Shown: one piece after another, positions 1 to 64,000 of the stretch | How the letters are laid out: the number at the start of each line of letters is the position of its first letter | How positions within the stretch are numbered: the first letter of the stretch is position 1 | NCBI RefSeq assembly: GCF_020103725.1 | Contig: NZ_JAHXBG010000028.1 | Location: 62,001 to 126,000, forward strand | Length of the DNA stretch: 64,000 nucleotides | Origin: Hyalangium gracile | Lineage (GTDB): Bacteria > Myxococcota > Myxococcia > Myxococcales > Myxococcaceae | Direction: 5' to 3' | Translations under genes and position numbers: made by a program | The notes under the pieces: model-generated | Told to the model about the DNA's origin: nothing | Databases searched by the model: none | Seen by the model: the letters and a program-made list of their open reading frames with translations, nothing else

Positions 1-219
1 CAGCCTTGAGCCACTCCGGAACGTGGCCGCATGAACTCACGCGGTGAGGTGGCCTCCGCTCCACTCCGGCGAGCGACCGATTCACACGACGACTCAGAAC
101 ATTGACGACGTGACGAGCTGAGCAACACTGCCGGCTCTGCCTGGGATGCAAAACTCCGGGGCCCCAATATGGTCCAGCCGATGGGGTCCACCTCCGGAGT
201 CAGGGCCAGGAGGCTCCAC

Positions 220-1598
220 ATGTCGCGCTGGGTGGTCCTGCCGCTGTTCATGCTTCTCTCAGGGTGCAGCGCCTCAACCAGGGGCGTCGTCCGCTTGGAC
301 ACAGGCAATGGGGAGCCCATCGTTCATACCTCGCGCCGAGACGTGGATCCGGTGGCGGTGAGCGAGAAGGAGTTCAGGAAGGCTGTCGCGCAACAAGCCC
401 CCTCTGTGCCTCCAACTGAGCGGCCCCTAGAGCACGCCCGGCAGCTGTTCGGAGTACCCGAGCGAAGCGGCTGGTACAGGTACGAGGGCAGGAGCCAGCG
501 CCTCATGGCCTCGGAGCCGGGGAGCACCAGGAACCTGCGCCTGTTGCCTGAGGATGAGGAACTGAAGCGCCGCTACCTGCTGTGGTGCGAGCAAGGCTGG
601 GGAGGCGGAGATTGCCTGCGCCTGCTGGTGGACAAGCCCTTCCTGGATGGAGATGCCAGGTACGCGCTGGCCATGGCGATTGCTCACAGCAAGGTGCTGG
701 GCGCCATGAAGGAGGAACTCGCCCGGATGGTGAGTCCTCAAGCGGTGGTGGCGACAGTGGTGGGCGGCCTGATCATGTACGCCATCTTGCTCGCACTGCC
801 CGAACCAGTGAGCAAGGGCATCGCTGCGCTGATGACGCTGGGGGCCATGGCCTACCTGGGCTGGGACACCGTCTGGCGCCTGATTGATGGGTGGCTGGTG
901 CTGATGAAGGAAGTAGATGAGGCCACCACCTTTGATGGCATCTCTGCGGCCGGAGAGAAGTTCGGGAACACGATGGGTGAGAAGGCGGCCCGAGCCTTCG
1001 TGATGCTGGGCACGGTGGCCCTGGGGAGCACGTCTTCGGGGATGGCGGCGACGCTGACCAGGTTGCCAGGCGCCGGGCAGGCCGCAGTGGTGGCCGAGAC
1101 TCAGCTGGTGAGGGCGTCACCATCGCGCTGGCCCCCAATGCAGTCGCCATGGCGGCGCGCGACCTCTCCGAAGGCAACTCGGGCGCGAAGACACCGTCGC
1201 CCAAAGCTGGTGGCCCAGGGAAGTGGGACCAGGTGGACGAGTCCATGCCCGAACAAGCACGCCGCTATCAGGCTCAGGTGACGGGTGCATCCGAAGGCAC
1301 CGCCTACCGCGTCAAGTGGGGCGAGAAGGACGTGGACTTCGACGGTTTCGACCAGGGAGTGCTGATCGAGGCCAAGGGCACCGGCTATGCGAAGTGGGTT
1401 GATGAGGATCTGAACTTTGTCGAGTTCTTCGAGGGGCGCAACCGGATGCTCGAGCAGGCGAAGCGCCAGTTCAGAGCCGCCAACGGAACGCCCATTCGGT
1501 GGATCGTCGCTGAAGAGCGACTCGCAGGTGCGCTCAGGAAGATGTTCAAGGAAGCGCGCCTTCCGATTGACGTCGTCCATGTTCCCCCAACTCCGTGA
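220..1598 (+). pseudogene. SitA-like polymorphic lipoprotein toxin with Tox-REase-5 end, frameshifted
   Basis: The ATG at 220 begins a lipoprotein signal peptide ending in the lipobox LLSGC. The frame then carries the long conserved N-terminal part of SitA-type toxins (for example the segments FGVPERSGWY, ALPEPVSKG and GEKFGNTMGEKAARAF) and drifts out of register near 1100, ending at 1281. The expected continuation lies in another frame: from about 1107 it reads GEGVTIALAPNAVAMAARDL and runs to a TGA at 1596-1598, ending in a restriction-endonuclease-fold toxin domain (DVDFDGF...VLIEAKG). From the family, SitA lipoproteins are delivered between outer membranes of kin cells and poison cells lacking the immunity protein. 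Joining the halves needs a -1 or +2 shift. No homopolymer is present at the break, so a real small deletion is more likely than a base-calling error. As written, the toxin domain is not translated with its delivery part. Confidence 0.75.
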
Positions 1599-1612
1599 GA
1601 ATTGGCCGAGCG

Positions 1613-2335
1613 ATGAGAGAGACCTACTACGCTGGCTCCTACTGGCTCGCCCGGCCCGAATCCGCCGAGGTGTGCGCACGACGCGCGGAGCGCTTCTTCC
1701 ACCTCCTTGGGTGCTGCGACCCGGCGTGGACCCGCTGGTGTGAGAAAGCAGGTTCCTTTGAGGCAGCGCGCAAACGCCAGTTCGCCCCAAGCGCTGAGAG
1801 CTTCCAGAAGCTGTTCGGAAATCAGGAGAAACGAGGCGCTGATGAGTTCTCGTTCCACTTATGGACAGGTGACAGCAAGGAAGAGACTTCCGGTGTTGAC
1901 GGGACGTGTGGTTCAGCTGACGCCGCGCTTCCATCAAGCTGCGTGCTCAGGCCCTACAAGCAGGGTGCTTTAGGGGAGCGAGTGCTGAGCGCTCCCGTGA
2001 TGACCGAGGTGCTGCGTGCCATGGCCCTGGCCTGGGAGCCGGAGTGGGGAGTGGTCACCTCACATCAATACGACGACCTTGTTTCAGAGCAGGTCATGCC
2101 CGCGGGCACCTCGGCGGGCTGGGTGATGTACTTCTCGCGGTTGCGCGGCACAGTGCCTCCACTGCCTGCGCCTGTACGCATCGAGCCTGTGGAGGACAAG
2201 GGCACCCTCGTCATCCTCACTCCCGAGCGCTTCACCGCGTCCAGCCCAGAGCACGTCGCGCTGGCCGCACGTGTCCATGAACTGCTGAACCGGGCCGGGC
2301 TGCTGCGGCCGTTGCTGCCTTGGCCTGCAAGTTGA
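1613..2335 (+). CDS. Imm52-like immunity protein
   Basis: A protein of about 240 residues directly after the toxin end, intact from start to stop. The opening, ETYYAGSYWLARPESAEVC, is typical of Imm52-family immunity proteins as I recall them. These pair with Tox-REase-5 toxins and neutralise them by binding in the cytoplasm. A GTG at 1595 overlaps the toxin stop (GTGA) and would add six residues; the ATG at 1613 matches where family members begin. The coding bases around 1740-1960 look less GC-rich than neighbouring genes, which fits a mobile toxin/immunity cassette. The immunity gene remains open although the toxin is broken, as expected if it still protects against toxin from siblings. Confidence 0.7.
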   Translation: MRETYYAGSYWLARPESAEVCARRAERFFHLLGCCDPAWTRWCEKAGSFEAARKRQFAPSAESFQKLFGNQEKRGADEFSFHLWTGDSKEETSGVDGTCGSADAALPSSCVLRPYKQGALGERVLSAPVMTEVLRAMALAWEPEWGVVTSHQYDDLVSEQVMPAGTSAGWVMYFSRLRGTVPPLPAPVRIEPVEDKGTLVILTPERFTASSPEHVALAARVHELLNRAGLLRPLLPWPAS

Positions 2336-2453
2336 CGGCATGGCCGTAGGCGCGGGTTCGATTGCGGCCGCCAGGCATGTCCCAACTCGGTTGCCTCCGC
2401 TAAACCCCTTCAGGTAAGTCGGTGAATGCCCCCCCTGTCGGGCCGCCCCAGGA

Positions 2454-2484
2454 CCGAACTGGTATGACAAGCAGACCAGTTCGG
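2454..2484. repeat. Dispersed palindromic element, copy 1
   Basis: Arms AACTGGTATG and CAGACCAGTT, separated by five bases (ACAAG), occupy 2457-2481. They extend outward as CCG/CGG to give 13-base arms with one mismatch. The core is identical to the reverse complement of the copy at 41356-41380 and closely related to the copy at 55974-55998. Here it lies between the immunity gene and the MBL-fold gene, about 45 bases before the latter's start. Confidence 0.8.
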
Positions 2485-2525
2485 ACAGGTCGCGCGCGGC
2501 AGCCCCGCTACACGGAGCGCCCGTC

Positions 2526-3131
2526 ATGAAGCGACTGCACCGCCGAGACCTCTACTGCTGGTCCACCTTCGTCGAGAGGCTCGACATCGACTTCAACGGC
2601 TTCGCCTGGACCCGCGAAGGTGGCAACGTCCTCGTGGACCCGCTGCCGCTCTCGGACCACGACCGCAAGCACCTTCGAGAGCTCGGCGGAGCCGCCTGGA
2701 TCGTGCTCACCAACTCGAGCCACGTTCGCGGCGCCAAGGAGATCGCGGCGGAGTTCGGCTGTCAGATTGCCGGGCCCGCCGCGGAGCGCGAGACGTTCCC
2801 CATCCCCTGTGATCGCTGGCTGAAGGAGGGAGACGACTTCCTCCCAGGGCTCCGGATCCACGAGCTCGAGGGCTCGAAGACGCCCGGAGAACTGGCCCTG
2901 GTGCTGGAGGAGACGACGCTCATCTCGGGCGACCTGCTGCGCTCGCACCGGGCCGGAGAGCTCATGCTGCTCAAGCCGGAGCAGGGGATGAAGGATGCGG
3001 CCCGAGCCGCCGCTTCCCTCCGGCGCATGCTCTCCTATCAGCGCCTGCAGGCCCTGCTCATGGGAGATGGCTGGTGCGTATTCCGCGACGGCCGGAAGGT
3101 GCTCGAGGAGTTCCTCTCCACCCTGAGCTGA
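2526..3131 (+). CDS. MBL-fold metallo-hydrolase-like protein
   Basis: 201 residues with the outline of a metallo-beta-lactamase fold: GGNVLVDPLPLS near residue 32, a strand followed by LTNSSHVRGA near 62, GSKTPGELALVL near 117 and the strand LISGDLL. The canonical HxHxDH zinc motif is reduced to NSSH, and GHTPG is replaced by GSKTPG, so classic two-zinc hydrolase chemistry is doubtful. Small proteins of this type are usually annotated only as MBL-fold; the substrate is unknown. The gene is convergent with the hydrolase at 3136, with four bases between them. Confidence 0.6.
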   Translation: MKRLHRRDLYCWSTFVERLDIDFNGFAWTREGGNVLVDPLPLSDHDRKHLRELGGAAWIVLTNSSHVRGAKEIAAEFGCQIAGPAAERETFPIPCDRWLKEGDDFLPGLRIHELEGSKTPGELALVLEETTLISGDLLRSHRAGELMLLKPEQGMKDAARAAASLRRMLSYQRLQALLMGDGWCVFRDGRKVLEEFLSTLS

Positions 3132-3140
3132 GCCCTCAGC
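3127..3140. terminator. Short hairpin shared by two convergent stops
   Basis: GCTGAG-CC-CTCAGC is a perfect six-base inverted repeat. One arm contains the TGA of the plus-strand gene and the other the TGA of the minus-strand gene. It has no T-tract and a two-base nominal loop, so its role as a bidirectional terminator is only a suggestion. Confidence 0.25.
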
Positions 3141-3864
3141 GCGGCACTTCCGAGGACAGGAAGCGCACGAGCCACTCCGCCGCATCCCGGGTCGCCACGT
3201 CCCAGTCCTGGGGCCGCATCATGTGCGCGGACTCGGGGAACTCTCGGTAGCACAGCCGCTCGTGCGCCCGGGCGTAGAATGGCTCCAGCCGCTCGTGGAA
3301 CCTCCGGGTGTCGCTGGAGCGCACCACCTCATCCCGCCCCGCTGTCTGGCTGAAGAGCGCCACGGGGAAGAATCGCTCGAGGTGCTGGTGCGGGCTGGCG
3401 GGCAGGGGGAGGCTCCACTCCGGGGAGGCGATGAAAGGGACCGCCGCGCGCAACCGGCGCTCCTCGACCAGCGCGGCATAGGTGATGTAGCCGCCCAGCG
3501 AGGCTCCTCCGATGCCCAGCCGGTCCGGACTCGCTCCGTGCTCCTTCACCAGGGCGTCGAGCAGGGCAGGCACCTCGCGGGCGGTGGCCTGAACGACTCC
3601 CAGGAACGCCTCCTCGGGACTCCGCTCGAAGCGAGCCTCGAAGTCCGGGTAACGCCGCTCGCCGTGTCCGACGGCATCAACGCCCACCGCGAACAGGCCA
3701 TGCTCAGCGAAGAGCCGCAGCTCGCGCTCGTGCACTTCCTTGGAGCCACTCAGCCCATGGAAGAACAGCACGGCGCCTCGGCGGAGTGCGTCCTCGCGAG
3801 AGTCGCGGTGGACGACCAGGACGGGAGCACCCGCGAGCGACAGTCGTGACGTGTGAAGACTCAT
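3136..3864 (-). CDS. Alpha/beta hydrolase (dienelactone/prolyl-oligopeptidase type)
   Basis: 242 residues, no signal peptide, so cytoplasmic. The oxyanion-hole segment VLFFHGLSG is near residue 32. The nucleophile elbow is GGASLGGY near 117. A candidate acid is in the RDEVVRSSD segment, and the catalytic histidine is probably in PESAHMM near the end. The sequence fits small hydrolases of the dienelactone hydrolase/S9 superfamily; the substrate is unknown. It follows the hydrolase at 3869-5023 by only four bases on the same strand, so the two are almost certainly cotranscribed and may act on related esters. Confidence 0.75.
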   Translation of the reverse strand: MSLHTSRLSLAGAPVLVVHRDSREDALRRGAVLFFHGLSGSKEVHERELRLFAEHGLFAVGVDAVGHGERRYPDFEARFERSPEEAFLGVVQATAREVPALLDALVKEHGASPDRLGIGGASLGGYITYAALVEERRLRAAVPFIASPEWSLPLPASPHQHLERFFPVALFSQTAGRDEVVRSSDTRRFHERLEPFYARAHERLCYREFPESAHMMRPQDWDVATRDAAEWLVRFLSSEVPR

Positions 3865-3868
3865 GGGC

Positions 3869-5023
3869 TCACTCCTCGAGCAGGTGTTTCCAGAAGGAGA
3901 TCAGGTTCCACACGTCGCCGAAGCGGGCGCTCCGGTCGACCTCCGCGTGGGTGATGAGCGGGGTCGCCAGGAGGCGCACTTGCGTGTGCGGCCGCAGCGC
4001 CTGAGCCAGCAGCGAGGCCTCGATGGCCGGGATGACCGTGTCATCCGCTCCGTGCAGCAGGTAGACAGGCGCGGATGGGGGAGGGGACAGCTCCGGCGAG
4101 ACGGAGGGCTCCGCCGCGAAGGCCTTGACGTGAGGGAGCAGGAGCGGGCCGAGCGCCGCCACATCCCGCGTGTTCACGTACCCCATCAGCTTGGACGCCG
4201 GTTCCGGGAGCCGGCCTTGCATCCTCCGAGCCTCCTCGAACGTCTCCTCCGCCCGCTTCGTATCACTCAACGTGAGGTGAGAGGCCCGCAGGAACGTCCG
4301 GATGGCCGCGCGCAGCGGCTCCACCTGCTCCGCGGGAACGAGCCGGTCCGCCACGTTGAGGAGGATGACCACCACGCCATAGTCGTGGGGCTTCAGCTTG
4401 CTCCCATCCGGCAGCACCCCGGTGCACAGGAAGGCCAGCACCCGCGAGAGCTCTCCATGCCCTCCCAGCGACAGCGCCGCGGCCACCTTGTCCCTCAACC
4501 CAGGCCGCCCCGCCGCGACGATGGACAGGCCTCCCGAGAAGCTGATGCCGATGAGGCTGACCTTCCCGTCGGGAGCAAGCTGCGCCTGCCCGGCCAGCCA
4601 GCCCGCCGCATCCTCGATCATGTCCGGCAGGCGAGGGGTGATCTCATAGCGGAGCAGATCCGTGGGCTCGGGCGTGAGGACCACCTGGCCTCCGGTCGCG
4701 AGGTCCTTCGCCAGCTTCACCAGCCGAGGCTCATCGATGCCGTCCGCATGCACCCCGGAGGTCAGCACCACCGCGTGGCCCCGAGCCTCCCGAGGCCAGT
4801 AGAGCCGGGCGCGGAGCGGACCATGGCGCGAGGGAACCTGGAGCTCGGACACCTCGAACGGCCCCGTCTGGAACCGGGCCAGCGTCCGGGCCCAGCCCTC
4901 CTGCATCCCCGCGGCGCGGACCACCAGCGAGAGGCCCCTCAGCCAGGCCGGTCCCACGAGCAGGGCCACGAGCAGGCCCACCCCCAGGCACCCCAGCACC
5001 CAGATTCGAAGTTTCCGCCGCAT
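3869..5023 (-). CDS. Membrane-anchored alpha/beta hydrolase
   Basis: 384 residues. An N-terminal hydrophobic stretch (about residues 7-28) after RRK suggests a signal anchor with the hydrolase outside the inner membrane. The hydrolase signature is clear: serine elbow GISFSGG near residue 185, acid in LLHGADDTVIP near 330 and histidine in LITHAEVD near the C-terminus. Family membership is solid, but specificity cannot be read from the sequence. It is the first gene of a two-gene minus-strand unit with 3136-3864, and diverges from the plus-strand gene at 5069 across 45 bases. Confidence 0.75.
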   Translation of the reverse strand: MRRKLRIWVLGCLGVGLLVALLVGPAWLRGLSLVVRAAGMQEGWARTLARFQTGPFEVSELQVPSRHGPLRARLYWPREARGHAVVLTSGVHADGIDEPRLVKLAKDLATGGQVVLTPEPTDLLRYEITPRLPDMIEDAAGWLAGQAQLAPDGKVSLIGISFSGGLSIVAAGRPGLRDKVAAALSLGGHGELSRVLAFLCTGVLPDGSKLKPHDYGVVVILLNVADRLVPAEQVEPLRAAIRTFLRASHLTLSDTKRAEETFEEARRMQGRLPEPASKLMGYVNTRDVAALGPLLLPHVKAFAAEPSVSPELSPPPSAPVYLLHGADDTVIPAIEASLLAQALRPHTQVRLLATPLITHAEVDRSARFGDVWNLISFWKHLLEE

Positions 5024-5068
5024 GGAGAGGTTCTACGACGGAATGCGGCCATCGTATCCTCTCCGGCC

Positions 5069-6064
5069 ATGAGCACGGTCCTCGAGCTGGTACTGGAAGC
5101 AGGAGACATCGCCGAGACGCACGCGGATGCGGCGATCTTCAAGTACGCGCAGCGCTTCTATGGAGTGGCCGGAGCGATGGCCAAGAAGCTGGAGGCGGCC
5201 GGCGTGTCCAAGTCCCAGCTCGAGGTGCCTGTCGGGCAGCACCGCTTCGTGGAGACCCGCGGCGCCCTCGGGGCTCCCCTGGCGCTGTTCCTGGGCACCG
5301 TGCGCCTGAGCGAGCTCGGCTACCACGAGCTCCGCCAGCTCGCCGTCCGCGCGCTCCAGGCCCTGGAGTCACGCCAGGGCCTGCGTCACGCCGTCACCAC
5401 GGTCCACGGCCCCAACTACGGGCTGGACGAGGACGAGGCCGCGCTCGCGCTGGTGGGCGGGCTGGTGGAGGCCTTCCAGCGAGGCAGCGGCCCCCAGAGC
5501 CTGGAGCGCATCACCGTGGTGGAGCTGGACCCGGGGCGCGCGCAGCGGCTGCGCAAGGCGCTGGAGCGCGGCCTGGGAGGCACGCCCGGCATCCAGCCTC
5601 TGCCCGGTGGCACGGGCTTCCGCGTCCAACGGATGAACGCCTTCGTCCAGGCCCCGCCGCTGGCCACGGCCGGCACGGTGTCCATGCAGAAGCCGCACGC
5701 CTTCGTGGCCATGGCCTTCGCCCCGGAGCTGGAGGACACCTACCACTACGGCATCCAGGGGCCGGTCCGCGCCGCCGGCCTGCTCTGCGAGCGCGTGGAC
5801 GAGGCCATCTTCGACGGCCCCATCATCCAGCGCATCAAGGAGCGCATCGAGACGGCCAAGGTGGTGATCGCCGACCTGTCCATGGCCAACCCCAACGTCT
5901 ACCTGGAGGTGGGCTACGCCTGGGGCCGGGGGCGGCCCACCGTGCTGCTCGTCCGGGACGTGAAGGAGCTGCGCTTCGACGTGGCCTCGTACCGGTGCAT
6001 CGTCTACCGGAGCATCCGCGAGCTGGAGTCGCTCCTGACGCGCGAGCTGGAGCGAATCGTCTGA
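5069..6064 (+). CDS. Two-domain protein ending in a nucleoside deoxyribosyltransferase/TIR-like domain
   Basis: 331 residues, cytoplasmic. The C-terminal 125 residues start at KPHAFVAMAF and include IIQRIKERIETAKVVIADLS and NPNVYLEVGYAWG. This is the pattern of nucleoside 2-deoxyribosyltransferase-like (TIR-related) domains, with the glutamate of YLEVGYA as the likely catalytic residue. The N-terminal 200 residues contain GPNYGLDEDEAALALVGG, which recalls the macro-like domain seen in leucyl-aminopeptidase N-termini and CHAT-type proteins; this is a weaker call. Such pairings are found in nucleotide-sensing conflict systems, so a defence or NAD/nucleotide-signalling role is possible but unproven. 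The frame is open far upstream, but the ATG at 5069 is the first start not overlapping the divergent gene. Confidence 0.65.
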   Translation: MSTVLELVLEAGDIAETHADAAIFKYAQRFYGVAGAMAKKLEAAGVSKSQLEVPVGQHRFVETRGALGAPLALFLGTVRLSELGYHELRQLAVRALQALESRQGLRHAVTTVHGPNYGLDEDEAALALVGGLVEAFQRGSGPQSLERITVVELDPGRAQRLRKALERGLGGTPGIQPLPGGTGFRVQRMNAFVQAPPLATAGTVSMQKPHAFVAMAFAPELEDTYHYGIQGPVRAAGLLCERVDEAIFDGPIIQRIKERIETAKVVIADLSMANPNVYLEVGYAWGRGRPTVLLVRDVKELRFDVASYRCIVYRSIRELESLLTRELERIV

Positions 6065-6087
6065 GGCGCGGGCTCCGGCGGCCTCAG
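6061..6087. terminator. Inverted repeat spanning both stops of convergent genes
   Basis: CTGAGGC (6061-6067) and GCCTCAG (6081-6087) form a perfect seven-base stem with a 13-base GC-rich loop. The plus gene's TGA (6062-6064) and glgC's TGA (6084-6086 on the complement) lie in opposite arms. It is a plausible bidirectional terminator; no T-run is present. Confidence 0.35.
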
Positions 6088-7331
6088 CCGAACTTGTAGC
6101 CCTTCGGCACGACGACGATGCCGTTCTCGGTGACGGTGAAGCCGCGCGCCTTGTCCTGCTCCAGATCGTGCCCGATCTTCGTGTTGGGCGGCACGCGCAC
6201 TTCCTTGTCGATGATGGCGTTCTTGATCTGCGAGTGCCGACCGATGTCCACGCCCTCGAAGATCACCGAGCGCAGCACCTCCGAGTAGGAGTTCACTCGC
6301 ACCCAGCGGAAGAGGATGCTCTCGCGCACCACGCCGCCGGAGATGATGCAGCCTCCGGCCACCAGCGAGTTGAGCGCCCGGCCCACCCGATCCCCGGACT
6401 CGTGGACGAACTTCGCCGGCGGGCTGTACTCGTTCGCCGTGCGCAGCGGCCAGTCCGGGTTGTACAGGTCGAACTCCGGGTTCACCGAGACCAGGTCCAT
6501 CGAGGCCTCGTGGTACGCCTGCAGCGTCCCCACGTCCCGCCAGTACGTGTTGGGCGTGCTCCGCCCCGGGATGGGGTTGCGCGTGAAGTCATACGTCTGG
6601 ATGTGGTAGCCGTCCTTCAGCGCCTTCGGGAGGATGTTCTTGCCGAAGTCGTGCTGCGAGTCCTTGTTCTGCGCGTCGATCTCCAAGAGGTCCTGCAGCA
6701 CCTGGCGCCGGAAGATGTAGTTGCCCATGCTGGCCAGGGCCATGTCGGGCCGCTCCGGGATCGTCTTCGCGCCCTCCTTGGGCTTCTCCTGGAAGTCCGT
6801 GACGCGGCCCCGCCCGTCCACCTGCATGATGCCGAAGCGCGAGGCCTCGGCCACCGGCACCGGGTAGGCGGCGATGGTGATGTCCGCGCGCTGGCTCTCA
6901 TGCATCTCCTGCATGTGGGCCACGTTCATCTTGTAGATGTGGTCCCCGGAGAAGATGGCCACGTGGTCCGCCTTGTGGTTCTCCACTAGGTGCAGGTTCT
7001 GGTAGATGGCGTCCGCCGTGCCGCGGTACCAGACGGGGCCCAGCTCCTCGAAGCGGTACATCTGCGCCGGCACCAGCGTGATGAAGTAGTCCGCCAGGAA
7101 CGTGCCGAAGCGCCAGCCTCGCTGGATGTGCTCGGTGAGCGACTGCGCCTTGAACTGCGTGAGCACGTAGATGGAGTAGATGCCCGAGTTGATGAAGTTG
7201 TTGAGCGCGAAGTCGATGATGCGGAACTTCGAGCCGAAGGGGACCGCGGGCTTGGAGCGCCGCGACGTCAACGGTGCGAGCCGGGTTCCCTGACCGCCCG
7301 CCAGGATCATTCCAAGGATGCGCTGGGCCAA
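6084..7331 (-). CDS. glgC: Glucose-1-phosphate adenylyltransferase
   Basis: 415 residues, the usual GlgC length. The enzyme makes ADP-glucose from glucose-1-phosphate and ATP, the committed step of glycogen synthesis, in the cytoplasm. The nucleotide-binding motif [20 protein letters not shown] is at residues 7-26, followed by [38 protein letters not shown] and the sugar-phosphate lysine in FQEKP. A left-handed beta-helix tail ends with [11 protein letters not shown] and repeats. Translation starts at a TTG, supported by GGAGGT five bases upstream. No other glg gene is nearby, so it stands alone between a convergent gene and a kinase. Confidence 0.96.
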
Positions 7332-7336
7332 GATCG

Positions 7337-7342
7337 ACCTCC
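7337..7342 (-). promoter_or_regulatory. Strong ribosome binding site fixing the glgC TTG start
   Basis: On the minus strand GGAGGT sits five bases before the TTG at 7331. This supports a TTG initiator, since there is no ATG or GTG in a comparable place. Confidence 0.6.
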
Positions 7343-7416
7343 GGGTGCCGTGTGGAGACGCTGCTGCTGAAGCAGGCCAGATGCAGGAGGATTGACGACT
7401 TGCGGTCGCGCTTCAA

Positions 7417-9105
7417 CTAAACCGTTGGCAGCAGCGAGCTGAGCAGCCGCTCCAGCACCTCGGTCTTGAAGGGCTTGGTGAGGAGCGGATTGCTCATCTT
7501 CGCCACGAACTCCGCCGAGGCGGGGGTGTACGCACCTCCTGTCATGAAGATGACACGACGGGCCAGCTCGGGGGCCTGGAGGCAGAGTGCGTCATAAAAT
7601 TGCTTCCCCGTGACTTCCGCCATCATGAGATCGCACAGGATGGCGTCGTAGCGCCGGCCCGCCTGGAGCCAGCCGAGGGCCTCACGCGCACTGGGGGTGT
7701 AGCTCACCTCGTGGGCCCGGCCCAGCAGCAGCTGGAGCGTCTGCCCGAAGCGGTGCTCGTCATCCACGATGAGGATGCGCCCCCGGGGGGCGACGATGTT
7801 GGGGCCCTGTGCGGCGGGGGCGGGCGCGGGCTCCTCCACGGGAGGGGCGGCCGGCAACCGGATGGAGAAGGTGCTGCCCACGCCCGGGTGGCTCTCCACG
7901 GTGATGGTGCCTCCCAGCTCGGAGACGAGGCTGTGGCTGATGGCCAGCCCCAGCCGCGGGCCCTGGCCCTCCTTCGTCGGGACGAAGAAGGGATCGAAGA
8001 CGCGATCGCGCACCTGGGGGGACATGCCCTCGCCCGTGTCGCGCACCTGCACCAGCACCGACTGCTCCGAGGGCCGGATGCGGAGGCGGACCTCGTTGCG
8101 ATCGGCGGCTCCCTCCGGGATGGAGGCGGCCGCGTTCACCAGCAGGTTGAGGAAGACCTGGCACAGGCGGCCCGCGTCGGCCACGACCTCGGGCACCTTC
8201 ACGTAGTCCCGCACGAGCCGGGCCCGGTGGCGCAGCTCGCCCTGGGCCAGCTTCACGGACAGCTCCAGCACCTGCTGCACGTCCACCCGGCTCGTGCGCG
8301 TCGCGGACGGGAGCGAGAAGCTGGCCAGCCCCTTCATGATGTCCTGGATGCGCTCGGCGCCGTTCTGGGCGTTCGCCAGGGCCTTGAGGGCCGAGCCACT
8401 GGCCCGGGACTCCGGCGCGGTGGCGGCAGCGGGGGACGTGCCGGGCCGGAGCGCCTGGGACGCGATGTCGAGGCTGCTCATGAGGAAGGCCAGCGGGTTG
8501 TTGATCTCGTGCGCGATGCCCGCCGCGATCGTCCCCACGGCCGCCAGCCGCTCCGAGAGGCTGAGCCGGAACTGCACCTGCCGCAGCTCGGTGATGTCCA
8601 TGATGGCGGTCCAGCACAGGCGCTGGGACTGCCACGGGTGGGGGCAGGGCGCGCTGTGCAGCCGGGCCTCGATCCGACTCTCGCCGATGCGCAGCCCCAG
8701 CTCCGTGCTCAGGGTCTCTCCCTCCGCGCAGCGGCGAAGGTGGGCCAGGAAGCGCTGCCGGTCCGCCGGATCCACGAAGGACGAGAAGGGCCGGCCTGGC
8801 AGGCTGGAGCGCTCCTGGCGCAGCATGGCCGCGCCGGTGAGGTTGATCTCGAGGATGAAGCCTCGCTCGTCCAGGCTCACGTAGGCCATGGGCGCGGAGT
8901 CGTAGAGCTCCAGGTAGCGGTTGCGGGCCCCCTCCAGCGCCTGGGTGGTCTCCTGAAGCTGGCGGTTGTGCTCCTCCAGCCCCAGCTGATGCCGCTGAAG
9001 CTCGCGGACCAGGTGTCGGAGCTGCTCCGAGGCCGTGGGATCGGTCTCCAGGGCCTGGAGGGCGCGCGCCAGTTCCGCCCGCGTCATGCCGGCTTCTTCG
9101 CTCAC
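7417..9105 (-). CDS. Hybrid sensor histidine kinase (PAS-HisKA-HATPase-REC)
   Basis: 562 residues from the GTG at 9105, chosen because GGGGA lies five bases upstream; an ATG at 9087 is the alternative. There is no transmembrane segment, so it is a soluble kinase. Order: coiled coil (about 25-60), PAS domain (about 60-175, LYDSAPMAYVSLDERGFILEIN), H-box IAAGIAHEINNPLAF with the phospho-histidine near 199, N-box VFLNLLVNAA, G-box DTGEGM, then a receiver domain starting ILIVDDEHRF with the acceptor aspartate in ILCDLMM and the conserved lysine in LLTKPF. The C-terminal receiver suggests a phosphorelay or feedback control. No partner regulator is adjacent. It is followed by glgC and preceded by the Ser/Thr kinase at 9265, on the same strand. 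Confidence 0.9.
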   Translation of the reverse strand: MSEEAGMTRAELARALQALETDPTASEQLRHLVRELQRHQLGLEEHNRQLQETTQALEGARNRYLELYDSAPMAYVSLDERGFILEINLTGAAMLRQERSSLPGRPFSSFVDPADRQRFLAHLRRCAEGETLSTELGLRIGESRIEARLHSAPCPHPWQSQRLCWTAIMDITELRQVQFRLSLSERLAAVGTIAAGIAHEINNPLAFLMSSLDIASQALRPGTSPAAATAPESRASGSALKALANAQNGAERIQDIMKGLASFSLPSATRTSRVDVQQVLELSVKLAQGELRHRARLVRDYVKVPEVVADAGRLCQVFLNLLVNAAASIPEGAADRNEVRLRIRPSEQSVLVQVRDTGEGMSPQVRDRVFDPFFVPTKEGQGPRLGLAISHSLVSELGGTITVESHPGVGSTFSIRLPAAPPVEEPAPAPAAQGPNIVAPRGRILIVDDEHRFGQTLQLLLGRAHEVSYTPSAREALGWLQAGRRYDAILCDLMMAEVTGKQFYDALCLQAPELARRVIFMTGGAYTPASAEFVAKMSNPLLTKPFKTEVLERLLSSLLPTV

Positions 9106-9264
9106 TCGCTTCCCCCACGCATGTCGAGGCCCCCTGATGGGCTGCCAGGAACCCCGACCCGCCCCCCACTCTCCCACGATCGCGCCGTGAGAGGGATAGC
9201 TCTCTTTGCAGGCACAGCCCGCCACCTGGGGGTCGGCAATGCCTCACCACTGCCGGCGGACTGC

Positions 9265-11166
9265 TCAGCCCGCCATGAGAAGCGAGCGCGCGGCCTCGGT
9301 GGAGAGGTAGCTCTTGCTCTTCACGGCCAGCCGGAGCGTGTCCAGCCGGGGCAGCCGCTCCTGCCGGAGCATGGCGAGCGTGAGCGCGTTGTGGCAGTAG
9401 ACGCTCACGAGCCGGGGGAGCCCTCCGCTGCGCAGGTAGAGGATCTGCCGCGAGGCCGTGTCGAGCGCGAACCCCGCCACCCCACCGATGCAGCGCATCC
9501 GGAAGTCGATGTACTCGACCATCTCCTGCTGGCTCATGGGGCGCAGGGCCACGGCGGGCACGCCGCCGAGCAGGCTCTGCGGCGCGTTGTTCTGGACGAG
9601 CCCCTGGTGCAGGTTCTCCGTGCCGATCATCACCAGGGCGAACTTGCGCCGCGAGGTGGCCTGGACGATGCGATCCAGCTCGGCGAGCAGCTCCTGATCG
9701 GCCGGGTCGACGCCATCCACGACGATGACGGCGGTGGCGTCCGGCCGGTCCGGGAGCACGTGCGCCAGGAAGGCCTCGGTGAGGAAGCGCTGGCTGGAGT
9801 TCGCGTTGACCTGGACGCCCACCTGCCTGCAGAGCGCCAGGAAGAGCCGCGAGCCGAGCACGAGCTGGGGCTCGATGGAGAAGACGGAGGCGCCCGGCAG
9901 CTTGTGCTGCAGCATCTCGCAGAGGAACGTCCTGCCGCTGCCCTCCGGGCCCACGAGCATGCTGACGCGCTGGCCCTGCTCCACCCGGTTGGCGAGGGCG
10001 AACAGCGCGGGGCCATAGGGCCCCCCATCCCAGAAGGAGGCCGGCTGGCGGATGTCGCTGAAGGGGTAGCCCTTGAGCGCGTAGTACTGGTGGTAGCTCT
10101 GGTTGCCGAGCACCTCGATCTCCCGGCCCGAGGCCTCGAGCGCCGAGGAGGACGTGGGCCCGGACCAGTTCGAGCGCGAGGAGGCGGTGTGCCCTCCCGG
10201 CCAGTTCATGAGGGAGGCCGAGAGCGAGCGCGAGGAGGTGTGGCTTCGAGGCCCGGTGCCGGGACCCTCGGAGGCACCGATGGGCGCGGGGGTCACCGTC
10301 AGGGGCGCGCCGGCCCTCGCGCGCGAGTGCTCCCGCCACCGCTGGAGGACGTCATCGAGCCTGTCCACGAGCGCCGCGGCCGTGGGCCGCTCCTGGGGCT
10401 GCTTGGCCATGCAGCGCCAGAGCACCTCCGCGAGGGCCGGATCCAGGTCGGGCACGTGCGTGCGCGCGTCCGGGACCGGGCTGTTGCAGTGCGCCTGCAT
10501 GGAGCCGTAGAAGTCCGTCGCCGCGAAGGGCCGGTTCCCGGTGACCAGGTGGAAGAAGGTGCAGCCCAGGCTGTAGACGTCCGCGGCCGGCGTGGGCGTG
10601 CTCCCGGTCCACTGCTCCGGCCCCATGTAGAAGGGCGTGCCTTCGATCTGCGCCATGGCCTGGCCGATGGTGCCGCTGGCATCCACCTGGGCCGCCAGGC
10701 CGAAGTCGGTGATCTTCAGCGCCCCGTTCGAGGTGAGCAGCAGGTTGGCCGGCTTGATGTCCCGGTGGCAGATGCCCATGGACGCCGCGAGGCGGAGCGC
10801 ATCGGCCGCCTCGCGCATCTTCTCGAAGGCGAAGGGCACGGGCAGCCGGCCTCCGTACTGCTTGGCCACGTGCCGCGTCGAGGCGCCCTCGATGTACTCC
10901 ATGGCGATGAAGCGGTGACGGGTCGTCTCTCCGATCTGGAAGATCTGGACGACGTTGGGGTGGATCAGCCGGGCCGCGGCGCGCGCCTCGCGCAGGAAGC
11001 GCTCGTGGAGCTCGTGATCGATCTCATCCGTGCCCTTGGTGAGCAGCTTGAGGGCGACCTCCCGGCGCAGGATGTTGTCGCGCGCCAGGTAGACCATGCC
11101 CATGGCGCCCGCGCCGAGCAGTCGGACGATCTCGAAGGCTCCAATGCGTTGTCCGGTCGGATCCAT
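9265..11166 (-). CDS. Ser/Thr protein kinase fused to an ExeA/MshM-type AAA domain
   Basis: 633 residues. Residues 10-280 are a Hanks-type kinase: glycine loop LLGAGAMGMVY, Lys40, HRDIKPAN at 134-141, DFG at 154-156 and GTPFYMGPEQ in the activation region. A serine-rich linker (285-350) leads to an ATPase of the ExeA/GspA/MshM type from YHQYYALKGYPFSD to the end. In ExeA this kind of ATPase helps a secretin assemble across peptidoglycan. Here the Walker A reads GPEGSGRT (Arg in place of Lys) and the Walker B strand ends VVDGVD without the usual glutamate, so ATP hydrolysis may be lost. There is no transmembrane helix. The gap to the globin gene (11190) is 23 bases, so cotranscription is likely. 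Confidence 0.88.
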   Translation of the reverse strand: MDPTGQRIGAFEIVRLLGAGAMGMVYLARDNILRREVALKLLTKGTDEIDHELHERFLREARAAARLIHPNVVQIFQIGETTRHRFIAMEYIEGASTRHVAKQYGGRLPVPFAFEKMREAADALRLAASMGICHRDIKPANLLLTSNGALKITDFGLAAQVDASGTIGQAMAQIEGTPFYMGPEQWTGSTPTPAADVYSLGCTFFHLVTGNRPFAATDFYGSMQAHCNSPVPDARTHVPDLDPALAEVLWRCMAKQPQERPTAAALVDRLDDVLQRWREHSRARAGAPLTVTPAPIGASEGPGTGPRSHTSSRSLSASLMNWPGGHTASSRSNWSGPTSSSALEASGREIEVLGNQSYHQYYALKGYPFSDIRQPASFWDGGPYGPALFALANRVEQGQRVSMLVGPEGSGRTFLCEMLQHKLPGASVFSIEPQLVLGSRLFLALCRQVGVQVNANSSQRFLTEAFLAHVLPDRPDATAVIVVDGVDPADQELLAELDRIVQATSRRKFALVMIGTENLHQGLVQNNAPQSLLGGVPAVALRPMSQQEMVEYIDFRMRCIGGVAGFALDTASRQILYLRSGGLPRLVSVYCHNALTLAMLRQERLPRLDTLRLAVKSKSYLSTEAARSLLMAG

Positions 11167-11189
11167 TCAACGACTTCCCAGGGGGCTCA

Positions 11190-13052
11190 TCATCTCTGAC
11201 GGTCCGACCCTCGACCACGACCCCAGAGGTAACCCACTGCCAGCGCGGCCAGGGTGAAGATGGGAGCGGCGAGTCTGGGCAGATCGCCCAGGTTCAGCGA
11301 GGACGCGGCCTGTCCGAGCGGCCCCAGGGCGAACACGGTGCTGACCGAGACCAGCACGCACAGGGCCACCAGCAGCACGGGAGACACCGTGGCCCCCTTG
11401 GGGGCCGAGACGGGCTCGGGGGGCGGCGTCCGGACAGGCGGCGCGGGCTTGGGCGCGGGGGGCTCGGGGGCCGTGGCACGCAGGGCGAGGGCGCTCAGGG
11501 CCGCATCCGCCTCGAGCTTCACGTTGAGGTGGAAGTTGACGTTCACCTCGCGCGGGACGTTCAGGGGAATGGAGACCGCGGCGGGGACGGCGGCGGCCGG
11601 GGCGGCCACCGGGACGCTGACGGTCCGGACCTCGGCGGTGAGCTCCTCGCGCGGAGCCGGGGGCTGGGCGTAGGGCTGAAGCCCCATCAGCCGGGTCTGC
11701 GACAGCATGTGGTAGGGAATCGTCTCGTCGCCCACGGTCGGCGGCTGCACGGGCGTCGCGGGGCGAGCCACCAGGATGTCCTCCGGCACGGGAGGCGCGG
11801 AGGGCGGCGGCGCGGCGGGGGTCTTCACGGTGGGCCGAGTGCCCGCGCTGGAGGCCGCCGCCTTCCTCATGACGCTGGCGACGAGGCCGTAGACTTCCTT
11901 CCAGGCCGACTCGGTCTCCAGGGTGAAGCCGTCGCCGAGGCCCTCGCGCAGCGTCCACAGCAGGGCCTCGCCCACCAGGTCATAGTGGTGATCCTGGACC
12001 ATGTAGCCGGCATGGCGCGCCCCGAGCTGCTCGAGCACGGGGATGAGACGCTGGGGGTTGGTCAGCCCGTCGACGGCGACGCCCAGCGTCTGCATCAGCT
12101 TCTTCTTCTGCTGGGCCATGTCGTTCTTGAAGAGGGGCCGCACCGACGGGTCCATCTCGAAGAGCCGGTCGTAGAAGAGGCCCGCGGCCGCATCCGAGAT
12201 GGGCAGCACCTGCGCCCACGACTGCTGGACGAGCTCGACGGTGCGTGCACTCAGGGGACCCTTGGCCGCCGGAGCGACAGGCTGGGCGACCGCGGCGCTG
12301 GGGGCCGCGACCGGCGGGGCGGAGGGAGCAGGCGGAGGCGCCGCGGGGCGCGGAGGCGCTACCGAGGCGGGGGCCGGCATGGGCACGGGCGGCGGCGCGG
12401 ACTGCACCGGAGGGGCGGGCGCCGGCGGCGGGCGCGCGACGGCGGGCTGGGGAGGCGCCGGGGCCTTGGCGGCCGAGGCCGCGGCCTTCTTCATGACGCC
12501 GGCGACGAGGCCGTAGACTTCCTTCCAGGCCGACTCGGTCTCCGGGGTGAAGCCATCGCCGAGGCCCTCGCGCAACGTCCACAGCAGGGCCTCGCCCACC
12601 AGTCCGTAGTGGTGGTCCTGGACCATGTAGCCGGCGTGGCGGACCCCGAGCTGCTCGAGCACGGGGATGAGACGCTGGGGGTTGGTCAGCCCGTCGACGG
12701 CGACGCCCAGCGTCTGCATCAGCTTCTTCTTCTGCTGGGCCATGTCGTTCTTGAAGAGGGGCCGAACCGACGGGTCCATCTCGAAGAGCCGGTCATAGAA
12801 GAGGCCCGCGGCCGCATCCGAGATGGGCAGCACCTGGGACCAGGAGCGCTGGACGAGCTCGACGGTGCGCTGGCTCAGTGGCCCCTTGGCCGCGGCCATG
12901 TTGGGCGGGGCGAGCACCGTGTTGGTCGGCGGAGGCGGAGGCGGAGGCGCGCCCGGACGCTGGACCGCGGGCAAGGTCCCGGCTCCGTAGGACACGGTGC
13001 TGGAGGCATTGAAGGTGCCAGGGGCCGGCGCAGGCTGCTTGGGGTCGGACAT
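11190..13052 (-). CDS. Membrane-anchored protein with two tandem bacterial globin domains
   Basis: 620 residues. Two globin domains (about 58-190 and 266-398) are joined by a proline/alanine-rich linker and followed by another low-complexity region, then two hydrophobic segments near the C-terminus (from SPVLLVALCVLV and LAAPIFTLAALAV). By comparison with Vitreoscilla haemoglobin, each domain keeps the B10 tyrosine (LFYDRLF), CD1 phenylalanine (RPLF) and proximal histidine (QLGVRHAGY or QLGARHAGY), so haem binding is likely. Possible roles are oxygen or NO binding, or redox sensing at the inner membrane with globins in the cytoplasm. A strong GGAGGGAG precedes the ATG. It lies just upstream of the kinase-ExeA gene on the same strand, hinting at a sensor/kinase pairing. 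Confidence 0.85.
   Translation of the reverse strand: MSDPKQPAPAPGTFNASSTVSYGAGTLPAVQRPGAPPPPPPPTNTVLAPPNMAAAKGPLSQRTVELVQRSWSQVLPISDAAAGLFYDRLFEMDPSVRPLFKNDMAQQKKKLMQTLGVAVDGLTNPQRLIPVLEQLGVRHAGYMVQDHHYGLVGEALLWTLREGLGDGFTPETESAWKEVYGLVAGVMKKAAASAAKAPAPPQPAVARPPPAPAPPVQSAPPPVPMPAPASVAPPRPAAPPPAPSAPPVAAPSAAVAQPVAPAAKGPLSARTVELVQQSWAQVLPISDAAAGLFYDRLFEMDPSVRPLFKNDMAQQKKKLMQTLGVAVDGLTNPQRLIPVLEQLGARHAGYMVQDHHYDLVGEALLWTLREGLGDGFTLETESAWKEVYGLVASVMRKAAASSAGTRPTVKTPAAPPPSAPPVPEDILVARPATPVQPPTVGDETIPYHMLSQTRLMGLQPYAQPPAPREELTAEVRTVSVPVAAPAAAVPAAVSIPLNVPREVNVNFHLNVKLEADAALSALALRATAPEPPAPKPAPPVRTPPPEPVSAPKGATVSPVLLVALCVLVSVSTVFALGPLGQAASSLNLGDLPRLAAPIFTLAALAVGYLWGRGRGSDRQR
11871..12245 (-). repeat. 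Globin-domain direct repeat, copy nearest the 3' end
   Basis: This 375-base segment aligns without gaps to 12495-12869, offset by 624 bases (208 codons). By eye there are about 18 differences, and a stretch of about 120 bases is identical. It encodes the second globin domain. Confidence 0.85.
12495..12869 (-). repeat. Globin-domain direct repeat, copy nearest the 5' end
   Basis: Partner of 11871-12245. It encodes the first globin domain. The near identity, including synonymous positions, indicates a recent duplication or gene conversion. Confidence 0.85.
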
Positions 13053-13235
13053 GGGGAGATTCTCCCTCCAAGTCCTGCGTCTTTCGGAGGACCTGTAAAG
13101 TTGGTTGTGCAGTGGAGGACTAGAGAAAGGCCTGTCTGGCCTCGACTCTGTGAGAAGACGGGCGCTTCAGTCCTCTCGAAGCCATGCCGACAGCGGGCCC
13201 TCGCCCCCCTGGCCGCCATACTCGTGACGTGCGAT

Positions 13236-13267
13236 CCCCCGCCGCGGGTGGCTTCAGGCGGCGGGGG
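13236..13267 (-). terminator. GC-rich hairpin after the prolyl oligopeptidase gene
   Basis: CCCCCGCCGC (13236-13245) and GCGGCGGGGG (13258-13267) form a perfect ten-base stem with a 12-base loop, ten bases beyond the stop codon of the minus-strand peptidase gene. No T-tract follows. Confidence 0.5.
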
Positions 13268-13276
13268 GCGCCAGGC

Positions 13277-15442
13277 TCACTTCGCCGCGGGGGCGGAGAG
13301 CTTCTTCACTGGCTGGTACTTCATGCCCAGCTCATTGAAGACGAAGGAGAAGACGTCCACCTCCTCCTCGATCTTCTCGGACAGGGGCGTGCCGGCGCCG
13401 TGGCCGCCGCCGGAGGCGCGCAGGAAGATGCGGCCCTTGCCGCCCGTGGCCGCCTGCAGGCGCGCCACCATCTTGCGCGAGTGGAACGGATCCACGCGCG
13501 GATCGTTGGCTCCCGAGGTGAAGAGGGTGGGCGGGTACTTCGTCCCATCCTTCACGCGGTGGTAGGGCGAGTAGGCGTGAAGCGCCTTGAACTGCTCGGG
13601 ATCCTTCACCGTGCCGTACTCGGTGACGTTGAACTGGCCATTGGGCGTGAGCTCCACCCGCAGCATGTCGTAGATGCCCACGCGGGCCACGACGGCGCCG
13701 TACATCTCCGGGTGCTGCGTCAGCGCCGCGCCCATGAGCAGGCCGCCGTTGCTGCCGCCCTGGATGGCCAGCTTCTTGGGCTGCGTGTACTTCTGGTCCA
13801 CCAGCAGCCTGGCGCAGGCGTAGAAGTCATCGAACACGTTCTGCTTCTTCGTCAGCGAGCCGTTGGCGTGCCACTCCTCGCCGAACTCCGCGCCGCCGCG
13901 CAGGTTGGCGATCGCGATGATCCCGCCCTGCTCCAGCCAGGTGCGGCTGAGCTTGTTGAAGCCCGGGGTGATGGAGACGTTGAAGCCGCCGTACCCGGTG
14001 AGCAGGGTGGGGTTCTTGCCGTTCAGCTTGACGCCCTTGGGCTTGAGGATGCTGAGCGGCACCTTGGTGCCGTCCTTGGAGGTGGCCTCGGTGCGGATCA
14101 CCTCGATGTCGCTGAAGTCCGCGGGCGACGTCTGGGCGAACGCCGTCTTCGTCACCTTGCCGTCCTTGGCCGAGTAGCGGTACCAGGCCGTCGGCTCCAC
14201 GTAGCTGGAGTTGGCGAAGAGGATGTCATCGCCGCTCTGGTGCACCAGGCCCCCCACCGTGGACACCGGCAGCGTGGGCACCAGGCCCAGGTCCTGGCCC
14301 TTCAGGTCCACCATGCGCAGCTGCGACGGTCCGCCCAGCTGCTCGACGATGTAGAGCCGGCCCGGGGTGGGCAGGAAGCCGGAGATCGTGGCCTTGCCCT
14401 CGGGGACGATGACGGTGGCCTTGTCGAGCGTCGGCGTGGCCAGCGGCAGGCGCAGGATCTGTCCGCGCGGCGCGTTCTTGAGCGACTTGAGGTACAGCGC
14501 CCCGTCCTCGCCGAAGCGCGCGCCCACCACCTTGTCCTCGAACTTCGACACCTGCTGCCACTGGCCCGAGGGCCCGTACAGGTACAGCGCGTGCTCGCCG
14601 CCGTCGCCGTTGGCCATCAGGTTGATGATGTGCTTGCCATCCTCGGACGTCTCCAGGTCCGACATCGCGATGCGCGGGAAGTCCTTGCCCAGCGAGTAGG
14701 TGTCCTTGTCGTTCGGCGTGCCGAGCCGGTGGAAGTACACCTGCTGGTAGAAGTTCTTGTCCTCGGGGTTGGTGTCGCCCTTCGGGTAGCGCGTGTAGAA
14801 GTAGCCCTTGCCGTCGCCGGTCCAGGTCAGGCTGCCGCCCGCCGTGCCGGTGTTCACGTGGGGCATCATCTCGCCGGGCACTGGCTTCCCGGTGGCCACG
14901 TCGTAGACGTAGACGTCACCGCTCTCCGTGCCGTTCTTGGACAGCGACACGGCGACCCTCTTGCCGTCCGGAGCGGGGACGAACCAGTCGATGGTCGTCT
15001 TGCCGGACGGGTCCACCTCCACGGGATCGAGCAGGATGCGCTCGCTGGAGGTGTCGCTCAGCGAGCCGATCGTCACCAGCATGGGCTGCTGCTTGGGCGG
15101 CTGGGCCTTGATGGCGAAGAGCGTTCCGCCCTTCTCCTGCAGCCCGTAGTGGGCGGAGGACTGCCAGGTGATGAGCTCGGTGACGCGCTGGCGGATGGCG
15201 TCACGCGCGGGCAGCTTGTCCAGCATGGCGCGCGTATGGGCGTTCTGGCCCTGGGTCCACTGCTGCACGGCGGGCTCGGCGGAGGGCTCGAGCCACTGGT
15301 ACGGGTCCTCCACCTTGGTGTCGTGGTAGGTGTCCACCACCACCTTCTTCTCGGCCACGGGCGGGCCAGCGGCGGGCTTGCCGGCGAGAGAGGTGAGAGG
15401 CAGCAGCAGCGAGAGCGCGGCGAGCGCGGACTTGGGCTTCAA
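13277..15442 (-). CDS. Prolyl oligopeptidase, S9A family, secreted
   Basis: 721 residues from a TTG at 15442, chosen because GAGGTG lies four bases upstream and it gives a compact signal peptide (KPKSALAALSLLLPLTSLAG); an ATG at 15487 would add 15 residues. Prolyl endopeptidases cut short peptides after proline. The N-terminal region (DPYQWLE) begins the seven-bladed propeller that gates the active site. The hydrolase domain carries the serine elbow QGGSNGG, the acid in SGANDPRVDPFHS and the histidine in SGGGHGAG. The signal peptide places it in the periplasm or outside. Known myxobacterial homologues include well-studied secreted prolyl endopeptidases. Confidence 0.93.
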   Translation of the reverse strand: MKPKSALAALSLLLPLTSLAGKPAAGPPVAEKKVVVDTYHDTKVEDPYQWLEPSAEPAVQQWTQGQNAHTRAMLDKLPARDAIRQRVTELITWQSSAHYGLQEKGGTLFAIKAQPPKQQPMLVTIGSLSDTSSERILLDPVEVDPSGKTTIDWFVPAPDGKRVAVSLSKNGTESGDVYVYDVATGKPVPGEMMPHVNTGTAGGSLTWTGDGKGYFYTRYPKGDTNPEDKNFYQQVYFHRLGTPNDKDTYSLGKDFPRIAMSDLETSEDGKHIINLMANGDGGEHALYLYGPSGQWQQVSKFEDKVVGARFGEDGALYLKSLKNAPRGQILRLPLATPTLDKATVIVPEGKATISGFLPTPGRLYIVEQLGGPSQLRMVDLKGQDLGLVPTLPVSTVGGLVHQSGDDILFANSSYVEPTAWYRYSAKDGKVTKTAFAQTSPADFSDIEVIRTEATSKDGTKVPLSILKPKGVKLNGKNPTLLTGYGGFNVSITPGFNKLSRTWLEQGGIIAIANLRGGAEFGEEWHANGSLTKKQNVFDDFYACARLLVDQKYTQPKKLAIQGGSNGGLLMGAALTQHPEMYGAVVARVGIYDMLRVELTPNGQFNVTEYGTVKDPEQFKALHAYSPYHRVKDGTKYPPTLFTSGANDPRVDPFHSRKMVARLQAATGGKGRIFLRASGGGHGAGTPLSEKIEEEVDVFSFVFNELGMKYQPVKKLSAPAAK

Positions 15443-15564
15443 TCGGCACCTCGGAGAAAGGCTGGGCAGCCTGGCGTGACTTCCCATGTCCTATAGTCGG
15501 ACCCGGCGCGCCTGAACATTTCTGAGGCGAGTCTCTTCCCGAGCAGCCGAACTTTCGTCCGGGC

Positions 15565-17214
15565 CTACTTCAGGGGCTGGGTGACGAGGGCCTCGGCGAA
15601 GCGCTCGAAGACGCCTGTCGCGGAGAGTGCGGGTTGCTCGTCCATGTTGCCGAGCATCAGGGCGAAGACGACGCGAGGATGCTCCGCGTCATCGGGGCGC
15701 TCGGCGACGCCCACGTAGGCCTTCTGGCTGGAGAGCGTGCCCGTCTTGGCGCGCAGGCGACCGACGGTCTGGGGGGAGGCTCCGCTGCCGGCCAGCGTCC
15801 CATCCACGCCGGAGATGGGCAGGCTGTCCACGAGGGCGGCGGCGTAGGGCTCCTGCAGGCTGGTGAACATCACCTGGGCGAGTCCGTGGGCAGTGGCGAG
15901 GTTGTAGCGCGACAGGCCGCTGCCATCGATGGGGCGTATGTCACGCGGGGAGATGCCGCGGCGTGTCAGCTCGTCCGAGAGGGCCTTGCGCAGATCGCTG
16001 TAACGTTCCCCCCGGGTGCGCTCGCGGGCGAAGCGCAGGGCCAGCCGCTCGGCGTAGAGGTTGAGGGACTCCTTGTTCGTCACCTTCACGAGCTCGGAGA
16101 GCGGCGGGCTGACGAGCTCCAGGAGCGGCTCGGTGGTGGGGCGAGCTGGGACGGGGGTGGGGGTCGACTCTCGGGCCACGGGGGGCGGCAGGTGGGTGAG
16201 GCCACGGCGAGTGAGGGCGTCCTCGACACAGGCAGTGAAGAGGGCCTGGGGATCGGCGGTGGAGAGGCGGGTGGAGTGGGTGCGAGGGCACTGCTTGGAG
16301 GAGGAGCGCCACACGCAGCGCACCTGCGAGGAGTTGTGCTCGCGCAGGCAGGCGAAGCCGGACCGGGAGCCGCTGGTGTCGAGCTGGACGAGGGCGGGGA
16401 ACGGCGCGAAGCGGGGGGAGAGCAGGACGGTGGGTTGGGCAGAGCAGGCGGCGCCGTCGGCGCGGAGCAGGGTGACGTCGACCACGTTCTCGCGGAAGAC
16501 GAACGGCATGGGCATGGCGCTCATGGAGTAGGCGGCGTCATCCCAGGCCCAGCCGGGGCCGAGTGGCCCATCCAGTCCGGTGTCGGGCGTCTTCAGCTGG
16601 AGCGAGCCCTTCCAGCGGCGGATGCCGCGGCCCCACAGCGCCTCGGCGATCTGGTCGCAGGCCTGAGAAGTCTCCGGGAAGCGCCACGAGCCCAGCGAGG
16701 GGTCTCCCGAGGACTCCACGACGAGATCGCCCTCGAAGAGGTCGCCCTTGTGGTTGCCCATGAGGGCCACGGGCGTGCGGAAGCGGAAGTCTGGCCCGAA
16801 CGCGGAGAGCGCCGCGGAGGTGGAGACGATCTTCATCGTCGAGGCCGGGAGCGTGCGGACGTGCTCGCGGTGGGCGTAGAGCGGCGCGCCCGTCCGGGCA
16901 TCCAGGACGATGACGCTCGTGAGGGCGCCCTCGTCCTCGACGGCGGTGAGGAGGGCATCGGCGGTCTGCGCGAACGTCGCCTGGGAAGCCGGCTGGGAGG
17001 GACGAACCGCGCGAGGACACCCCGAGAGCGCGAGGGCCGTGAGCAGGAGCGAGGCGAGCGGGAAGAGGGACCGGTCAGAAAGAACGAGGGTACAGCGCCG
17101 CAGTACCAGGTCAGGACCCAGGTAGTAGCGGGTGTTCCTGGCACCAAGCTCGAGCCGCTCGCCCTCCAAGGTCTTGTCCTTGAAGATGACGTTATCGGGA
17201 TAGTCGGAGTGCAT
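15565..17214 (-). CDS. dacB: D-alanyl-D-alanine carboxypeptidase/endopeptidase (PBP4, S13)
   Basis: Open for 549 residues. The S13 motifs are present: STMK at 125-128 (nucleophile Ser125), DGSGLSRYN later and AKTGTLSS near the C-terminus. The enzyme trims or cleaves D-Ala crosslinks of peptidoglycan in the periplasm. A lipobox, ALALSGC, puts the lipidated cysteine at 66, so a normal start would lie near residue 45-48. No ATG, GTG or TTG exists there in frame. The only starts are the ATG at 17214 and a TTG at 17169, both inside a stretch that looks like the N-terminus of an immunity protein. The gene thus seems to have lost its own start and gained one by recombination. Whether the long n-region still allows export is uncertain. 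Confidence 0.88.
   Translation of the reverse strand: MHSDYPDNVIFKDKTLEGERLELGARNTRYYLGPDLVLRRCTLVLSDRSLFPLASLLLTALALSGCPRAVRPSQPASQATFAQTADALLTAVEDEGALTSVIVLDARTGAPLYAHREHVRTLPASTMKIVSTSAALSAFGPDFRFRTPVALMGNHKGDLFEGDLVVESSGDPSLGSWRFPETSQACDQIAEALWGRGIRRWKGSLQLKTPDTGLDGPLGPGWAWDDAAYSMSAMPMPFVFRENVVDVTLLRADGAACSAQPTVLLSPRFAPFPALVQLDTSGSRSGFACLREHNSSQVRCVWRSSSKQCPRTHSTRLSTADPQALFTACVEDALTRRGLTHLPPPVARESTPTPVPARPTTEPLLELVSPPLSELVKVTNKESLNLYAERLALRFARERTRGERYSDLRKALSDELTRRGISPRDIRPIDGSGLSRYNLATAHGLAQVMFTSLQEPYAAALVDSLPISGVDGTLAGSGASPQTVGRLRAKTGTLSSQKAYVGVAERPDDAEHPRVVFALMLGNMDEQPALSATGVFERFAEALVTQPLK
17080..17214 (-). pseudogene. N-terminal stub of an immunity gene, fused in frame to dacB
   Basis: The first 45 codons of the dacB frame do not resemble an export signal or S13 protein: MHSDYPDNVIFKDKTLEGER, then GARNTRYYLGPDLVLRRC. 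I recall this as the start of a myxobacterial immunity-protein family that follows SitA-type toxins, normally about 200 residues. Its start lies 12 bases after the stop of the toxin stub at 17227, the spacing expected of a toxin/immunity pair. The similarity ends abruptly at about codon 46, where the dacB signal peptide begins. Confidence 0.55.
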
Positions 17215-17226
17215 GCCCTCTGCCCC

Positions 17227-17508
17227 TCAGAAGCCGATCATCCGGAACAGTTCATCCGCCATGCGCCGACCATGTCTGGCCATGTTCGACTCTGTCTGGG
17301 TGAGGATCTCGTACTTGATTCCAGTGGTGGGATCGACCGCGTCGACCCCTCTGTGTTTCCACTGCAGGTGCGGGAACTCTTCCTTCAGTTGAGTGTGCAC
17401 ATAACGCCCCCGCGCCTCTGCCTCCAGGAGATTCGCCTTCCAGTACTCACCTTTGGCTCTGGCGGTCTCAGCCCAGAGCCGCGGAGAAGAGAGGGTACCC
17501 TGCCGCAC
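17227..17508 (-). pseudogene. C-terminal toxin stub of a second polymorphic toxin locus
   Basis: A 93-codon frame lacking any signal or delivery region. Its content (ETARAKGEYWKANLLEAEAR, FPHLQWKHRGVDAVDP, TGIKYEILTQTESNMARHGR) matches my recollection of the C-terminal toxin module of SitA-like proteins. A full toxin would have about 400 residues before it; instead the adenylate cyclase gene ends 15 bases away. The region is visibly less GC-rich than its neighbours. The ATG at 17508 lies beyond the point where toxin-like sequence appears to begin, so translation may not occur. Confidence 0.6.
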
Positions 17509-17523
17509 CCTTGTTCTCAGGGA

Positions 17524-18882
17524 TCAGGTCGTCGAGGTGCCCGGCTCGCGCAGCCCGGTCAGGAACCAGGTCTTCACCCGGCCGATGCTCTTCATCTCCG
17601 TCTCCCCGCGCGGCTCGAAGGTGAAGCGATCCTGCAGCGCCTGCCGGGTCGCCTCCCGCACGTGGATGCGACCCGCCACTCCGTGGGACTCCAGTCGACT
17701 GGCCATGTTCACCGTGTCGCCCCACAAGTCGTAGGCGAACTTGCGCGTGCCGATGATGCCCGCCACCACCGGTCCGCTGTGCATCCCGATCCGCAGGTCC
17801 AACGACGTGCCCAGCACCTGGTTCAGCCGCTGGATGGCCTCCATCATCTGGAGCGCCATCCGCGCCATCACCTCGAGGTGATCGCCGCGCGGCGCCGGGA
17901 CTCCCGCCACCACCATGTACGCATCCCCGATCGTCTTGATCTTCTCCAGCCCGTAGCGCTCCGTCAGGGCGTCGAACTCCGTGAACACCTGCCCCAGGAT
18001 CTCCACCACGTGCTCGGGCGGCAGCAGCATCGACCAGCGCGTGAAGTCCACCAGATCCGCGAACAGCACCGTCACGTCCTCGAACCGCTCGGCGATCGCC
18101 TGCTCCCCCTTCTTGAGCCGCTCGACGATGGAGTGGGGCAGGATGTTGAGCAGCAGCCGCTCGGAGCGCTGGGTGGCCTCGGACAGCTCCTGGGTCCGCT
18201 CGGTGATGCGCGCCTCCAGCAGCCGGTTCGCATCCCTCAGCTGCGTGTCCAGCAGGGCCTGCGTCACCCGCGCCGCCGTCATGGACGCCACCGTCGTGAG
18301 GATGTGCAGGTGCTCCTCCGTGAAGAACCCCTCCCTCGAGTGCTCCGAGTCCAGCACTCCGATCACCGCCCCCTGCGAGAAGATGGGCAGCGCCAGCTCC
18401 GACAGCCGCGCCTGATCGTCCTGGATGTAGCGCGGATCCTTCCGGGTGTCGGAGATGAGCTCCGCCCGCCCCGTCAGCGCCACCGTGCCGACGATCCCCG
18501 CCCCCGGCTTGATGAGGATGGGCGCCAGGATCTCCCGCTCCCGGGGATTCTTCGGCCCGAAGGCCGCTCGCTGCACGAGGTTCTCGCGCCGCTCGTCGAA
18601 CAGGTAGATGACGCAGTCCTCCAGCCCCAGGTGGGCCACCGCCCCCTGCGCCACCTCCCACAGGATGTCGTCCACGTCCGTCTGCGACTGGAGCAGCGAC
18701 GCGGCCAGGTGGTTGATGACATCCAGGCTGCGCGCCTTGGCCTCCAGCTCGCGGACACGCCGCTCCAGCGCCCGCTTCTCGTCCTGGAGCGGAGCCGTCT
18801 CGGAGGTGGGGCTGTCTGGCGAAACTGGAGGGCGAGACATACGGCTGACACATCGTCTCACTTCAACCCGGCTCTCCGCCAT
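17524..18882 (-). CDS. GAF-domain adenylate cyclase (class III)
   Basis: 452 residues, soluble. A coiled coil (about 30-55) precedes a GAF domain (about 60-225), then a helical linker (TQLRDANRLLEARITERTQE) and a class III cyclase domain (about 270-445). Metal-binding aspartates are in VLFADLVDFT. The purine-selecting pair looks like that of adenylate cyclases: Lys in EKIKTIGDAYM and Asp in YDLWGD. The transition-state Asn/Arg pair is in VNMASRLES. It should make cAMP in response to a small ligand or redox state sensed by GAF. An internal ATG at 18840 is an alternative start. It ends immediately beside the toxin stub. Confidence 0.92.
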   Translation of the reverse strand: MAESRVEVRRCVSRMSRPPVSPDSPTSETAPLQDEKRALERRVRELEAKARSLDVINHLAASLLQSQTDVDDILWEVAQGAVAHLGLEDCVIYLFDERRENLVQRAAFGPKNPREREILAPILIKPGAGIVGTVALTGRAELISDTRKDPRYIQDDQARLSELALPIFSQGAVIGVLDSEHSREGFFTEEHLHILTTVASMTAARVTQALLDTQLRDANRLLEARITERTQELSEATQRSERLLLNILPHSIVERLKKGEQAIAERFEDVTVLFADLVDFTRWSMLLPPEHVVEILGQVFTEFDALTERYGLEKIKTIGDAYMVVAGVPAPRGDHLEVMARMALQMMEAIQRLNQVLGTSLDLRIGMHSGPVVAGIIGTRKFAYDLWGDTVNMASRLESHGVAGRIHVREATRQALQDRFTFEPRGETEMKSIGRVKTWFLTGLREPGTSTT

Positions 18883-18924
18883 TCGGCACGGACCAGGGAA
18901 ATCCCCACCCCCGACTCGCGCTCC

Positions 18925-19953
18925 CTACCGGGGGACGACGATGGGCAGGTCCTTCATCATCCAGATGTCGTGATCCACGTACGGCTGCGTGCTGTCCTGG
19001 TACGACCAGAACAGCGTGAGCTGCCCCGGAGTACCCTGAAGGACAGGGTGGGGCTCCACGTCGTAGCGCGTGGGGGTGGCGGTGATGCGCGTCGCCTGCG
19101 ACCACTGCAGCCCGTCCGTGCTGGTGCGGTAGTACAGATCGAACGCATCCGAGCCGGACTGCTCGATGTACGTCACCACCACCGTGCTGTCCTCCAGCGT
19201 GATCGGCACGGAGTCGTGGCTGTTGGCGCCCGCCGACAGCACCGAGGCCGGGCCGCTCCAGTCGTACGGATCATGGGAGGCCTTGGAGTAGAGCTCGAGC
19301 CTCCCGCCTGAAGCAGTCACCTGGTAGGTGATCACGTAGAGCCCGTCATGGTCGCGCCGGGTGATGCGGGGCAGGGCCGCGTTGCCCTCGCTCACCTGCG
19401 TCCGCAGCGTGTCCCAGGTGGCTCCTCCATCCAGCGAGCGGGCGATGAAGCTGGGGCCGTTGAGGCGGTGGTACGCCATCGTCAGGGAGTTGCCGACGTC
19501 CCGGATGACCGTGGGGTTGATCTCCGCGTTGGCGCTCCAGCCCAGGTTGAGAGGGCCCCGCGGAATCCAGAGCCGGCCGTTCGTCGAGGTGGCGCGGTGG
19601 ATGCGGTAGACGCCGCCGCCCTCCACCACCAGGTAGAACACCGCGAAGCTGCCATCCGCCAGCTGCACCAGCGCGGGGTGGCGCTCGTTGAGCGCGCTGC
19701 CCACGATCACCCGCGGCTCGGACCAGGTGGTGCCCCCATCCCGAGACGTCGTGAGGTAGAGATCGCCCGAGTTTCCTGCCCCCAGGCGCTCGATGACGAC
19801 CATCAGATCTCCCGAGGGCAGGCGCAGCGGCGAGGGCTGATAGTCCAGGTGGGAGCCGTTGTAGATGGGCCCGCTCGTCTGCGCTCCCGCCGGGCCCCCC
19901 ACCAGCCCCAGCCCCAGGAGCATCAGCCCCACTGCCTGCATCAGCCTCGTCAT
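18925..19953 (-). CDS. Secreted sialidase-like (exo-alpha-sialidase fold) protein
   Basis: 342 residues from the ATG at 19953, which has GAGGAA upstream and opens a signal peptide (LMLLGLGLVGGPAGAQ). Several Asp-box motifs of the sialidase beta-propeller are visible: SRDGGTTWSE, SLDGGATWDT and STDGLQWSQA. The fold assignment is firm, but the catalytic arginine triad was not confirmed, so it may bind or hydrolyse other glycans. It diverges from the GH63 glycosidase at 20017 across an AT-richer 63-base gap, which suggests shared control of glycan breakdown. Confidence 0.8.
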   Translation of the reverse strand: MTRLMQAVGLMLLGLGLVGGPAGAQTSGPIYNGSHLDYQPSPLRLPSGDLMVVIERLGAGNSGDLYLTTSRDGGTTWSEPRVIVGSALNERHPALVQLADGSFAVFYLVVEGGGVYRIHRATSTNGRLWIPRGPLNLGWSANAEINPTVIRDVGNSLTMAYHRLNGPSFIARSLDGGATWDTLRTQVSEGNAALPRITRRDHDGLYVITYQVTASGGRLELYSKASHDPYDWSGPASVLSAGANSHDSVPITLEDSTVVVTYIEQSGSDAFDLYYRTSTDGLQWSQATRITATPTRYDVEPHPVLQGTPGQLTLFWSYQDSTQPYVDHDIWMMKDLPIVVPR

Positions 19954-20016
19954 GATCGTGATTCCTCTGTGTTCATCCGGGTTCAGCAACTACCACGGAT
20001 ATTTTATGGTCCCGGT

Positions 20017-22710
<2,694 letters not shown>

Positions 22711-22752
22711 GTCAGGCCGAGGTCCGGTGTGGCAGGGCCTTTGCTGCTCGCC

Positions 22753-23721
22753 TCAGAGGTTCTTGTCGGTCCCCGGCTGCTTGTCGGGAACAGGCATGCG
22801 CGCCGCCTCGAACTCCGCGGTGCGACGCCGGGCGGTGCGGAAGATCGTCGTGCAGCTGGCGCAGCGCAGGCGGACCATGCTCCCCGGAGTGATGGCGCTC
22901 CTGCTGGCGGGCTCGCGCAGATCCGCGTCCTCCAGCCGGCCGCGACACAGCGGGCAGGCATCTCCCGCGCTGGCTCGCACCGCCGGATCGCGCAGCCGGC
23001 GCCAGCGCTCCAGCGCGTCGGGCGTCCAGGCCAGCGCGCAGTACACGTGGTCATGCCACGAGGACTCGCCGTACTCGTTCTCGATGTGCAGCCCGAGCTC
23101 GCGGCGGAACAGCGAGACGATGTTGGCCTCCGGGCTCATGCCTCGCGCCGCCACCCGGTGGCCCTCGAGGAAGCAGGTGCCGTAGCCGTCCACTCCCAGG
23201 ATGCAGCGCGCCAGGGCCCAGAAGGGGTGCAGCACCCGCTGCGCTGGCGGCGCCAGCGTGTCCAGCCCCGGCACGTCGTCGATCAGCTGCATGTCGCCGC
23301 CAAAGCCGATGCGCGCCTCGCTGTCGCCGCGCGACACGGAGAGCGTCCGACGCCCACGGCCGAAGCTGATCGCGGCGGCCTCGTCCTCGTCGTGGATCAG
23401 CGCCACGCCCGCGCAGAAGTCCCAGGCCTCCGGGAACTCGGGGTGGTGGTTGAGGCTGAACGGGACACAGACCAGTCTCCCCGACGACACCGGCGGGCGG
23501 GGCAGGGCGGCCACATCGTCCTCCCTCGCCCGTCCCCAGCTCAGATCGGGACCGCCGAAGTAGAGGGACTCGAAGCGCAGCGCCGCGCTCTGCAGCCTCC
23601 CGAGGATCTCCCGAGACTGCTTGCCCGTGTCGTCACGCTGCGCGGCGCCCAGTTGCGCGGCGCGCCGGACGAGCGCCTCGGTGAATGACTCCGTCCATTG
23701 CTGAATGGCCGAGCGTTTCAT
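22753..23721 (-). CDS. Hypothetical protein with a C-terminal zinc ribbon
   Basis: 322 residues, soluble, no recognised family. It opens with a helical segment (RSAIQQWTESFTEALVRRAA). The middle has FGGPDLSWGRAREDDVAALP, and further on GVDGYGTCFLEGHRVAARGM and NEYGESSWHDHVYCALAW. Near the C-terminus CPLC and CASC are spaced like a single zinc ribbon. The start at 23721 is the first ATG of the well-conserved-looking part; the frame is open well beyond, but that region overlaps the divergent cytochrome gene. Its function is unknown. Confidence 0.6.
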   Translation of the reverse strand: MKRSAIQQWTESFTEALVRRAAQLGAAQRDDTGKQSREILGRLQSAALRFESLYFGGPDLSWGRAREDDVAALPRPPVSSGRLVCVPFSLNHHPEFPEAWDFCAGVALIHDEDEAAAISFGRGRRTLSVSRGDSEARIGFGGDMQLIDDVPGLDTLAPPAQRVLHPFWALARCILGVDGYGTCFLEGHRVAARGMSPEANIVSLFRRELGLHIENEYGESSWHDHVYCALAWTPDALERWRRLRDPAVRASAGDACPLCRGRLEDADLREPASRSAITPGSMVRLRCASCTTIFRTARRRTAEFEAARMPVPDKQPGTDKNL

Positions 23722-23997
23722 GGGGCGTCGATAGGGCTGAGCTTCACGGCTGTAGTAAAAAGCATGTCCTTCCTGAAAATCAAGTTTTGCCGCCCACAGG
23801 TGTTGTCCTGCTTTCCAAAGAAGGAAACGGTTGGCGAGACTGGACGTTCCCGAGCCTCGCTCGGCGGCCCGTGGCGACCGTCCATCGCCCGCCGGCGACC
23901 GTCCGGGAGGCCTGGAGCCTGGGCCCTTGGTGGATGCGGCAGCCTCGCTCCATGACCTGCCGCCCTGCCCTGGCAGCGGCGCTTCGTGGAGCCTCTC

Positions 23998-25464
23998 ATG
24001 CGTTTGCCATCCCTGCTCTGGACGGGCCTGCTCGCTCTCGCGCTCGAAGCCAGCCGCCCGGAGCCCCGGGGGCCGGGCCTTCCGAAGGCTCCCTCGGAGC
24101 AGGGCTCGGGGACGGCCGCCTCCGTCTCCAGCGCGGCGCCCACGGGCTCGGGGCGCTTCCAGATCCCCGCCGAGCCCCAGCGCCCGGGCGATCCGAAGGC
24201 CGGCTACGACACCCTGGTGAATGGTGGGTACGTGAGCTGTGGCGTCCCCTGGTCCATCTTCCGCATGGCCATGGGGGATGCGCCCGCGAGCCTGCGGCTC
24301 AAGGGCCGGCGTGGCCACAACGCGCGGCTCTCCTATGAGGTGACGGCGCTGAAGACGCCCCGAGGCGTGGAGGTGGTGACGGCCAACTGCCTGGGCTGCC
24401 ACGCCACGCCCACGGAGAAGGGCGTCCTCATCGGGCTGGGCAACTCCTCATTGGATCTCACCGAGGACTTCTCGACCTTCGCGATGGCCGCGGGCCTCCT
24501 GGTGAAGGATGCGGACGAGCTGGCCGAGTGGTGGCGCTGGTCCTCGCGCATCCGCGCCGTGAGCCCCTACACGCGGCCGGACACCATCGGGGCCAACCCT
24601 GCCGACAACCTGGCCGCGGTGCTCGCGGCCCACCGCGACCCCGAGACGCTCGAGTGGTCGAGCACGCCGCTGCTGGCGCTGCCTCCGCGCGAGCCGGTGC
24701 CCGCGGACGTGCCCGCCTGGTGGCTGCTGCGAAAGAAGAACGCCATGTTCCACACGGGCATCGGCCGGGGAGACCACGCCCGGCTGATGATGTCCGCGTC
24801 CATGCTCTGCACCGACAGCGTGGAGGAGGCCGAGCGAATCGACAGCCAGTTCGACGACGTGCGGGCCTATCTGACGACGCTGCGTCCTCCTCCGTATCCG
24901 CACCCCATCGATTCCAAGCTCGCCGCCGAGGGGCGCGATGTCTTCGAGGCCTTCTGCTCCGAGTGCCACGGCACCTACGGCGCCAAGGAGTCCTATCCCA
25001 ACCTCATCATCCCGCTGGAGGAGGTGGGCACCGATCCGCTGCTGTGGCAGTCCACCGCGCGCGAGGGCGTGCCGATGGTGGAGTGGTTCAACCGCTCATT
25101 CTATGGACGCACGGCGCGGCTGGTGCCCGGGCCGGGCTACGTGGCGCCGCCGCTGGATGGCATCTGGGCCACCGCGCCCTATCTGCACAACGGCTCGGTG
25201 CCCACGCTGGAGGCCCTGCTCGACAGCCGCAAGCGCCCCGCCTGGTGGCGCCGCTCCTTCAGCCGCCGCGAGTTCGATCCCGTCGCGCTCGGGTGGAAGC
25301 ACCAGGTCCTCTCACACGGCAAGGCCGCCGAGCCCAACCCCACCATCCGTAAGCGCATCTACGACACGACCCTCCCTGGGTACTCCAACCACGGTCACCG
25401 CTTTGGTGATGAACTGTCGGATTACCAACGCCATGTCTTGAAGGAGTATCTTAAGACGCTGTAA
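23998..25464 (+). CDS. Di-haem c-type cytochrome
   Basis: 488 residues from the ATG at 23998, preceded by GTGGAG. A short hydrophobic N-terminus (RLPSLLWTGLLALALEA) should direct export. Two haem-attachment motifs are present: CLGCH at about residue 130 and CSECH at about 320. Later GYVAPPLDGIWATAPYLHNG resembles the C-terminal haem domain of di-haem oxidoreductases and MauG/peroxidase-like proteins, where the histidine or methionine nearby would ligate the haem. It therefore acts in periplasmic electron transfer, but the partner is unknown. It is divergent from the zinc-ribbon gene across a 276-base gap in which I see no other gene. Confidence 0.85.
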   Translation: MRLPSLLWTGLLALALEASRPEPRGPGLPKAPSEQGSGTAASVSSAAPTGSGRFQIPAEPQRPGDPKAGYDTLVNGGYVSCGVPWSIFRMAMGDAPASLRLKGRRGHNARLSYEVTALKTPRGVEVVTANCLGCHATPTEKGVLIGLGNSSLDLTEDFSTFAMAAGLLVKDADELAEWWRWSSRIRAVSPYTRPDTIGANPADNLAAVLAAHRDPETLEWSSTPLLALPPREPVPADVPAWWLLRKKNAMFHTGIGRGDHARLMMSASMLCTDSVEEAERIDSQFDDVRAYLTTLRPPPYPHPIDSKLAAEGRDVFEAFCSECHGTYGAKESYPNLIIPLEEVGTDPLLWQSTAREGVPMVEWFNRSFYGRTARLVPGPGYVAPPLDGIWATAPYLHNGSVPTLEALLDSRKRPAWWRRSFSRREFDPVALGWKHQVLSHGKAAEPNPTIRKRIYDTTLPGYSNHGHRFGDELSDYQRHVLKEYLKTL

Positions 25465-25652
25465 AATGGTAGTTAGGGCGGAACCAACGGCGGGCGATGT
25501 CAGCCCGCGATGTTGGCTCATTTAAGGTCGGGCAGGACATCTCCTCGCTGGGAACCATTTGGGCCGCCAGGGGGGCTCCTGCGCTTTCTACATTCCTTAC
25601 TCTGCGCGTGACTGAGATCACCGTGGGTCAGATACCCGGGAGGGACGGGCAT

Positions 25653-28600
25653 ATGTTCAGGTTACAGTGTGGGCGTAATCTTCTATCAGTATTGTTTTCG
25701 GTCGTCATCACTTCCAGCATTTCGTGTGGTGGCTCGGAGGTGCGTTCGGCGGATGCGTCGGCGCCCCAGGCCTCGGCCATGTCCCCCGCGCCGGCGCCGT
25801 TCGATGTGGAGGCGGTGATCCGGCAGGTGCACTTCGCCTATCGGCCGGAGCAGAACGGCTGGCAGGGCGGCCACTCGAGCTATGAGGTCCACGCGGACCC
25901 CCGGGGAGGACTCACCCTCACACCGGTCCACACCCGGCTGGAGGAGTCCGAGAAGCCGGAGCTGCTCGAGTCCGGCGAGCCGGTGTCGCCCCCGACGGTG
26001 GAGCTCGAGACGGGTGCGCCGCTCTTCCTGGGCGCCGCGCAGGTGATGCGCGGGGACACGACCGTGAGCGCGGACGAGCCGCAGGGCCTGGTGGAGGGGG
26101 ACGGGCACCTGAGCTTCAGCCACGGCTCGGTCGTCGAGCACCTGCGCAACGATGAGGAGGGCGTCGAGCAGTCCTGGCACTTCGCCTCGGCCCCGGATGG
26201 CCAGGGCGAGCTGCACGTGTCGCTTCCGGTGACGGGGCTCGTCTTCGCGCGCACGACCGAGCAGGGCCTGCACTTCACGGATGCCCGGACGGGTATGGGG
26301 TTCCGGTATGGCCACGGCACGTGGGTGGACGGGCAGGGGCGGCGCACCGCGGTCCCGGCCGAGTTCTCCCAGGGCCGGATTCGGATGAGCGTTCCCGAGC
26401 AGGTGCTGGCCTCGGCCGCGTTCCCCGCGAGGCTGGAGGCCAAGGTCACCTACGAGATGATCATCGACGGGCAGCTGGTGGCCGCGGACCTGGCCGTGAG
26501 GAGCTTCCCGGCGCTGGCCTTCAACGGGACGAACTACCTGCTCGCCTGGCGCAACACGCGCGGTGGCCTGTACAACATCTATGCGACGCGCGTCTCGAGC
26601 ACCGGCACCATCCTGGACGAGCCGGGCCTCGTGGTGAGCACGGGGCCGGGGAACTCGGCGGATCCCCAGGTGGCCAGCAACGGGACGGACTTCTACGTGG
26701 TCTGGTCGCAGTTCCAGGGTGAGACGTGGTCGGTGCGGGGCACGGTCGTCTCCAGCGAGGGGGTCGTGGCGGAGCCGGGCGGCCGGCGCCTCTCCGCGGC
26801 CGTGGGCTCGGAGAACTGGCCGCACGTGGCGTCCGACGGGAGGAACTACCTGGCCACCTGGTACACGAGCGGCGCGGACGGCACGTCCAACGTCTACGCG
26901 CGGCGCGTCTCGAGCACGGGCCAGGTTCTGGACACCGCGGACATCCCCATCGCCACCGGCGAGGGCTACGACGAGACGTCTCCCGTGGTGGCCTCGAACC
27001 GCTCGGTCTATCTGGTCGCGTGGAGCGACGAGCGCGGCGGCTCCTCCCGCGCCTACGCCACCCGCGTGTCGAGCGATGGCGTGGTGCTGGACCCGCCGGG
27101 CGGCTTCGCCCTGTCGGGCAGCTCCCTCCAGTACGTGCAGGCGGTGGCCTCCAACGGGACGAACTTCCTGGCCGTGTGGCTGGACTACCGCAACACGGGC
27201 AGCCGGGATCTCTACGCCTCGCGCGTGACGGCCGATGGCGCGGTGGTGGATGGCGCGGGGCTCGTCGTGGCCACCACCCGCTCCATCTCCGAGTCGTATG
27301 CCTCCGTGGCCTCGAACGGGACGGACTACCTGGTGGCCTGGACGGCGTGGAACACCGCCAGCTCGACCTTCCAGAACCTGGGCTGCCGCATCCTGGCCTC
27401 GGCTGTTGGCACCAGCCCCGTGCTGGACACCACCAGCCTCGTCCTCTCTCCGAACGCGAGCCACAAGCACCCCGTCATTGCGCCGGCCGGCTCCGACTAC
27501 CTGGTGGCCTGGGATGGCACCAGCACGGCGACGACCGACCTCTATAGCGCTCGGGTCTCCGCGTCGGGGACGGTGACCGCGGGCGGCGGCTTCCCGCTCA
27601 AGACCGTCTCCGCCCTGTACCAGGCCGAGCCGGTGGTGGCCTCCAACGGCACCAACTACCTCGTCGTCTGGACGGAGACGGGCGGGGGGACCATCAAGAT
27701 CCAGGGCGCTCGGGTCTCTCGCGAGGGAGGCGTGCTGGACATGCACGGCCTGCGGCTGACGACGGCGGCCCGCGAGCGGCAGGCCCCGGCGGTGAGCTCC
27801 AACGGGACGGACTACCTCGTCACGTGGATGGACTACCGCGAGGGCAACTGGGACATCTACGGTGGGCGCGTGCTCGGCTCGGGGCCTGCCGCCAGCGCCG
27901 TGCTGGATCCGAACGGCTTCATCATTTCGGCGGACCCGGCCTTCCAGAACTTCCCGGCGGTGGGCTCCAACGGGAAGGACTACCTCGTGGTCTGGCGGCG
28001 GGACGCGACGGGCCGGGGGGATGTCCATGGCGCCCGGGTGGCGAACACGGGCGCGGTGCTGGATCCCGCCGGCATCGCCATCTCCACCAACCCGGTGGAG
28101 CACTACACGCCGCGGGTGGCCTTCAACGGGACCCACTACCTCACCGTGTGGGCCGAGTACCAGAGCGCCACGTCCTGGGACATCCACGGGGCCCGGCTGA
28201 CGAGCGATGGCGTGGTGCTGGACACCAGCCCCCTCATCATCTCCGGCGGGCTGGCGGAGCAGTTCGAGCCGGACGTGGCCTCGAACGGGACGGACTTCTT
28301 CGTGGTCTGGACGGACTACCGCTCGCGGACCAACCAGGACATCTATGGAGCGCGGGTGTCCGGGGCCGGCGTGGTGCTGGACAACGCGGGCATCGCGCTG
28401 TGCACCGAGTCCGTGCAGCAGTCCTCGCCCCGGGTGGCGTTCGACGGCGCCAACTACGTGGCGGCCTGGGCGGACTTCCGCTGGGACTCGGCCTGGGACG
28501 TGTACGCCACCCAGGTGACGGCCGAGGGCACCGTGGGCGCCCCCGACGGCTTCTCGGTCGTGTACAACGCGCGGGAGACCGAGCCGTTCGTGTCCCTGGC

Positions 28601-28709
28601 CTCCGCCGGTGGCCAGCAGTCCTTCGTCGTGTTCTCGCGCTATGACACGGAGCCGAACCAGGGCAGCCGGCGGGCCCGCGGCAGCTTCTTCTCCTTCGAG
28701 ACCCCATGA
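25653..28709 (+). CDS. Large lipoprotein with about 13 beta-rich repeats
   Basis: 1018 residues from the ATG at 25653, which has GGGAGGGA upstream. The signal peptide ends in SSISC, so it is a lipoprotein. Residues 30-280 are a non-repetitive head. From about 290 to 1000 there are 13 repeats of roughly 53 residues, each with a core like SNGTDYLVVW followed by DIYGARV and a GxVLD turn. The pattern suggests one or two beta-propellers on the cell surface. Myxobacteria carry many such proteins, but no function is established to my knowledge. Its stop overlaps the aminotransferase fragment that follows. Confidence 0.8.
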   Translation: MFRLQCGRNLLSVLFSVVITSSISCGGSEVRSADASAPQASAMSPAPAPFDVEAVIRQVHFAYRPEQNGWQGGHSSYEVHADPRGGLTLTPVHTRLEESEKPELLESGEPVSPPTVELETGAPLFLGAAQVMRGDTTVSADEPQGLVEGDGHLSFSHGSVVEHLRNDEEGVEQSWHFASAPDGQGELHVSLPVTGLVFARTTEQGLHFTDARTGMGFRYGHGTWVDGQGRRTAVPAEFSQGRIRMSVPEQVLASAAFPARLEAKVTYEMIIDGQLVAADLAVRSFPALAFNGTNYLLAWRNTRGGLYNIYATRVSSTGTILDEPGLVVSTGPGNSADPQVASNGTDFYVVWSQFQGETWSVRGTVVSSEGVVAEPGGRRLSAAVGSENWPHVASDGRNYLATWYTSGADGTSNVYARRVSSTGQVLDTADIPIATGEGYDETSPVVASNRSVYLVAWSDERGGSSRAYATRVSSDGVVLDPPGGFALSGSSLQYVQAVASNGTNFLAVWLDYRNTGSRDLYASRVTADGAVVDGAGLVVATTRSISESYASVASNGTDYLVAWTAWNTASSTFQNLGCRILASAVGTSPVLDTTSLVLSPNASHKHPVIAPAGSDYLVAWDGTSTATTDLYSARVSASGTVTAGGGFPLKTVSALYQAEPVVASNGTNYLVVWTETGGGTIKIQGARVSREGGVLDMHGLRLTTAARERQAPAVSSNGTDYLVTWMDYREGNWDIYGGRVLGSGPAASAVLDPNGFIISADPAFQNFPAVGSNGKDYLVVWRRDATGRGDVHGARVANTGAVLDPAGIAISTNPVEHYTPRVAFNGTHYLTVWAEYQSATSWDIHGARLTSDGVVLDTSPLIISGGLAEQFEPDVASNGTDFFVVWTDYRSRTNQDIYGARVSGAGVVLDNAGIALCTESVQQSSPRVAFDGANYVAAWADFRWDSAWDVYATQVTAEGTVGAPDGFSVVYNARETEPFVSLASAGGQQSFVVFSRYDTEPNQGSRRARGSFFSFETP
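26520..28600 (+). repeat. Tandem protein-coding repeats, about 13 units of about 160 bases
   Basis: Unit cores at the protein level run in order: FNGTNYLLAW, SNGTDFYVVW, SDGRNYLATW, SNRSVYLVAW, SNGTNFLAVW, SNGTDYLVAW, PAGSDYLVAW, SNGTNYLVVW, SNGTDYLVTW, SNGKDYLVVW, FNGTHYLTVW, SNGTDFFVVW and FDGANYVAAW. The DNA is also similar between units, so the array could recombine. Confidence 0.8.
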
Positions 28710-29187
28710 TTATGTCGCTCCCCAGCACAGGGACGGCCGGCCGCTGGAGCTGAACTGGATCACCCGGCTGGGCAACGAGGACTTCTCCCGCCTGGTGGAC
28801 TACCGAGACGAGTTCCAGCCCGGAGCGCGTCGGTTCGACGTGGGCGAGCGCAGCAACTTCCTCCTGGTGCCCATGGCGATCGCCGCCCTGCGCCAGCTGT
28901 ACGAGTGGGGCGTCGGGTCCATCCAGGAGACGCTGCGGGAGCTGACGCGTCGGGCCGCCCGGGGAGCGGAGGCGCTGGGGCTGGAGGTGGCTCCGGAGGC
29001 CAACCGGTCCGGGCACCTCGTGGGCCTGCGCCGTCGCGGAGGCTATCGCTCCGATGTGCCCGCGCGGCTGGCCGCGCGTCAGGTCTACGTCAGTGGGCGG
29101 GGAGACAACCTGCGCGTCTCGCCGCACCTGTACAACACCGCCGAGGACGTGGATCGGCTGCTCGAGGCGCTCGCGTCGCTGCGGTGA
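28702..29187 (+). pseudogene. C-terminal fragment of a class V aminotransferase
   Basis: About 160 codons reading HDYVAPQHRDGRPLELNWIT, then SRLVDYRDEFQPGARRFDVG and LLVPMAIAALRQLYEWGV. These are hallmarks of the C-terminal half of class V PLP aminotransferases (selenocysteine lyase/EgtE-like). The N-terminal 200 or so residues, with the PLP lysine, are missing. The frame extends a little upstream, but only inside the repeat-lipoprotein gene in another frame and without family sequence. No good start codon is present. No matching N-terminal half was seen before 25653, so this looks like a deletion relic. Confidence 0.75.
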
Positions 29188-29192
29188 GCGGC

Positions 29193-29942
29193 CTACCGGG
29201 CCATGTCGAGCTTGATGTGGAAGTTGTAGGACACGCTGACGGGCTTGCCCTGGTACTGCACCGGGCTGTAGCGGCGGGTCTCCAGCGCGGCGAGGACGGC
29301 CTCGTTCATGTGCGTCACGCCCTTGATGATGCGGCACTTCTCGACTTCGCCCTCGCGGGTGATGACGCACTTTGCGATGAGGGTGCCGCTGACGTGGGCC
29401 TCGCGCGCCTCGCGGGTGTACTCGATGTGAGCTCCGCTCAACAGCCTGGGCGGCGTCATGGTGCCGAAGGAGAAGGGCAGCGTCTCCTCGCCCGTGGGCT
29501 CCATGACCGTGGTCATCGCGCCCTTGAGGGCCTCGCAGGTGACGCAGGTGCCACCGGCCAGGCCATCCGGCTTGCCATTGGGATCGTAGGGGAGACCGGT
29601 GTCATCGGAAGGCTCGGCCGGCTCATCCTTCGTGGTGGTCGGCTCGACCTCGACCGGTGTTTTCTGGGGGATGACGGTGGGCTGCACCATCGGGTTGGGC
29701 CTGGGCTTGGGCTTGGGCTGCTCGGCCACCGCCTTCACGGCGGGAGGGTTGGGGGTGCCGCGCGGCGGGGCGGCGTGCTTGAAGACGACGACGGGGTCCT
29801 CGTCCTTCACCTTCTCGGCCACTCCCGCCGAGATGACCATCACCGCGGCGAAGAGTCCCGCGTGCACCAGCAGGGACACTCCCGCGCCCGTCCCGAGACG
29901 ACGGGCTCTCCACTCTTGCTGATCGATGACCGACTGGAACAT
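29193..29942 (-). CDS. TonB-family energy transducer
   Basis: 249 residues. One N-terminal membrane helix (about 20-42, GVSLLVHAGLFAAVMVISAG) precedes a proline/lysine-rich periplasmic spacer (QPKPKPRPNP) and a C-terminal TonB domain (from about 160; VSGTLIAKCVITREGEVE, then AVLAALETRRYSPVQYQGK). It should couple the proton motive force to an outer-membrane transporter. A cysteine pair, CVTCEA, lies between spacer and domain. No exbBD or receptor gene is nearby, so its partner is elsewhere. Confidence 0.88.
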   Translation of the reverse strand: MFQSVIDQQEWRARRLGTGAGVSLLVHAGLFAAVMVISAGVAEKVKDEDPVVVFKHAAPPRGTPNPPAVKAVAEQPKPKPRPNPMVQPTVIPQKTPVEVEPTTTKDEPAEPSDDTGLPYDPNGKPDGLAGGTCVTCEALKGAMTTVMEPTGEETLPFSFGTMTPPRLLSGAHIEYTREAREAHVSGTLIAKCVITREGEVEKCRIIKGVTHMNEAVLAALETRRYSPVQYQGKPVSVSYNFHIKLDMAR

Positions 29943-30097
29943 GACTGGCCTCCCACAGGCGGGCGCTCCCCACAGGGGCAGGCCGCACCATGCGGCCCTT
30001 CACCCGCGTGGGCTGAGGTCCGGAGCGCCCCTGTCCACGCACCCCTCAAGGTAGGGAGGCGAGGCGCTCCGATGGCCGTGGCAGGTCCATCTTTCCG

Positions 30098-30823
30098 TCA
30101 TGGTTTCGTCATGGCGTCGATCACCATCCGGTAGCCCACCCCGCGGATGGTGTGGATGGTGAAGCCCGAGGTGCTCGTCCAGCCGAGCTTCTTCTTCAGG
30201 TTGGAGACGAAGTTGTCCACCGTGCGCGGGTCCACCACGACGTCCTGGCCCCACACCGTGTCGAGGATCTCCTGCCGGGTGAGGGCTCGGTCCCGGTTGC
30301 GGACCAGGTAGGCCAGCAGATCGAACTCGGTGCGCGTCAGCTCGATGGTGCCGCCGTCGCCGCGCGCGAGCGTGCGCTTGCCGAGATCCAGCGAGAAGCC
30401 GGCGAAGGCCATCACCTGGGGAGGCGGGGTGCCGGCCCGGCGCACGAGCGCTCGCACGCGCAGGAGCAGCTCCCGCAGCCGGTAGGGCTTGGTCAGGTAG
30501 TCCTGCGCGCCGGCCTCGAAGCCGCGGACGATGTCGTCCTCCAGCGTGCGCGCGGTGAGCATCATCACCATGCTCTGCACGCCCGCGGCGCGCAGCCTCC
30601 GGCACAGCGAGTAGCCGTCCTCGCCGGGGAGCATCACGTCCAGGATGAGCAGATCGAAGGTGCGGCCGTTCAGCAGCGCCTCGGCCTCGCGGGCGTTGGA
30701 GGTGGCGGCCACGTCGTAGCCCTCGTCCTGGAGGTTGTCCCGGAGGCCGACCCGGAGGTGGGCGTCGTCCTCGACGATGAGGATGGAGGGGCGGGTGGAG
30801 GGCGGCGGGCTCTGGGTCGTCAT
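30098..30823 (-). CDS. OmpR/PhoB-type response regulator
   Basis: 241 residues. The receiver domain starts ILIVEDD and has acceptor Asp62 in LLILDVMLPGEDG and the conserved lysine in YLTKPYRL. A winged-helix DNA-binding domain follows (LTRTEFDLLAYLVRNRDRAL, then TVDNFVSNLKKKLG and IRGVGYRM). The ATG at 30823 overlaps the stop of the sensor kinase (ATGA), so the two are translationally coupled and are surely cognate. Confidence 0.93.
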   Translation of the reverse strand: MTTQSPPPSTRPSILIVEDDAHLRVGLRDNLQDEGYDVAATSNAREAEALLNGRTFDLLILDVMLPGEDGYSLCRRLRAAGVQSMVMMLTARTLEDDIVRGFEAGAQDYLTKPYRLRELLLRVRALVRRAGTPPPQVMAFAGFSLDLGKRTLARGDGGTIELTRTEFDLLAYLVRNRDRALTRQEILDTVWGQDVVVDPRTVDNFVSNLKKKLGWTSTSGFTIHTIRGVGYRMVIDAMTKP

Positions 30824-32649
30824 CGGTCCGGCTCGGGAAAGGTCAGCGCGAAGGTGGTTCCCTGGGGGGTGGAGGCGGCGATGCGGAGCTCGCCCCCGTG
30901 CACATGCATGATCCTGCGGCAGAGCGCGAGTCCCAGCCCGCTGCCGTGCACCTCGGGGCCGGGTTGTGTCAGCCGGTAGAAGTCCTGGAAGACGTTCTCC
31001 CACTCGCTCTCGGGGATGCCGATGCCGTTGTCCGTGAACAGCACCGTGCAGCCCAGGCCCGGAGGCGCGTGGACGCGCACGGAGATCTCCACGGGGTTGC
31101 GCTGGTTGTAGGCGCAGGCGTTGCGGCCCAGGTTGGACAGCAGCAGGCGCAGCAGGGAGGGATCGGCCCGCAGCTCCACGTCCCCCACCTCCGCCTCGAG
31201 CCGCACCGGGACGCTCGTGGCGCTGGAGAGATCCGCGCGAAGCGTGCCGATGAGCTCCTCCATCCTCACCTGGGAGAGCCTGGGCACCCAGCGGCCCTTG
31301 TCGATGCGGTTGAAGGACAGGATGTTCTCGACGAGGAAGTGCAGCCCGTCGGTGGCCTGGAGGATGCGGGCCGGGTAGTCCCGCACCTCGGGAGAGCCGC
31401 CCGCGCGCATCTCCAGCGTCTCGGCCAGCAGCCGGATGGAGGCCAGCGGGGTGCGCAGCTCGTGCGAGACGGTGGCCACGAAGTCGCTCTTGAGCTCCAG
31501 GAAGCGGTACTTGCGGTGCTGCGCCAGCCCGGCCAGCACCACGATGGCCACCGCGAGCGCCCCGCAGATGGCCACCAGCATCGTCTTCAGCCGGTAGCGC
31601 TGGACGATGGCCTCCTCCTCGGCGGCCCAGTGGGGGACGAGCGCGGTGACCTCGAGGGTGGAGAGGGGCTGCACCGCGTCCGTCTGGCCCAGGCGCACCC
31701 GGTCATCCTTGCCGAGCAGCTCCCGCTCGCGCATCTCCAGCGTCACCTCCTGGAGGAGCTCCTCCGGCTCGATGGCGATGCCCCGGACGAGCTCGCCGCT
31801 CGGCTCCAGGTACCAGCGCTCGCCGATGAGGGTGGGCTCGGAGAGGTTGCTCGGCAGCACGATGGCGCCCGTGCCCAGCTCCTGCACCCGTGAGGTGAAG
31901 TCCTCGACGGGCTCGCCGAGCCGGAGGCTGAGCTCGCGGATGCGCTCGTACAGGAAGTTGAAGTCGGCCTGGGTGAAGCGCTGGCACTCGCGCAGCAGAT
32001 CCCGCTGCAGCCCGGCGGCATAGGCCGTACCGCCGAACTCATCCGCCAGCCCGCCCCGGAGCAGCCCGCGGATCAGCGGCTGGGTGGCTTCCTCATAGAG
32101 GAGCCGCTCCACCAGGGCCAGGGTGAAGGGGAGCTCCTCCGTCGCGGGCAGCGGGTGCTCGGCGCGGTAGCGCAGCAGCTCCTCCATGCGAGCCACCGCG
32201 CGCGCCTCCTTCCCCGCCGCGAAGTCGGCCTCCACCGAGCGCAGCAGCTCCAGCCGCCGCTGCCACGGCCCCGGTGTCGACAGGCCCGAAAGGCCGTTGA
32301 CGATCTCGTCATGGAGCGTCGCGGCGGGGCCTCTCCAGCCGGGCCGGGGCCGGGGGAGCCGGGGCAGGAACTGGTACTCGCGGAACAGCAGGTAGAGCCC
32401 GTCGGCCTGGACGAGCGGATCCTCCACGGCCTGGTTGATGTGGAGGATGTTCGAGGCCAGCCGCTGCTTCAGCTTCTGCCGCAGGGACTCCGCGCCGTAG
32501 CGCTCGAGCTCGTCGTGGTGGGCGCGCAGCTGCGCGCGGGCATCGTCGGTCTCCTGGGCGAAGAGGCGCTGCAGGCTCACCAGGCCCCAGCCGAGCGCCA
32601 GGAGGCCGATTCCGAGTGCCACGAGCGTGGGAAGGAGCCGACGCAGCAT
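30820..32649 (-). CDS. Transmembrane sensor histidine kinase
   Basis: 609 residues. Two membrane helices (about 5-28 and 352-372) flank a long periplasmic domain of unknown fold. The cytoplasmic part has the H-box FVATVSHELRTPLASIRLL, N-box LLLSNLGRNACAYN, DNGIGIPE and GSGLGLALCRRI. The phosphoryl group should pass to the regulator encoded downstream with an ATGA overlap. The gene begins 33 bases after the split kinase at 32683, so three signalling genes probably share a transcript. The signal sensed is unknown. Confidence 0.92.
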   Translation of the reverse strand: MLRRLLPTLVALGIGLLALGWGLVSLQRLFAQETDDARAQLRAHHDELERYGAESLRQKLKQRLASNILHINQAVEDPLVQADGLYLLFREYQFLPRLPRPRPGWRGPAATLHDEIVNGLSGLSTPGPWQRRLELLRSVEADFAAGKEARAVARMEELLRYRAEHPLPATEELPFTLALVERLLYEEATQPLIRGLLRGGLADEFGGTAYAAGLQRDLLRECQRFTQADFNFLYERIRELSLRLGEPVEDFTSRVQELGTGAIVLPSNLSEPTLIGERWYLEPSGELVRGIAIEPEELLQEVTLEMRERELLGKDDRVRLGQTDAVQPLSTLEVTALVPHWAAEEEAIVQRYRLKTMLVAICGALAVAIVVLAGLAQHRKYRFLELKSDFVATVSHELRTPLASIRLLAETLEMRAGGSPEVRDYPARILQATDGLHFLVENILSFNRIDKGRWVPRLSQVRMEELIGTLRADLSSATSVPVRLEAEVGDVELRADPSLLRLLLSNLGRNACAYNQRNPVEISVRVHAPPGLGCTVLFTDNGIGIPESEWENVFQDFYRLTQPGPEVHGSGLGLALCRRIMHVHGGELRIAASTPQGTTFALTFPEPDR

Positions 32650-32682
32650 CTGCCGCCACTATCGCACAAGCCGGGCGCTGGC

Positions 32683-33171
32683 TCAGCTCGCCAGGCCGTG
32701 CTCGTGCTGGGGCGGGCTGGCCACGGGGCTACCCGCCGCCGGCAGGACGATGGTGAAGAGGGTGCCCACGCCCGGCTGGCTCTCGGCGCGCAGCGAGCCT
32801 CCCAGGCTCGTGACGATGGCGTGGCTCACGGACAGCCCCATGCCGGTGCTGCTCATACGGGTGGTGAAGAAGGGCTCGAAGAGGCGCGAGAGCACCTCCG
32901 GCGTCATCCCGGCGCCGGTGTCCTGGACCTCGATGACCACCTCGCCGCTGGCGTTGGCGCGGGTGGTGACGCGCAGCACGTTGCGGGCGGCGTCCTGCTC
33001 GGACATGGCCTGCACGGCGTTGAGCAGCAGGTTGAGGAACACCTGCCCCAGCCGCGCCTCGTCCGCCTCCACCGGCGGCACGGGCTGGAAGTCCTTCTCC
33101 AGGCGGGCGCGGTGGCGCAGCTCGCCGCGGATGAGCTTCAGGCTGTCCTCCAGCACCGGGTGCACGTCCAC
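32683..33171 (-). CDS. Histidine kinase ATPase part, separated by frameshift from its N-terminal half
   Basis: 162 codons covering only the end of the dimerisation helix and the HATPase domain: VDVHPVLEDSLKLIRGELRH, N-box VFLNLLLNAVQAM, DTGAGMTPEV and GMGLSVSHAI. It is the direct continuation of the kinase ending at 33138 but lies in another frame. Reading upstream in this frame gives RHRARVDVHP, which joins sensibly to TREPP of the other frame if one C is added to the six-C run at 33186-33191. This suggests either an assembly/base-calling error or a recent inactivating mutation. A GTG at 33171 could start an orphan ATPase. Confidence 0.7.
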   Translation of the reverse strand: MDVHPVLEDSLKLIRGELRHRARLEKDFQPVPPVEADEARLGQVFLNLLLNAVQAMSEQDAARNVLRVTTRANASGEVVIEVQDTGAGMTPEVLSRLFEPFFTTRMSSTGMGLSVSHAIVTSLGGSLRAESQPGVGTLFTIVLPAAGSPVASPPQHEHGLAS

Positions 33172-34895
33172 CCGCGCGCGGTGGCGGGGGGCTCGCGCGT
33201 GAGCAGGCGCAGATCCTGGACGATGACCTTCAGCCGCTCGGCGCCCTCCTGGGACTCGCCCAGCGCATCCATCACCTCGTCGACGTCCGCCGCGTCCACT
33301 TCGCCGCGGCCTTGGCGCAGGGCCTCCCGGAGCCGGCCGATCTCCTCCCGGGCGAAGGAGAGGTTGGCCATGAGGAACGCCAGCGGGTTGTTCATCTCAT
33401 GGCCCACGCGCGCGGCCAGCGAGCCCAGCGACGCCATGCGATCGGCGTGCATCAGGCTTGCCTCCATCTGCTTGCGCGCGGTGACGTCCTTGGCGAAGAC
33501 GCGCAGGCTCTCGTTGTCCTGCAGGGGCGTGGCCACCACCTCCCAGTAGCGGCCGCCCAGCTGGACCAGCTCGGCCCCGTCCCGGGTGGCGTTGCGCCGC
33601 GCGTTCACCAGCGCCGCGCTGATGACGGGGTGGTGCACGCCCAGCTCCAGCAGATCCGGGAAGCAGACATGGGCGGGGGGGTTGGCGTAGCGCAGCTGGC
33701 CGTCGCGCCGCAGCTCCAGCATCGGATCGGGGTGGAGCAGGGGGAAGGAGGCCAGCCGGTACAGCTCCTGCTCCAGCGAGTCCCGATCGGTGATGTCGCG
33801 CAGCAGCAGGCCCAGGTCCGGCGCGGGCTCTCCCGGCTGGGCGGAGCGCAGCGTGGCCTCGGCGGCATACATGCGCGTCTGCCCCTGCGCCTCCATGCGG
33901 AACTGCATCCGGCCGCTCACCTGGTTGAGGCGGGTGGAGCGCACCAGCGACTCCAGCGGGATGGCGGCCTCCAGCGGCAGCAGCTCCATCAAGGGCTGCC
34001 CCTCGCAGGCGCGCACGTCCCGGCCGAAGACGGTGCCGCTGGAGGACCAGACGTGTCGGCAACGCTCCTCCGCGTCGAGATCCAGCGTGAGGTACTCCGA
34101 GTTCATGGCGGGCGGGAGCTCCGAGGCCGGGCCCGAGGAGCCCCGGACGAGGGTGAAGCCTTGGATGTCGAAGGGAGCCTGCGCTGGCTCCAGGCCGCCC
34201 TCGTCTCGGCTCATGGCGGTGATGGCGGCGACCACGGCGGCGGCCTCGGCCTCCGGCATCCGGTTGGAGATGATGATGCCGTCGGCGAGGGTGGGGCCCG
34301 TGAAGGAGAACGGGTAGAGCCGGCGCTCGTCGGGCCCCACTCGCTCGGCGAGCTGGGCCCGGACCATGTACTCCTCCATGTGCGTGGTGAAGTGGGCGGT
34401 GACGTCCGCTTCACCGGAGAGCACGGCCAGCAGCGCCTGGCGGTAGGTGCCATGGAAGCGCTGCTCGGCGAAGAGCTCCGAGGGGTTGAGGCCCAGGGAC
34501 TCCAGGTGGCGCTTGGGCAGCAGGTAGCCCGCGGTGGACAGCGGGGCCACCCAGGCGGCGCGCTTGCCACGCAGCTGCTCCAGCGTGAGCGGCTCCTCGG
34601 CGCGGCAGATGAAGGCGGCGTGGTAGTACCAGCGGCCGGCCCGCACGGCGCGGAGCACGGCTCGCGACTGGGGCTCGAAGGCGTTGCACTGCTCCGCGGT
34701 GGCCAGCGCCATGTCCACCCGGCCCGCCATGAGCTCCTGCTCCACGCTCTCGTACGTCCGCGCCTGCTCCATGATCACCGGCCGGCCCAGCCGCTGGGCA
34801 AGCACGCGGCCGAAGAACTCGGTACGTACCTGCTCCTTCACCTGCCCCAGCAGGGGATAGGTCAGGAAGCGGATGGGGGCGCCAGGCAGGGCCAA
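33138..34895 (-). CDS. PhnD-like/PAS sensor histidine kinase, N-terminal part
   Basis: Start TTG at 34895 chosen because AAGGAG lies eight bases upstream; an ATG at 34937 is the alternative. Residues 1-250 look like a phosphonate/phosphite ABC binding protein (PhnD family: FLTYPLLGQVKEQVRTEFFG, VDMALATAEQC, LRAVRAGRWYYHAAF) but lack a signal peptide, so this would be a cytoplasmic ligand sensor. PAS-like domains follow (about 270-470), then the H-box RVGHEMNNPLAFLMANLSFA. The catalytic ATPase domain is missing because the frame shifts near 33188 and stops at 33138. With one inserted base the full kinase would be about 740 residues. Confidence 0.75.
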   Translation of the reverse strand: MALPGAPIRFLTYPLLGQVKEQVRTEFFGRVLAQRLGRPVIMEQARTYESVEQELMAGRVDMALATAEQCNAFEPQSRAVLRAVRAGRWYYHAAFICRAEEPLTLEQLRGKRAAWVAPLSTAGYLLPKRHLESLGLNPSELFAEQRFHGTYRQALLAVLSGEADVTAHFTTHMEEYMVRAQLAERVGPDERRLYPFSFTGPTLADGIIISNRMPEAEAAAVVAAITAMSRDEGGLEPAQAPFDIQGFTLVRGSSGPASELPPAMNSEYLTLDLDAEERCRHVWSSSGTVFGRDVRACEGQPLMELLPLEAAIPLESLVRSTRLNQVSGRMQFRMEAQGQTRMYAAEATLRSAQPGEPAPDLGLLLRDITDRDSLEQELYRLASFPLLHPDPMLELRRDGQLRYANPPAHVCFPDLLELGVHHPVISAALVNARRNATRDGAELVQLGGRYWEVVATPLQDNESLRVFAKDVTARKQMEASLMHADRMASLGSLAARVGHEMNNPLAFLMANLSFAREEIGRLREALRQGRGEVDAADVDEVMDALGESQEGAERLKVIVQDLRLLTREPPATARGWTCTRCWRTA

Positions 34896-34903
34896 CCGAG
34901 ATA

Positions 34904-34909
34904 CTCCTT
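34904..34909 (-). promoter_or_regulatory. Ribosome binding site supporting a TTG start at 34895
   Basis: AAGGAG on the minus strand, eight bases before the TTG. The upstream ATG at 34937 has no comparable site. Confidence 0.5.
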
Positions 34910-35119
34910 CACGCGTCTGTTGCCCCACTATCCCCATGGCTCATGAGCATGCCGGAGGCGGGGAGGGAATCCAGGGGAAAACGGCTTTCCGTGTCTCCCG
35001 TTGCTTCTCCAGGGGGACTCGGAGACCCCTGCGTATTCTCGCTTTGAGCGAGGATATTGAGAAGAACCGGAACACTCACCGCTGCGAGCAAGACTCTCCG
35101 TATGGATGGATGGCCACGC

Positions 35120-36052
35120 ATGAATGATCGCTCTCTTCCAAAATTTTCGCCACGCCGGGAACTGGGGCGCACGGGGTTTCGAGCCACGGTGGTCGGGGTG
35201 GGAGATCTCGCGGATCGGTCGGTTCCAAGGGAGCAGTGCGTGGCCACGCTGCGCCGCGCCATGGATGCCGGGCTCAACCTGGTGGACACCGCGCCCGGGT
35301 ACGAGGAGGGCTACAGCGAGGAGCTCGTCGGCGAGGCCGTGCGAGGCCGGCGCGAGGGCCTCTTCGTCATCGACAAGATCGATCTGCTCGACCAGCCGGT
35401 GACGCCGCAGGTGGAGGAGAGCCTGGGCCGGCTGAAGCTGGAGGCGGTGGACTTGTTCGTCTTCCACGGTGTCTCGCAGCTCGAGGTGTGGGAGCGGCTC
35501 GCCGCGCCGGGCGGGGCGATGGAAGAGCTGGGGCGCTGCATCCAGGCGGGCAAGGCGCGCTTCCGGGGAATCTCCAGCCACCACCCGGACGTGCTGCGCG
35601 CGGCGCTCGAGACGGGCCTGTGCGACGTGGTGATGTTCCCCATCGGGCCGTGGTGCCACCGGCGGTACGTGGAGGAGATCCTCCCGCTGGCGCGCGCCCG
35701 GGGCGTGGGGACGGTGTGCTTCAAGACCTTCGGGGCGGGCAAGCTGCTGGGTGACACGGAGGGCTACGGGCGGCCGCTGCAGGCCCGGCCTCGGGGCAAG
35801 GTGAGCTCGGGAGGGCAGGAGGCGCCCGCTCCCTCGCTGCCCCACCTGTCGGTGGAGGAGTGCGTCCGCTACACGCTCACCATGGATCCGGACGTGGCGC
35901 TGCTGGGGATGAGCTTTCCCAACGAGCAGGACGCCGCGCTGGCGGCGGCGGCGGCCTTCCAGCCCCTGACGCCCGAGCAGCTCGCGGACGTGCGCCGCCG
36001 GGCCGCGCTCGCCATCGAGGGCAAGGGGGCGGTGTGGTGGGATCCGAAGTGA
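35120..36052 (+). CDS. Aldo/keto reductase family protein
   Basis: 310 residues from the ATG at 35120. The opening RRELGRTGFRATVVGVGDLA, the NLVDTAPGYEEGYSEELVGEA region (family Asp and Tyr) and FVIDKIDLL (catalytic lysine position) fit the aldo/keto reductase barrel. VDLFVFHGVSQ has the family histidine. C-terminal cofactor-loop residues are less clear, so NADPH use is inferred from family. No substrate can be assigned. It is divergent from the kinase at 34895 and convergent with the OsmC gene. Confidence 0.82.
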   Translation: MNDRSLPKFSPRRELGRTGFRATVVGVGDLADRSVPREQCVATLRRAMDAGLNLVDTAPGYEEGYSEELVGEAVRGRREGLFVIDKIDLLDQPVTPQVEESLGRLKLEAVDLFVFHGVSQLEVWERLAAPGGAMEELGRCIQAGKARFRGISSHHPDVLRAALETGLCDVVMFPIGPWCHRRYVEEILPLARARGVGTVCFKTFGAGKLLGDTEGYGRPLQARPRGKVSSGGQEAPAPSLPHLSVEECVRYTLTMDPDVALLGMSFPNEQDAALAAAAAFQPLTPEQLADVRRRAALAIEGKGAVWWDPK

Positions 36053-36068
36053 GCGGGGCCGAGCGCCC

Positions 36069-36518
36069 TCACGGGGTGCCGGCCACCTCCACGGTCAGCT
36101 CGATGCGCGGCTCGGCCTTGAGGGAGCAGCTGATGAAGCAGCGCTTGGGCACGTCCTGGAAGAGGGCTCGCACGGCCTCGGCGTCCGCCTCGCTCTTCAC
36201 CTGCACCACGGGGCGGATGGTGATCTCGGTGAAGCGGATGACGCCCTCCGCATCCGCGGCGAGGGTGCCGGCCGCGGTGCTGCGGTAGCCGGAGATCTGC
36301 ACGCTCTTGCGGCGAGCCAGGGCCAGGAAGGTGAGCAGGGTGCAGGACTCGGTGGCGCCCAGCAGCAGGGTCTCCGGCCCCCACTGGCCCGCCTTCCCTC
36401 CGAACTCGGGAGGCGCGCCGAAGCCCATTCCCGGCAGGCCCGGAGAGGCGAGCTCTCCCTCCAGCTCCTGGCTCCAGCGCAGCTGCGTCTCGTAGTTCCA
36501 GCTCTTCGTGCGGGGCAT
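36069..36518 (-). CDS. OsmC-family protein
   Basis: 149 residues from the ATG at 36518, chosen for the AAGGAGA site just upstream. The two OsmC cysteines are present: one in LLGATESCTLLTF near residue 66 and the other in KRCFISCSLKA near 130. The family reduces organic hydroperoxides through this pair, using thiols in the cytoplasm. It stands between a convergent reductase and a divergent U32 gene. Confidence 0.85.
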   Translation of the reverse strand: MPRTKSWNYETQLRWSQELEGELASPGLPGMGFGAPPEFGGKAGQWGPETLLLGATESCTLLTFLALARRKSVQISGYRSTAAGTLAADAEGVIRFTEITIRPVVQVKSEADAEAVRALFQDVPKRCFISCSLKAEPRIELTVEVAGTP

Positions 36519-36676
36519 CGTCGTCTCCTTCGTGGGCGGTGTGCGCCTCGGGTTCAGGTGCATCCACCGTACCCGAGGCGGGCCCGTGAGTGCCCGGTGA
36601 CCGGGTGGGCGAGAGCTTTGCGCGCTTGGGGCGACCGTGCGCAGGTTTTACGTCCCTGGCGTGTTAAGGAGGGACC

Positions 36677-39286
36677 ATGCCTGCTCGCCGTCCCGAAATC
36701 CTTGCTCCCGCGGGGGATCTCGACTCCCTCCAGGCCGCGCTCGCCAGCGGAGCGGATGCCGTCTACTTCGGGCTCGATGAGGGCTTCAACGCCCGGGCCC
36801 GAGCGGAGAACTTCTCGCTGGCACGGCTGCCGGAGACGGTGGCCCTCATCCACCGCGCGGGGGCGCGTGCGTACCTCACGCTGAACACGCTCGTGTTCGA
36901 GCCCGAGCTGGCGGTGGCCGAGCACCTGATCCGGGGAGCGGCCGCCGCGGGGGTGGATGCCCTCATCCTCCAGGATCCCGCCGTGGCCCTGCTGGCGCGG
37001 GCCGTGTGCCCCCAGCTCGAGCTGCACGCCTCCACGCAGATGACCATCTCCAGCGCGGAGGGTGTGCGCTTCGCCCAGGGGCTGGGCATCTGCCGCGTGG
37101 TCGTGCCCCGAGAGCTCTCGGTCGCGGAGATCCGCAAGCTGGCCGGGCAGACGGATGTGGAGCTGGAGGTCTTCATCCACGGCGCGCTCTGCATGTCCTG
37201 GAGCGGCCAGTGCCTCACGAGCGAGGCCTGGGGCGGGCGCTCCGCCAACCGGGGCCAGTGCGCCCAGTCGTGCCGCCTGCCGTACGAGCTCGTCGTCGAC
37301 TCGCAGACGCGGGAGCTCGGCGAGGTGAAGTACCTGCTCAGCCCCAAGGATCTGGCCGGTGTGCACGCGGTGCCGGAGCTGGTCGGCATCGGCGTCCATG
37401 GCCTCAAGATCGAGGGGCGGCTCAAGGGCCCGGCCTATGTCTCGGCGACCGTGGGGGGCTATCGGCGCTGGGTGGAGGGCATCGTCGCCGGCGCGCCGGA
37501 CGAGGCCCGGCTCAAGTGGGACCTGGCGGAGATGTCGCTCACGTACAGCCGAGGCTTCTCCAACGGCTTCCTCGCGGGCTCGGACCACCAGACGCTCGTG
37601 GAAGGACGCTTCCCCAAGCACCGGGGCGTGTACCTGGGGCGGGTGCGCTCCATCTCCGGCAAGGAGGTGCTCGTCGTCCCCGATGAGCGCCCGTGGACGG
37701 GAGCGCTGGGCCTGGGCTCGGACCGTCCGGAGAATCCCGCCGGGCAGGTGTCCTCGCCCTTGAAGGGAGAGCCCACGCCCGACGCCGTCGATCCGCGCCC
37801 GGGCATGGGCGTGGTTTTCGACGCGGGCCGGCCCGAGGACAAGAACGAGCCCGGTGGCCCCATCTTCCGCGTCGAGCGGCGCGGCGAGGGGTGGGTGCTG
37901 GGCTTCGGCAACCCGGGGCCGGATCTGGGCCGCGTGGCCGCCGGCCAGCGCGTGTGGCTCAACAGCGATCCCTCGCTGGCCCGCCGGGTGGAGGGCATGC
38001 TCGCGCAGGGCGAGCCGGAGGGGCGCATCCCGCTGGAGCTGAAGGTCTCCGGCGCGGAGGGGAGTGCGCTCCGCATCCAGGCCAGTGCCTGGGGCCATGA
38101 GTCCTCGGCGGTCAGCCCTGTTCCGCTCGCGCCTTCACGGGGCGGCGGGCTGGACCAGGCGCTGCTCCGGGACAAGCTGGGCGCCTTCGGAGGAACGCCG
38201 TTCCATCTGGCGGGGCTGGACTGCTCCGGCCTGGCTCCGGGCCTGCACCTGCCCGTCTCCGAGCTCAAGGCGCTCCGGCGCCACCTCGTGACGGAGCTCA
38301 CGGTCGCGGTGGAGAAGGGCTACCGACGGACCGTCGTGGAGACGCCGGTGGTCGACGGGGTGCGCGCCTCGCATGTGGAGCGTGTGCCCGCCATGCCCGC
38401 CGTGGAGCGCGCGCGCCTGCTCCCGCTGTGCCGCAACGACGCGCAGCTCGAGGCCGTCATCGCCGCCGGGCTGCCCGAGGTGGAGCTGGACTGGATGGAG
38501 ATGGTGGGCCTGCAGCGCGCGGTGGAGCGGGCCCGGGCCGCGGGGCTGCGCGTCACGATCGCCACCGTCCGGGTGCAGAAGCCGGGCGAGGAGGGCTATG
38601 ACCAGCGCATCGACCGGCTGCGTCCGGACGCCGTGCTGGTGCGCCACTGGGGCGCGATGATGCACTTCCTCGAGCGCCCCTCCGGTCAGCCACGCCCGGT
38701 GCTGCACGGGGACTTCTCGCTCAACGTCACGAACTCGGTCACCGCCTCGTACCTGCTGGGGCTGGGGCTGGACACGCTGACGTTCTCGCACGATCTCGAC
38801 GCGGACCAGCTCTTCGCGCTGCTGGAGCACGCGCCCGCGCATCGCTTCGCGGTGGCGCTGCACCACCACATCGCGACCTTCCACACCGAGCACTGCGTGT
38901 ACTCGCACACGCTCTCCAACGGCCGGGACTTCCGCACCTGTGGCCGGCCCTGTGAGAAGCATCAGATCTCGCTGAGGGATCGGCTGGGCCTGGATCACCC
39001 CGTCATCGTCGACGTGGGCTGCCGCAACACGGTGTTCAACGCCCAGGCCCAGAGCGCCGCGTCGCTGGTGCCCCGGCTCCTGGAGCGAGGCGTGCGCCGC
39101 TTCCGCGTCGAGTTCGTCCGCGAGTCCCAGGAGGAGGCGGCCCGTGTGCTCTCCGCCTACCAGGAGCTGCTCGCGGGCCGGCTGGCTCCGGCCGAGGCTG
39201 TCCGCCGCGCGGCCGTGCACGAGCAGTTCGGTGTCACCAAGGGCACCATGAAGGTGCTCAGCCCGCCGGCCGCCGCTCCCCGTTGA
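36677..39286 (+). CDS. U32-family peptidase/RlhA-like protein
   Basis: 869 residues with AAGGAGG before the ATG. The N-terminal U32 domain starts PEILAPAGDLDSLQAALASG and holds the cysteine cluster EVFIHGALCMSWSGQC...RGQCAQSC that binds an iron-sulfur cluster in this family; later cysteines (EHCVYSH, CGRPCEKH) may complete it. The long C-terminal part resembles the DUF3656 extension of E. coli RlhA (YdcP), which hydroxylates a 23S rRNA cytidine. Although called peptidases, several U32 members are RNA hydroxylases, so an rRNA-modifying role is the better guess. It is monocistronic or followed by tyrA (47-base gap). Confidence 0.85.
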   Translation: MPARRPEILAPAGDLDSLQAALASGADAVYFGLDEGFNARARAENFSLARLPETVALIHRAGARAYLTLNTLVFEPELAVAEHLIRGAAAAGVDALILQDPAVALLARAVCPQLELHASTQMTISSAEGVRFAQGLGICRVVVPRELSVAEIRKLAGQTDVELEVFIHGALCMSWSGQCLTSEAWGGRSANRGQCAQSCRLPYELVVDSQTRELGEVKYLLSPKDLAGVHAVPELVGIGVHGLKIEGRLKGPAYVSATVGGYRRWVEGIVAGAPDEARLKWDLAEMSLTYSRGFSNGFLAGSDHQTLVEGRFPKHRGVYLGRVRSISGKEVLVVPDERPWTGALGLGSDRPENPAGQVSSPLKGEPTPDAVDPRPGMGVVFDAGRPEDKNEPGGPIFRVERRGEGWVLGFGNPGPDLGRVAAGQRVWLNSDPSLARRVEGMLAQGEPEGRIPLELKVSGAEGSALRIQASAWGHESSAVSPVPLAPSRGGGLDQALLRDKLGAFGGTPFHLAGLDCSGLAPGLHLPVSELKALRRHLVTELTVAVEKGYRRTVVETPVVDGVRASHVERVPAMPAVERARLLPLCRNDAQLEAVIAAGLPEVELDWMEMVGLQRAVERARAAGLRVTIATVRVQKPGEEGYDQRIDRLRPDAVLVRHWGAMMHFLERPSGQPRPVLHGDFSLNVTNSVTASYLLGLGLDTLTFSHDLDADQLFALLEHAPAHRFAVALHHHIATFHTEHCVYSHTLSNGRDFRTCGRPCEKHQISLRDRLGLDHPVIVDVGCRNTVFNAQAQSAASLVPRLLERGVRRFRVEFVRESQEEAARVLSAYQELLAGRLAPAEAVRRAAVHEQFGVTKGTMKVLSPPAAAPR

Positions 39287-39333
39287 AGCGCTCCGCCCGG
39301 CTCCCTGGGGCCGGCCTGGTGTAGAAGGATCCG

Positions 39334-40386
39334 ATGATGCAGGTTGCTCTCCTGGGCTACGGGCGGTTCGGTCGGGCTCTCGGCTCGTTGCTGACGGAGT
39401 CGGGCATGGGCTTCCGGGCCCTGGATCCTCACGCGGACGTGCCCGCGTCCCACCGCGCCGCGTCGCTGCCGGAGCTCGTCGCGGGTGCCGACATCGTCGT
39501 GGTGGCCGTTCCCGTGCCGAGGCTCCACTCCGTCCTCGAGGATCTGCGCCCGCACCTGCGCCCCTCTCAGCTCGTGCTGGACGTGGGGAGCGTGAAGGTG
39601 AAGCCGGTGGAGGCGCTCGCCGAGGTGCTGGGCTTCCAGGTGCCGTGGGTGGGCACGCATCCGCTCTTCGGACCGCTGAGCCTGGCCATGGCCGAGCGCC
39701 CGCTGCGCGTCGTCATCTGTCCCAACCCCCTGCACCCGGAGGCCACCGGGAGGGCGCGCACCTTCTACGAGCGGCTCGGCTGCGAGATCGTCGAGCAGAC
39801 GCCCGAGAGCCACGACCGCGTGATGGCCCATACCCACGCGCTCACGTTCTTCGTCGCCAAGGGGATGATCGACGCGGGCACGGGGCTCGACGTGCCGTTC
39901 GCTCCGGCCAGCTTCAAGGCGCTGGCCCGCACCATCGAGACCGTCCGCTCGGACGCGGGACACCTCTTCGCCGCCATCCAGCGCGAGAACCCCTTCGCGT
40001 CGGAGGCCCGGCGTCAGCTGCTCGAGGCGCTCGGGCAGATCCACGAGCAGCTCGAGCGGCTGCCTCCCGAGGCCAGCTCGCCCGAAGCGGGGCGCATGGC
40101 GATCCCAACCCCGGAAGCGCCTCCGACGGACCGGGGCGAGTACCAGGAGCACCTCGATCAGATCGATCGAGAGCTGATCGCCCTGCTGGATCGACGCATC
40201 CACCTGGCTCGGCGCGCGGCCCGCGCTGAACCGCGAGAGGGGCAGGGGAGCGAACCGGCGCAGGAGGAAGCCCTGCTCGCGGCTCGGCGGGCCTGGGCCT
40301 CCGAGCTGGGGCTGGAGCGGGAGGCGGAGGTCTTCTTTCGCACCGTTCTCCAGCTCTCCCGCACCAACGAGGGCACGGAAGGCTGA
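39334..40386 (+). CDS. tyrA: Prephenate dehydrogenase with C-terminal chorismate-mutase-like tail
   Basis: 350 residues. The N-terminal Rossmann motif is LLGYGRFGRALGSLL; VGTHPLFGP and MAHTHALTFFVAKGM carry the histidines expected of prephenate dehydrogenase, which makes hydroxyphenylpyruvate for tyrosine. From about 268 a short chorismate-mutase-like helical segment follows (HLDQIDRELIALLDRR). The order is the reverse of E. coli TyrA, where the mutase comes first. Compared with E. coli, the first active-site arginine and the lysine of the mutase seem to be replaced and the PEREA motif reads PAQEEA, so mutase activity is probably lost and the tail may be structural or regulatory. Confidence 0.87.
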   Translation: MMQVALLGYGRFGRALGSLLTESGMGFRALDPHADVPASHRAASLPELVAGADIVVVAVPVPRLHSVLEDLRPHLRPSQLVLDVGSVKVKPVEALAEVLGFQVPWVGTHPLFGPLSLAMAERPLRVVICPNPLHPEATGRARTFYERLGCEIVEQTPESHDRVMAHTHALTFFVAKGMIDAGTGLDVPFAPASFKALARTIETVRSDAGHLFAAIQRENPFASEARRQLLEALGQIHEQLERLPPEASSPEAGRMAIPTPEAPPTDRGEYQEHLDQIDRELIALLDRRIHLARRAARAEPREGQGSEPAQEEALLAARRAWASELGLEREAEVFFRTVLQLSRTNEGTEG

Positions 40387-40432
40387 AGGCTGTTAGAGGG
40401 GGGCTCTCTATCGCACACGGAGGGAGAGCCAG

Positions 40433-41320
40433 ATGAAGATCGGTTTCGTAGGCCTGGGGAACATGGGCCTGGCGATGGCGAAGAACCTGCTGAAGGCAGG
40501 CCATGAGCTCGCGGTCTACAACCGCACCCAGGCCAAGGGCGAGTCGCTTCGAGCCGAGGGTGCCAGGGTCGCGGAGACGCCCCGGGAGGCGGCGCGGGGC
40601 GCGGAGGTCGTCTTCACCATGCTCGCGGATGATCGCGCGGTGGAGGCGGTGGTCTTCGGCGAGACGGGAATCATCTCCGGGATGGAGAAGGGCGCGGTCC
40701 ACATCTCGTCGAGCACCATCTCGGTGGCGCTCTCGGAGCGCATGGCCGAGGCGCACGCCCGCGCGAGCCAGGGCTACGTGTCCGCTCCCGTCTTCGGCCG
40801 GCCGGACGCCGCGGCGGCGAAGCAGCTCTGGGTGCTGGTGGCGGGCCCCGCCGCGGACGTGCAGCGCTGCCGGCCCCTGCTGGAGGCCGTGGGACGGGGC
40901 ATGTCCCTGCTCGGAGAGAAGGCCTCCGCGGCCAACGTGGTGAAGCTCTCGGGCAACTTCCTGATCGCCTCGTTGATGGAGGCGCTCGGTGAGGCATTCG
41001 CCCTGACGCGCAAGGCCGGGGTCGAGCCGAAGACCTTCCTGGAGGTGTTCCAGTCCGTGTTCGCGAAGGGCCCCATCTTCGAGCGGTATGCCACGCTCAT
41101 CGCCAACGCCCAGTATGAGCCCGCCGGGTTCGCGCTGCGGCTGGGGCTCAAGGACGTCGGGCTCGTCCTCCAGGCCGGGGGAGACGCCCAGGTGCCCATG
41201 CCGCTGGCCAGCCTCCTTCGAGACCACTACCTCGAGAGCGTGGCACGGGGGATGGGCGAGCAGGACTGGGCGGCGCTCGGGGCGCTGGCGGCGCAGCGGG
41301 CCGGCCTGGACAAGGATTGA
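40433..41320 (+). CDS. Beta-hydroxyacid dehydrogenase (glyoxylate/succinic semialdehyde reductase type)
   Basis: 295 residues. The N-terminal signature is KIGFVGLGNMGLAMAKNLLK and the catalytic lysine lies in ANVVKLSGNFLIAS. The family reversibly oxidises short beta-hydroxyacids with NAD(P). VSAPVFGRPDAAAAKQLWV resembles members that reduce glyoxylate or succinic semialdehyde. A good GGAGGGAG precedes the ATG; part of it lies in a seven-base inverted repeat with 40402-40408. It is followed by palindromic repeat copy 2. Confidence 0.88.
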   Translation: MKIGFVGLGNMGLAMAKNLLKAGHELAVYNRTQAKGESLRAEGARVAETPREAARGAEVVFTMLADDRAVEAVVFGETGIISGMEKGAVHISSSTISVALSERMAEAHARASQGYVSAPVFGRPDAAAAKQLWVLVAGPAADVQRCRPLLEAVGRGMSLLGEKASAANVVKLSGNFLIASLMEALGEAFALTRKAGVEPKTFLEVFQSVFAKGPIFERYATLIANAQYEPAGFALRLGLKDVGLVLQAGGDAQVPMPLASLLRDHYLESVARGMGEQDWAALGALAAQRAGLDKD

Positions 41321-41353
41321 CCCGCGAGGGAGGCCTGCCGGGCTCTGTTTCTA

Positions 41354-41382
41354 CGAACTGGTCTGCTTGTCATACCAGTTCG
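41354..41382. repeat. Dispersed palindromic element, copy 2
   Basis: AACTGGTCTG (41356-41365) and CATACCAGTT (41371-41380) around CTTGT. The reverse complement of the 29-base block is identical to the core of copy 1 at 2455-2483. It lies between the stops of two convergent genes. Confidence 0.8.
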
Positions 41383-41389
41383 GCCGGAC

Positions 41390-42238
41390 TCAGGCCGAGG
41401 TGCCCGGTGGCGGCAGGTGCCGGGCGTCCGCCGAGGTGAGGTTGCCGAGCTCGGGGCCCTCGACGACCCGGGCGGCAATCGCCGCGGCCGTGGAGGCCGC
41501 CTCGGGTGCCGAGGCCCCGCGAGCCAGTGCCAGCGTGATGGAGATGCCGAAGACGTCGCCGGCACCCGTCGGGTCCACCTCGTTGGCGGGGGCCGCGGGG
41601 ATCTCCCAGCGCTGGGCGCCCCGGCGCACCGTGGAGCCTCGCCGGCCCCGGGTCAGGGCCACGGTGAGGCCCTGGCGGGCCAGCTGCTCGGCCAGGAACT
41701 CGGACTCGGGGTGGTCCTCCTCGGAGAAGACGGCCACGCCCAGCCCGCGCGGAGGCTGCGAGGCCTCACTGGCGATGGTCGGCTCGACCACTCCTCCCGG
41801 ACCCGGCTTGCGGAGCCAGCCCTGCAGCCCCGCGCAGATCAGCCGTGAGCCCAGCCCGTCCACGAGCGCGCGGTCGCACTCGCCCGCCACCGGCGCCACA
41901 TAGGCCACCGGGATGTTGCGCCACTCGGGGGGAATGTCCTCGATGCGGATGGGCCGGGCCACCGAGCGCAGGATGACGCGCCGACGCGGGCCGCTGTAGT
42001 CGAGCTCGAAGGTCGTCACCTCCGGGCTCGGCACGACGTGGATCGAGAGCCGGGGGAGCGAGCGCAGGGGCGCCATCAGCGAGAAGTCGGCGGGCGCCGC
42101 GGTGACGAGCGCCGTCTCGATGCCCAGCGTCGCGGCGACTCGCGCGGAGAAGGAGGCGGCGCCGCCCAGGCGGGTCTCGCCCCGGATGAAGTCCCGGGTG
42201 ACATGGCCGACGACGAGCAGCTCGGGGATTGAAGTCAT
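41390..42238 (-). CDS. PfkB-family carbohydrate kinase
   Basis: 282 residues from the ATG at 42238, which has an AGGGG site upstream. The N-terminal GHVTRDFIRGETRLGGAASF segment forms the substrate lid and glycine motif. The C-terminal signature EVDPTGAGDVFG contains the catalytic aspartate. PfkB kinases phosphorylate sugars or nucleosides; the substrate here is not evident. It diverges from a CUT2 sugar ABC transporter at 42453, so the natural inference is phosphorylation of the imported sugar or polyol. Confidence 0.85.
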   Translation of the reverse strand: MTSIPELLVVGHVTRDFIRGETRLGGAASFSARVAATLGIETALVTAAPADFSLMAPLRSLPRLSIHVVPSPEVTTFELDYSGPRRRVILRSVARPIRIEDIPPEWRNIPVAYVAPVAGECDRALVDGLGSRLICAGLQGWLRKPGPGGVVEPTIASEASQPPRGLGVAVFSEEDHPESEFLAEQLARQGLTVALTRGRRGSTVRRGAQRWEIPAAPANEVDPTGAGDVFGISITLALARGASAPEAASTAAAIAARVVEGPELGNLTSADARHLPPPGTSA

Positions 42239-42409
42239 GACGCCCCTAGCTACGCGAAATCCCCCACCGACGTCGAGTGACCGGCGGCTGCCAGAGAGGA
42301 TGTCCATCACCCGCAGTGTGGGGAGACCGGGCGAAATTCAGGGTTCCATGGAGGGGGTGTGTACGGGCTAGATTGCGCCGCGCTGACCAACCAGGTGGGC
42401 CCGGAGAGG

Positions 42410-42427
42410 GGAACCCAGACGGGTTCC
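42410..42427. promoter_or_regulatory. Inverted repeat before the sugar-binding protein gene
   Basis: GGAACCC-AGAC-GGGTTCC is a perfect seven-base palindrome 25 bases before the ATG at 42453, and the half site GGGTTCC also occurs at about 42346 in the same divergent region. It could be a repressor operator or a 5'-leader hairpin. Confidence 0.3.
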
Positions 42428-42452
42428 GTGGCCCGAACCAAAGGGGACATTC

Positions 42453-43475
42453 ATGCGTAACCACCCAAGACTGCGGGCGCTGCTCGGCTCGATGGCCATC
42501 CTGCTTGCCGCGGCCTGCTCCAAGCCCGAGGCGCCCAAGCCGGCCGCCCCGGCGGGCACGACCGAGGCTCCGGCGTCCGCCGCGCCGGCGGCTCCCAAGA
42601 AGGACGTGAAGATCGCCGTCGTGACCCACGGCCAGGCGTCCGACACCTTCTGGTCCGTGGTGAAGAACGGCGTGGACAACGCCGCCAGGGATCTGGGCGT
42701 CACCGTCACCTACAACGCACCGCAGACCTTCGACATGGTGGCCATGAGCCGCCTCATCGACGCGGAGGTCGCCAAGAAGCCGGACGGCCTGGTGGTCTCC
42801 ATCCCCGACTCCAACGCCCTGTCCCAGTCCATCAAGGCCGCGGTGGCCGCGGGCATCCCCGTCATCTCCATCAACTCGGGCAGTGACGCCTACAAGCAGC
42901 TCGGCGTGCTGCTCCACGTCGGGCAGACCGAGTACGAGGCCGGCTTCGGCGGCGGCGAGAAGATGGGTGGCTCCGGCGTGAAGAATGCCCTGTGCATCAA
43001 CCACGAGGTGGGCAACGCCTCGCTCGATCTGCGCTGCAAGGGCTTCCTGGACGCCATCACCAAGGCGGGCGGCACGGGCAAGGTGCTCGCGGTGAACGCG
43101 GCCGACCCCACCGACTCCCAGCAGAAGGTCACCGCCTCGCTGGCCGGTGGCGGCATCGACGGCATCATGACCCTGGGGCCCCTGGGCTCCAACGCGGCGC
43201 TGGCGGCGCTCAAGCAGGCAGACAGCCTGGGCAAGGTGAAGCTGGGCACCTTCGACCTGACGCCGGACGTGCTCTCCGGCATCCGCGACGGCCAGCTGGA
43301 GTTCGCCATCGATCAGCAGCAGTACCTGCAGGGCTACCTGCCGATCGTGCTCCTGTCCCAGTACAAGCAGTTTGGCGTGCTGCCGGCCGGTGGCATCCTG
43401 CCGACGGGCCCTGGGTTCGTGACCAAGGAGAACGCGGCTCGGGTCATCGAGCTGAGCAAGCAGGGCATCCGGTAG
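42453..43475 (+). CDS. CUT2-type sugar ABC transporter substrate-binding lipoprotein
   Basis: 340 residues. The lipobox LLAAAC places the lipidated cysteine at 22, and an alanine/proline-rich linker follows. From about 52 the sequence is a ribose-binding-protein-like fold: [45 protein letters not shown] and [20 protein letters not shown]. It would capture a pentose, hexose or inositol-like ligand in the periplasm. It is the first gene of a three-gene operon with permease and ATPase; a palindrome lies just upstream. Confidence 0.92.
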
Positions 43476-43482
43476 GCAGTCC

Positions 43483-44462
43483 ATGCGCAGAATCCTCCAC
43501 CGCCCCGAGTTTGGAGCAGCCTGCGGCGTCATCGCCGTGTGGGCCTTCTTCGCGCTCTACGCCGGCGGCTCCGGCTTCATGTCCCAGGCCGGATCCGCCA
43601 CGTACCTCGAGATCGCCTCCGAGCTCGGCATCCTGGCCGCCGCCGTCTCGCTGCTGATGATCGCGGGCGAGTTCGATCTCTCGGTCGGCTCGATGATCGC
43701 CGCCAGCGGCATGACGATCTCGCTGCTCTGCGACCGGCTCGGCTGGTCCATCTGGGCCGCGATCGCGGTGGCCATGGTGCTGGCGCTCGCGGTGGGGTTC
43801 GCCAACGGCATCATCGTCGTCCGGACGGGGCTGCCCTCGTTCATCGTGACGCTCGGCTCGCTGTTCATGCTGAGCGGCTTCACCATCGGCATGACGCGCC
43901 TCATCACCGGGCGCACCCAGGTCGGCGGGCTGCATGAGACGCTCCACTACGAGTCGGCGCGGGCCATCTTCGCCAGCCGGATCGGCGGCTACTCCGTGTC
44001 CGTCCTCTGGTGGGTGGCCATCACCGCGCTGGCCACCTGGGTGCTGCTGCGCACCCGGTTCGGCAACTGGATCTTCGGTGCTGGAGGAGCCCCCGACGCC
44101 GCGCGCAACCTGGGCGTCCCGGTCCGCCGCGTGAAGATCACCCTCTTCATGACGACCGCGTTCTGCGCGTGCCTCATCGCCACGTTCCAGGCCGTGAAGT
44201 TCACCGGCGCCGACGTGCTGCGCGGCACGGGCAAGGAACTGGAGGCCATCCTCGCCGCGGTGCTGGGCGGCACCTTGCTCACGGGCGGCCACGGCTCGGT
44301 CATCGGCGCCGCGTTCGGGGCGCTCATCTTCGGAATGGTGCAGCAGGGCATCGTCTTCGCGGGCGTGGACTCCGACTGGTACAAGGTGTTCCTCGGGGTG
44401 ATGTTGCTCAGCGCGGTGCTCGTCAACACCTACGTCCGCGGCCGGATGGTGGAGGCCCGGCG

Positions 44463-44466
<4 letters not shown>
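43483..44466 (+). CDS. CUT2-type sugar ABC transporter permease
   Basis: 327 residues, with about nine or ten membrane segments. The conserved [10 protein letters not shown] and [18 protein letters not shown] segments are typical of RbsC-family permeases, and the C-terminal [20 protein letters not shown] matches the coupling region. It starts seven bases after the binding-protein gene and overlaps the ATPase start by four bases. Confidence 0.92.
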
Positions 44467-45293
<827 letters not shown>

Positions 45294-45312
45294 GGCCCAG
45301 GCCGCGGCGGCG

Positions 45313-46110
45313 CTACTTTCCGGGCTGGATCGCCGAGACGATGACGAAGACGATGGCCAGGTAGGCGCCGCAGGACACCACGGTGCCGAGCACGGGAACC
45401 AGGAGCGCTCCGGCCGCGGCCTTGCCGGCCGTCAGGCGGTGCATCCCCTTGTAGGCGTGGACCTTGGCCACCAGGCACCAGAACGGGGCCACGTACAGGC
45501 CGCAGAAGGGCAGCAGCCCGAGCACGAGCGGAGCCTGGGCGAACGCCGCGGCGCGCACGGTGGTCTCGAACGACCGGGGCTTGCCGATCATCCGCAGCAC
45601 CACGTGATCCAGGGCGGCGATGAACACCGCCATGGCCATCCCGAACAGCGGGGCCAGCACCGTGAAGGTGCCGTAGGTGCCCACCATCATCGCCTTGAAG
45701 GGAACCGGCGTCTGCACGGCCGTATCGGGCGTGGGCATCACCCCCACGAAGATGGTGAAGAGCAGGAAGGTGGTGAAGTAGCCGAAGAAGTTCGCGATGC
45801 CCGCGAACAGGAACGCGCCCCCGAGATCGCCCTGCGTCCGGGTGCTCGCGAAGGTCATCCCGGGCCGGAGCATGATCGGGCCCACCGACTTGAACCACGC
45901 CCGGAAGATGCCCAGCTCCTTGCGGTTGTCCCAGGGCAGCCGGTGGAGCGCGTCACGCTCCACGCAGGCCGAGCAGAGGGGCTCGCCCGCGGCTGAGTCG
46001 CCGAGGCACTGCTCGCACGCGAAGGTCCCACAGCGCGCGCAGATCTGCAGCGCCTGGCGCTCGGGGTGCACCGCGCACGTGGCCTGGAGGCTGCCTTCCA
46101 TCCCGTTCAT
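45313..46110 (-). CDS. YIP1-family membrane protein with N-terminal B-box-like zinc ribbon
   Basis: 265 residues. A cysteine/histidine cluster (CAVHPERQALQICARCG, then ACEQC and LCSAC) forms a B-box-type zinc domain at residues 12-49. About five hydrophobic helices follow in a YIP1-like arrangement. This architecture is common in myxobacteria, but its function is unknown. It begins three bases after nth on the same strand, so the two share a transcript. An ATG nine bases downstream is an alternative start. Confidence 0.75.
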   Translation of the reverse strand: MNGMEGSLQATCAVHPERQALQICARCGTFACEQCLGDSAAGEPLCSACVERDALHRLPWDNRKELGIFRAWFKSVGPIMLRPGMTFASTRTQGDLGGAFLFAGIANFFGYFTTFLLFTIFVGVMPTPDTAVQTPVPFKAMMVGTYGTFTVLAPLFGMAMAVFIAALDHVVLRMIGKPRSFETTVRAAAFAQAPLVLGLLPFCGLYVAPFWCLVAKVHAYKGMHRLTAGKAAAGALLVPVLGTVVSCGAYLAIVFVIVSAIQPGK

Positions 46111-46113
46111 CCC

Positions 46114-46746
46114 CTACACCCCGATCTTCGGGCAGAGATCGTTCAAGGGGCACTCCTCGCACTTCGGCTTGCGCGCCGTGCAGGTGTACCGGCCGTGGAG
46201 CACCGTCGCCGGACCGAAGAAGGTCCACTGGTCCTGGGGGACCAGCTTCATGAGATCCTTCTCGATCTCCTCGGGCTTCTCCTTCTTGGTGAGCCCCAGG
46301 CGCTGGCTGACCCGCGCCACGTGGGTGTCCACGATGACGCCCGAGGGCAGGTTGAAGGCGGTGTTGAGGACGACGTTGGCCGTCTTCCGAGCCACGCCCG
46401 GCAGCGTCACCAGCTCATCGATCGTGCGGGGCACCTCGCCGGAGAACTTCACCAGCAGCTCGCGGCTCATGCTCTGCACGGACTTCGCCTTCTGTTTGTA
46501 GAAGCCCGTGGGCTTGAGGTCCTCCTCGAGCTCCGGAGTGTTCGCCTCGGCGAAGGCCTGCGGGCCCGGGTACTTCTGGAAGAGCGTGGCGGTGACCCGG
46601 TTGACGCGCTCGTCCGTGCACTGCGCGGCCAGGATGGTGGCCACGAGCAGCTCGAAGGGCGTGGACCAGTTGAGCTCGTAGCGCGCATCCGGGTGGGCCT
46701 GACGCAGGCGCTCGAGCAGGGACGGGACGATCTTGGCGGGAGGCAT
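46114..46746 (-). CDS. nth: Endonuclease III
   Basis: 210 residues. Nth removes oxidised pyrimidines from DNA and nicks the abasic site. The helix-hairpin-helix LVTLPGVARKTANVV supplies the catalytic lysine (ARKTAN), the catalytic aspartate is in VDTHVARVSQRLGL, and the C-terminal cluster CTARKPKCEECPLNDLC has the CX6CX2CX5C spacing for the 4Fe-4S cluster. All residues are intact and the length is standard. Confidence 0.97.
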   Translation of the reverse strand: MPPAKIVPSLLERLRQAHPDARYELNWSTPFELLVATILAAQCTDERVNRVTATLFQKYPGPQAFAEANTPELEEDLKPTGFYKQKAKSVQSMSRELLVKFSGEVPRTIDELVTLPGVARKTANVVLNTAFNLPSGVIVDTHVARVSQRLGLTKKEKPEEIEKDLMKLVPQDQWTFFGPATVLHGRYTCTARKPKCEECPLNDLCPKIGV

Positions 46747-46827
46747 GGCGTGTGACCGACAGGGTAGTCCATCGAGACGGAGGAATCGATCGCGGAGCGC
46801 TCCCTCCGTCCCGGTCTCCCGGTCGTC

Positions 46828-48150
46828 CTACGCCACGGCCTCATCTCCGGTAGACGTGACGGGGCCTTTGCGCATGGGCTGGGCCTTGCCGTAGGTCAGC
46901 GAGCGCCACACCCACTCGGTGGGGCCGAAGCGGAAGCGCGACAGCCACAGGTGGCTCAGGACGATCTGGACCGCGAAGATGCCCACGGGGATGGCGATGA
47001 CCACCACGGGCCTGAGCTTGCCGATGAAGCCGAGCCCATATCCATAGAAGACGAGCAGGCTGATGACGGTCTGGCTCAGGTAGTTCGTCAGCGCCATGCG
47101 GCCCACGGGGGCGAGCACCGAGAGCACTCGCTGCCAGGTGGGGCGCTGGAAGAGGAGGGCGAAGCCCGTCGCGTAGAAGGCCGCGAGCCCCAGCTCACCC
47201 AGCTGCCGCACCACCGTCATCACGAACGGCAGCCACGGCAGGCTGTCCGGGTCGAGCACCTTGCGGAGGAAGAGCTGCTGCAGCACCAGGTTGGAGCCGT
47301 TGCCGATCACGCCCGCCACGAGGCCCCAGATGAGCACCTTGCGCAGCAGGGGCCGGTGCTGGGAGACGTCGTGGAAGAGCCGGCTGCGGCCCGCCAGCAG
47401 GCCCAGGAGGAAGCGGCCCAGGAGCGGGAACAGGATGTACACCAGGGGCTTGATGAAGTCCCCGAAGTAGAAGGCGGCGTTGGCACGCACCACGTCGAAG
47501 TAGCCGCCCTTCGAGAAGGCCGCCAGGGTCTGGGCCTTGATGGCCTCGGAGTGCTCCTGGGCTGCCTTGGCGACGGCCTTGGCGCTCTCGGCCGAGCCGA
47601 AGAGCTCAGGCCACTTCTGGATGAAGAGCGTGACCAGGGGCACGAGGAGGGTGAAGGCAGCGGCCCAGAGGAGCAGCGTCTTGTCCGTGCGCTTGCGGAA
47701 CAGGAGCAGCCCGAAGCCCAGCACCGCGTAGGTGCTGAGGATGTCTCCGAACCAGAGCAGGAACAGGTGCACGAGGCCGATCGTCAGCAGCACCCCCAGC
47801 CGGCGGGAGTAGAGCGGGACGATGGAGGCCCCGCGCTTTTCGGCCCGATCCAGCTGCACCGCGAAGCCCAGCCCGAAGAGGAACGAGAAGAGGGTGATGA
47901 ACTTCCCGAACACCAGGAACTGCACGGTGCGCATCATGACGACATCCACGAGCGCGGCGCTCTGCAACATGGCCTCGATCTGCGCGCGAGTCATGAAGAC
48001 CCGTCCGCTGAACCACAGCGAGACGTTGGAGATGAAGACCCCGGCCAGCGCGAAGCCACGCAGCGCGTCGAGGAGTGCCAGGCGCTCGGTGCCTTCAACC
48101 GGGCGGGCCTCGGCGGACGGGAGCGTTGCAACGGGAGGGGAGGAGCTCAT
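46828..48150 (-). CDS. DUF418-type integral membrane protein
   Basis: 440 residues from the ATG at 48150; an ATG at 48177 would add nine. The opening RLALLDALRGFALAGVFISN and the later SFLFGLGFAVQLDRAEKRG are hallmarks of DUF418/heparan-acetyltransferase-like proteins with about ten membrane helices. The C-terminal DUF418 segment includes GRMALTNYLSQTVISLLVF. They may transfer acyl groups across the membrane, but no substrate is established. It is upstream of nth on the same strand, with an 81-base gap. Confidence 0.85.
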   Translation of the reverse strand: MSSSPPVATLPSAEARPVEGTERLALLDALRGFALAGVFISNVSLWFSGRVFMTRAQIEAMLQSAALVDVVMMRTVQFLVFGKFITLFSFLFGLGFAVQLDRAEKRGASIVPLYSRRLGVLLTIGLVHLFLLWFGDILSTYAVLGFGLLLFRKRTDKTLLLWAAAFTLLVPLVTLFIQKWPELFGSAESAKAVAKAAQEHSEAIKAQTLAAFSKGGYFDVVRANAAFYFGDFIKPLVYILFPLLGRFLLGLLAGRSRLFHDVSQHRPLLRKVLIWGLVAGVIGNGSNLVLQQLFLRKVLDPDSLPWLPFVMTVVRQLGELGLAAFYATGFALLFQRPTWQRVLSVLAPVGRMALTNYLSQTVISLLVFYGYGLGFIGKLRPVVVIAIPVGIFAVQIVLSHLWLSRFRFGPTEWVWRSLTYGKAQPMRKGPVTSTGDEAVA

Positions 48151-48331
48151 GTGACTCGAAGAAGCCGCCGAACCCACGCCTGGCTGCTCGTATTCCCGGA
48201 AGGGAAGCGACCCATGGCGAGCGCCTGCTCTGCTGCCTGCCCTTCCATCACCCGAGCCCCGCTAGCAGGCTCGAAGAGGGCCCCCAGGCTGCCTACCTTG
48301 GGGCGAGGAGCCGTAAGGCAGGGGGGACGCG

Positions 48332-49192
48332 ATGAGGTGGCAAGGCGGGCGCCGCAGCACGAACATCGAGGATCGTCGAAGGATGGGCGTCGGCCGTCCC
48401 CTGGCGGTGGGAGGCGGGGCCGCCGGTGTGGTGATCGCGCTCATCGTGATGCTGCTGGGAGGAGACCCCTCCGACATCGTCTCGCAGAGCCCCTCGGGGG
48501 GCGTGGGTGTGGGCGGCTCGGGACGGACGGTGGACCCCGCGCAGGATCAGCTCAAGGAGTTCGTCTCCGTGGTCCTCGCGGACACCGAGGACACCTGGCC
48601 CGGGCTGCTCGCGCCTCACGGCGTGGAGTACACCGAGCCGCGCATGGTCCTCTTCTCGGACGCGGTGCAGTCGGCGTGCGGCGTGGAGCAGAGCGCGGTG
48701 GGGCCGTTCTACTGCCCGCTGGACCAGCGCGTGTACCTGGACCTCACCTTCTTCGACGAGCTGGAGAGCCGCTTCGGCGCGCCGGGCGACTTCGCCCGAG
48801 CCTATGTGGTGGCGCACGAGGTGGGACACCAGGTGCAGAACCTGCTCGGCATCTCCGAGCGCGTCCACTCGATGCGCAGCCGGATGAGGCCGGCGGAGGC
48901 CAACGCGCTGGCGGTGAAGCAGGAGCTCCAGGCGGACTGCTTCGCCGGCATCTGGGCCCACCACGCGCAGAAGCAGCGGGATGTGCTCGAGCTGGGAGAC
49001 ATCGAGGAAGGGCTGGGCGCGGCCTCGGCCGTGGGCGACGACACGCTGCAGCGGCAGGCGCGAGGCCGGGTCGTCCCCGAGTCCTTCACCCACGGCTCCG
49101 CCGCGCAGCGCGCCGCCTGGTTCCGCCGAGGCCTGGAGGAGGGCACCCTCCAGGCCTGTGACACCTTCAACGCGCCTGCCCTGGGACAGTAG
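48332..49192 (+). CDS. Neutral zinc metallopeptidase (YpfJ family), membrane anchored
   Basis: 286 residues. After a charged N-terminus (QGGRRSTNIEDRRR) comes one membrane helix at about 24-43 (GGGAAGVVIALIVMLLGG). The zinc motif HEVGHQVQN follows AYVVA in the second half. CGVEQSAVGPFYCPLDQRVY and LQADCFAGIWAHHAQ are diagnostic of the YpfJ family, the latter containing the third zinc ligand region. The active domain should be periplasmic. No partner gene is evident. Confidence 0.9.
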   Translation: MRWQGGRRSTNIEDRRRMGVGRPLAVGGGAAGVVIALIVMLLGGDPSDIVSQSPSGGVGVGGSGRTVDPAQDQLKEFVSVVLADTEDTWPGLLAPHGVEYTEPRMVLFSDAVQSACGVEQSAVGPFYCPLDQRVYLDLTFFDELESRFGAPGDFARAYVVAHEVGHQVQNLLGISERVHSMRSRMRPAEANALAVKQELQADCFAGIWAHHAQKQRDVLELGDIEEGLGAASAVGDDTLQRQARGRVVPESFTHGSAAQRAAWFRRGLEEGTLQACDTFNAPALGQ

Positions 49193-49201
49193 GGGCGCTG
49201 C

Positions 49202-50170
49202 TCAGCGCAGGCTCTTCCAGACGTGCTTCCACAGCATCGCGACTCCGAGCACCGAGTCGTGGAGGATGGCGTAGGTGACGTCCTGGAGCCGCCTGGCTCC
49301 GCTCGGGCCGCTGAACACGGCCTTGAAGGCCACGCGCTCCGGGCCATCGAAGGGGAACTGCTCGGGAGGCACCAGCAGGCAGTTGAGGGCGAACGAGGCC
49401 CGGCAGATCTGGATGATCTCCTCCCAGACGTTCTTCTTCAGGGAGGGGATCTTCGACGGCAGCTCCAGCGGGAAGGCCTTCACCGCGGCGGTGAGGAGCT
49501 CCGCGGCAGGCACCTGCTCCACCTTGTCCGGGTTCGGGAAGGCGTCGAGCTGGTCATCGAAGTGCTTCTCCCAGGCGGCATGCAGGGGCGCGTCATACCT
49601 GGCGAGCACGCGGGCGTCGGCATGGCAGGGCATCTGCGCGTCCGCGGCGAAGTGGCTCATCATGAAGAAGTAGAGCGCCGCCTGGGTGACGGAGGTCTGC
49701 GCGTCCTTGGGGAAGGGGAGCTTCTCCGGGACGATGTCATCGAGCACGCTCTGGAGCTGGGCGTCTCCCAGCAGGAGCAGATCAGTGAGCGCCGTCGCGA
49801 GCCCCGCCGCGCAGTCCGCCGGGTGCCGGCCGGGATCGCAGTCCCCGCGATAGGGGCGCGTCCAGAAGTCCGCGGGCAGCTGCTCCATGAAGCCGGTGAG
49901 CTTGCGATGCGGCCCGAGCTTCCTGCACGTCTCCTCGCGGCTCTGGATGAAGCGGACGGCGTCGGCTCCGGCGTAGGGCTTCATCTTCAGCACGTGGTTC
50001 TGCGTGCTGCCAGAGCCGTTCTTGAAGTACTTCTCGTCCGGCAGCCAGGCGCCGATGGCGACGCGGGACACCAGCGGGCGCAGCAGGGCCGCGAGCGTGG
50101 CGGTCTCTTCATCTCGCGCGAGCAGGTCCACGGCGCGAACGGCGATCCAGATATGGCTCTTCTTCTTCAT
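49202..50170 (-). CDS. Putative zinc phospholipase C/S1-P1-nuclease-fold protein
   Basis: 322 residues without an obvious signal peptide. The spacing of metal-binding residues recalls the PLC/S1-P1 nuclease fold: an N-terminal SHIW, GAWLPDEKY, STQNHVLKM, and MSHFAADAQMPCHADARV, which resembles the HxxxD...P..H motif. I do not recognise a closer family. If the fold is right, it would hydrolyse phosphodiesters, but the missing export signal is odd. It lies 39 bases after adhP on the same strand. Confidence 0.5.
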   Translation of the reverse strand: MKKKSHIWIAVRAVDLLARDEETATLAALLRPLVSRVAIGAWLPDEKYFKNGSGSTQNHVLKMKPYAGADAVRFIQSREETCRKLGPHRKLTGFMEQLPADFWTRPYRGDCDPGRHPADCAAGLATALTDLLLLGDAQLQSVLDDIVPEKLPFPKDAQTSVTQAALYFFMMSHFAADAQMPCHADARVLARYDAPLHAAWEKHFDDQLDAFPNPDKVEQVPAAELLTAAVKAFPLELPSKIPSLKKNVWEEIIQICRASFALNCLLVPPEQFPFDGPERVAFKAVFSGPSGARRLQDVTYAILHDSVLGVAMLWKHVWKSLR

Positions 50171-50209
50171 GGGAGCGCTCCGGGAGGTTTCAGGTAGGGA
50201 GGCGGGGCG

Positions 50210-51235
50210 TCAGTCACCGATGGCGAGCACGACGCGGCCGTTGATGGTCCCCTGGCGCATGCGCTGGAACACGTCGTTGATGGCCTGCAGCGGCTGGCGG
50301 TGGATGGTCGCCTTCACCCGTCCGATCGCGGCCAGATCGAGCGACTCCTGCAGGTCCATGCGAGTGCCGACGATGGAGCCGCGGATGGTGAGGCGCTTGA
50401 GGACGACCTCGAAGATGGGTGTGGCGAACTCGCCCGGCGGCAGGCCCACGAGCGCGCAGGTGCCGTGTGGGCGGAGCATGTCGATGGACTGGCGGAACGC
50501 CTCGGGAGAGACGGCGGTGACGAGCACTCCATGGGCGCCGCCGATGAGGCGCTGCAGCTCCGTGGCGGGATCCTTGCGGGCATCGAGGGCGATCTCGGCC
50601 CCGAGCGAGCGGGCCAGGGCCAGCTTCTCCTCGCCCAGATCCACGGCGGCCACGCGCATGCCCATGGCCTTGGCGTACTGCACCGCCATGTGGCCCAGGC
50701 CGCCGATGCCGGAGATGACGACCCACTGTCCGGGACGGACCTCCGTCTCCTTGAGTCCCTTGTAGGTGGTGACTCCGGCGCAGAGGATCGGCGCGGCGTC
50801 GGCGAAGCTCACGGAGGCGGGGATGCGCCCTACGTGTGACGCCTGCGCGAGTACGTACTCGGCGAAGCCTCCGTTGACGGAGTAGCCCGTGGTCGTCTGC
50901 GAGGCGCAGAGCGTCTCCCAGCCCGTGATGCAGTGCTCGCAGGCGCCACACGCGCCGTGGAGCCAGGGAACTCCGACGCGGTCTCCCTCCTTGAGCGAGG
51001 TGACGCCCGGGCCCAGCTCGGCCACGTAGCCGGCGCCCTCATGGCCCGGGATGAAGGGGAGCGTGGGCTTGACCGGCCAGTCGCCCTGCGCCGCGTGCAG
51101 ATCGGTGTGACAGACGCCGCTGGCGACGACCTTGACCAGCACCTGACCGGGACCCGGCGTGGGCGTGGGGACCTCTTCGAGCGAGAGTGGCTGGCCAAAG
51201 CTCCGGACGACAGCGGCCTTCATCATGCGCTTCAT
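50210..51235 (-). CDS. adhP: Zinc-dependent alcohol dehydrogenase
   Basis: 341 residues from the ATG at 51235; nearby in-frame ATGs are possible. The catalytic zinc ligands are in SGVCHTDLHAAQGDW and PGHEGAGYV, and the structural zinc cysteines in GACGACEHCITGWETLC. The NAD-binding motif is GIGGLGHMAVQYAKAM. The sequence is very close to AdhP-type ethanol/primary alcohol dehydrogenases. It may be cotranscribed with the PLC-like gene that follows. Confidence 0.94.
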   Translation of the reverse strand: MKRMMKAAVVRSFGQPLSLEEVPTPTPGPGQVLVKVVASGVCHTDLHAAQGDWPVKPTLPFIPGHEGAGYVAELGPGVTSLKEGDRVGVPWLHGACGACEHCITGWETLCASQTTTGYSVNGGFAEYVLAQASHVGRIPASVSFADAAPILCAGVTTYKGLKETEVRPGQWVVISGIGGLGHMAVQYAKAMGMRVAAVDLGEEKLALARSLGAEIALDARKDPATELQRLIGGAHGVLVTAVSPEAFRQSIDMLRPHGTCALVGLPPGEFATPIFEVVLKRLTIRGSIVGTRMDLQESLDLAAIGRVKATIHRQPLQAINDVFQRMRQGTINGRVVLAIGD

Positions 51236-51391
51236 GGCGGGACTCCCTGGTGGGTTCAGGGCGCCATGGAGCAAGGCCTGGGCCAGAGCGCGTGCCTGCG
51301 AGAGGCTCGGCGTGGGCGCACCGTGCGCCGCAGAATCTGCGTCACGGAACAGGGCGGGGGCGCACTCCGCAGAAACTGCACACAGAGCCGC

Positions 51392-51724
51392 TCAGATGCC
51401 CAGCAGCGTGCGGATCTCCATCAACATCCCGATCTCGTCGCTGTCGACGTGCTGATCGCTGGCCGCCATCATTCGCGCGGCCTGGATGACGTCCTGCGGC
51501 CGGCTGCGCAGCAGGCCCATGTCGGGCGCGGGCAGGGGCTTGCCCTCCTTCAGACAGGCCAGGAGCGCCGTCACCTGGTCGGGGGGCACGTTCCAGCCGC
51601 TGGCCACCGTGGAGAACTCCTGGAGCTCCTCGGGCTCGAGCTGGTCGTCACTCGTGATGACCTGCAGGAGCAGCTTGAGGACCTCGGTGTAGAAGCGGCT
51701 GTCGTCGCGGGGGGATTGCGTCAT
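51392..51724 (-). CDS. TerB-like small acidic protein
   Basis: 110 residues from the ATG at 51724. Two acidic helix motifs spaced about 60 residues apart, SDDQLEPEELQEF and SDQHVDSDEIGMLMEI, resemble the paired aspartate/glutamate motifs of TerB-fold proteins. Some of these bind metals and act in stress or defence systems, but solitary small members are poorly understood. The gap to adhP (51236-51391) shows no gene. Confidence 0.5.
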   Translation of the reverse strand: MTQSPRDDSRFYTEVLKLLLQVITSDDQLEPEELQEFSTVASGWNVPPDQVTALLACLKEGKPLPAPDMGLLRSRPQDVIQAARMMAASDQHVDSDEIGMLMEIRTLLGI

Positions 51725-51843
51725 CGGTGAGGCTGCCTCCGGCCCGGGAGAGTGGCCTGCCTGCCTGCCTTCGTCCACTCCAGGGGGCCTCGGTGCGTCC
51801 GGGTTCTCGCCCGCTTCGGGCCTTGTGGAACAATGGCGGGACC

Positions 51844-52920
51844 TTGAAGACTCCCTGCCTGGTCCTGCTCGTCACTCTGCTGCTCGCCCCTCTGGTCCCT
51901 GGACGCGCGGCGGGCCCCGCGCAAGCCCCCGCCACCCCCGCCGAGCCGCTGGCCCCGGACTTTCCCGCCACCGAGACCACGGTCTCCCTGCTCGAGCCCG
52001 TCTCAGGCCAGTGCGAGTGGATCAAGTGGGATCCTTCCTCCTCGAAGCGCCGGGTGCTCGCGCGCCTCCCGGCGGACTGCCAGGGTGGCAGCACCGCCCT
52101 GAGCCGTGACGGCAAGCGCGGCGCGGTGCGCTTCTGGCGTGGCGCCGTCGCCATGCCCATCGTGGGCAGGCCCACCTTCCCCGAGCCCTTCCCGTCCCAG
52201 GCGTTCCGGGATCGGCTCTTCGTGGTGGAGCTCGTCACCGGCGCCGTGGAGGAGCTGCCGCTGCCTCCGGAGGGCGAGCTCATCGAGTACGGGTTCGATC
52301 CGGATGGTCGGCTGCTCGGGCTCACGCTGGAGGGCACCGCCCCCAGCCAGGAGCGTGCGCAGACGGTGGAGCTCGACGGGAAGGGGCGCCAGTCCACCCT
52401 CGGTCGGAAGGCTCCGCCGATGAAGGCCCACGGCTTCGCCTTCCTGGGCGGAAGGTGGCTCCGGATGGAGACGAAGGACTCCTCGGATGGGCTCGGCACC
52501 GCGGCCCTGCCCATGCGCAAGGAGCTGGGCGTGCGGTCGATCCGCGAGCTCGATCCGCGCTTCGAGGCGCGGGAGATCGAGGACGACGCGGTGCTCGATC
52601 CCCTCTACGAGCTGTCGCCCGAGCAGCCCGAGGGCCAGTGGGTCGAGTTCCGCGGCGGGCTGCACTCCCTGGCCGTCTGGGGCACGCCCTTCGGCAACGA
52701 CACGCTGGCCACGGGGCTCCTCCGGCGGCTGGAGCCTGGCAATGTGGTGGCGCTCCCGTCGTACCCGTTCCGGCCGAACGACATGATGAGCCTGCGGGCC
52801 CGCGGGGCATACCTGCTCATCTCGCTGGCCGACTCCGGCGCGCATCCGCGGCTGTACCGGGGCCGCAAGCTCGTCTGGAGCTCCGAGACGGCGCGGGCCG
52901 TGACGCTGTGGCCGAAGTAG
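51844..52920 (+). CDS. Hypothetical secreted protein
   Basis: 358 residues if the TTG at 51844 is used; this gives a compact signal peptide (KTPCLVLLVTLLLAPLVPG). An in-frame ATG at 51727 would add 39 non-signal residues and overlap the divergent TerB-like promoter region. The mature part has beta-rich, propeller-like segments (LVTGAVEELPLPPEGELIEY, ARGAYLLISLADSGAHPRLY) but no motif I can name. Immediately beyond its stop is the tail of a histidine kinase. Confidence 0.6.
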   Translation: MKTPCLVLLVTLLLAPLVPGRAAGPAQAPATPAEPLAPDFPATETTVSLLEPVSGQCEWIKWDPSSSKRRVLARLPADCQGGSTALSRDGKRGAVRFWRGAVAMPIVGRPTFPEPFPSQAFRDRLFVVELVTGAVEELPLPPEGELIEYGFDPDGRLLGLTLEGTAPSQERAQTVELDGKGRQSTLGRKAPPMKAHGFAFLGGRWLRMETKDSSDGLGTAALPMRKELGVRSIRELDPRFEAREIEDDAVLDPLYELSPEQPEGQWVEFRGGLHSLAVWGTPFGNDTLATGLLRRLEPGNVVALPSYPFRPNDMMSLRARGAYLLISLADSGAHPRLYRGRKLVWSSETARAVTLWPK

Positions 52921-52928
52921 GGTCTGCG

Positions 52929-52985
52929 TCGAGCCTGCCCGGCCAGGGCGCCACGTTCGTGGTCGAGCTGCCGCTGCGTCGCTGA
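52929..52985 (+). pseudogene. C-terminal relic of a histidine kinase
   Basis: The bases after the preceding gene encode SLPGQGATFVVELPLRR and a stop (TGA 52983-52985), the classic end of a HATPase domain. Nothing upstream in that frame belongs to a kinase. It is a deletion scar about 57 bases long. Confidence 0.6.
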
Positions 52986-52989
52986 CGGC

Positions 52990-53835
52990 TCACTCGAGGG
53001 GAGACAGCTCCTCGAGGAACGCCAGGATGCGCCGTCCGCACTCCTCGGGCTGCTCCAGTGGGAAGAGGTGGGTGGTGCCGGGGAGCTCCTCGGTGCGAAC
53101 ACCGGGGAGGGTGCGGCGGACGCGCTCCAGGGCCTCTGGGGTGAGCGTGTCGCTGTCACCGCCGCGTACCACCAGCGTCGGCACCCTCACCGAGCGCAGT
53201 CGCTGCCAGCTGGCGCGGGGGGAGGTCTCGAAGATGCGGGCCTCCCAGGCCGTGGGGATGGTGAGCCGGACACCACCGCCGGGCGCCTCGGTGAGCCCGT
53301 GGGTGAGGTAGTCCTGGAAGCAGGCGGGATCGAACCGCTGGAAGAGGGCCTTCTTGCGATAGCTGGCGGCGGCCTCCTCTCGGGAGCCCCAGGACTCACG
53401 GCGGCGCCGGGCCAGGCTCGCGGGGGGAATCCGGTGGCGCATCCTCAGCAGGGTCAGGGCCTGAACCAGCAGGAGCCGAGGACCCGTGAGCAGCACCGGA
53501 TCCAGCGCCACCACGGCGCGGAAGAGCCCCGGGTCATTCACGGAGGCGAGCAGGGTGGCCACTCCTCCCATGCTGTGCCCCACGCCCACCACGCCCTTCA
53601 GTCCCTGGGCTCGCAGGGCGTGGGCCAGATCGTCGGCCATGTCGTCCCACGTCCGCATCTCCAGCGGGTGGGTTCCCGGCACCAGCGAGCGGCTGCGGAG
53701 GGTGAAGACGTGGTAGCGCGACTTCAGCAGCTCGATGAGCTTGCGGTAGCTGCCGGGTGGGAAGCCGTTGGCATGGGTCAGGTGCAGCACCGGACCGGTG
53801 CCGCCCCAGTCATCGAGCTGCAGGGGGCTGCTCAT
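52990..53835 (-). CDS. Alpha/beta hydrolase
   Basis: 281 residues, cytoplasmic. The fold motifs are HLTHANGFPPGSY (oxyanion region), the serine elbow GVGHSMGG near residue 95, the acid in VVRGGDSDTLTP and the histidine in GTTHLFPLEQ. This resembles general esterases/lipases; the substrate is unknown. It follows a membrane-protein pair on the same strand by 30 bases and may be their operon partner. Confidence 0.85.
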   Translation of the reverse strand: MSSPLQLDDWGGTGPVLHLTHANGFPPGSYRKLIELLKSRYHVFTLRSRSLVPGTHPLEMRTWDDMADDLAHALRAQGLKGVVGVGHSMGGVATLLASVNDPGLFRAVVALDPVLLTGPRLLLVQALTLLRMRHRIPPASLARRRRESWGSREEAAASYRKKALFQRFDPACFQDYLTHGLTEAPGGGVRLTIPTAWEARIFETSPRASWQRLRSVRVPTLVVRGGDSDTLTPEALERVRRTLPGVRTEELPGTTHLFPLEQPEECGRRILAFLEELSPLE

Positions 53836-53865
53836 GGCGCTCCCGTGCTCCTCGCCCCGTCCAGA

Positions 53866-54621
53866 TCATTTCTCCTGGGCGACAGGCAGCGGCTCGCCCG
53901 CGAGCAGTCGGGGCAGCAGGCTGGCCGGGTAGCGCTCCCTCCGGGTGGAGCCGGAGTTCGGCTCGCAGGGGAGCAGTCCTGTCCGCTCCCGCTCCAAGGG
54001 ATCGCGCGAGAAGATGAGGAAGCCAGGGTCGCCGCCCGGCTTGCGCAGGGGAACCACGTGCCGGGTCTCCATCATCGCGCGCGAGCTCTGGGCCTGGAGC
54101 AGCGCACGGTTCAGGTCCGCGTCGGCCACGCCCTTCTTCACCAGCTCCAGCGTCGCTTCGCACAAGTCCGCCGAGTCCGACTCGCCGCTCAGCGTGTGCG
54201 CCATGAACGACCAGGAGCTCTTGGTCAGCGGGTCGCGGCTCGAGGCGAGCCAGCCCACGTGGTGGCCGATGCCCACGGTGGACATCGTCGCCAGGAAGAG
54301 CAGCACGAGCAGGGCCACCAGCGACACGCTCCAGCGCGCGGGCCATTCCGGGGCGCCGTCCTGCTGGGCGTGCCGCTGCCGCCAGAGCCAGCGCAGGAAA
54401 TAGTGGGTGCCCACGCCCAGCCCCGCGACGACGACGGCCGTCTGCGCGATGCCTCCCCAGCGCCAGGTGATCTGGGGGAAGACGCGCAGGATGAACGCGA
54501 CCCACCCTGTCGCCAGATGCCAGGGCACCTGGAAGAGCCAGGGGTCCATGAGAGTGAGGACGACCAGCAGCACCAGGACGCCGATGAAGCCCCAGAGGAT
54601 GAACCAGACGATCCGGCTCAT
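53866..54621 (-). CDS. Hypothetical membrane protein
   Basis: 251 residues with three membrane helices (about 5-25, 58-78 and 98-118), followed by a soluble C-terminal part (from KSSWSFMAHTLSGESDSADL). It overlaps the preceding gene by four bases (ATGA). I recognise no family. The two genes with the hydrolase at 52990 form a likely operon. Confidence 0.65.
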   Translation of the reverse strand: MSRIVWFILWGFIGVLVLLVVLTLMDPWLFQVPWHLATGWVAFILRVFPQITWRWGGIAQTAVVVAGLGVGTHYFLRWLWRQRHAQQDGAPEWPARWSVSLVALLVLLFLATMSTVGIGHHVGWLASSRDPLTKSSWSFMAHTLSGESDSADLCEATLELVKKGVADADLNRALLQAQSSRAMMETRHVVPLRKPGGDPGFLIFSRDPLERERTGLLPCEPNSGSTRRERYPASLLPRLLAGEPLPVAQEK

Positions 54622-55301
54622 GGCGTGGAGCCCCCGAGCGCGGCGTGGAGGGACTCCAGGGGCATCTTCCGGATGTCTCCATCCGTGAAGAGCACCCAGC
54701 GCTCACTGCCGAAGATTCCGGGCTCGTAGGCGAGGGGCGCCTGGGGCTCGTCCGCTTTTCGCCCGCTGACGTAGATGAAGTGCATCCCGGAGCTGCCGAG
54801 CACCCGCCAGCGCTCCTCGGGGATGCCCGGGGCGAAGTCGCTCGGAGGAAACGCCCGGTCGTGCTGGGAGGCATAGGCCCAGAGCGCCACGCGCAGCTCC
54901 TCCAGGCGCTGGCGCCGGGCCTCGAGCAGCAGGTCCTTCTCCGGAGGCAGCTCTGTCTGCCGCAGCTTGTAGGTGGCGCCCTGCTTCTCCCACGCTCCCG
55001 GGGTCATCAGCTCGCGTCCGCCGGCGATCATCGAGAGGACGAGCTGGAAGCCGAGCCCCCAGAGGAACACCAGGGCCAGGGCCGAGGGGAAGCTCAGGCG
55101 GGGCAGGGTGGGCACATCCTTGCGCAGCCGGTTCCAGAGGGCCTTCACCACCAGGGTCACCCCGAGGAAGACGACCACGAAGAACGAGATGGCCTGGATG
55201 CGCAGGGAGGCGATGTCCGTCAGGTAGTAGCTGGGCATCCCGGCCAGGGCGGCGGCGGGACTGAGACAGACGAGGGCAGCGGCAGTGCGGCGGAAGAGCA
55301 A
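54618..55301 (-). CDS. Hypothetical membrane-associated protein
   Basis: 227 residues if the TTG at 55301 is used; this opens a signal-like stretch (LFRRTAAALVCLSPAAALAG). An ATG at 55238 would give PSYYLTDIASLRIQAI as the start. Two further helices follow (ISFFVVVFLGVTLVVKAL and SALALVFLWGLGFQLVLSMI), then a soluble region with RQRLEELRVALWAYASQHDR, like the variable part of pseudopilin-type proteins, and WVLFTDGDIRKM. The similarity to pseudopilins is only suggestive. Confidence 0.55.
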   Translation of the reverse strand: MLFRRTAAALVCLSPAAALAGMPSYYLTDIASLRIQAISFFVVVFLGVTLVVKALWNRLRKDVPTLPRLSFPSALALVFLWGLGFQLVLSMIAGGRELMTPGAWEKQGATYKLRQTELPPEKDLLLEARRQRLEELRVALWAYASQHDRAFPPSDFAPGIPEERWRVLGSSGMHFIYVSGRKADEPQAPLAYEPGIFGSERWVLFTDGDIRKMPLESLHAALGGSTP

Positions 55302-55390
55302 GATCTCGTGAGTCTGCCGCAGACCCCTTCCCGGAGTCACCTGACCCGGATGGCACACGCAAGCGGCCGGAAATGGGAGATCATGGCCCC

Positions 55391-55945
55391 ATGAATGTGG
55401 CGAATCCTCTGGGGACTCCATTGCCTCCGCCGCACCGGGATGAGGCGGAGGCCCACTTGACGGCCTACTTCCAGGATTGGTCCTTCCACTCCACCGGGCC
55501 GGATGAGCGGTTCGATCTGGATCGAGCCTTCCGGCACTACGCGCCCCGGTTCCGTGTGCGAGACGTGCCTCCCAACCTCGAGGCGCTGCGCCAGGGCCGC
55601 TGGCAGCGCGAGTATGAGGGCGAGCACGGCGAGTGGGGTTATCGCCGGGCGATGGAGGCGCTCTACGGGCGCTCGAAGGACGTCCGGATGACACCGCGCC
55701 TGCACACGCTGGGCATGGAGGCGGTGCCTCGGGACCGGGTGAGGACGTGGGTGGACTTCGACTCGCGCGTGGTGATGAAGGGTTGGTGGAGCCTGCCGGT
55801 CACGCTGCCCCTGCGAGCCAGGCTCGTGTGGGTCCGCGAGACGGGGCCCGACGGTGCGCTCGTCCTCGATGCGCAGGGCCACGAGACGTGGAGGATCGTC
55901 GACGAGGTCCTCTCGCTGCGCCGCCCGCGGCTCCTCGGGCGGTGA
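55391..55945 (+). CDS. Hypothetical protein, possibly NTF2-like
   Basis: 184 residues from the ATG at 55391; an ATG 18 bases upstream is possible. No signal or membrane segment. The arrangement LTAYFQDWSFHSTG, FRHYAPRFRVRDV and a C-terminal strand pair (ARLVWVRETG, HETWRIVDEVLSL) could be an NTF2/SnoaL-type cone, but this is tentative. It is divergent from 55301 across an 89-base gap and ends before palindromic repeat copy 3. Confidence 0.5.
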   Translation: MNVANPLGTPLPPPHRDEAEAHLTAYFQDWSFHSTGPDERFDLDRAFRHYAPRFRVRDVPPNLEALRQGRWQREYEGEHGEWGYRRAMEALYGRSKDVRMTPRLHTLGMEAVPRDRVRTWVDFDSRVVMKGWWSLPVTLPLRARLVWVRETGPDGALVLDAQGHETWRIVDEVLSLRRPRLLGR

Positions 55946-55973
55946 GGCAGCCCCGGGCGGTCTCATCGCCGCG

Positions 55974-55998
55974 AACTGGTATGACAGGCATACCAGTT
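55974..55998. repeat. Dispersed palindromic element, copy 3
   Basis: Perfect ten-base arms AACTGGTATG and CATACCAGTT around ACAGG. It differs from copies 1 and 2 at two positions; one of these restores perfect symmetry. It lies between the stops of two convergent genes. Confidence 0.8.
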
Positions 55999-56038
55999 GG
56001 GCCGCGGCGCGGCCGGAGGGCTCCCGAGTCGAAGGTGC

Positions 56039-57718
56039 TCAGAACGGCGCCGGGCGCTCGAAGGTGACGCGCTGGCCTGTTCGCGGATGCCGGAACGAGA
56101 GCGACTCGGCGTGCAGGTGCAGGCGGTCCGCCTCGCGCCCGTAGAGGCGATCTCCCACGATGGGAGCACCCAGGCCGAGGGGATGCGCCGCATGGACGCG
56201 CAGCTGGTGGGTCCTCCCGGTGAGGGGGAAGAGCGCCACCCGGGTGCGCTCGCCGTGGCGCTCGAGGACGTGCCACTCGGTCACGGCGTGCTTTCCATGC
56301 ACGGGATCGTGGATCTGCCGGGGCCGGTCATCGAGGTCGACGCGCATCGGGAAGGCGATGGTGCCGCGCTCGCCACGAACGTGACCCTCGACGCAGGCCA
56401 CGTAGCGCTTCTGGACCTCCCGCTGGGTGAACTGTCGCTGCAGGTCCGCATGCGTCCCCGGGTCGAGGGCCGCGACGAGCAGCCCCGAGGTGTCCAGGTC
56501 GAGCCGATGCACCAGGAGCGGGCCCGTCGCGTGCGGGTAGCGGATGCGCAGCCGGGCGAGCACCGAGTCCGTCACCGACTCGTCCCGTGCGGGCACGGAG
56601 AGCAGGCCGCACGGCTTGTCGACCACGACGACCCACTCGTCCTCGAAGACGACGGGCAGGTCCACGGCCGTCACGGCTGGGAGTGAGAACGTCCTTGGCG
56701 GGGAGACGCGCAGGCCTTCCAGCAGGAAGGGAAGGAGGGGGCCGCACTTGTCGCGGCAGGCCGGGTAGAACGCGCCCGCGACGCGGCCTCCCGAGGGAGG
56801 CGGGGCGCCCCACCAGAACTCCGCGAGCGCCAGCGGCTGCAGCCCGTGCGTGAAGGCATGGGCCAGCAGCTTCGGAGCCGCGCAGTCGGCGGCGCCCGAG
56901 GGAGGCTCTCCGGGAGCAAACAGGGCTCGCAGGGAGCGACGCTCGCCCCGTACGTTGGGAACGAGATAGGTGTCGTGGATCCGCTTCATGAGCGCACGGC
57001 AGACGATCCGTCGCAGGCGCTCGAGAGCCCGGAGCCGCCGTTCGAGCCGCGCGCGCCTGGGCTCGATGGCTCGCCGCTCCTCTTCCTGGGTAGCCTCCAG
57101 CCGGCGCCGCTCCGCCTTGTCGCCCCGGCTCTCTTGATCGAGCGCATGGAGAGCCTCTCGCTTCAGGCCCTCCTCGAGAGAGGTCGTTGCCGTCAGCTCC
57201 GCTCGCCGCTCGTGGCGCTTCCGTCGCCGGGCCTCGTGCAGGGCTCGCATCGCCTCGCGCTCCGCAGCGTGGCGAGCCTCCATTGCCTCGTGGGCTGTCT
57301 GAAGCGAGACGAACTCCGAAGAAGTCCGAAGCTGCTCGGCGCGGGCGAGCAGCGCCTTGACCACGGTCTCCCCGGCGGGCTCCACCCGGGCGCGGACCTC
57401 GTGGTCGAAGAGGGGAGGAACGAAGCCCGGCACCTCCCAGCGTCCATCGAGCATGCCGGAGAAGGAGCGCAGGAAGCCGATGCGGCCATCGGGCTGTCGC
57501 ACCACCAGCACGCCGAACATCTTCCCGCCCTCGGGGCCGTCGAGCATCGCGGCGGAGACGCCTGGAGCGATGAAGCCGGCTCGGAGCTCCGCCTGCATCA
57601 CCTCCGCCGCCCGACGTGCCAGCGCGTGAGGACCGAGCTCGTCCAGCGGACTCGGGAAGGCCTCGGCGACGTCGCGCGGAGCGGGCTGCGGCTCGAAGGG
57701 TGTGACGCACGTCTCCAC
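56039..57718 (-). CDS. RluA-family pseudouridine synthase with long N-terminal extension
   Basis: 559 residues from a GTG at 57718 with GGGAGG very close upstream. The C-terminal 220 residues are an RluA-type catalytic domain: VVVDKPCGLLSVPA, HRLDLDTSGLLV with the catalytic aspartate, and LTGRTHQLRVHAAH. It converts a specific uridine in rRNA or tRNA to pseudouridine. The N-terminal 330 residues include a long charged coiled coil (about 140-240), an extension also seen in some gammaproteobacterial homologues. The RNA target is not predictable. The start abuts the broken GspE-N gene. Confidence 0.88.
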   Translation of the reverse strand: METCVTPFEPQPAPRDVAEAFPSPLDELGPHALARRAAEVMQAELRAGFIAPGVSAAMLDGPEGGKMFGVLVVRQPDGRIGFLRSFSGMLDGRWEVPGFVPPLFDHEVRARVEPAGETVVKALLARAEQLRTSSEFVSLQTAHEAMEARHAAEREAMRALHEARRRKRHERRAELTATTSLEEGLKREALHALDQESRGDKAERRRLEATQEEERRAIEPRRARLERRLRALERLRRIVCRALMKRIHDTYLVPNVRGERRSLRALFAPGEPPSGAADCAAPKLLAHAFTHGLQPLALAEFWWGAPPPSGGRVAGAFYPACRDKCGPLLPFLLEGLRVSPPRTFSLPAVTAVDLPVVFEDEWVVVVDKPCGLLSVPARDESVTDSVLARLRIRYPHATGPLLVHRLDLDTSGLLVAALDPGTHADLQRQFTQREVQKRYVACVEGHVRGERGTIAFPMRVDLDDRPRQIHDPVHGKHAVTEWHVLERHGERTRVALFPLTGRTHQLRVHAAHPLGLGAPIVGDRLYGREADRLHLHAESLSFRHPRTGQRVTFERPAPF

Positions 57719-57725
57719 TCCCTCC

Positions 57726-57993
57726 CGGTAGCACGAACGCCTCGGCCGTCTCCACCGGCAGCACCTCCGTCAGGCTGGGCTCCAACGTCTCCCGATCGAG
57801 CTCCACCGTGGGCAGGTGCACCTGGTTGGACAGCAGCTCCAGCACCTGCTGAGCGGTGCAGAAGCCCTTGTCCACCACCACCTGTCCCAGGGGAACGCCC
57901 CCACTTGTAGTGGAAGCCCAGTGCCGCCCGGAGCTGGATGTCATCCACCAGCCCGGTTGCCAGAAGCAGCTCGCCCAGTCGCTTCTTCCGCAT
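57726..57993 (-). pseudogene. GspE N-terminal (MshEN) domain gene, frameshifted and truncated
   Basis: The ATG at 57993 begins KKRLGELLLATGLVDDIQLR, the start of a MshEN/GspE-N domain as found in type II secretion and many myxobacterial proteins. The frame breaks in a run of five G residues (57898-57902). In the next frame it continues VPLGQVVVDKGFCTAQQVLE and LPTVELDRETLEPSLTEVLP, then stops resembling the family near 57726, where the pseudouridine synthase begins. MshEN domains bind c-di-GMP in other proteins. Both the frameshift and the loss of the C-terminal part suggest a dead gene, although the G-run could be a sequencing error. Confidence 0.65.
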
Positions 57994-58123
57994 CGCCGCG
58001 CCCTTGGGTTGAGAGACTCCTGCCCTCGACGGAGGGCTCTGGAGGAATTGTCGGCGGATGTGCGGTGAGTTGTTTGATGTGGTTGAGTGAAGGCTTTGAA
58101 CCTTCAATGTGCGACCACGTGCG

Positions 58124-58669
58124 TCATGACTCGATGTCGAAGGAGCAATCCAGCGCGCTGCCATCCGCGTAGCGGTAGGTGAAGCTGCCGTTGAAGAAGG
58201 TCCCGCTGGAGTTATTGAGGATCCGGTCGATGCGCAGCGTGACGTCCTGGGGGATGCCGGGGGGATCCATGAAGCCCGTCCCCGAGCCGGTCTCGTCGCT
58301 GATCCAGCCCTGCCAGCTCACGATGGCGGGATCCTCTGTGGTGATGCCGGTGCTGGAGCCCCGGAGGTTGACGATGCGGGGGCCCTCCTCCCTCTCGATG
58401 GAGTTGACGCCCAGCTCGAGTTCCACCCCGAACTGCCTGTCCTCGCCCGAGGTGTACAGCAGCCGGGCGTAGTCGCGCACGGTGCCGTAGCGCTCCGAGC
58501 GGGTGGAGAACACCTTGGTGTCGCCGGAGTCGATGGGCCAGCTCACGGCCTGTCCCGAGAGGGTGCCCTGGCATTCGCCCGTGGCACTTCCGGAGCAGGC
58601 CGTGAGCAGGCCGAGGGCGAGACTGACCAGGAGGCGCATGGCCGAGCGCGGAGCGTGAGAGGGAGTCAT
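58124..58669 (-). CDS. Hypothetical lipoprotein
   Basis: 181 residues from the ATG at 58669; an ATG at 58639 (RLLVSLALGLLTAC) is almost as good. The lipobox LLTAC marks it as a lipoprotein. The mature part is beta-rich (WPIDSGDTKVFSTRSERYG, GVELELGVNSIEREEG, DVTLRIDRILNNSSGTFFNG) and ends with a cysteine in DCSFDIES that could pair with the CQGT cysteine near the start. No family is recognised. It is divergent from the isochorismatase gene. Confidence 0.65.
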   Translation of the reverse strand: MTPSHAPRSAMRLLVSLALGLLTACSGSATGECQGTLSGQAVSWPIDSGDTKVFSTRSERYGTVRDYARLLYTSGEDRQFGVELELGVNSIEREEGPRIVNLRGSSTGITTEDPAIVSWQGWISDETGSGTGFMDPPGIPQDVTLRIDRILNNSSGTFFNGSFTYRYADGSALDCSFDIES

Positions 58670-58786
58670 GCTCCGGACTCTAGCGTCCCCCACCCGAGCT
58701 CCGGTGCGGAGATCCTCGGCGCAGCGCGCCACGGTCATTCCACGGGGTGGTAGAAGGGCGTCATACCCAAGGCCCAGGAGTCACGG

Positions 58787-59338
58787 ATGAAGCGCGCGCT
58801 GCTCGTCATCGACATCCAGAAGGACTACTTCCCCGGCGGGAAGATGGAGCTCGTTGGCTCGGAGGAGGCGAGCCTGAGGGCGCGAGAGCTGATCGATGGC
58901 TTCCGCAAGGGCGGTGAGGAGCTGATCCACATCCAGCACATCGTCCAGTCGCCGAACGCGCCCTTCTTCGGCGCCGGGACGCCGGGAGCGGAGATCCATC
59001 CGAACGTTCAGCCCCTTCCGGGAGAGCGCCTGCTCGTGAAGCACCATGTCAACGCATTCAAGGACACGCCGCTGCAGACCTGGCTCCGGGAGAAGGGCAT
59101 CACCGATGTGGTGATCTGCGGAATGATGACGAGCATGTGCGTGGACGCCGCCACGCGTGCCGCGGCGGACCTGGGCTTCAACACGCACGTGGCCGCCGAC
59201 GCCTGTGCCGCTCCGGATCTGCGCTCGGGCTCCGAGATCATCCCCGGGCGGACCGTGCACAACGCCTTCCTGGCCGCGCTCGGTTCCCTGGTCGCGCGGG
59301 TGGAGAGCACGCGCGACATCCTCTCGCGGCGCGGCTGA
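58787..59338 (+). CDS. Isochorismatase-family cysteine hydrolase
   Basis: 183 residues. The catalytic triad is visible: Asp9 in LLVIDIQKDYF, Lys in LLVKHHVNAFKDT and Cys in MMTSMCVDAATRAAADLG, the last preceded by the cis-peptide ICGM. The family includes nicotinamidases and many amide hydrolases; the substrate is not evident. It is convergent with the DUF4126 operon. Confidence 0.9.
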   Translation: MKRALLVIDIQKDYFPGGKMELVGSEEASLRARELIDGFRKGGEELIHIQHIVQSPNAPFFGAGTPGAEIHPNVQPLPGERLLVKHHVNAFKDTPLQTWLREKGITDVVICGMMTSMCVDAATRAAADLGFNTHVAADACAAPDLRSGSEIIPGRTVHNAFLAALGSLVARVESTRDILSRRG

Positions 59339-59374
59339 GCCCTGCGGCGGCTGCTTCGGTAGGACGAGGCTCAG
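59335..59374. terminator. Inverted repeat spanning both stops of convergent genes
   Basis: CTGAGCC (59335-59341) and GGCTCAG (59368-59374) are perfect seven-base arms that each contain a TGA stop, one per strand, as at 6061-6087. The 26-base interval is longer than usual, so a terminator role is uncertain. Confidence 0.25.
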
Positions 59375-60150
59375 CCCGGTCTGCGGGACGACTCTTCGGT
59401 GCGACCCAGTCGCTCGGCGGCGGAGACCACCGAGGTGAGGGCTCCCCGCAGTGCCGCCTGCGCCTTGTCTCCCATCCGCAGATCGAGCTGCTTCGTCACG
59501 GGGACCTCGGCCCGGCAGTGCATGCAGCGCGAGGCCTCCGCCCGGATGGCGGTGCCGCAACTCGGGCATGGGCGGCGGAAGAGCCGGGCCTCCATCCGGT
59601 GTGCCATGACGGCCGCCACCACGCCGGCGACGGCCATCAGCACCACGAGGATGAGCGCCACCGCCGGGGCCACGAAGATGGCGATGCACAGCCCCAGCAC
59701 TCCACCTTCCATGAACCGGTTGAGCCACTTCATGGGGTGGAAGAACTCGCTCTCCAGGCCCGCGAACTCGAGGTGGACGCGTCGCCGCAGCGCCAGCGTC
59801 CCCACCGCGAACAGCGCGCCGCCCGCGCCCACCGCCCAGTCGGGCACCTGCTCCGTCTGCACGCTCATCGAGCCCATCACCGACATGGCCCCGCTGGCGG
59901 CGCTCAGTCCGTACTGGACCAGCCCGAGCAGCATGTGCATGTCCTCGTCGCGGTCGGTGATCATCTCGAAGACGAGGATGACGGCGAAGGCCGCCATGGC
60001 GCCGGGGTGCGCCATCCATTGGAGCTGGGGTGGCAGCGACACATAGCCCTGGTGCGAGGCGAGGGCGACGGCCAGCAGGCTCAGGCCCGCCCGGGTGCCG
60101 GAGGCGCTGCCCAGCCCGAGCAGCTGAGAGACCAGTGCGTAGGAGATCAT
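59371..60150 (-). CDS. DUF4126-type membrane protein with C-terminal zinc ribbon
   Basis: 259 residues. Several membrane helices (for example SQLLGLGSASGTRAGLSLLA and VAPAVALILVVLMAVAGVVA) match DUF4126, and the tail carries CPSCGTAIRAEASRCMHC, a zinc ribbon. The ATG at 60150 overlaps the stop of the preceding gene (ATGA). It is the last gene of a three-gene operon with GNAT and a second zinc-ribbon membrane protein. Confidence 0.8.
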   Translation of the reverse strand: MISYALVSQLLGLGSASGTRAGLSLLAVALASHQGYVSLPPQLQWMAHPGAMAAFAVILVFEMITDRDEDMHMLLGLVQYGLSAASGAMSVMGSMSVQTEQVPDWAVGAGGALFAVGTLALRRRVHLEFAGLESEFFHPMKWLNRFMEGGVLGLCIAIFVAPAVALILVVLMAVAGVVAAVMAHRMEARLFRRPCPSCGTAIRAEASRCMHCRAEVPVTKQLDLRMGDKAQAALRGALTSVVSAAERLGRTEESSRRPG

Positions 60151-60857
60151 GGCCTGCCTTCCGGCATGACGCCGAGCACCTGGCCCTGCAGCAGTCCGAG
60201 CTTGCCGAGGATCCACAAGACGACCGTCACCATGCCGGCCACCACCGCCAGCAGCGCTGCGGCCCAGAAGACCAGGAGCGCCATCTCCCAGAGGGCGACG
60301 GGCTCACCGCGTCCCTCGCGGCCGACCTGCCACGAGAGGTAGCGGCGGGTGGCAACCCCGGCCACCGCCACTTCGATGGCGCTCACCACCGTCTTCACGA
60401 GCGCCCCCGCGCCAGGGACGAGTGTGAGCAGCTCCAGCACGATGATGCTCAGCGCCAGGAAGCAGCCGGTCGCCAGGCGCAGCGTCCACCGCGTCACGAT
60501 GCGCCGCCGAGGCGTGAGGAGCCGCAGCCCCGGCTTCACGATGGTGAAGCGGATCCACACCAGCGCTCCGGCCAGCAGCACCGAGTTGATGAGCGGGAAC
60601 CAGCTGGCCACCAGCGCGCCCGCCGTCACGGCCGCCACCGCCAGCCACAGCCGCACGGCCGACTGCGAGCCCTGGAGCTCGTGCAGCACCATGCGATCGG
60701 TGGTGCTCGGCAGCGTCGCCTCACCGCACCTCGGGCAGTTGCGGCCTCGGAGCGCCGTGCCGCCGGGGAGCCGCTCCGCGCATCGGCGGCACCTTCCGGA
60801 CAGCAGCAGCGCCAGCTCGTGCTCCTCACGCACGGCCAGCGGAGAGGAGCTCGTCAT
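60147..60857 (-). CDS. Zinc-ribbon membrane protein (paraquat-inducible-protein-A-like layout)
   Basis: 236 residues. An N-terminal ribbon has cysteines 23, 26, 41 and 44 (CRRC and CPRC). It is followed by VLHELQGSQSAVRLWLAVAA and four or five helices. The layout recalls PqiA-type proteins, but I am not certain of the family. It overlaps both neighbours by four bases (ATGA at 60854-60857 and 60147-60150), so the three proteins are made together. Confidence 0.65.
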   Translation of the reverse strand: MTSSSPLAVREEHELALLLSGRCRRCAERLPGGTALRGRNCPRCGEATLPSTTDRMVLHELQGSQSAVRLWLAVAAVTAGALVASWFPLINSVLLAGALVWIRFTIVKPGLRLLTPRRRIVTRWTLRLATGCFLALSIIVLELLTLVPGAGALVKTVVSAIEVAVAGVATRRYLSWQVGREGRGEPVALWEMALLVFWAAALLAVVAGMVTVVLWILGKLGLLQGQVLGVMPEGRP

Positions 60858-61495
60858 GGCGTCACCGGTCGTCCCAGGAAGTCGAAGGCCTCGAGCTGGA
60901 GCTGGCTCGCCGGAGTCCGTGGATATTCCGTGGACAACAGGGTGAAGCACAGGATGTCGCCTCGGACGTGGTGCGCCGCGAGCTGCCGGTCTCGCAGGCG
61001 TCCCTCGAAGGTGAAGCCCAGCCGGCGCGCCATCGCCGCGCTCCGCTCGTTGGAGGGGCTGCACATCAGATCCATGCGCAGCACCTTGTCGAACTCGAAG
61101 GCGGTCTTGACCATGGCCGAGGCCATCTCCGTGGCGATCCCCTGACCGCCGGCGTCGCGGCGGAGCCAGTAGCCCACCTCGAGCGCGGCGATGCCGGCGC
61201 GCTTGAGCAGGTAGTTCTCGCCCAGCATCCGTCCCGACTCCGGGTCGAAGGCGCCATAGATGCGATCCTGGTCCAGATCGAAGTTCCCGCGGAACCTGCG
61301 GATCTGCGCGGCGTGGCTGTCCAGAGACGGACGTCCCTCGGGAGAGGGAGGGAAGAAGAGGTCCAGGTGCTCTCCGCTGGAGTCCACGGCCTCCTTTCGG
61401 CGCGCGGCATCCTCGGGTTGCAGGCAGCGCAGCAGGAGGCGTGGTGTTCGCAGCAGGTAGGGCGGGTGCGCGACCGTGGGAGTGGGCGAGTTCAT
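60854..61495 (-). CDS. GNAT-family (RimJ/RimL-like) N-acetyltransferase
   Basis: 213 residues from the ATG at 61495. The opening LLRTPRLLLRCLQPEDAARR is typical of RimJ/RimL-like acetyltransferases, with the acetyl-CoA motif around RRDAGGQGIATEMASAMV and the closing NERSAAMARRLGFTFEGRLR. It transfers acetyl from acetyl-CoA to an amine in the cytoplasm; the target is unknown. It is the first gene of the three-gene operon. Confidence 0.87.
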   Translation of the reverse strand: MNSPTPTVAHPPYLLRTPRLLLRCLQPEDAARRKEAVDSSGEHLDLFFPPSPEGRPSLDSHAAQIRRFRGNFDLDQDRIYGAFDPESGRMLGENYLLKRAGIAALEVGYWLRRDAGGQGIATEMASAMVKTAFEFDKVLRMDLMCSPSNERSAAMARRLGFTFEGRLRDRQLAAHHVRGDILCFTLLSTEYPRTPASQLQLEAFDFLGRPVTP

Positions 61496-61547
61496 CAAGT
61501 GGGTTCTACTATGCTCCACGAGAGGCACTCCTTCGAGGCCTCCATGG

Positions 61548-63020
61548 TCACGGCTCGCCAGAGGTGGGCTGCTTGGGAGCGTCGAAGGAGGGGCTGTAGC
61601 ACAAGCCTTCCCACTCGAACGCCTTCGCGCCACATGGAGCCTCCATGCGGCCGATCAGAATCCAGCAGCCGCCGCGGATGGCCGTCTCCATCCTGGGCTC
61701 GCACGGAGGCTTTCGCTGGCCATTGAAGGGCGAGGGAGGCATCTGCCGGCCAATCCCCGCTGGCAGGACGCCGCCGGTGGGGGTGTCCTGAAGAGACGTG
61801 GGGGACTGGTCCTCCGCCGCGACGTCCCCGAGCCCTGCTGTACCGGCGTCCGGCTTCTCCTCCTGGACTCTTTGAGTCACCTGCTGGGGCAAGGCCTCCG
61901 GCTGAGGCAATGCAGGGCGTCCCCAGTCCAGCATCACCAATATCACCGCTGCCACCAGCCCACCGACCATGGCTGCACTCGCCCATGAAAGCCAGATGGG
62001 GAAGGCGCCCTGGGGTGTGGAGCGCTCGGGTTCGGACGTAGGGGAGGAATTCGAGCGCCGGGACGTGCTGGACCTGGTCTCGCGGCTCGGTGGTGGCACT
62101 CCCTCCTCGGTGGGTGCTGCAGCCGCTGTGGGAACGATGGCTCTGTGTCCTGCTGGCCCTGCCTCGCTCAGGGCGCGGTCCAACGCCTCGGCGATCTCGC
62201 GGGCAGTACCGCGAGCCTCGCGGTCCTCCGAGAGCAGCCGGAGGATGATGGCTTCCAGTGCCGGTGCCACCGTGGCGAGCTCGCTCGGGGGCAACAGCTT
62301 CCGAGGTTCCTCTTCGATAACCGGAGGCGGATAGGTGCCGGTCACCAGCCGGTACGCCGTCACGCCCAACGCGTAGAGGTCATCGGAAGCCTGGGCCCGC
62401 CATCGGGCATCGGGATCTCTTCGGAAGCGCCACATGAAGCGCAACACTTCTGGAGCACGGTAGGGGGTAGTACCCGGAGGCGCGGTGGTGTCCGTCAGGG
62501 GGCGAGCGTTCGGGAGCCAGCCGCTGCCGAAGTCGACGAGGAAGGCGCGGTCGTCGGGGGTGACACGGATGTTGTCTCCCTTGACGTCCCGGTGCACCGC
62601 ACCCACGGAGTGGACGGCATCGATGGCTCGCGCCACCTGGGCCAGGACGAGCATGACCCGCACAGAGCTGGGCGGAGGGTCCATGGCCCATTCATAGAGG
62701 GTCGAGCCCACCACCAGCTCCATGACCAGATAGGGGTAGCGGTGGCCGCGAGGCGATGTCCAGAAGCCCGTGTCTTCGAAGCGTGGCACGGAGGGGTGCT
62801 GGATGCGCTGGAGGAGGTCGGCTTCGCGCTCGAAGCGCGCATCCCAGACCTTTCGGGCCAGCTTGAGCGCGAAGTCGCCGGCCTCGGGATGCCCAGAGCG
62901 GTGGACTCGGTACACGACGCCATAGGCACCGGAGTCCAGGCGCTCGAGGACGAGCCAGGAGTCCAGGGTGTCCCCGGGCTCGGGGGCAGGGGGCTCGAAG
63001 AAGGTCTCCTGATCGCGCAT
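61548..63020 (-). CDS. Transmembrane Ser/Thr protein kinase
   Basis: 490 residues from the ATG at 63020, with GGGAG upstream. The kinase domain (about 20-290) has LDSGAYGVVYRVH, the ATP lysine in FALKLARKV, HRDVKGDN, DFGSGW and APEVLRF. A serine-rich juxtamembrane segment leads to one membrane helix (about 345-367, WLSWASAAMVGGLVAAVILV). The outer C-terminal region ends in a cysteine-containing motif (GGCWILIG, then WEGLCYSP) shared by myxobacterial kinases as I recall. The outer part may sense an extracellular cue. Confidence 0.9.
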   Translation of the reverse strand: MRDQETFFEPPAPEPGDTLDSWLVLERLDSGAYGVVYRVHRSGHPEAGDFALKLARKVWDARFEREADLLQRIQHPSVPRFEDTGFWTSPRGHRYPYLVMELVVGSTLYEWAMDPPPSSVRVMLVLAQVARAIDAVHSVGAVHRDVKGDNIRVTPDDRAFLVDFGSGWLPNARPLTDTTAPPGTTPYRAPEVLRFMWRFRRDPDARWRAQASDDLYALGVTAYRLVTGTYPPPVIEEEPRKLLPPSELATVAPALEAIILRLLSEDREARGTAREIAEALDRALSEAGPAGHRAIVPTAAAAPTEEGVPPPSRETRSSTSRRSNSSPTSEPERSTPQGAFPIWLSWASAAMVGGLVAAVILVMLDWGRPALPQPEALPQQVTQRVQEEKPDAGTAGLGDVAAEDQSPTSLQDTPTGGVLPAGIGRQMPPSPFNGQRKPPCEPRMETAIRGGCWILIGRMEAPCGAKAFEWEGLCYSPSFDAPKQPTSGEP

Positions 63021-63363
63021 GACATCCACTCCCGTGAGGCGGATAGCGGAACGAGACCCTACCGCACAGGTGACACGCTTGTAACCCGCTCTCATGGGTT
63101 GAGCCTGCGGAAGACCCAGGGATGAACACGAGCCTGTAGGACAGCCGTACCGGTTCGCCAGGATCGTGCCCAGGTGTGAGCCTGGGGAGGCGAGGGCCCG
63201 CTGGATGCCGTGGATTGAGGGAGAGCGGGACGCCGGGGCGGGCGGACCCGTCAGCGACGGGGGGACCCGCCCCGCAGCGAGGGACCCGCGACCTGTGTCC
63301 CTGGGCTGTGGGTCGGTGCTCTGAGCCGCCCGAGTTCCATGCAGTGTTCCCAGGGGCCCGAGC
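63021..63363. other. 343-base gap between two kinase genes
   Basis: No gene, tRNA or clear promoter motif was seen. It contains three imperfect copies of GGACCCG between about 63240 and 63290. It presumably holds the promoter of the kinase gene starting at 63020 and the end of the one at 63364. Confidence 0.5.
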
Positions 63364-64000
63364 TCACCGCCGGATGAGTCGGGTACGCGCCATCGGTACG
63401 GTCTTGGCGGTGGGGCCGACGTCCGGCATGAGCGGAACGGGCGCGGAGGTGGCCTCTCGCACAAGCTCGATCAACTGCCGCCGGCCTTCGGGCAGCGGGG
63501 CCTCCGAGCCCGTGAGCGCGAGCAGCTGCTGCTGGAGCACCTCGCCCGAGCGAGTGCGCCGCTCCCGGTCATGTCGCAGCAGGCCCATGATGATGCCGTC
63601 CAGCGCGCGAGAGATGCCCGGCACGAAGTGGGAGGGAGGCATGACCGCCTGTTGCATGGAGGCAGTCATCAGCGCGGCCTGGTTGTGGCCGTGCAGGGTG
63701 GGCTGCCCGGTGAGCGCCTCGTGCAGGGTGAGGCCCAGCGCGAAGAGGTCCGCCCGGCCGTCCAGCGGATCGCCGCGGACCTGCTCGGGTGCCATGTAGC
63801 CCGCCTTGCCGCGCACCGTCTCCGCCGCCTGCGTCAGGGAGAAGCGGTTGGCAGCGCGGGCAATGCCGAAGTCCGACAGCTTCACCTCGCCAATGCGAGA
63901 CAGCAGGATGTTGGGCGGATTGAGGTCCCGGTGCACCAGCCCCAGCGGCTGGCCATCCGAGTCCGCGCGGCTGTGCATGTACGCGAGCGCCGAGGCGATC
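63364..64000 (-). CDS. Ser/Thr protein kinase, cut by the window end
   Basis: Only the C-terminal 211 residues lie in the window; the start is beyond 64000. The visible part begins IASALAYMHSR, then HRDLNPPNILL (Asn in place of the usual Lys of HRDLKP), DFGIARA, GYMAPEQVRG and GRADLFALG. The tail is short and has no membrane helix within view. The exchange of Lys for Asn in the catalytic loop recurs in many myxobacterial kinases. Confidence 0.88.
   Translation of the reverse strand, partial: IASALAYMHSRADSDGQPLGLVHRDLNPPNILLSRIGEVKLSDFGIARAANRFSLTQAAETVRGKAGYMAPEQVRGDPLDGRADLFALGLTLHEALTGQPTLHGHNQAALMTASMQQAVMPPSHFVPGISRALDGIIMGLLRHDRERRTRSGEVLQQQLLALTGSEAPLPEGRRQLIELVREATSAPVPLMPDVGPTAKTVPMARTRLIRR

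Follow-up and report, generated by a model that had tools for sequence, protein, structure and literature searches.

Known globin systems and the tandem globin locus

Most descriptions of haem sensing in bacteria concern fused globin-coupled sensors and haem-PAS/GAF kinases. The globin-coupled sensors, in which a haem globin controls a signalling output, also occur in myxobacteria, such as AfGcHK (Anaeromyxobacter) (PMC8697598). HGbI (Hell's Gate globin I, Methylacidiphilum infernorum) is a flavohaemoglobin-like single-domain globin without helix D. Its Tyr29 and Gln50, the equivalents of TyrB10 and GlnE7, bind O2, and the protein dimerises via helix B (PMC4476040). HGbRL (globin-Roadblock/LC7, PDB 3wfw) is a putative signalling protein whose globin domain is related (PMC4476040). 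Two-domain and multi-domain globins are known in invertebrates (Ascaris, Barbatia, Daphnia, and Artemia); the portion of PMC4503718 cited here describes tandem functional domains and unequal exchange in these proteins, and mentions tandem globins of prokaryotes without giving detail.

A tandem globin gene was identified on contig 28 of the 11.7-Mb genome of Hyalangium gracile (Myxococcaceae). It occupies 11190..13052 on the minus strand and encodes 620 aa. Positions refer to the window, which is the whole 64,000-nt stretch of DNA that was analysed, and all features of the gene and its partner lie on the minus strand. Homologues were searched in 96 Myxococcaceae genomes and in 195 Myxococcota genomes. 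The tandem globin was found in four of the 195: H. gracile (G000), H. versicolor (G006), a Myxococcaceae bin (G005), and a genome of a different genus (G042).

Architecture and membrane tether

The Pfam search matched PF00042 twice in the protein (E 6.4e-33). From the N-terminus to the C-terminus, the chain consists of a disordered N-terminal segment, globin domain 1 (12480..12887; aa 56-191), a Pro/Ala-rich linker (12273..12476), globin domain 2 (11856..12263; aa 264-399), a Pro-rich linker with a conserved motif, a juxtamembrane segment (SIPLNVPREVNVNFHLNVKLEADAAL), a two-helix membrane hairpin, and an Arg-rich C-terminus. The overall arrangement is common to all three complete genes. The second Pro-rich stretch carries the conserved GDETIPYHMLSQTRLMG motif (GDETxPYH). 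The linear motif GDETIPYHMLSQTRLMGLQPYAQ (11664..11732; aa 441-463) is conserved in four orthologues, and is a candidate phosphorylation or docking motif. Matches to LpxK within the globin domains (PF02606 and TIGR00682) were below cut-off and were discarded.

The hairpin and Arg-rich tail (11190..11387; aa ~556-620) are at the end of the chain, which terminates in WGRGRGSDRQR after the hydrophobic hairpin. One strong hydrophobic helix is found at aa 559-577; a second one at aa ~594-611 is only weakly hydrophobic on the Kyte-Doolittle scale. The AlphaFold model places the helices at aa 558-574 and 588-611; it was built from an alignment of two sequences with a pLDDT of 40, and this low confidence supports nothing beyond the helix pattern. 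The C-terminal membrane tether proposed in the first-pass annotation is thus borne out, with one strong and one weaker helix. Orthologue comparison showed that the tail hairpin is among the best-conserved parts of the protein. No N-terminal signal peptide or helix was found in the tandem globin. Taken with the positive-inside rule, this suggests that the globin domains should be on the cytoplasmic side.

Haem pocket and globin lineage

Both domains contain TyrB10, PheCD1, GlnE7, and HisF8, and the orthologue alignment showed that these residues are invariant in every readable globin domain. The two domains are therefore haem-competent by their residues, as had been proposed from the first inspection, and they might be expected to bind haem. 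The proximal histidine, whose loss in most homologues had been named as a refuting outcome, is invariant. The closest solved structures are HGbI (PDB 3s1i and 3ubc; E 1.1e-33 for 3s1i), followed by HGbRL and the Vitreoscilla haemoglobin (Vgb). The tandem globin shares the globin profile and HisF8/TyrB10/GlnE7 with the HGbI-like class, but not its single domain per chain.

Two other assignments were rejected. The protein is not a flavohaemoglobin (Hmp), which would contain a C-terminal FAD/NAD reductase; NF009805 matched the globin part only, and below cut-off. It is not a globin-coupled sensor either. The globin does not belong to the S family, its best relatives being HGbI and Vgb; no output domain was found in the chain by Pfam and NCBIfam searches, and the kinase is a separate gene.

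Several other globins were observed in myxobacteria. A second HGbI-like type, with an insert before HisF8 (DLFLVVLALGRRHTELYRVPDEAY), is encoded at three loci of other myxobacteria (L042, L043, and L044); the gene following it at L044 reads like a MinD-type protein. A 743-aa open frame in another genome (L045, G016) joins an HGbI-like globin to apparent PAS and methyl-accepting chemotaxis segments. Flavohaemoglobin-like proteins (L010, L011, and L012) were found in three genomes of the same genus that have no tandem globin.

Concerted evolution of the two domains

The two domains are 92.9% identical over 140 codons (390/420 nt), and 93.6% identical over 136 codons (408 nt, 26 differing positions). 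A core of 300 nt (11851-12150 and 12475-12774) is 95% identical. The first estimate, about 375 bases at about 95%, was therefore slightly generous. The identical run that had been put at about 120 bases was measured as 121 nt, and it is the longest one between the domains (12644..12764 in domain 1; 12020..12140 in domain 2). It is longer than expected from a random scatter of the differing codons (permutation p = 0.009), and is probably the most recent conversion tract.

Comparison of the orthologues showed that the domains resemble each other more within a gene than between species. The nucleotide identity within the gene is 93.6% in H. gracile, 97.5% in H. versicolor, and 91.2% in G042; between species, it is 83-91%. 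In the phylogenetic tree, the globin domains group by genome. The AU test rejected a clade of the first domains (p about 1e-66), and also the pairing of the first domains of H. gracile and H. versicolor (p 9e-5). Of the sites that divide the four domains of these two species two and two, 22 do so by species (xxyy) and one by position (xyxy). The dS is 0.11-0.28 within a gene and 0.33-0.63 between species; the likeness is thus not merely due to constraint at the protein level. The interdomain linkers of H. gracile and H. versicolor are homologous (z = 7.1 against codon shuffles; 0/500 shuffles), which indicates that the tandem is older than the split of these species and was homogenised afterwards. 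The duplication is therefore old, predating at least this split, and the domains evolve in concert by recurrent gene conversion in each lineage. Of the two origins offered in the first-pass annotation, recent duplication or gene conversion, only the latter stands. A single recent duplication is rejected for H. gracile and H. versicolor by the site patterns and the linker homology.

Two further explanations of the likeness were considered. Each lineage might have duplicated its globin recently and independently, without gene conversion. The pairing of domains by species in the trees would fit this scenario, as would the linker of G042, which gave no confident alignment with the Hyalangium linkers; the duplication in G042 could be independent of that in Hyalangium. 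However, the homologous linkers of H. gracile and H. versicolor place the tandem before their split, and the layout is common to all three complete genes, so independent recent duplications are an improbable substitute for gene conversion. The other explanation is that one domain was copied through mis-assembly. The genomes are drafts, and in two of the four the orthologous gene is interrupted by a contig break in or close to the repeat. In G005, an 87-nt stretch within the globin domain is common to two contigs, which is consistent with a second copy but does not prove it. In G042, the ends of two contigs coincide exactly over 111 nt within the linker, and when joined the contigs encode one protein of 584 aa. 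On the other hand, the H. gracile copies differ at the 26 positions given above and the linker between them is unique sequence. The tandem is on one contig in two assemblies, and it spans the exact contig overlap in the third. In H. versicolor, both domains are on a single contig and are identical in protein sequence. The check for an assembly artefact proposed at the outset thus left the repeat standing, because it recurs in independent assemblies in which its copies differ; counting the globin domains gave two per chain in three genomes, H. gracile included. Mis-assembly is rejected, and its probability is negligible.

The partner kinase-AAA gene

The downstream gene (9265..11166) encodes a PknB-like Ser/Thr kinase with a C-terminal ExeA/AAA_22-like module. 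The kinase core (PF00069, E 1.8e-47) retains HRD and DFG in all four orthologues, as expected for a Hanks-type Ser/Thr kinase. The AAA module is ExeA/PEP-CTERM-like with a degenerate Walker A (GSGRT) and Walker B (DG) in 4/4 orthologues: the Walker A Lys is replaced by Arg, and the Walker B has no Glu. The C-terminus therefore does not have the Walker A Lys and the Walker B acidic pair that define ExeA/AAA_22 proteins, and is probably a pseudo-ATPase fused to an active-looking kinase. PknB-type bacterial kinases share the same core with HRD and DFG; the partner has the degenerate AAA module in place of their PASTA repeats.

The two genes are adjacent wherever they were found (four genomes, three genomic contexts). 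In H. gracile and H. versicolor, the pair is flanked by genes for a prolyl oligopeptidase and a PAS-histidine kinase; in G005 it is located elsewhere, and G042 provides the third context. Searches for the AAA module returned only the same four genomes, both in the family (E <= 1e-50) and in the 195 Myxococcota (E <= 1e-16). When the tail was used alone as a query for further sensors with this anchor, the 96 Myxococcaceae yielded no carriers beyond these four. A box around CAGGTCCTC (13082..13100; 5' end of CAGGTCCTC at 13095) precedes the globin gene in 4/4 genomes. The exclusive co-occurrence, the adjacency in three contexts, and the conserved upstream box indicate that the globin and kinase-AAA genes form a transmitted unit. 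Three of the four carriers belong to one genus, so the co-occurrence reflects few independent events rather than four.

The first-pass annotation had placed the kinase gene 23 bases downstream and suggested an oxygen/NO-linked signalling unit. The gap is indeed 23 nt (11167-11189), and the pairing holds as an exclusive adjacent co-occurrence in 4/195 genomes and three contexts; control of the kinase and the O2/NO ligand stay at the level of a proposal.

Some variation was seen around the locus. The CAGGTCCTC-like box is doubled in G042 and G005, and one further CAGGTCCTC is present within the window, at 25303 on the plus strand. G005 also has prolyl oligopeptidase and histidine kinase neighbours without the pair (L066, G005:C95), which is an empty-site arrangement.

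Proposed function

With the observed architecture, haem-pocket residues, concerted evolution, and exclusive pairing as its starting point, the preferred reading is that the tandem globin might be an inner-membrane-anchored haem gas sensor (O2 or NO), which acts through its dedicated adjacent kinase. We give this reading a probability of about 0.55, judging from sequence features. Two HGbI-type globin domains in one chain would be tethered in the cytoplasm by the C-terminal two-helix hairpin. They would bind haem and a gas, most likely O2 and possibly NO, and might act as a covalent pseudo-dimer. The ligation state could be passed to the adjacent kinase, with the GDETxPYH motif in the globin tail and the degenerate AAA module perhaps providing the route. 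Either downstream targets or the globin tail itself would in turn be phosphorylated by the kinase. The domains are kept alike by recurrent conversion of one copy by the other. A wider reading is more tentative, and we hold it at rather less than even odds: the anchored tandem globin, the separate Ser/Thr kinase, and the pseudo-ATPase may form a haem module of new architecture, in which conversion keeps identical sites for a covalent symmetric dimer.

The tandem globin might instead store and supply O2, or destroy NO as a dioxygenase, while tethered to the membrane near the respiratory chain, with the kinase modifying the globin and not being controlled by it. HisF8, TyrB10, and GlnE7 are common to Vgb and the flavohaemoglobin-type globins, and two equivalent ligand sites would fit storage or catalysis. 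The flavohaemoglobin-like proteins of the three same-genus genomes without the pair point in the same direction, but this contrast is drawn from very few genomes in a non-exhaustive search. Moreover, the pair contains no reductase domain or gene, and the gene invariably found beside the globin encodes a protein kinase. A store or dioxygenase is thus considered unlikely, though not very much so. It is more doubtful still that the protein is a haem-binding lipid or redox/pH sensor, in which a lipid at the membrane would switch the haem coordination and inform the kinase, by analogy with HGbI. HGbI binds lipids stoichiometrically, with altered haem coordination (PMC11203436), and the domains studied here are HGbI-like and membrane-tethered. 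However, the lipid effect in HGbI has no known physiological role, and sequence does not tell lipid sensing from gas sensing.

Comparison with known systems

Invertebrate tandem globins (PMC4503718), bacterial single HGbI-like globins, and fused globin-coupled sensors in myxobacteria (PMC8697598) are already known. In the open-access literature, whose coverage is incomplete, no description was found of a membrane-tethered tandem globin of the flavohaemoglobin lineage with a constant separate Ser/Thr kinase. If the gas-sensor reading is true, haem sensing would have a further arrangement, in which an anchored tandem globin is separate from the kinase dedicated to it. In addition, the gene offers a small, naturally occurring case of two domains that evolve in concert within one bacterial protein. 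It allows one to ask whether two identical haem sites are selected for, or whether close repeats are simply converted.

The tandem globin shares its lineage, TyrB10, GlnE7, and HisF8 with HGbI, and could mimic the helix-B dimer of that protein. However, HGbI consists of one soluble domain, whereas the tandem globin carries a second domain, is extended by Pro-rich linkers and a membrane hairpin, and is paired with a kinase. HGbRL has a single globin fused to Roadblock/LC7, without a tandem, a membrane anchor, or a kinase. The multi-domain globins discussed in the cited portion of PMC4503718 are for the most part haemoglobins of animals, either circulating or extracellular, which are presented there without a membrane anchor or a kinase partner. 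Globin-coupled sensors carry an S-family globin and its output domain in a single fused chain. The tandem globins instead belong to the flavohaemoglobin lineage, and their output is likely to be a Ser/Thr kinase encoded separately.

What the first reader, a model, noticed from the sequence alone, without database searches (positions are those of the whole stretch)
17080..17508. Relics of a second toxin/immunity cassette trapped between adenylate cyclase and dacB
A signal-less 93-codon toxin end is followed 12 bases later by the first 45 codons of what looks like its immunity gene. Both ends are cut by housekeeping genes. This suggests a toxin locus was inserted and then mostly deleted, and marks the site as a recombination hot spot.
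Basis: partly seen in the sequence, partly recalled or inferred. Interest (0 to 1): 0.72.

Follow-up and report, generated by a model that had tools for sequence, protein, structure and literature searches.

The report
Dead toxin-immunity cassette fused to dacB
Between two ordinary genes of a social soil bacterium lies the broken end of a kin-recognition toxin and the first quarter of its antidote gene, and the antidote's start signal now seems to be the only one left for the neighbouring cell-wall enzyme; it is a genuine genetic fossil, but of a known toxin family.

Summary
On the minus strand the 93-codon ORF (17508-17227) holds the last ~79 codons of a SitA5-family lipoprotein toxin, and the dacB frame opens (17214-17080) with the first 45 codons of its immunity gene. 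One intact cassette in Hyalangium versicolor is the best relative of both halves (86% DNA identity, 386 columns). Seven fuller cassettes and one other wreck lie in the same genome. The relic lacks signal peptide, lipobox, escort domain and ~165 immunity codons, so it is not a working pair. In two relatives cyclase and dacB are directly adjacent; in H. versicolor the same junction holds two unrelated lipoprotein gene pairs. 'Hot spot' therefore rests on two different occupants among four genomes. Insertion followed by deletion, or capture of a fragment, cannot be told apart. New member of a known kind.

The parts
17524..18882 (-). GAF plus adenylate/guanylate cyclase gene; its last codons differ from relatives and its stop now lies at the junction
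   Evidence: Pfam PF00211 4.7e-60, GAF; ends compared with G002, G020, G006
17467..17535 (-). degenerate toxin-gene DNA with indels, joined to ancestral-looking intergenic DNA around 17520-17535; reads out of toxin frame
   Evidence: pairwise alignments with intact cassette L184 and with empty sites; the exact join is inference
17230..17466 (-). last 79 codons of a SitA5-family toxin C-terminal domain, in frame; 27 of 28 strongly conserved columns kept from codon 14 on
17227..17508 (-). the 93-codon ORF as listed (GTG start fortuitous, stop genuine)
17215..17226 (-). 12-base spacer with GGGGCAGAGGG ribosome-binding-like sequence before the immunity ATG
17080..17214 (-). first 45 codons of the SitI5-type immunity gene (full relatives ~195-210 aa), in frame with dacB
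15565..17079 (-). dacB (PBP4-type D-Ala-D-Ala carboxypeptidase, lipoprotein-like signal at its head) without its own start codon
   Evidence: TIGR00666 3.4e-51 and PF02113 2.2e-64; start codon comparison

Best explanation
It is the wreck of a sitAI5 kin-discrimination cassette of myxobacteria. An intact SitA5 is an outer-membrane lipoprotein with an N-terminal escort domain and a C-terminal toxin domain, passed between cells by outer membrane exchange and neutralised by its SitI partner (published). Here only most of the toxin domain and the first 45 codons of the immunity gene remain. The toxin part has no signal peptide, lipobox or escort domain and cannot be delivered; the immunity part is too short to neutralise anything. 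The collapse also removed dacB's own start codon and fused dacB in frame to the immunity gene's start, so dacB is most likely translated from the immunity ATG at 17214 as a 549-residue protein with a 45-residue foreign head, or is poorly expressed. Shown: homology, approximate breakpoints, missing start codon, empty sites in relatives. Inferred: loss of toxin and immunity activity, use of the captured start, order of events.
For: Seven full-length paralogues and one other wreck in the same genome, each with its immunity partner. Three of the seven were scanned and all three match SitA5_escort NF050093 above its 160-bit cut-off, as does the H. versicolor cassette L184 (214-277 bits). That cassette in G006 is the best relative of both halves: toxin 81%, immunity 84%, DNA 86% over 386 columns. 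27 of 28 strongly conserved toxin columns kept. Empty junctions of 46 and 51 bases in G002 and G020. The only ATG/GTG/TTG codons in frame ahead of the DacB signal sequence are ATG 17214 and TTG 17169; the rarer candidates ATC 17187 and CTG 17121, 17109 and 17103 are likewise in immunity DNA. dS from relic to the G006 cassette is 0.46, as for dacB (0.47) and cyclase (0.47) between the same two genomes, with dN/dS 0.21, so most of its history was as a working gene.
Against: The remaining toxin frame is clean and its conserved residues are nearly all kept, which a long-dead gene would not show; a residual function or a recent death fits too. Polarised with outgroup L147, the relic branch has about 9.9 non-synonymous and 9.1 synonymous changes against 6.6 and 9.4 on the G006 branch (my arithmetic): no clear relaxation. 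dacB itself stays open, with dN/dS 0.25-0.40 in the three pairs that include the window against 0.26-0.35 in the three that do not, so no clear sign of decay. Use of the captured start was not measured.
Confidence: 0.85

Rival explanations
1. Fragment capture: no whole cassette was ever inserted here. A ~450-base piece (toxin end plus immunity start) was joined into the cyclase-dacB junction by illegitimate recombination in one step.
For: Only one contiguous piece remains, and the left join lies in a short CGAC-type similarity shared by the empty site and the toxin gene (by eye). No escort-domain DNA was found in the junction.
Against: At the same junction G006 carries whole genes, two tandem lipoprotein pairs. 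The second wreck in this genome (C16) and a G006 copy (C16) show that decay by internal deletion occurs.
Confidence: 0.35
2. Retained module: the toxin end is kept as a silent or orphan toxin-domain module that can be swapped into SitA5 genes by recombination, or the fragment is still selected.
For: The left break falls near the DPVGDxL segment, shared by most of the 36 aligned homologues, just upstream of the toxin domain; conserved residues are kept. Modularity of SitA5 toxin domains is published (PMC8546572, passages).
Against: The immunity gene is destroyed, so a swap would give an unprotected toxin; the 5' end of the toxin domain is out of frame; the two neighbouring genes are not SitA genes.
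Confidence: 0.08
3. Adaptive fusion: the 45-residue immunity head on DacB has a function, such as a new localisation or regulation.
For: In-frame fusion, open dacB frame, dacB dN/dS not clearly raised.
Against: An in-frame outcome has a one-in-three chance and would be needed for any dacB expression; the head places about 48-50 residues before the hydrophobic signal; a second S13 carboxypeptidase gene exists.
Confidence: 0.08
4. dacB is on the way out: the fusion blocks export or expression and the paralogue on contig C6 does the work.
For: Own start lost; a second, stronger S13 match in the genome (335.6 against 218.7 bits).
Against: No stop or frameshift in dacB, and dN/dS not clearly raised.
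Confidence: 0.25

Closest known systems
SitA5 polymorphic lipoprotein toxins with SitI immunity (NCBIfam NF050093; PMC5562445, PMC8546572, passages seen)
   Same: Toxin C-terminal domain and immunity start homologous to complete cassettes whose N-termini match SitA5_escort; same gene order
   Different: No signal peptide, lipobox or escort domain; immunity cut to 45 codons; not deliverable
sitAI5 wrecks and orphan SitI5 genes elsewhere (G000 C16; G006 C16 and C54)
   Same: Damaged or missing toxin partners beside SitI5 genes
   Different: Both G006 copies keep a complete 209-aa immunity gene; of these only the window copy is fused to a housekeeping gene
Tandem lipoprotein pairs (283+171 and 277+181 aa) at the same junction in Hyalangium versicolor
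   Same: Same insertion point; variable, multi-copy family (17 matches in G006; 44 of 96 genomes at E <= 1e-8)
   Different: Unrelated sequence; no curated family above cut-off; toxin role not shown

Membership tests
SitA5 toxin | N-terminal lipobox signal and SitA5 escort domain | tested here: not met
   Relic has no NCBIfam or Pfam match; the homologues scanned have the escort domain
SitA5 toxin | C-terminal modular toxin domain like that of SitA5 members | tested here: met
   81% to the G006 cassette and 51-60% to seven own paralogues; 27 of 28 conserved columns from codon 14; first ~14 codons out of frame
SitA5 toxin | Cognate immunity gene directly downstream | tested here: inconclusive
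   Homologous start present, only 45 of ~195-210 codons
SitA5 toxin | TraAB-dependent transfer and killing | not testable with these tools
   needs cells
SitI5-type immunity protein | full-length immunity protein | tested here: not met
   45 codons remain; full relatives only weakly resemble pentapeptide repeats, below Pfam cut-offs
DacB/PBP4 (Peptidase_S13) | S13 domain over its cut-off | tested here: met
   TIGR00666 174.2 bits against cut-off 107.8; PF02113 218.3 against 22.8
DacB/PBP4 (Peptidase_S13) | own start codon at the head of the signal sequence, as in G002, G020 and G006 | tested here: not met

The most novel reading that the evidence does not exclude
The 5' end of dacB is a repeat landing site where kin-discrimination lipoprotein cassettes accrete by recombination. 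H. versicolor carries two gene pairs with a ~35-base near-copy of dacB's 5' end between them as a scar. In the window genome one such cassette collapsed and handed its immunity gene's start codon and first 45 codons to a cell-wall enzyme.
Probability: 0.25. Interest if true: 0.55.

Novelty: new member of a known kind. Interest (0 to 1): 0.36.

Why it matters
Myxobacteria carry tens of sitAI loci that define social identity (PMC8546572, passage: 25-80 per genome). This junction shows several states of gain and loss side by side in related genomes: empty, occupied by other gene pairs, and collapsed. It also offers a testable case of an antidote gene's start being taken over by a housekeeping gene.

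Tried and rejected
Chance ORF: rejected. Parts of cyclase or DacB in relatives: rejected; the relatives' junctions lack them. Toxin class: no Pfam or NCBIfam match at E <= 1, no convincing PDB relative by profile (best E 0.081). A single-sequence model had mean pLDDT 68.8 and its fold search gave no match at E <= 0.001, so I claim no nuclease class. Original home of the cassette: the G006 cassette sits beside a gene (L184:3301-5307) whose G000 homologue has a different SitA5-like stretch next to it (about 32% identity over the escort region, not confirmed by a family scan), while the fetched G004 and G020 regions show no SitA5 or SitI5 match above 60 bits and G002 has no match to that gene; this did not tell where the relic came from. 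Weaker cyclase relatives in Archangium and related MAGs (L068-L071) have no DacB match above 120 bits in the fetched stretch. The 2019 SitA survey (recalled from memory) was not held, so I cannot say whether its authors saw such relics. Paper searches (titles and abstract starts seen) name no such relic in myxobacteria, but most journals are not held.

Full report
What is there. The minus strand reads: cyclase gene (18882-17524), a 93-codon ORF (17508-17227), 12 bases, then a 549-codon frame (17214-15565) whose body is dacB. Pfam and NCBIfam name the flanking genes (PF00211 and GAF; TIGR00666 and PF02113) but find nothing at E <= 1 in the ORF or in the first 45 codons of the dacB frame.

Homology. 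In the same genome (G000) the ORF matches nine places including itself at E <= 7e-12. Seven are ends of open frames of 501-574 aa, 51-60% identical; one is a short remnant on contig C16 (three weaker hits at E 0.5-0.8 were disregarded). The 45-residue piece matches the same nine places, directly downstream (the weakest at E 0.017; a tenth hit at E 0.18 disregarded). In all 38 toxin loci then held (window relic and C16 wreck included; loci of the best matches only), the immunity match lies just behind the toxin end. Three of the seven own full-length toxins were scanned and all three match NCBIfam SitA5_escort above its cut-off, as does the closest cassette in G006. In 96 family genomes the toxin end occurs in 27 (E <= 1e-6) and the immunity piece in 27 (E <= 0.01); the two sets differ slightly (for example G005 has only the immunity match, G095 only the toxin match).

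One cassette, both halves. The best relative of both halves is a single intact cassette in G006, contig C68 (toxin 81%, immunity 84%). DNA identity is 85.8% over 386 columns, from window 17464 to 17080. I equate G006 with Hyalangium versicolor H56D21 because the contig length (741,390) and gene content agree. Synonymous divergence between relic and that cassette (dS 0.46) equals that of dacB (0.47) and cyclase (0.47) between the two genomes, and dN/dS is 0.21. I infer that the two alleles are about as old as the species split and that the relic spent most of that time as a working gene. The relic branch shows only a weak excess of amino-acid changes (my three-point arithmetic, outgroup L147: 9.9 N and 9.1 S against 6.6 N and 9.4 S).

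What is broken. From codon 14 on the relic keeps 27 of 28 columns that are at least 90% conserved in 36 homologues; five further conserved columns lie upstream and are absent, and two in the first 13 codons are changed. Upstream of about 17466 the DNA still aligns loosely with the toxin gene, with indels, back to about 17535, where it meets sequence resembling the empty junction of G002 and G020. The GTG start and first ~14 codons are therefore most likely not the toxin's own reading frame, and signal peptide, lipobox and escort domain are missing. The immunity gene is cut at codon 45 of ~195-210.

Empty and occupied sites. The cyclase orthologue exists in 4 of 96 family genomes at E <= 1e-150. 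In G002 and G020 it is separated from dacB by 46 and 51 bases. In G006 the same junction holds 2.85 kb with two tandem pairs of lipoprotein genes, about 60-62% identical to each other. They match no family above cut-off, but relatives of the first gene occur in 44 of 96 genomes at E <= 1e-8, with 17 matches in G006. Between the two pairs lies a ~35-base near-copy of dacB's 5' end. That match is modest (blastn E 0.016 for its 27-base core, between two cut-outs that also share a trivial overlap of my making), so accretion by recombination at the head of dacB is a suggestion, not a result. Of 59 genomes searched, 18, the window's own included, have a DacB match at E <= 1e-60; I fetched 16 of the other 17 (G009, at a contig end, left out). 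In 15 of these 16 no SitA5, SitI5 or gA-gD match was found near dacB; only G006 had any, of the gA-gD kind. In four same-genus genomes without the cyclase, dacB follows another gene that in G002 lies upstream of the cyclase (judged by eye from the protein starts). The site is variable, but 'hot spot' rests on two occupied junctions out of four, and a shared ancestral insertion is not excluded.

What it does to dacB. In G002, G020 and G006 dacB starts with an ATG right before its lipoprotein-like signal sequence. In the window this ATG is gone. The only ATG, GTG or TTG codons in frame before the signal are ATG 17214, with a GGGGCAGAGGG stretch just upstream, and TTG 17169; rarer candidate starts (ATC 17187, CTG 17121, 17109, 17103) also lie in immunity DNA. 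The likely product is DacB with a 45-residue SitI5 head. A second S13 gene on contig C6 may cover for it. dacB shows no clear decay yet (dN/dS 0.25-0.40 with the window, 0.26-0.35 among the other genomes).

Context of decay. Such wrecks are not unique. The C16 remnant in G000 has a cut toxin and an immunity gene with an internal deletion and frameshift. In G006, contig C16 keeps a toxin gene reduced to its start and end before an intact 209-aa SitI5; contig C54 has an intact SitI5 behind an AHH-type SitA5 cassette. Of the 150 toxin matches printed (my count; the tool cut the list), the window's included, lie in open frames under 300 aa; at least three of these start within 400 bases of a contig start and may be cut by assembly.

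Literature. From passages of PMC5562445 and PMC8546572 and part 1 of 2 of PMC12077181: SitA toxins are outer-membrane lipoproteins exchanged between cells, with family-defining escort domains and modular toxin domains; sitAI loci typically number 25-80 per genome and frequently lie on mobile DNA. PMC8546572 calls the toxin domains nucleases; for this domain I found no evidence of class.

Verdict. The insertion-then-deletion history is one of two open routes, and the hot-spot claim is modestly supported. The most interesting part is the loss of dacB's own start.

Noticed in passing
Toxin and escort domain are in different frames, so the toxin looks frameshifted while the immunity gene is whole.
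   Followed up: partly
L031 (G000 C16:51000-63000), about 5977-6560: Second sitAI5 wreck in the same genome: toxin end only, immunity gene with internal deletion and frameshift.
   Followed up: partly
L050:4427-7256: Two tandem pairs of lipoprotein genes (first genes with weak DUF4329- or JAB-like signals below cut-off; HSHP seen in the first) at the cyclase-dacB junction of Hyalangium versicolor; multi-copy and variable in the family, possibly an undescribed toxin/immunity pair.
   Followed up: partly
L185:4874-5650 and L186:5403-6032 (G006): Intact SitI5 genes without an intact toxin of their kind; in L185 the toxin gene is reduced to about its first 30 and last 37 codons, apparently by an internal deletion.
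   Followed up: partly
G000 C19 against G006 C68 (L192, L184): Beside the same conserved gene the two species carry different SitA5-like sequences, so cassettes at fixed sites may be exchanged; the G000 one held a stop in the stretch tried.
   Followed up: no
L025:4642-8314 (G000 C37): SitAI5 cassette followed by another ORF (7193-8314) with a SitA-like lipoprotein opening, near the contig end.
   Followed up: no
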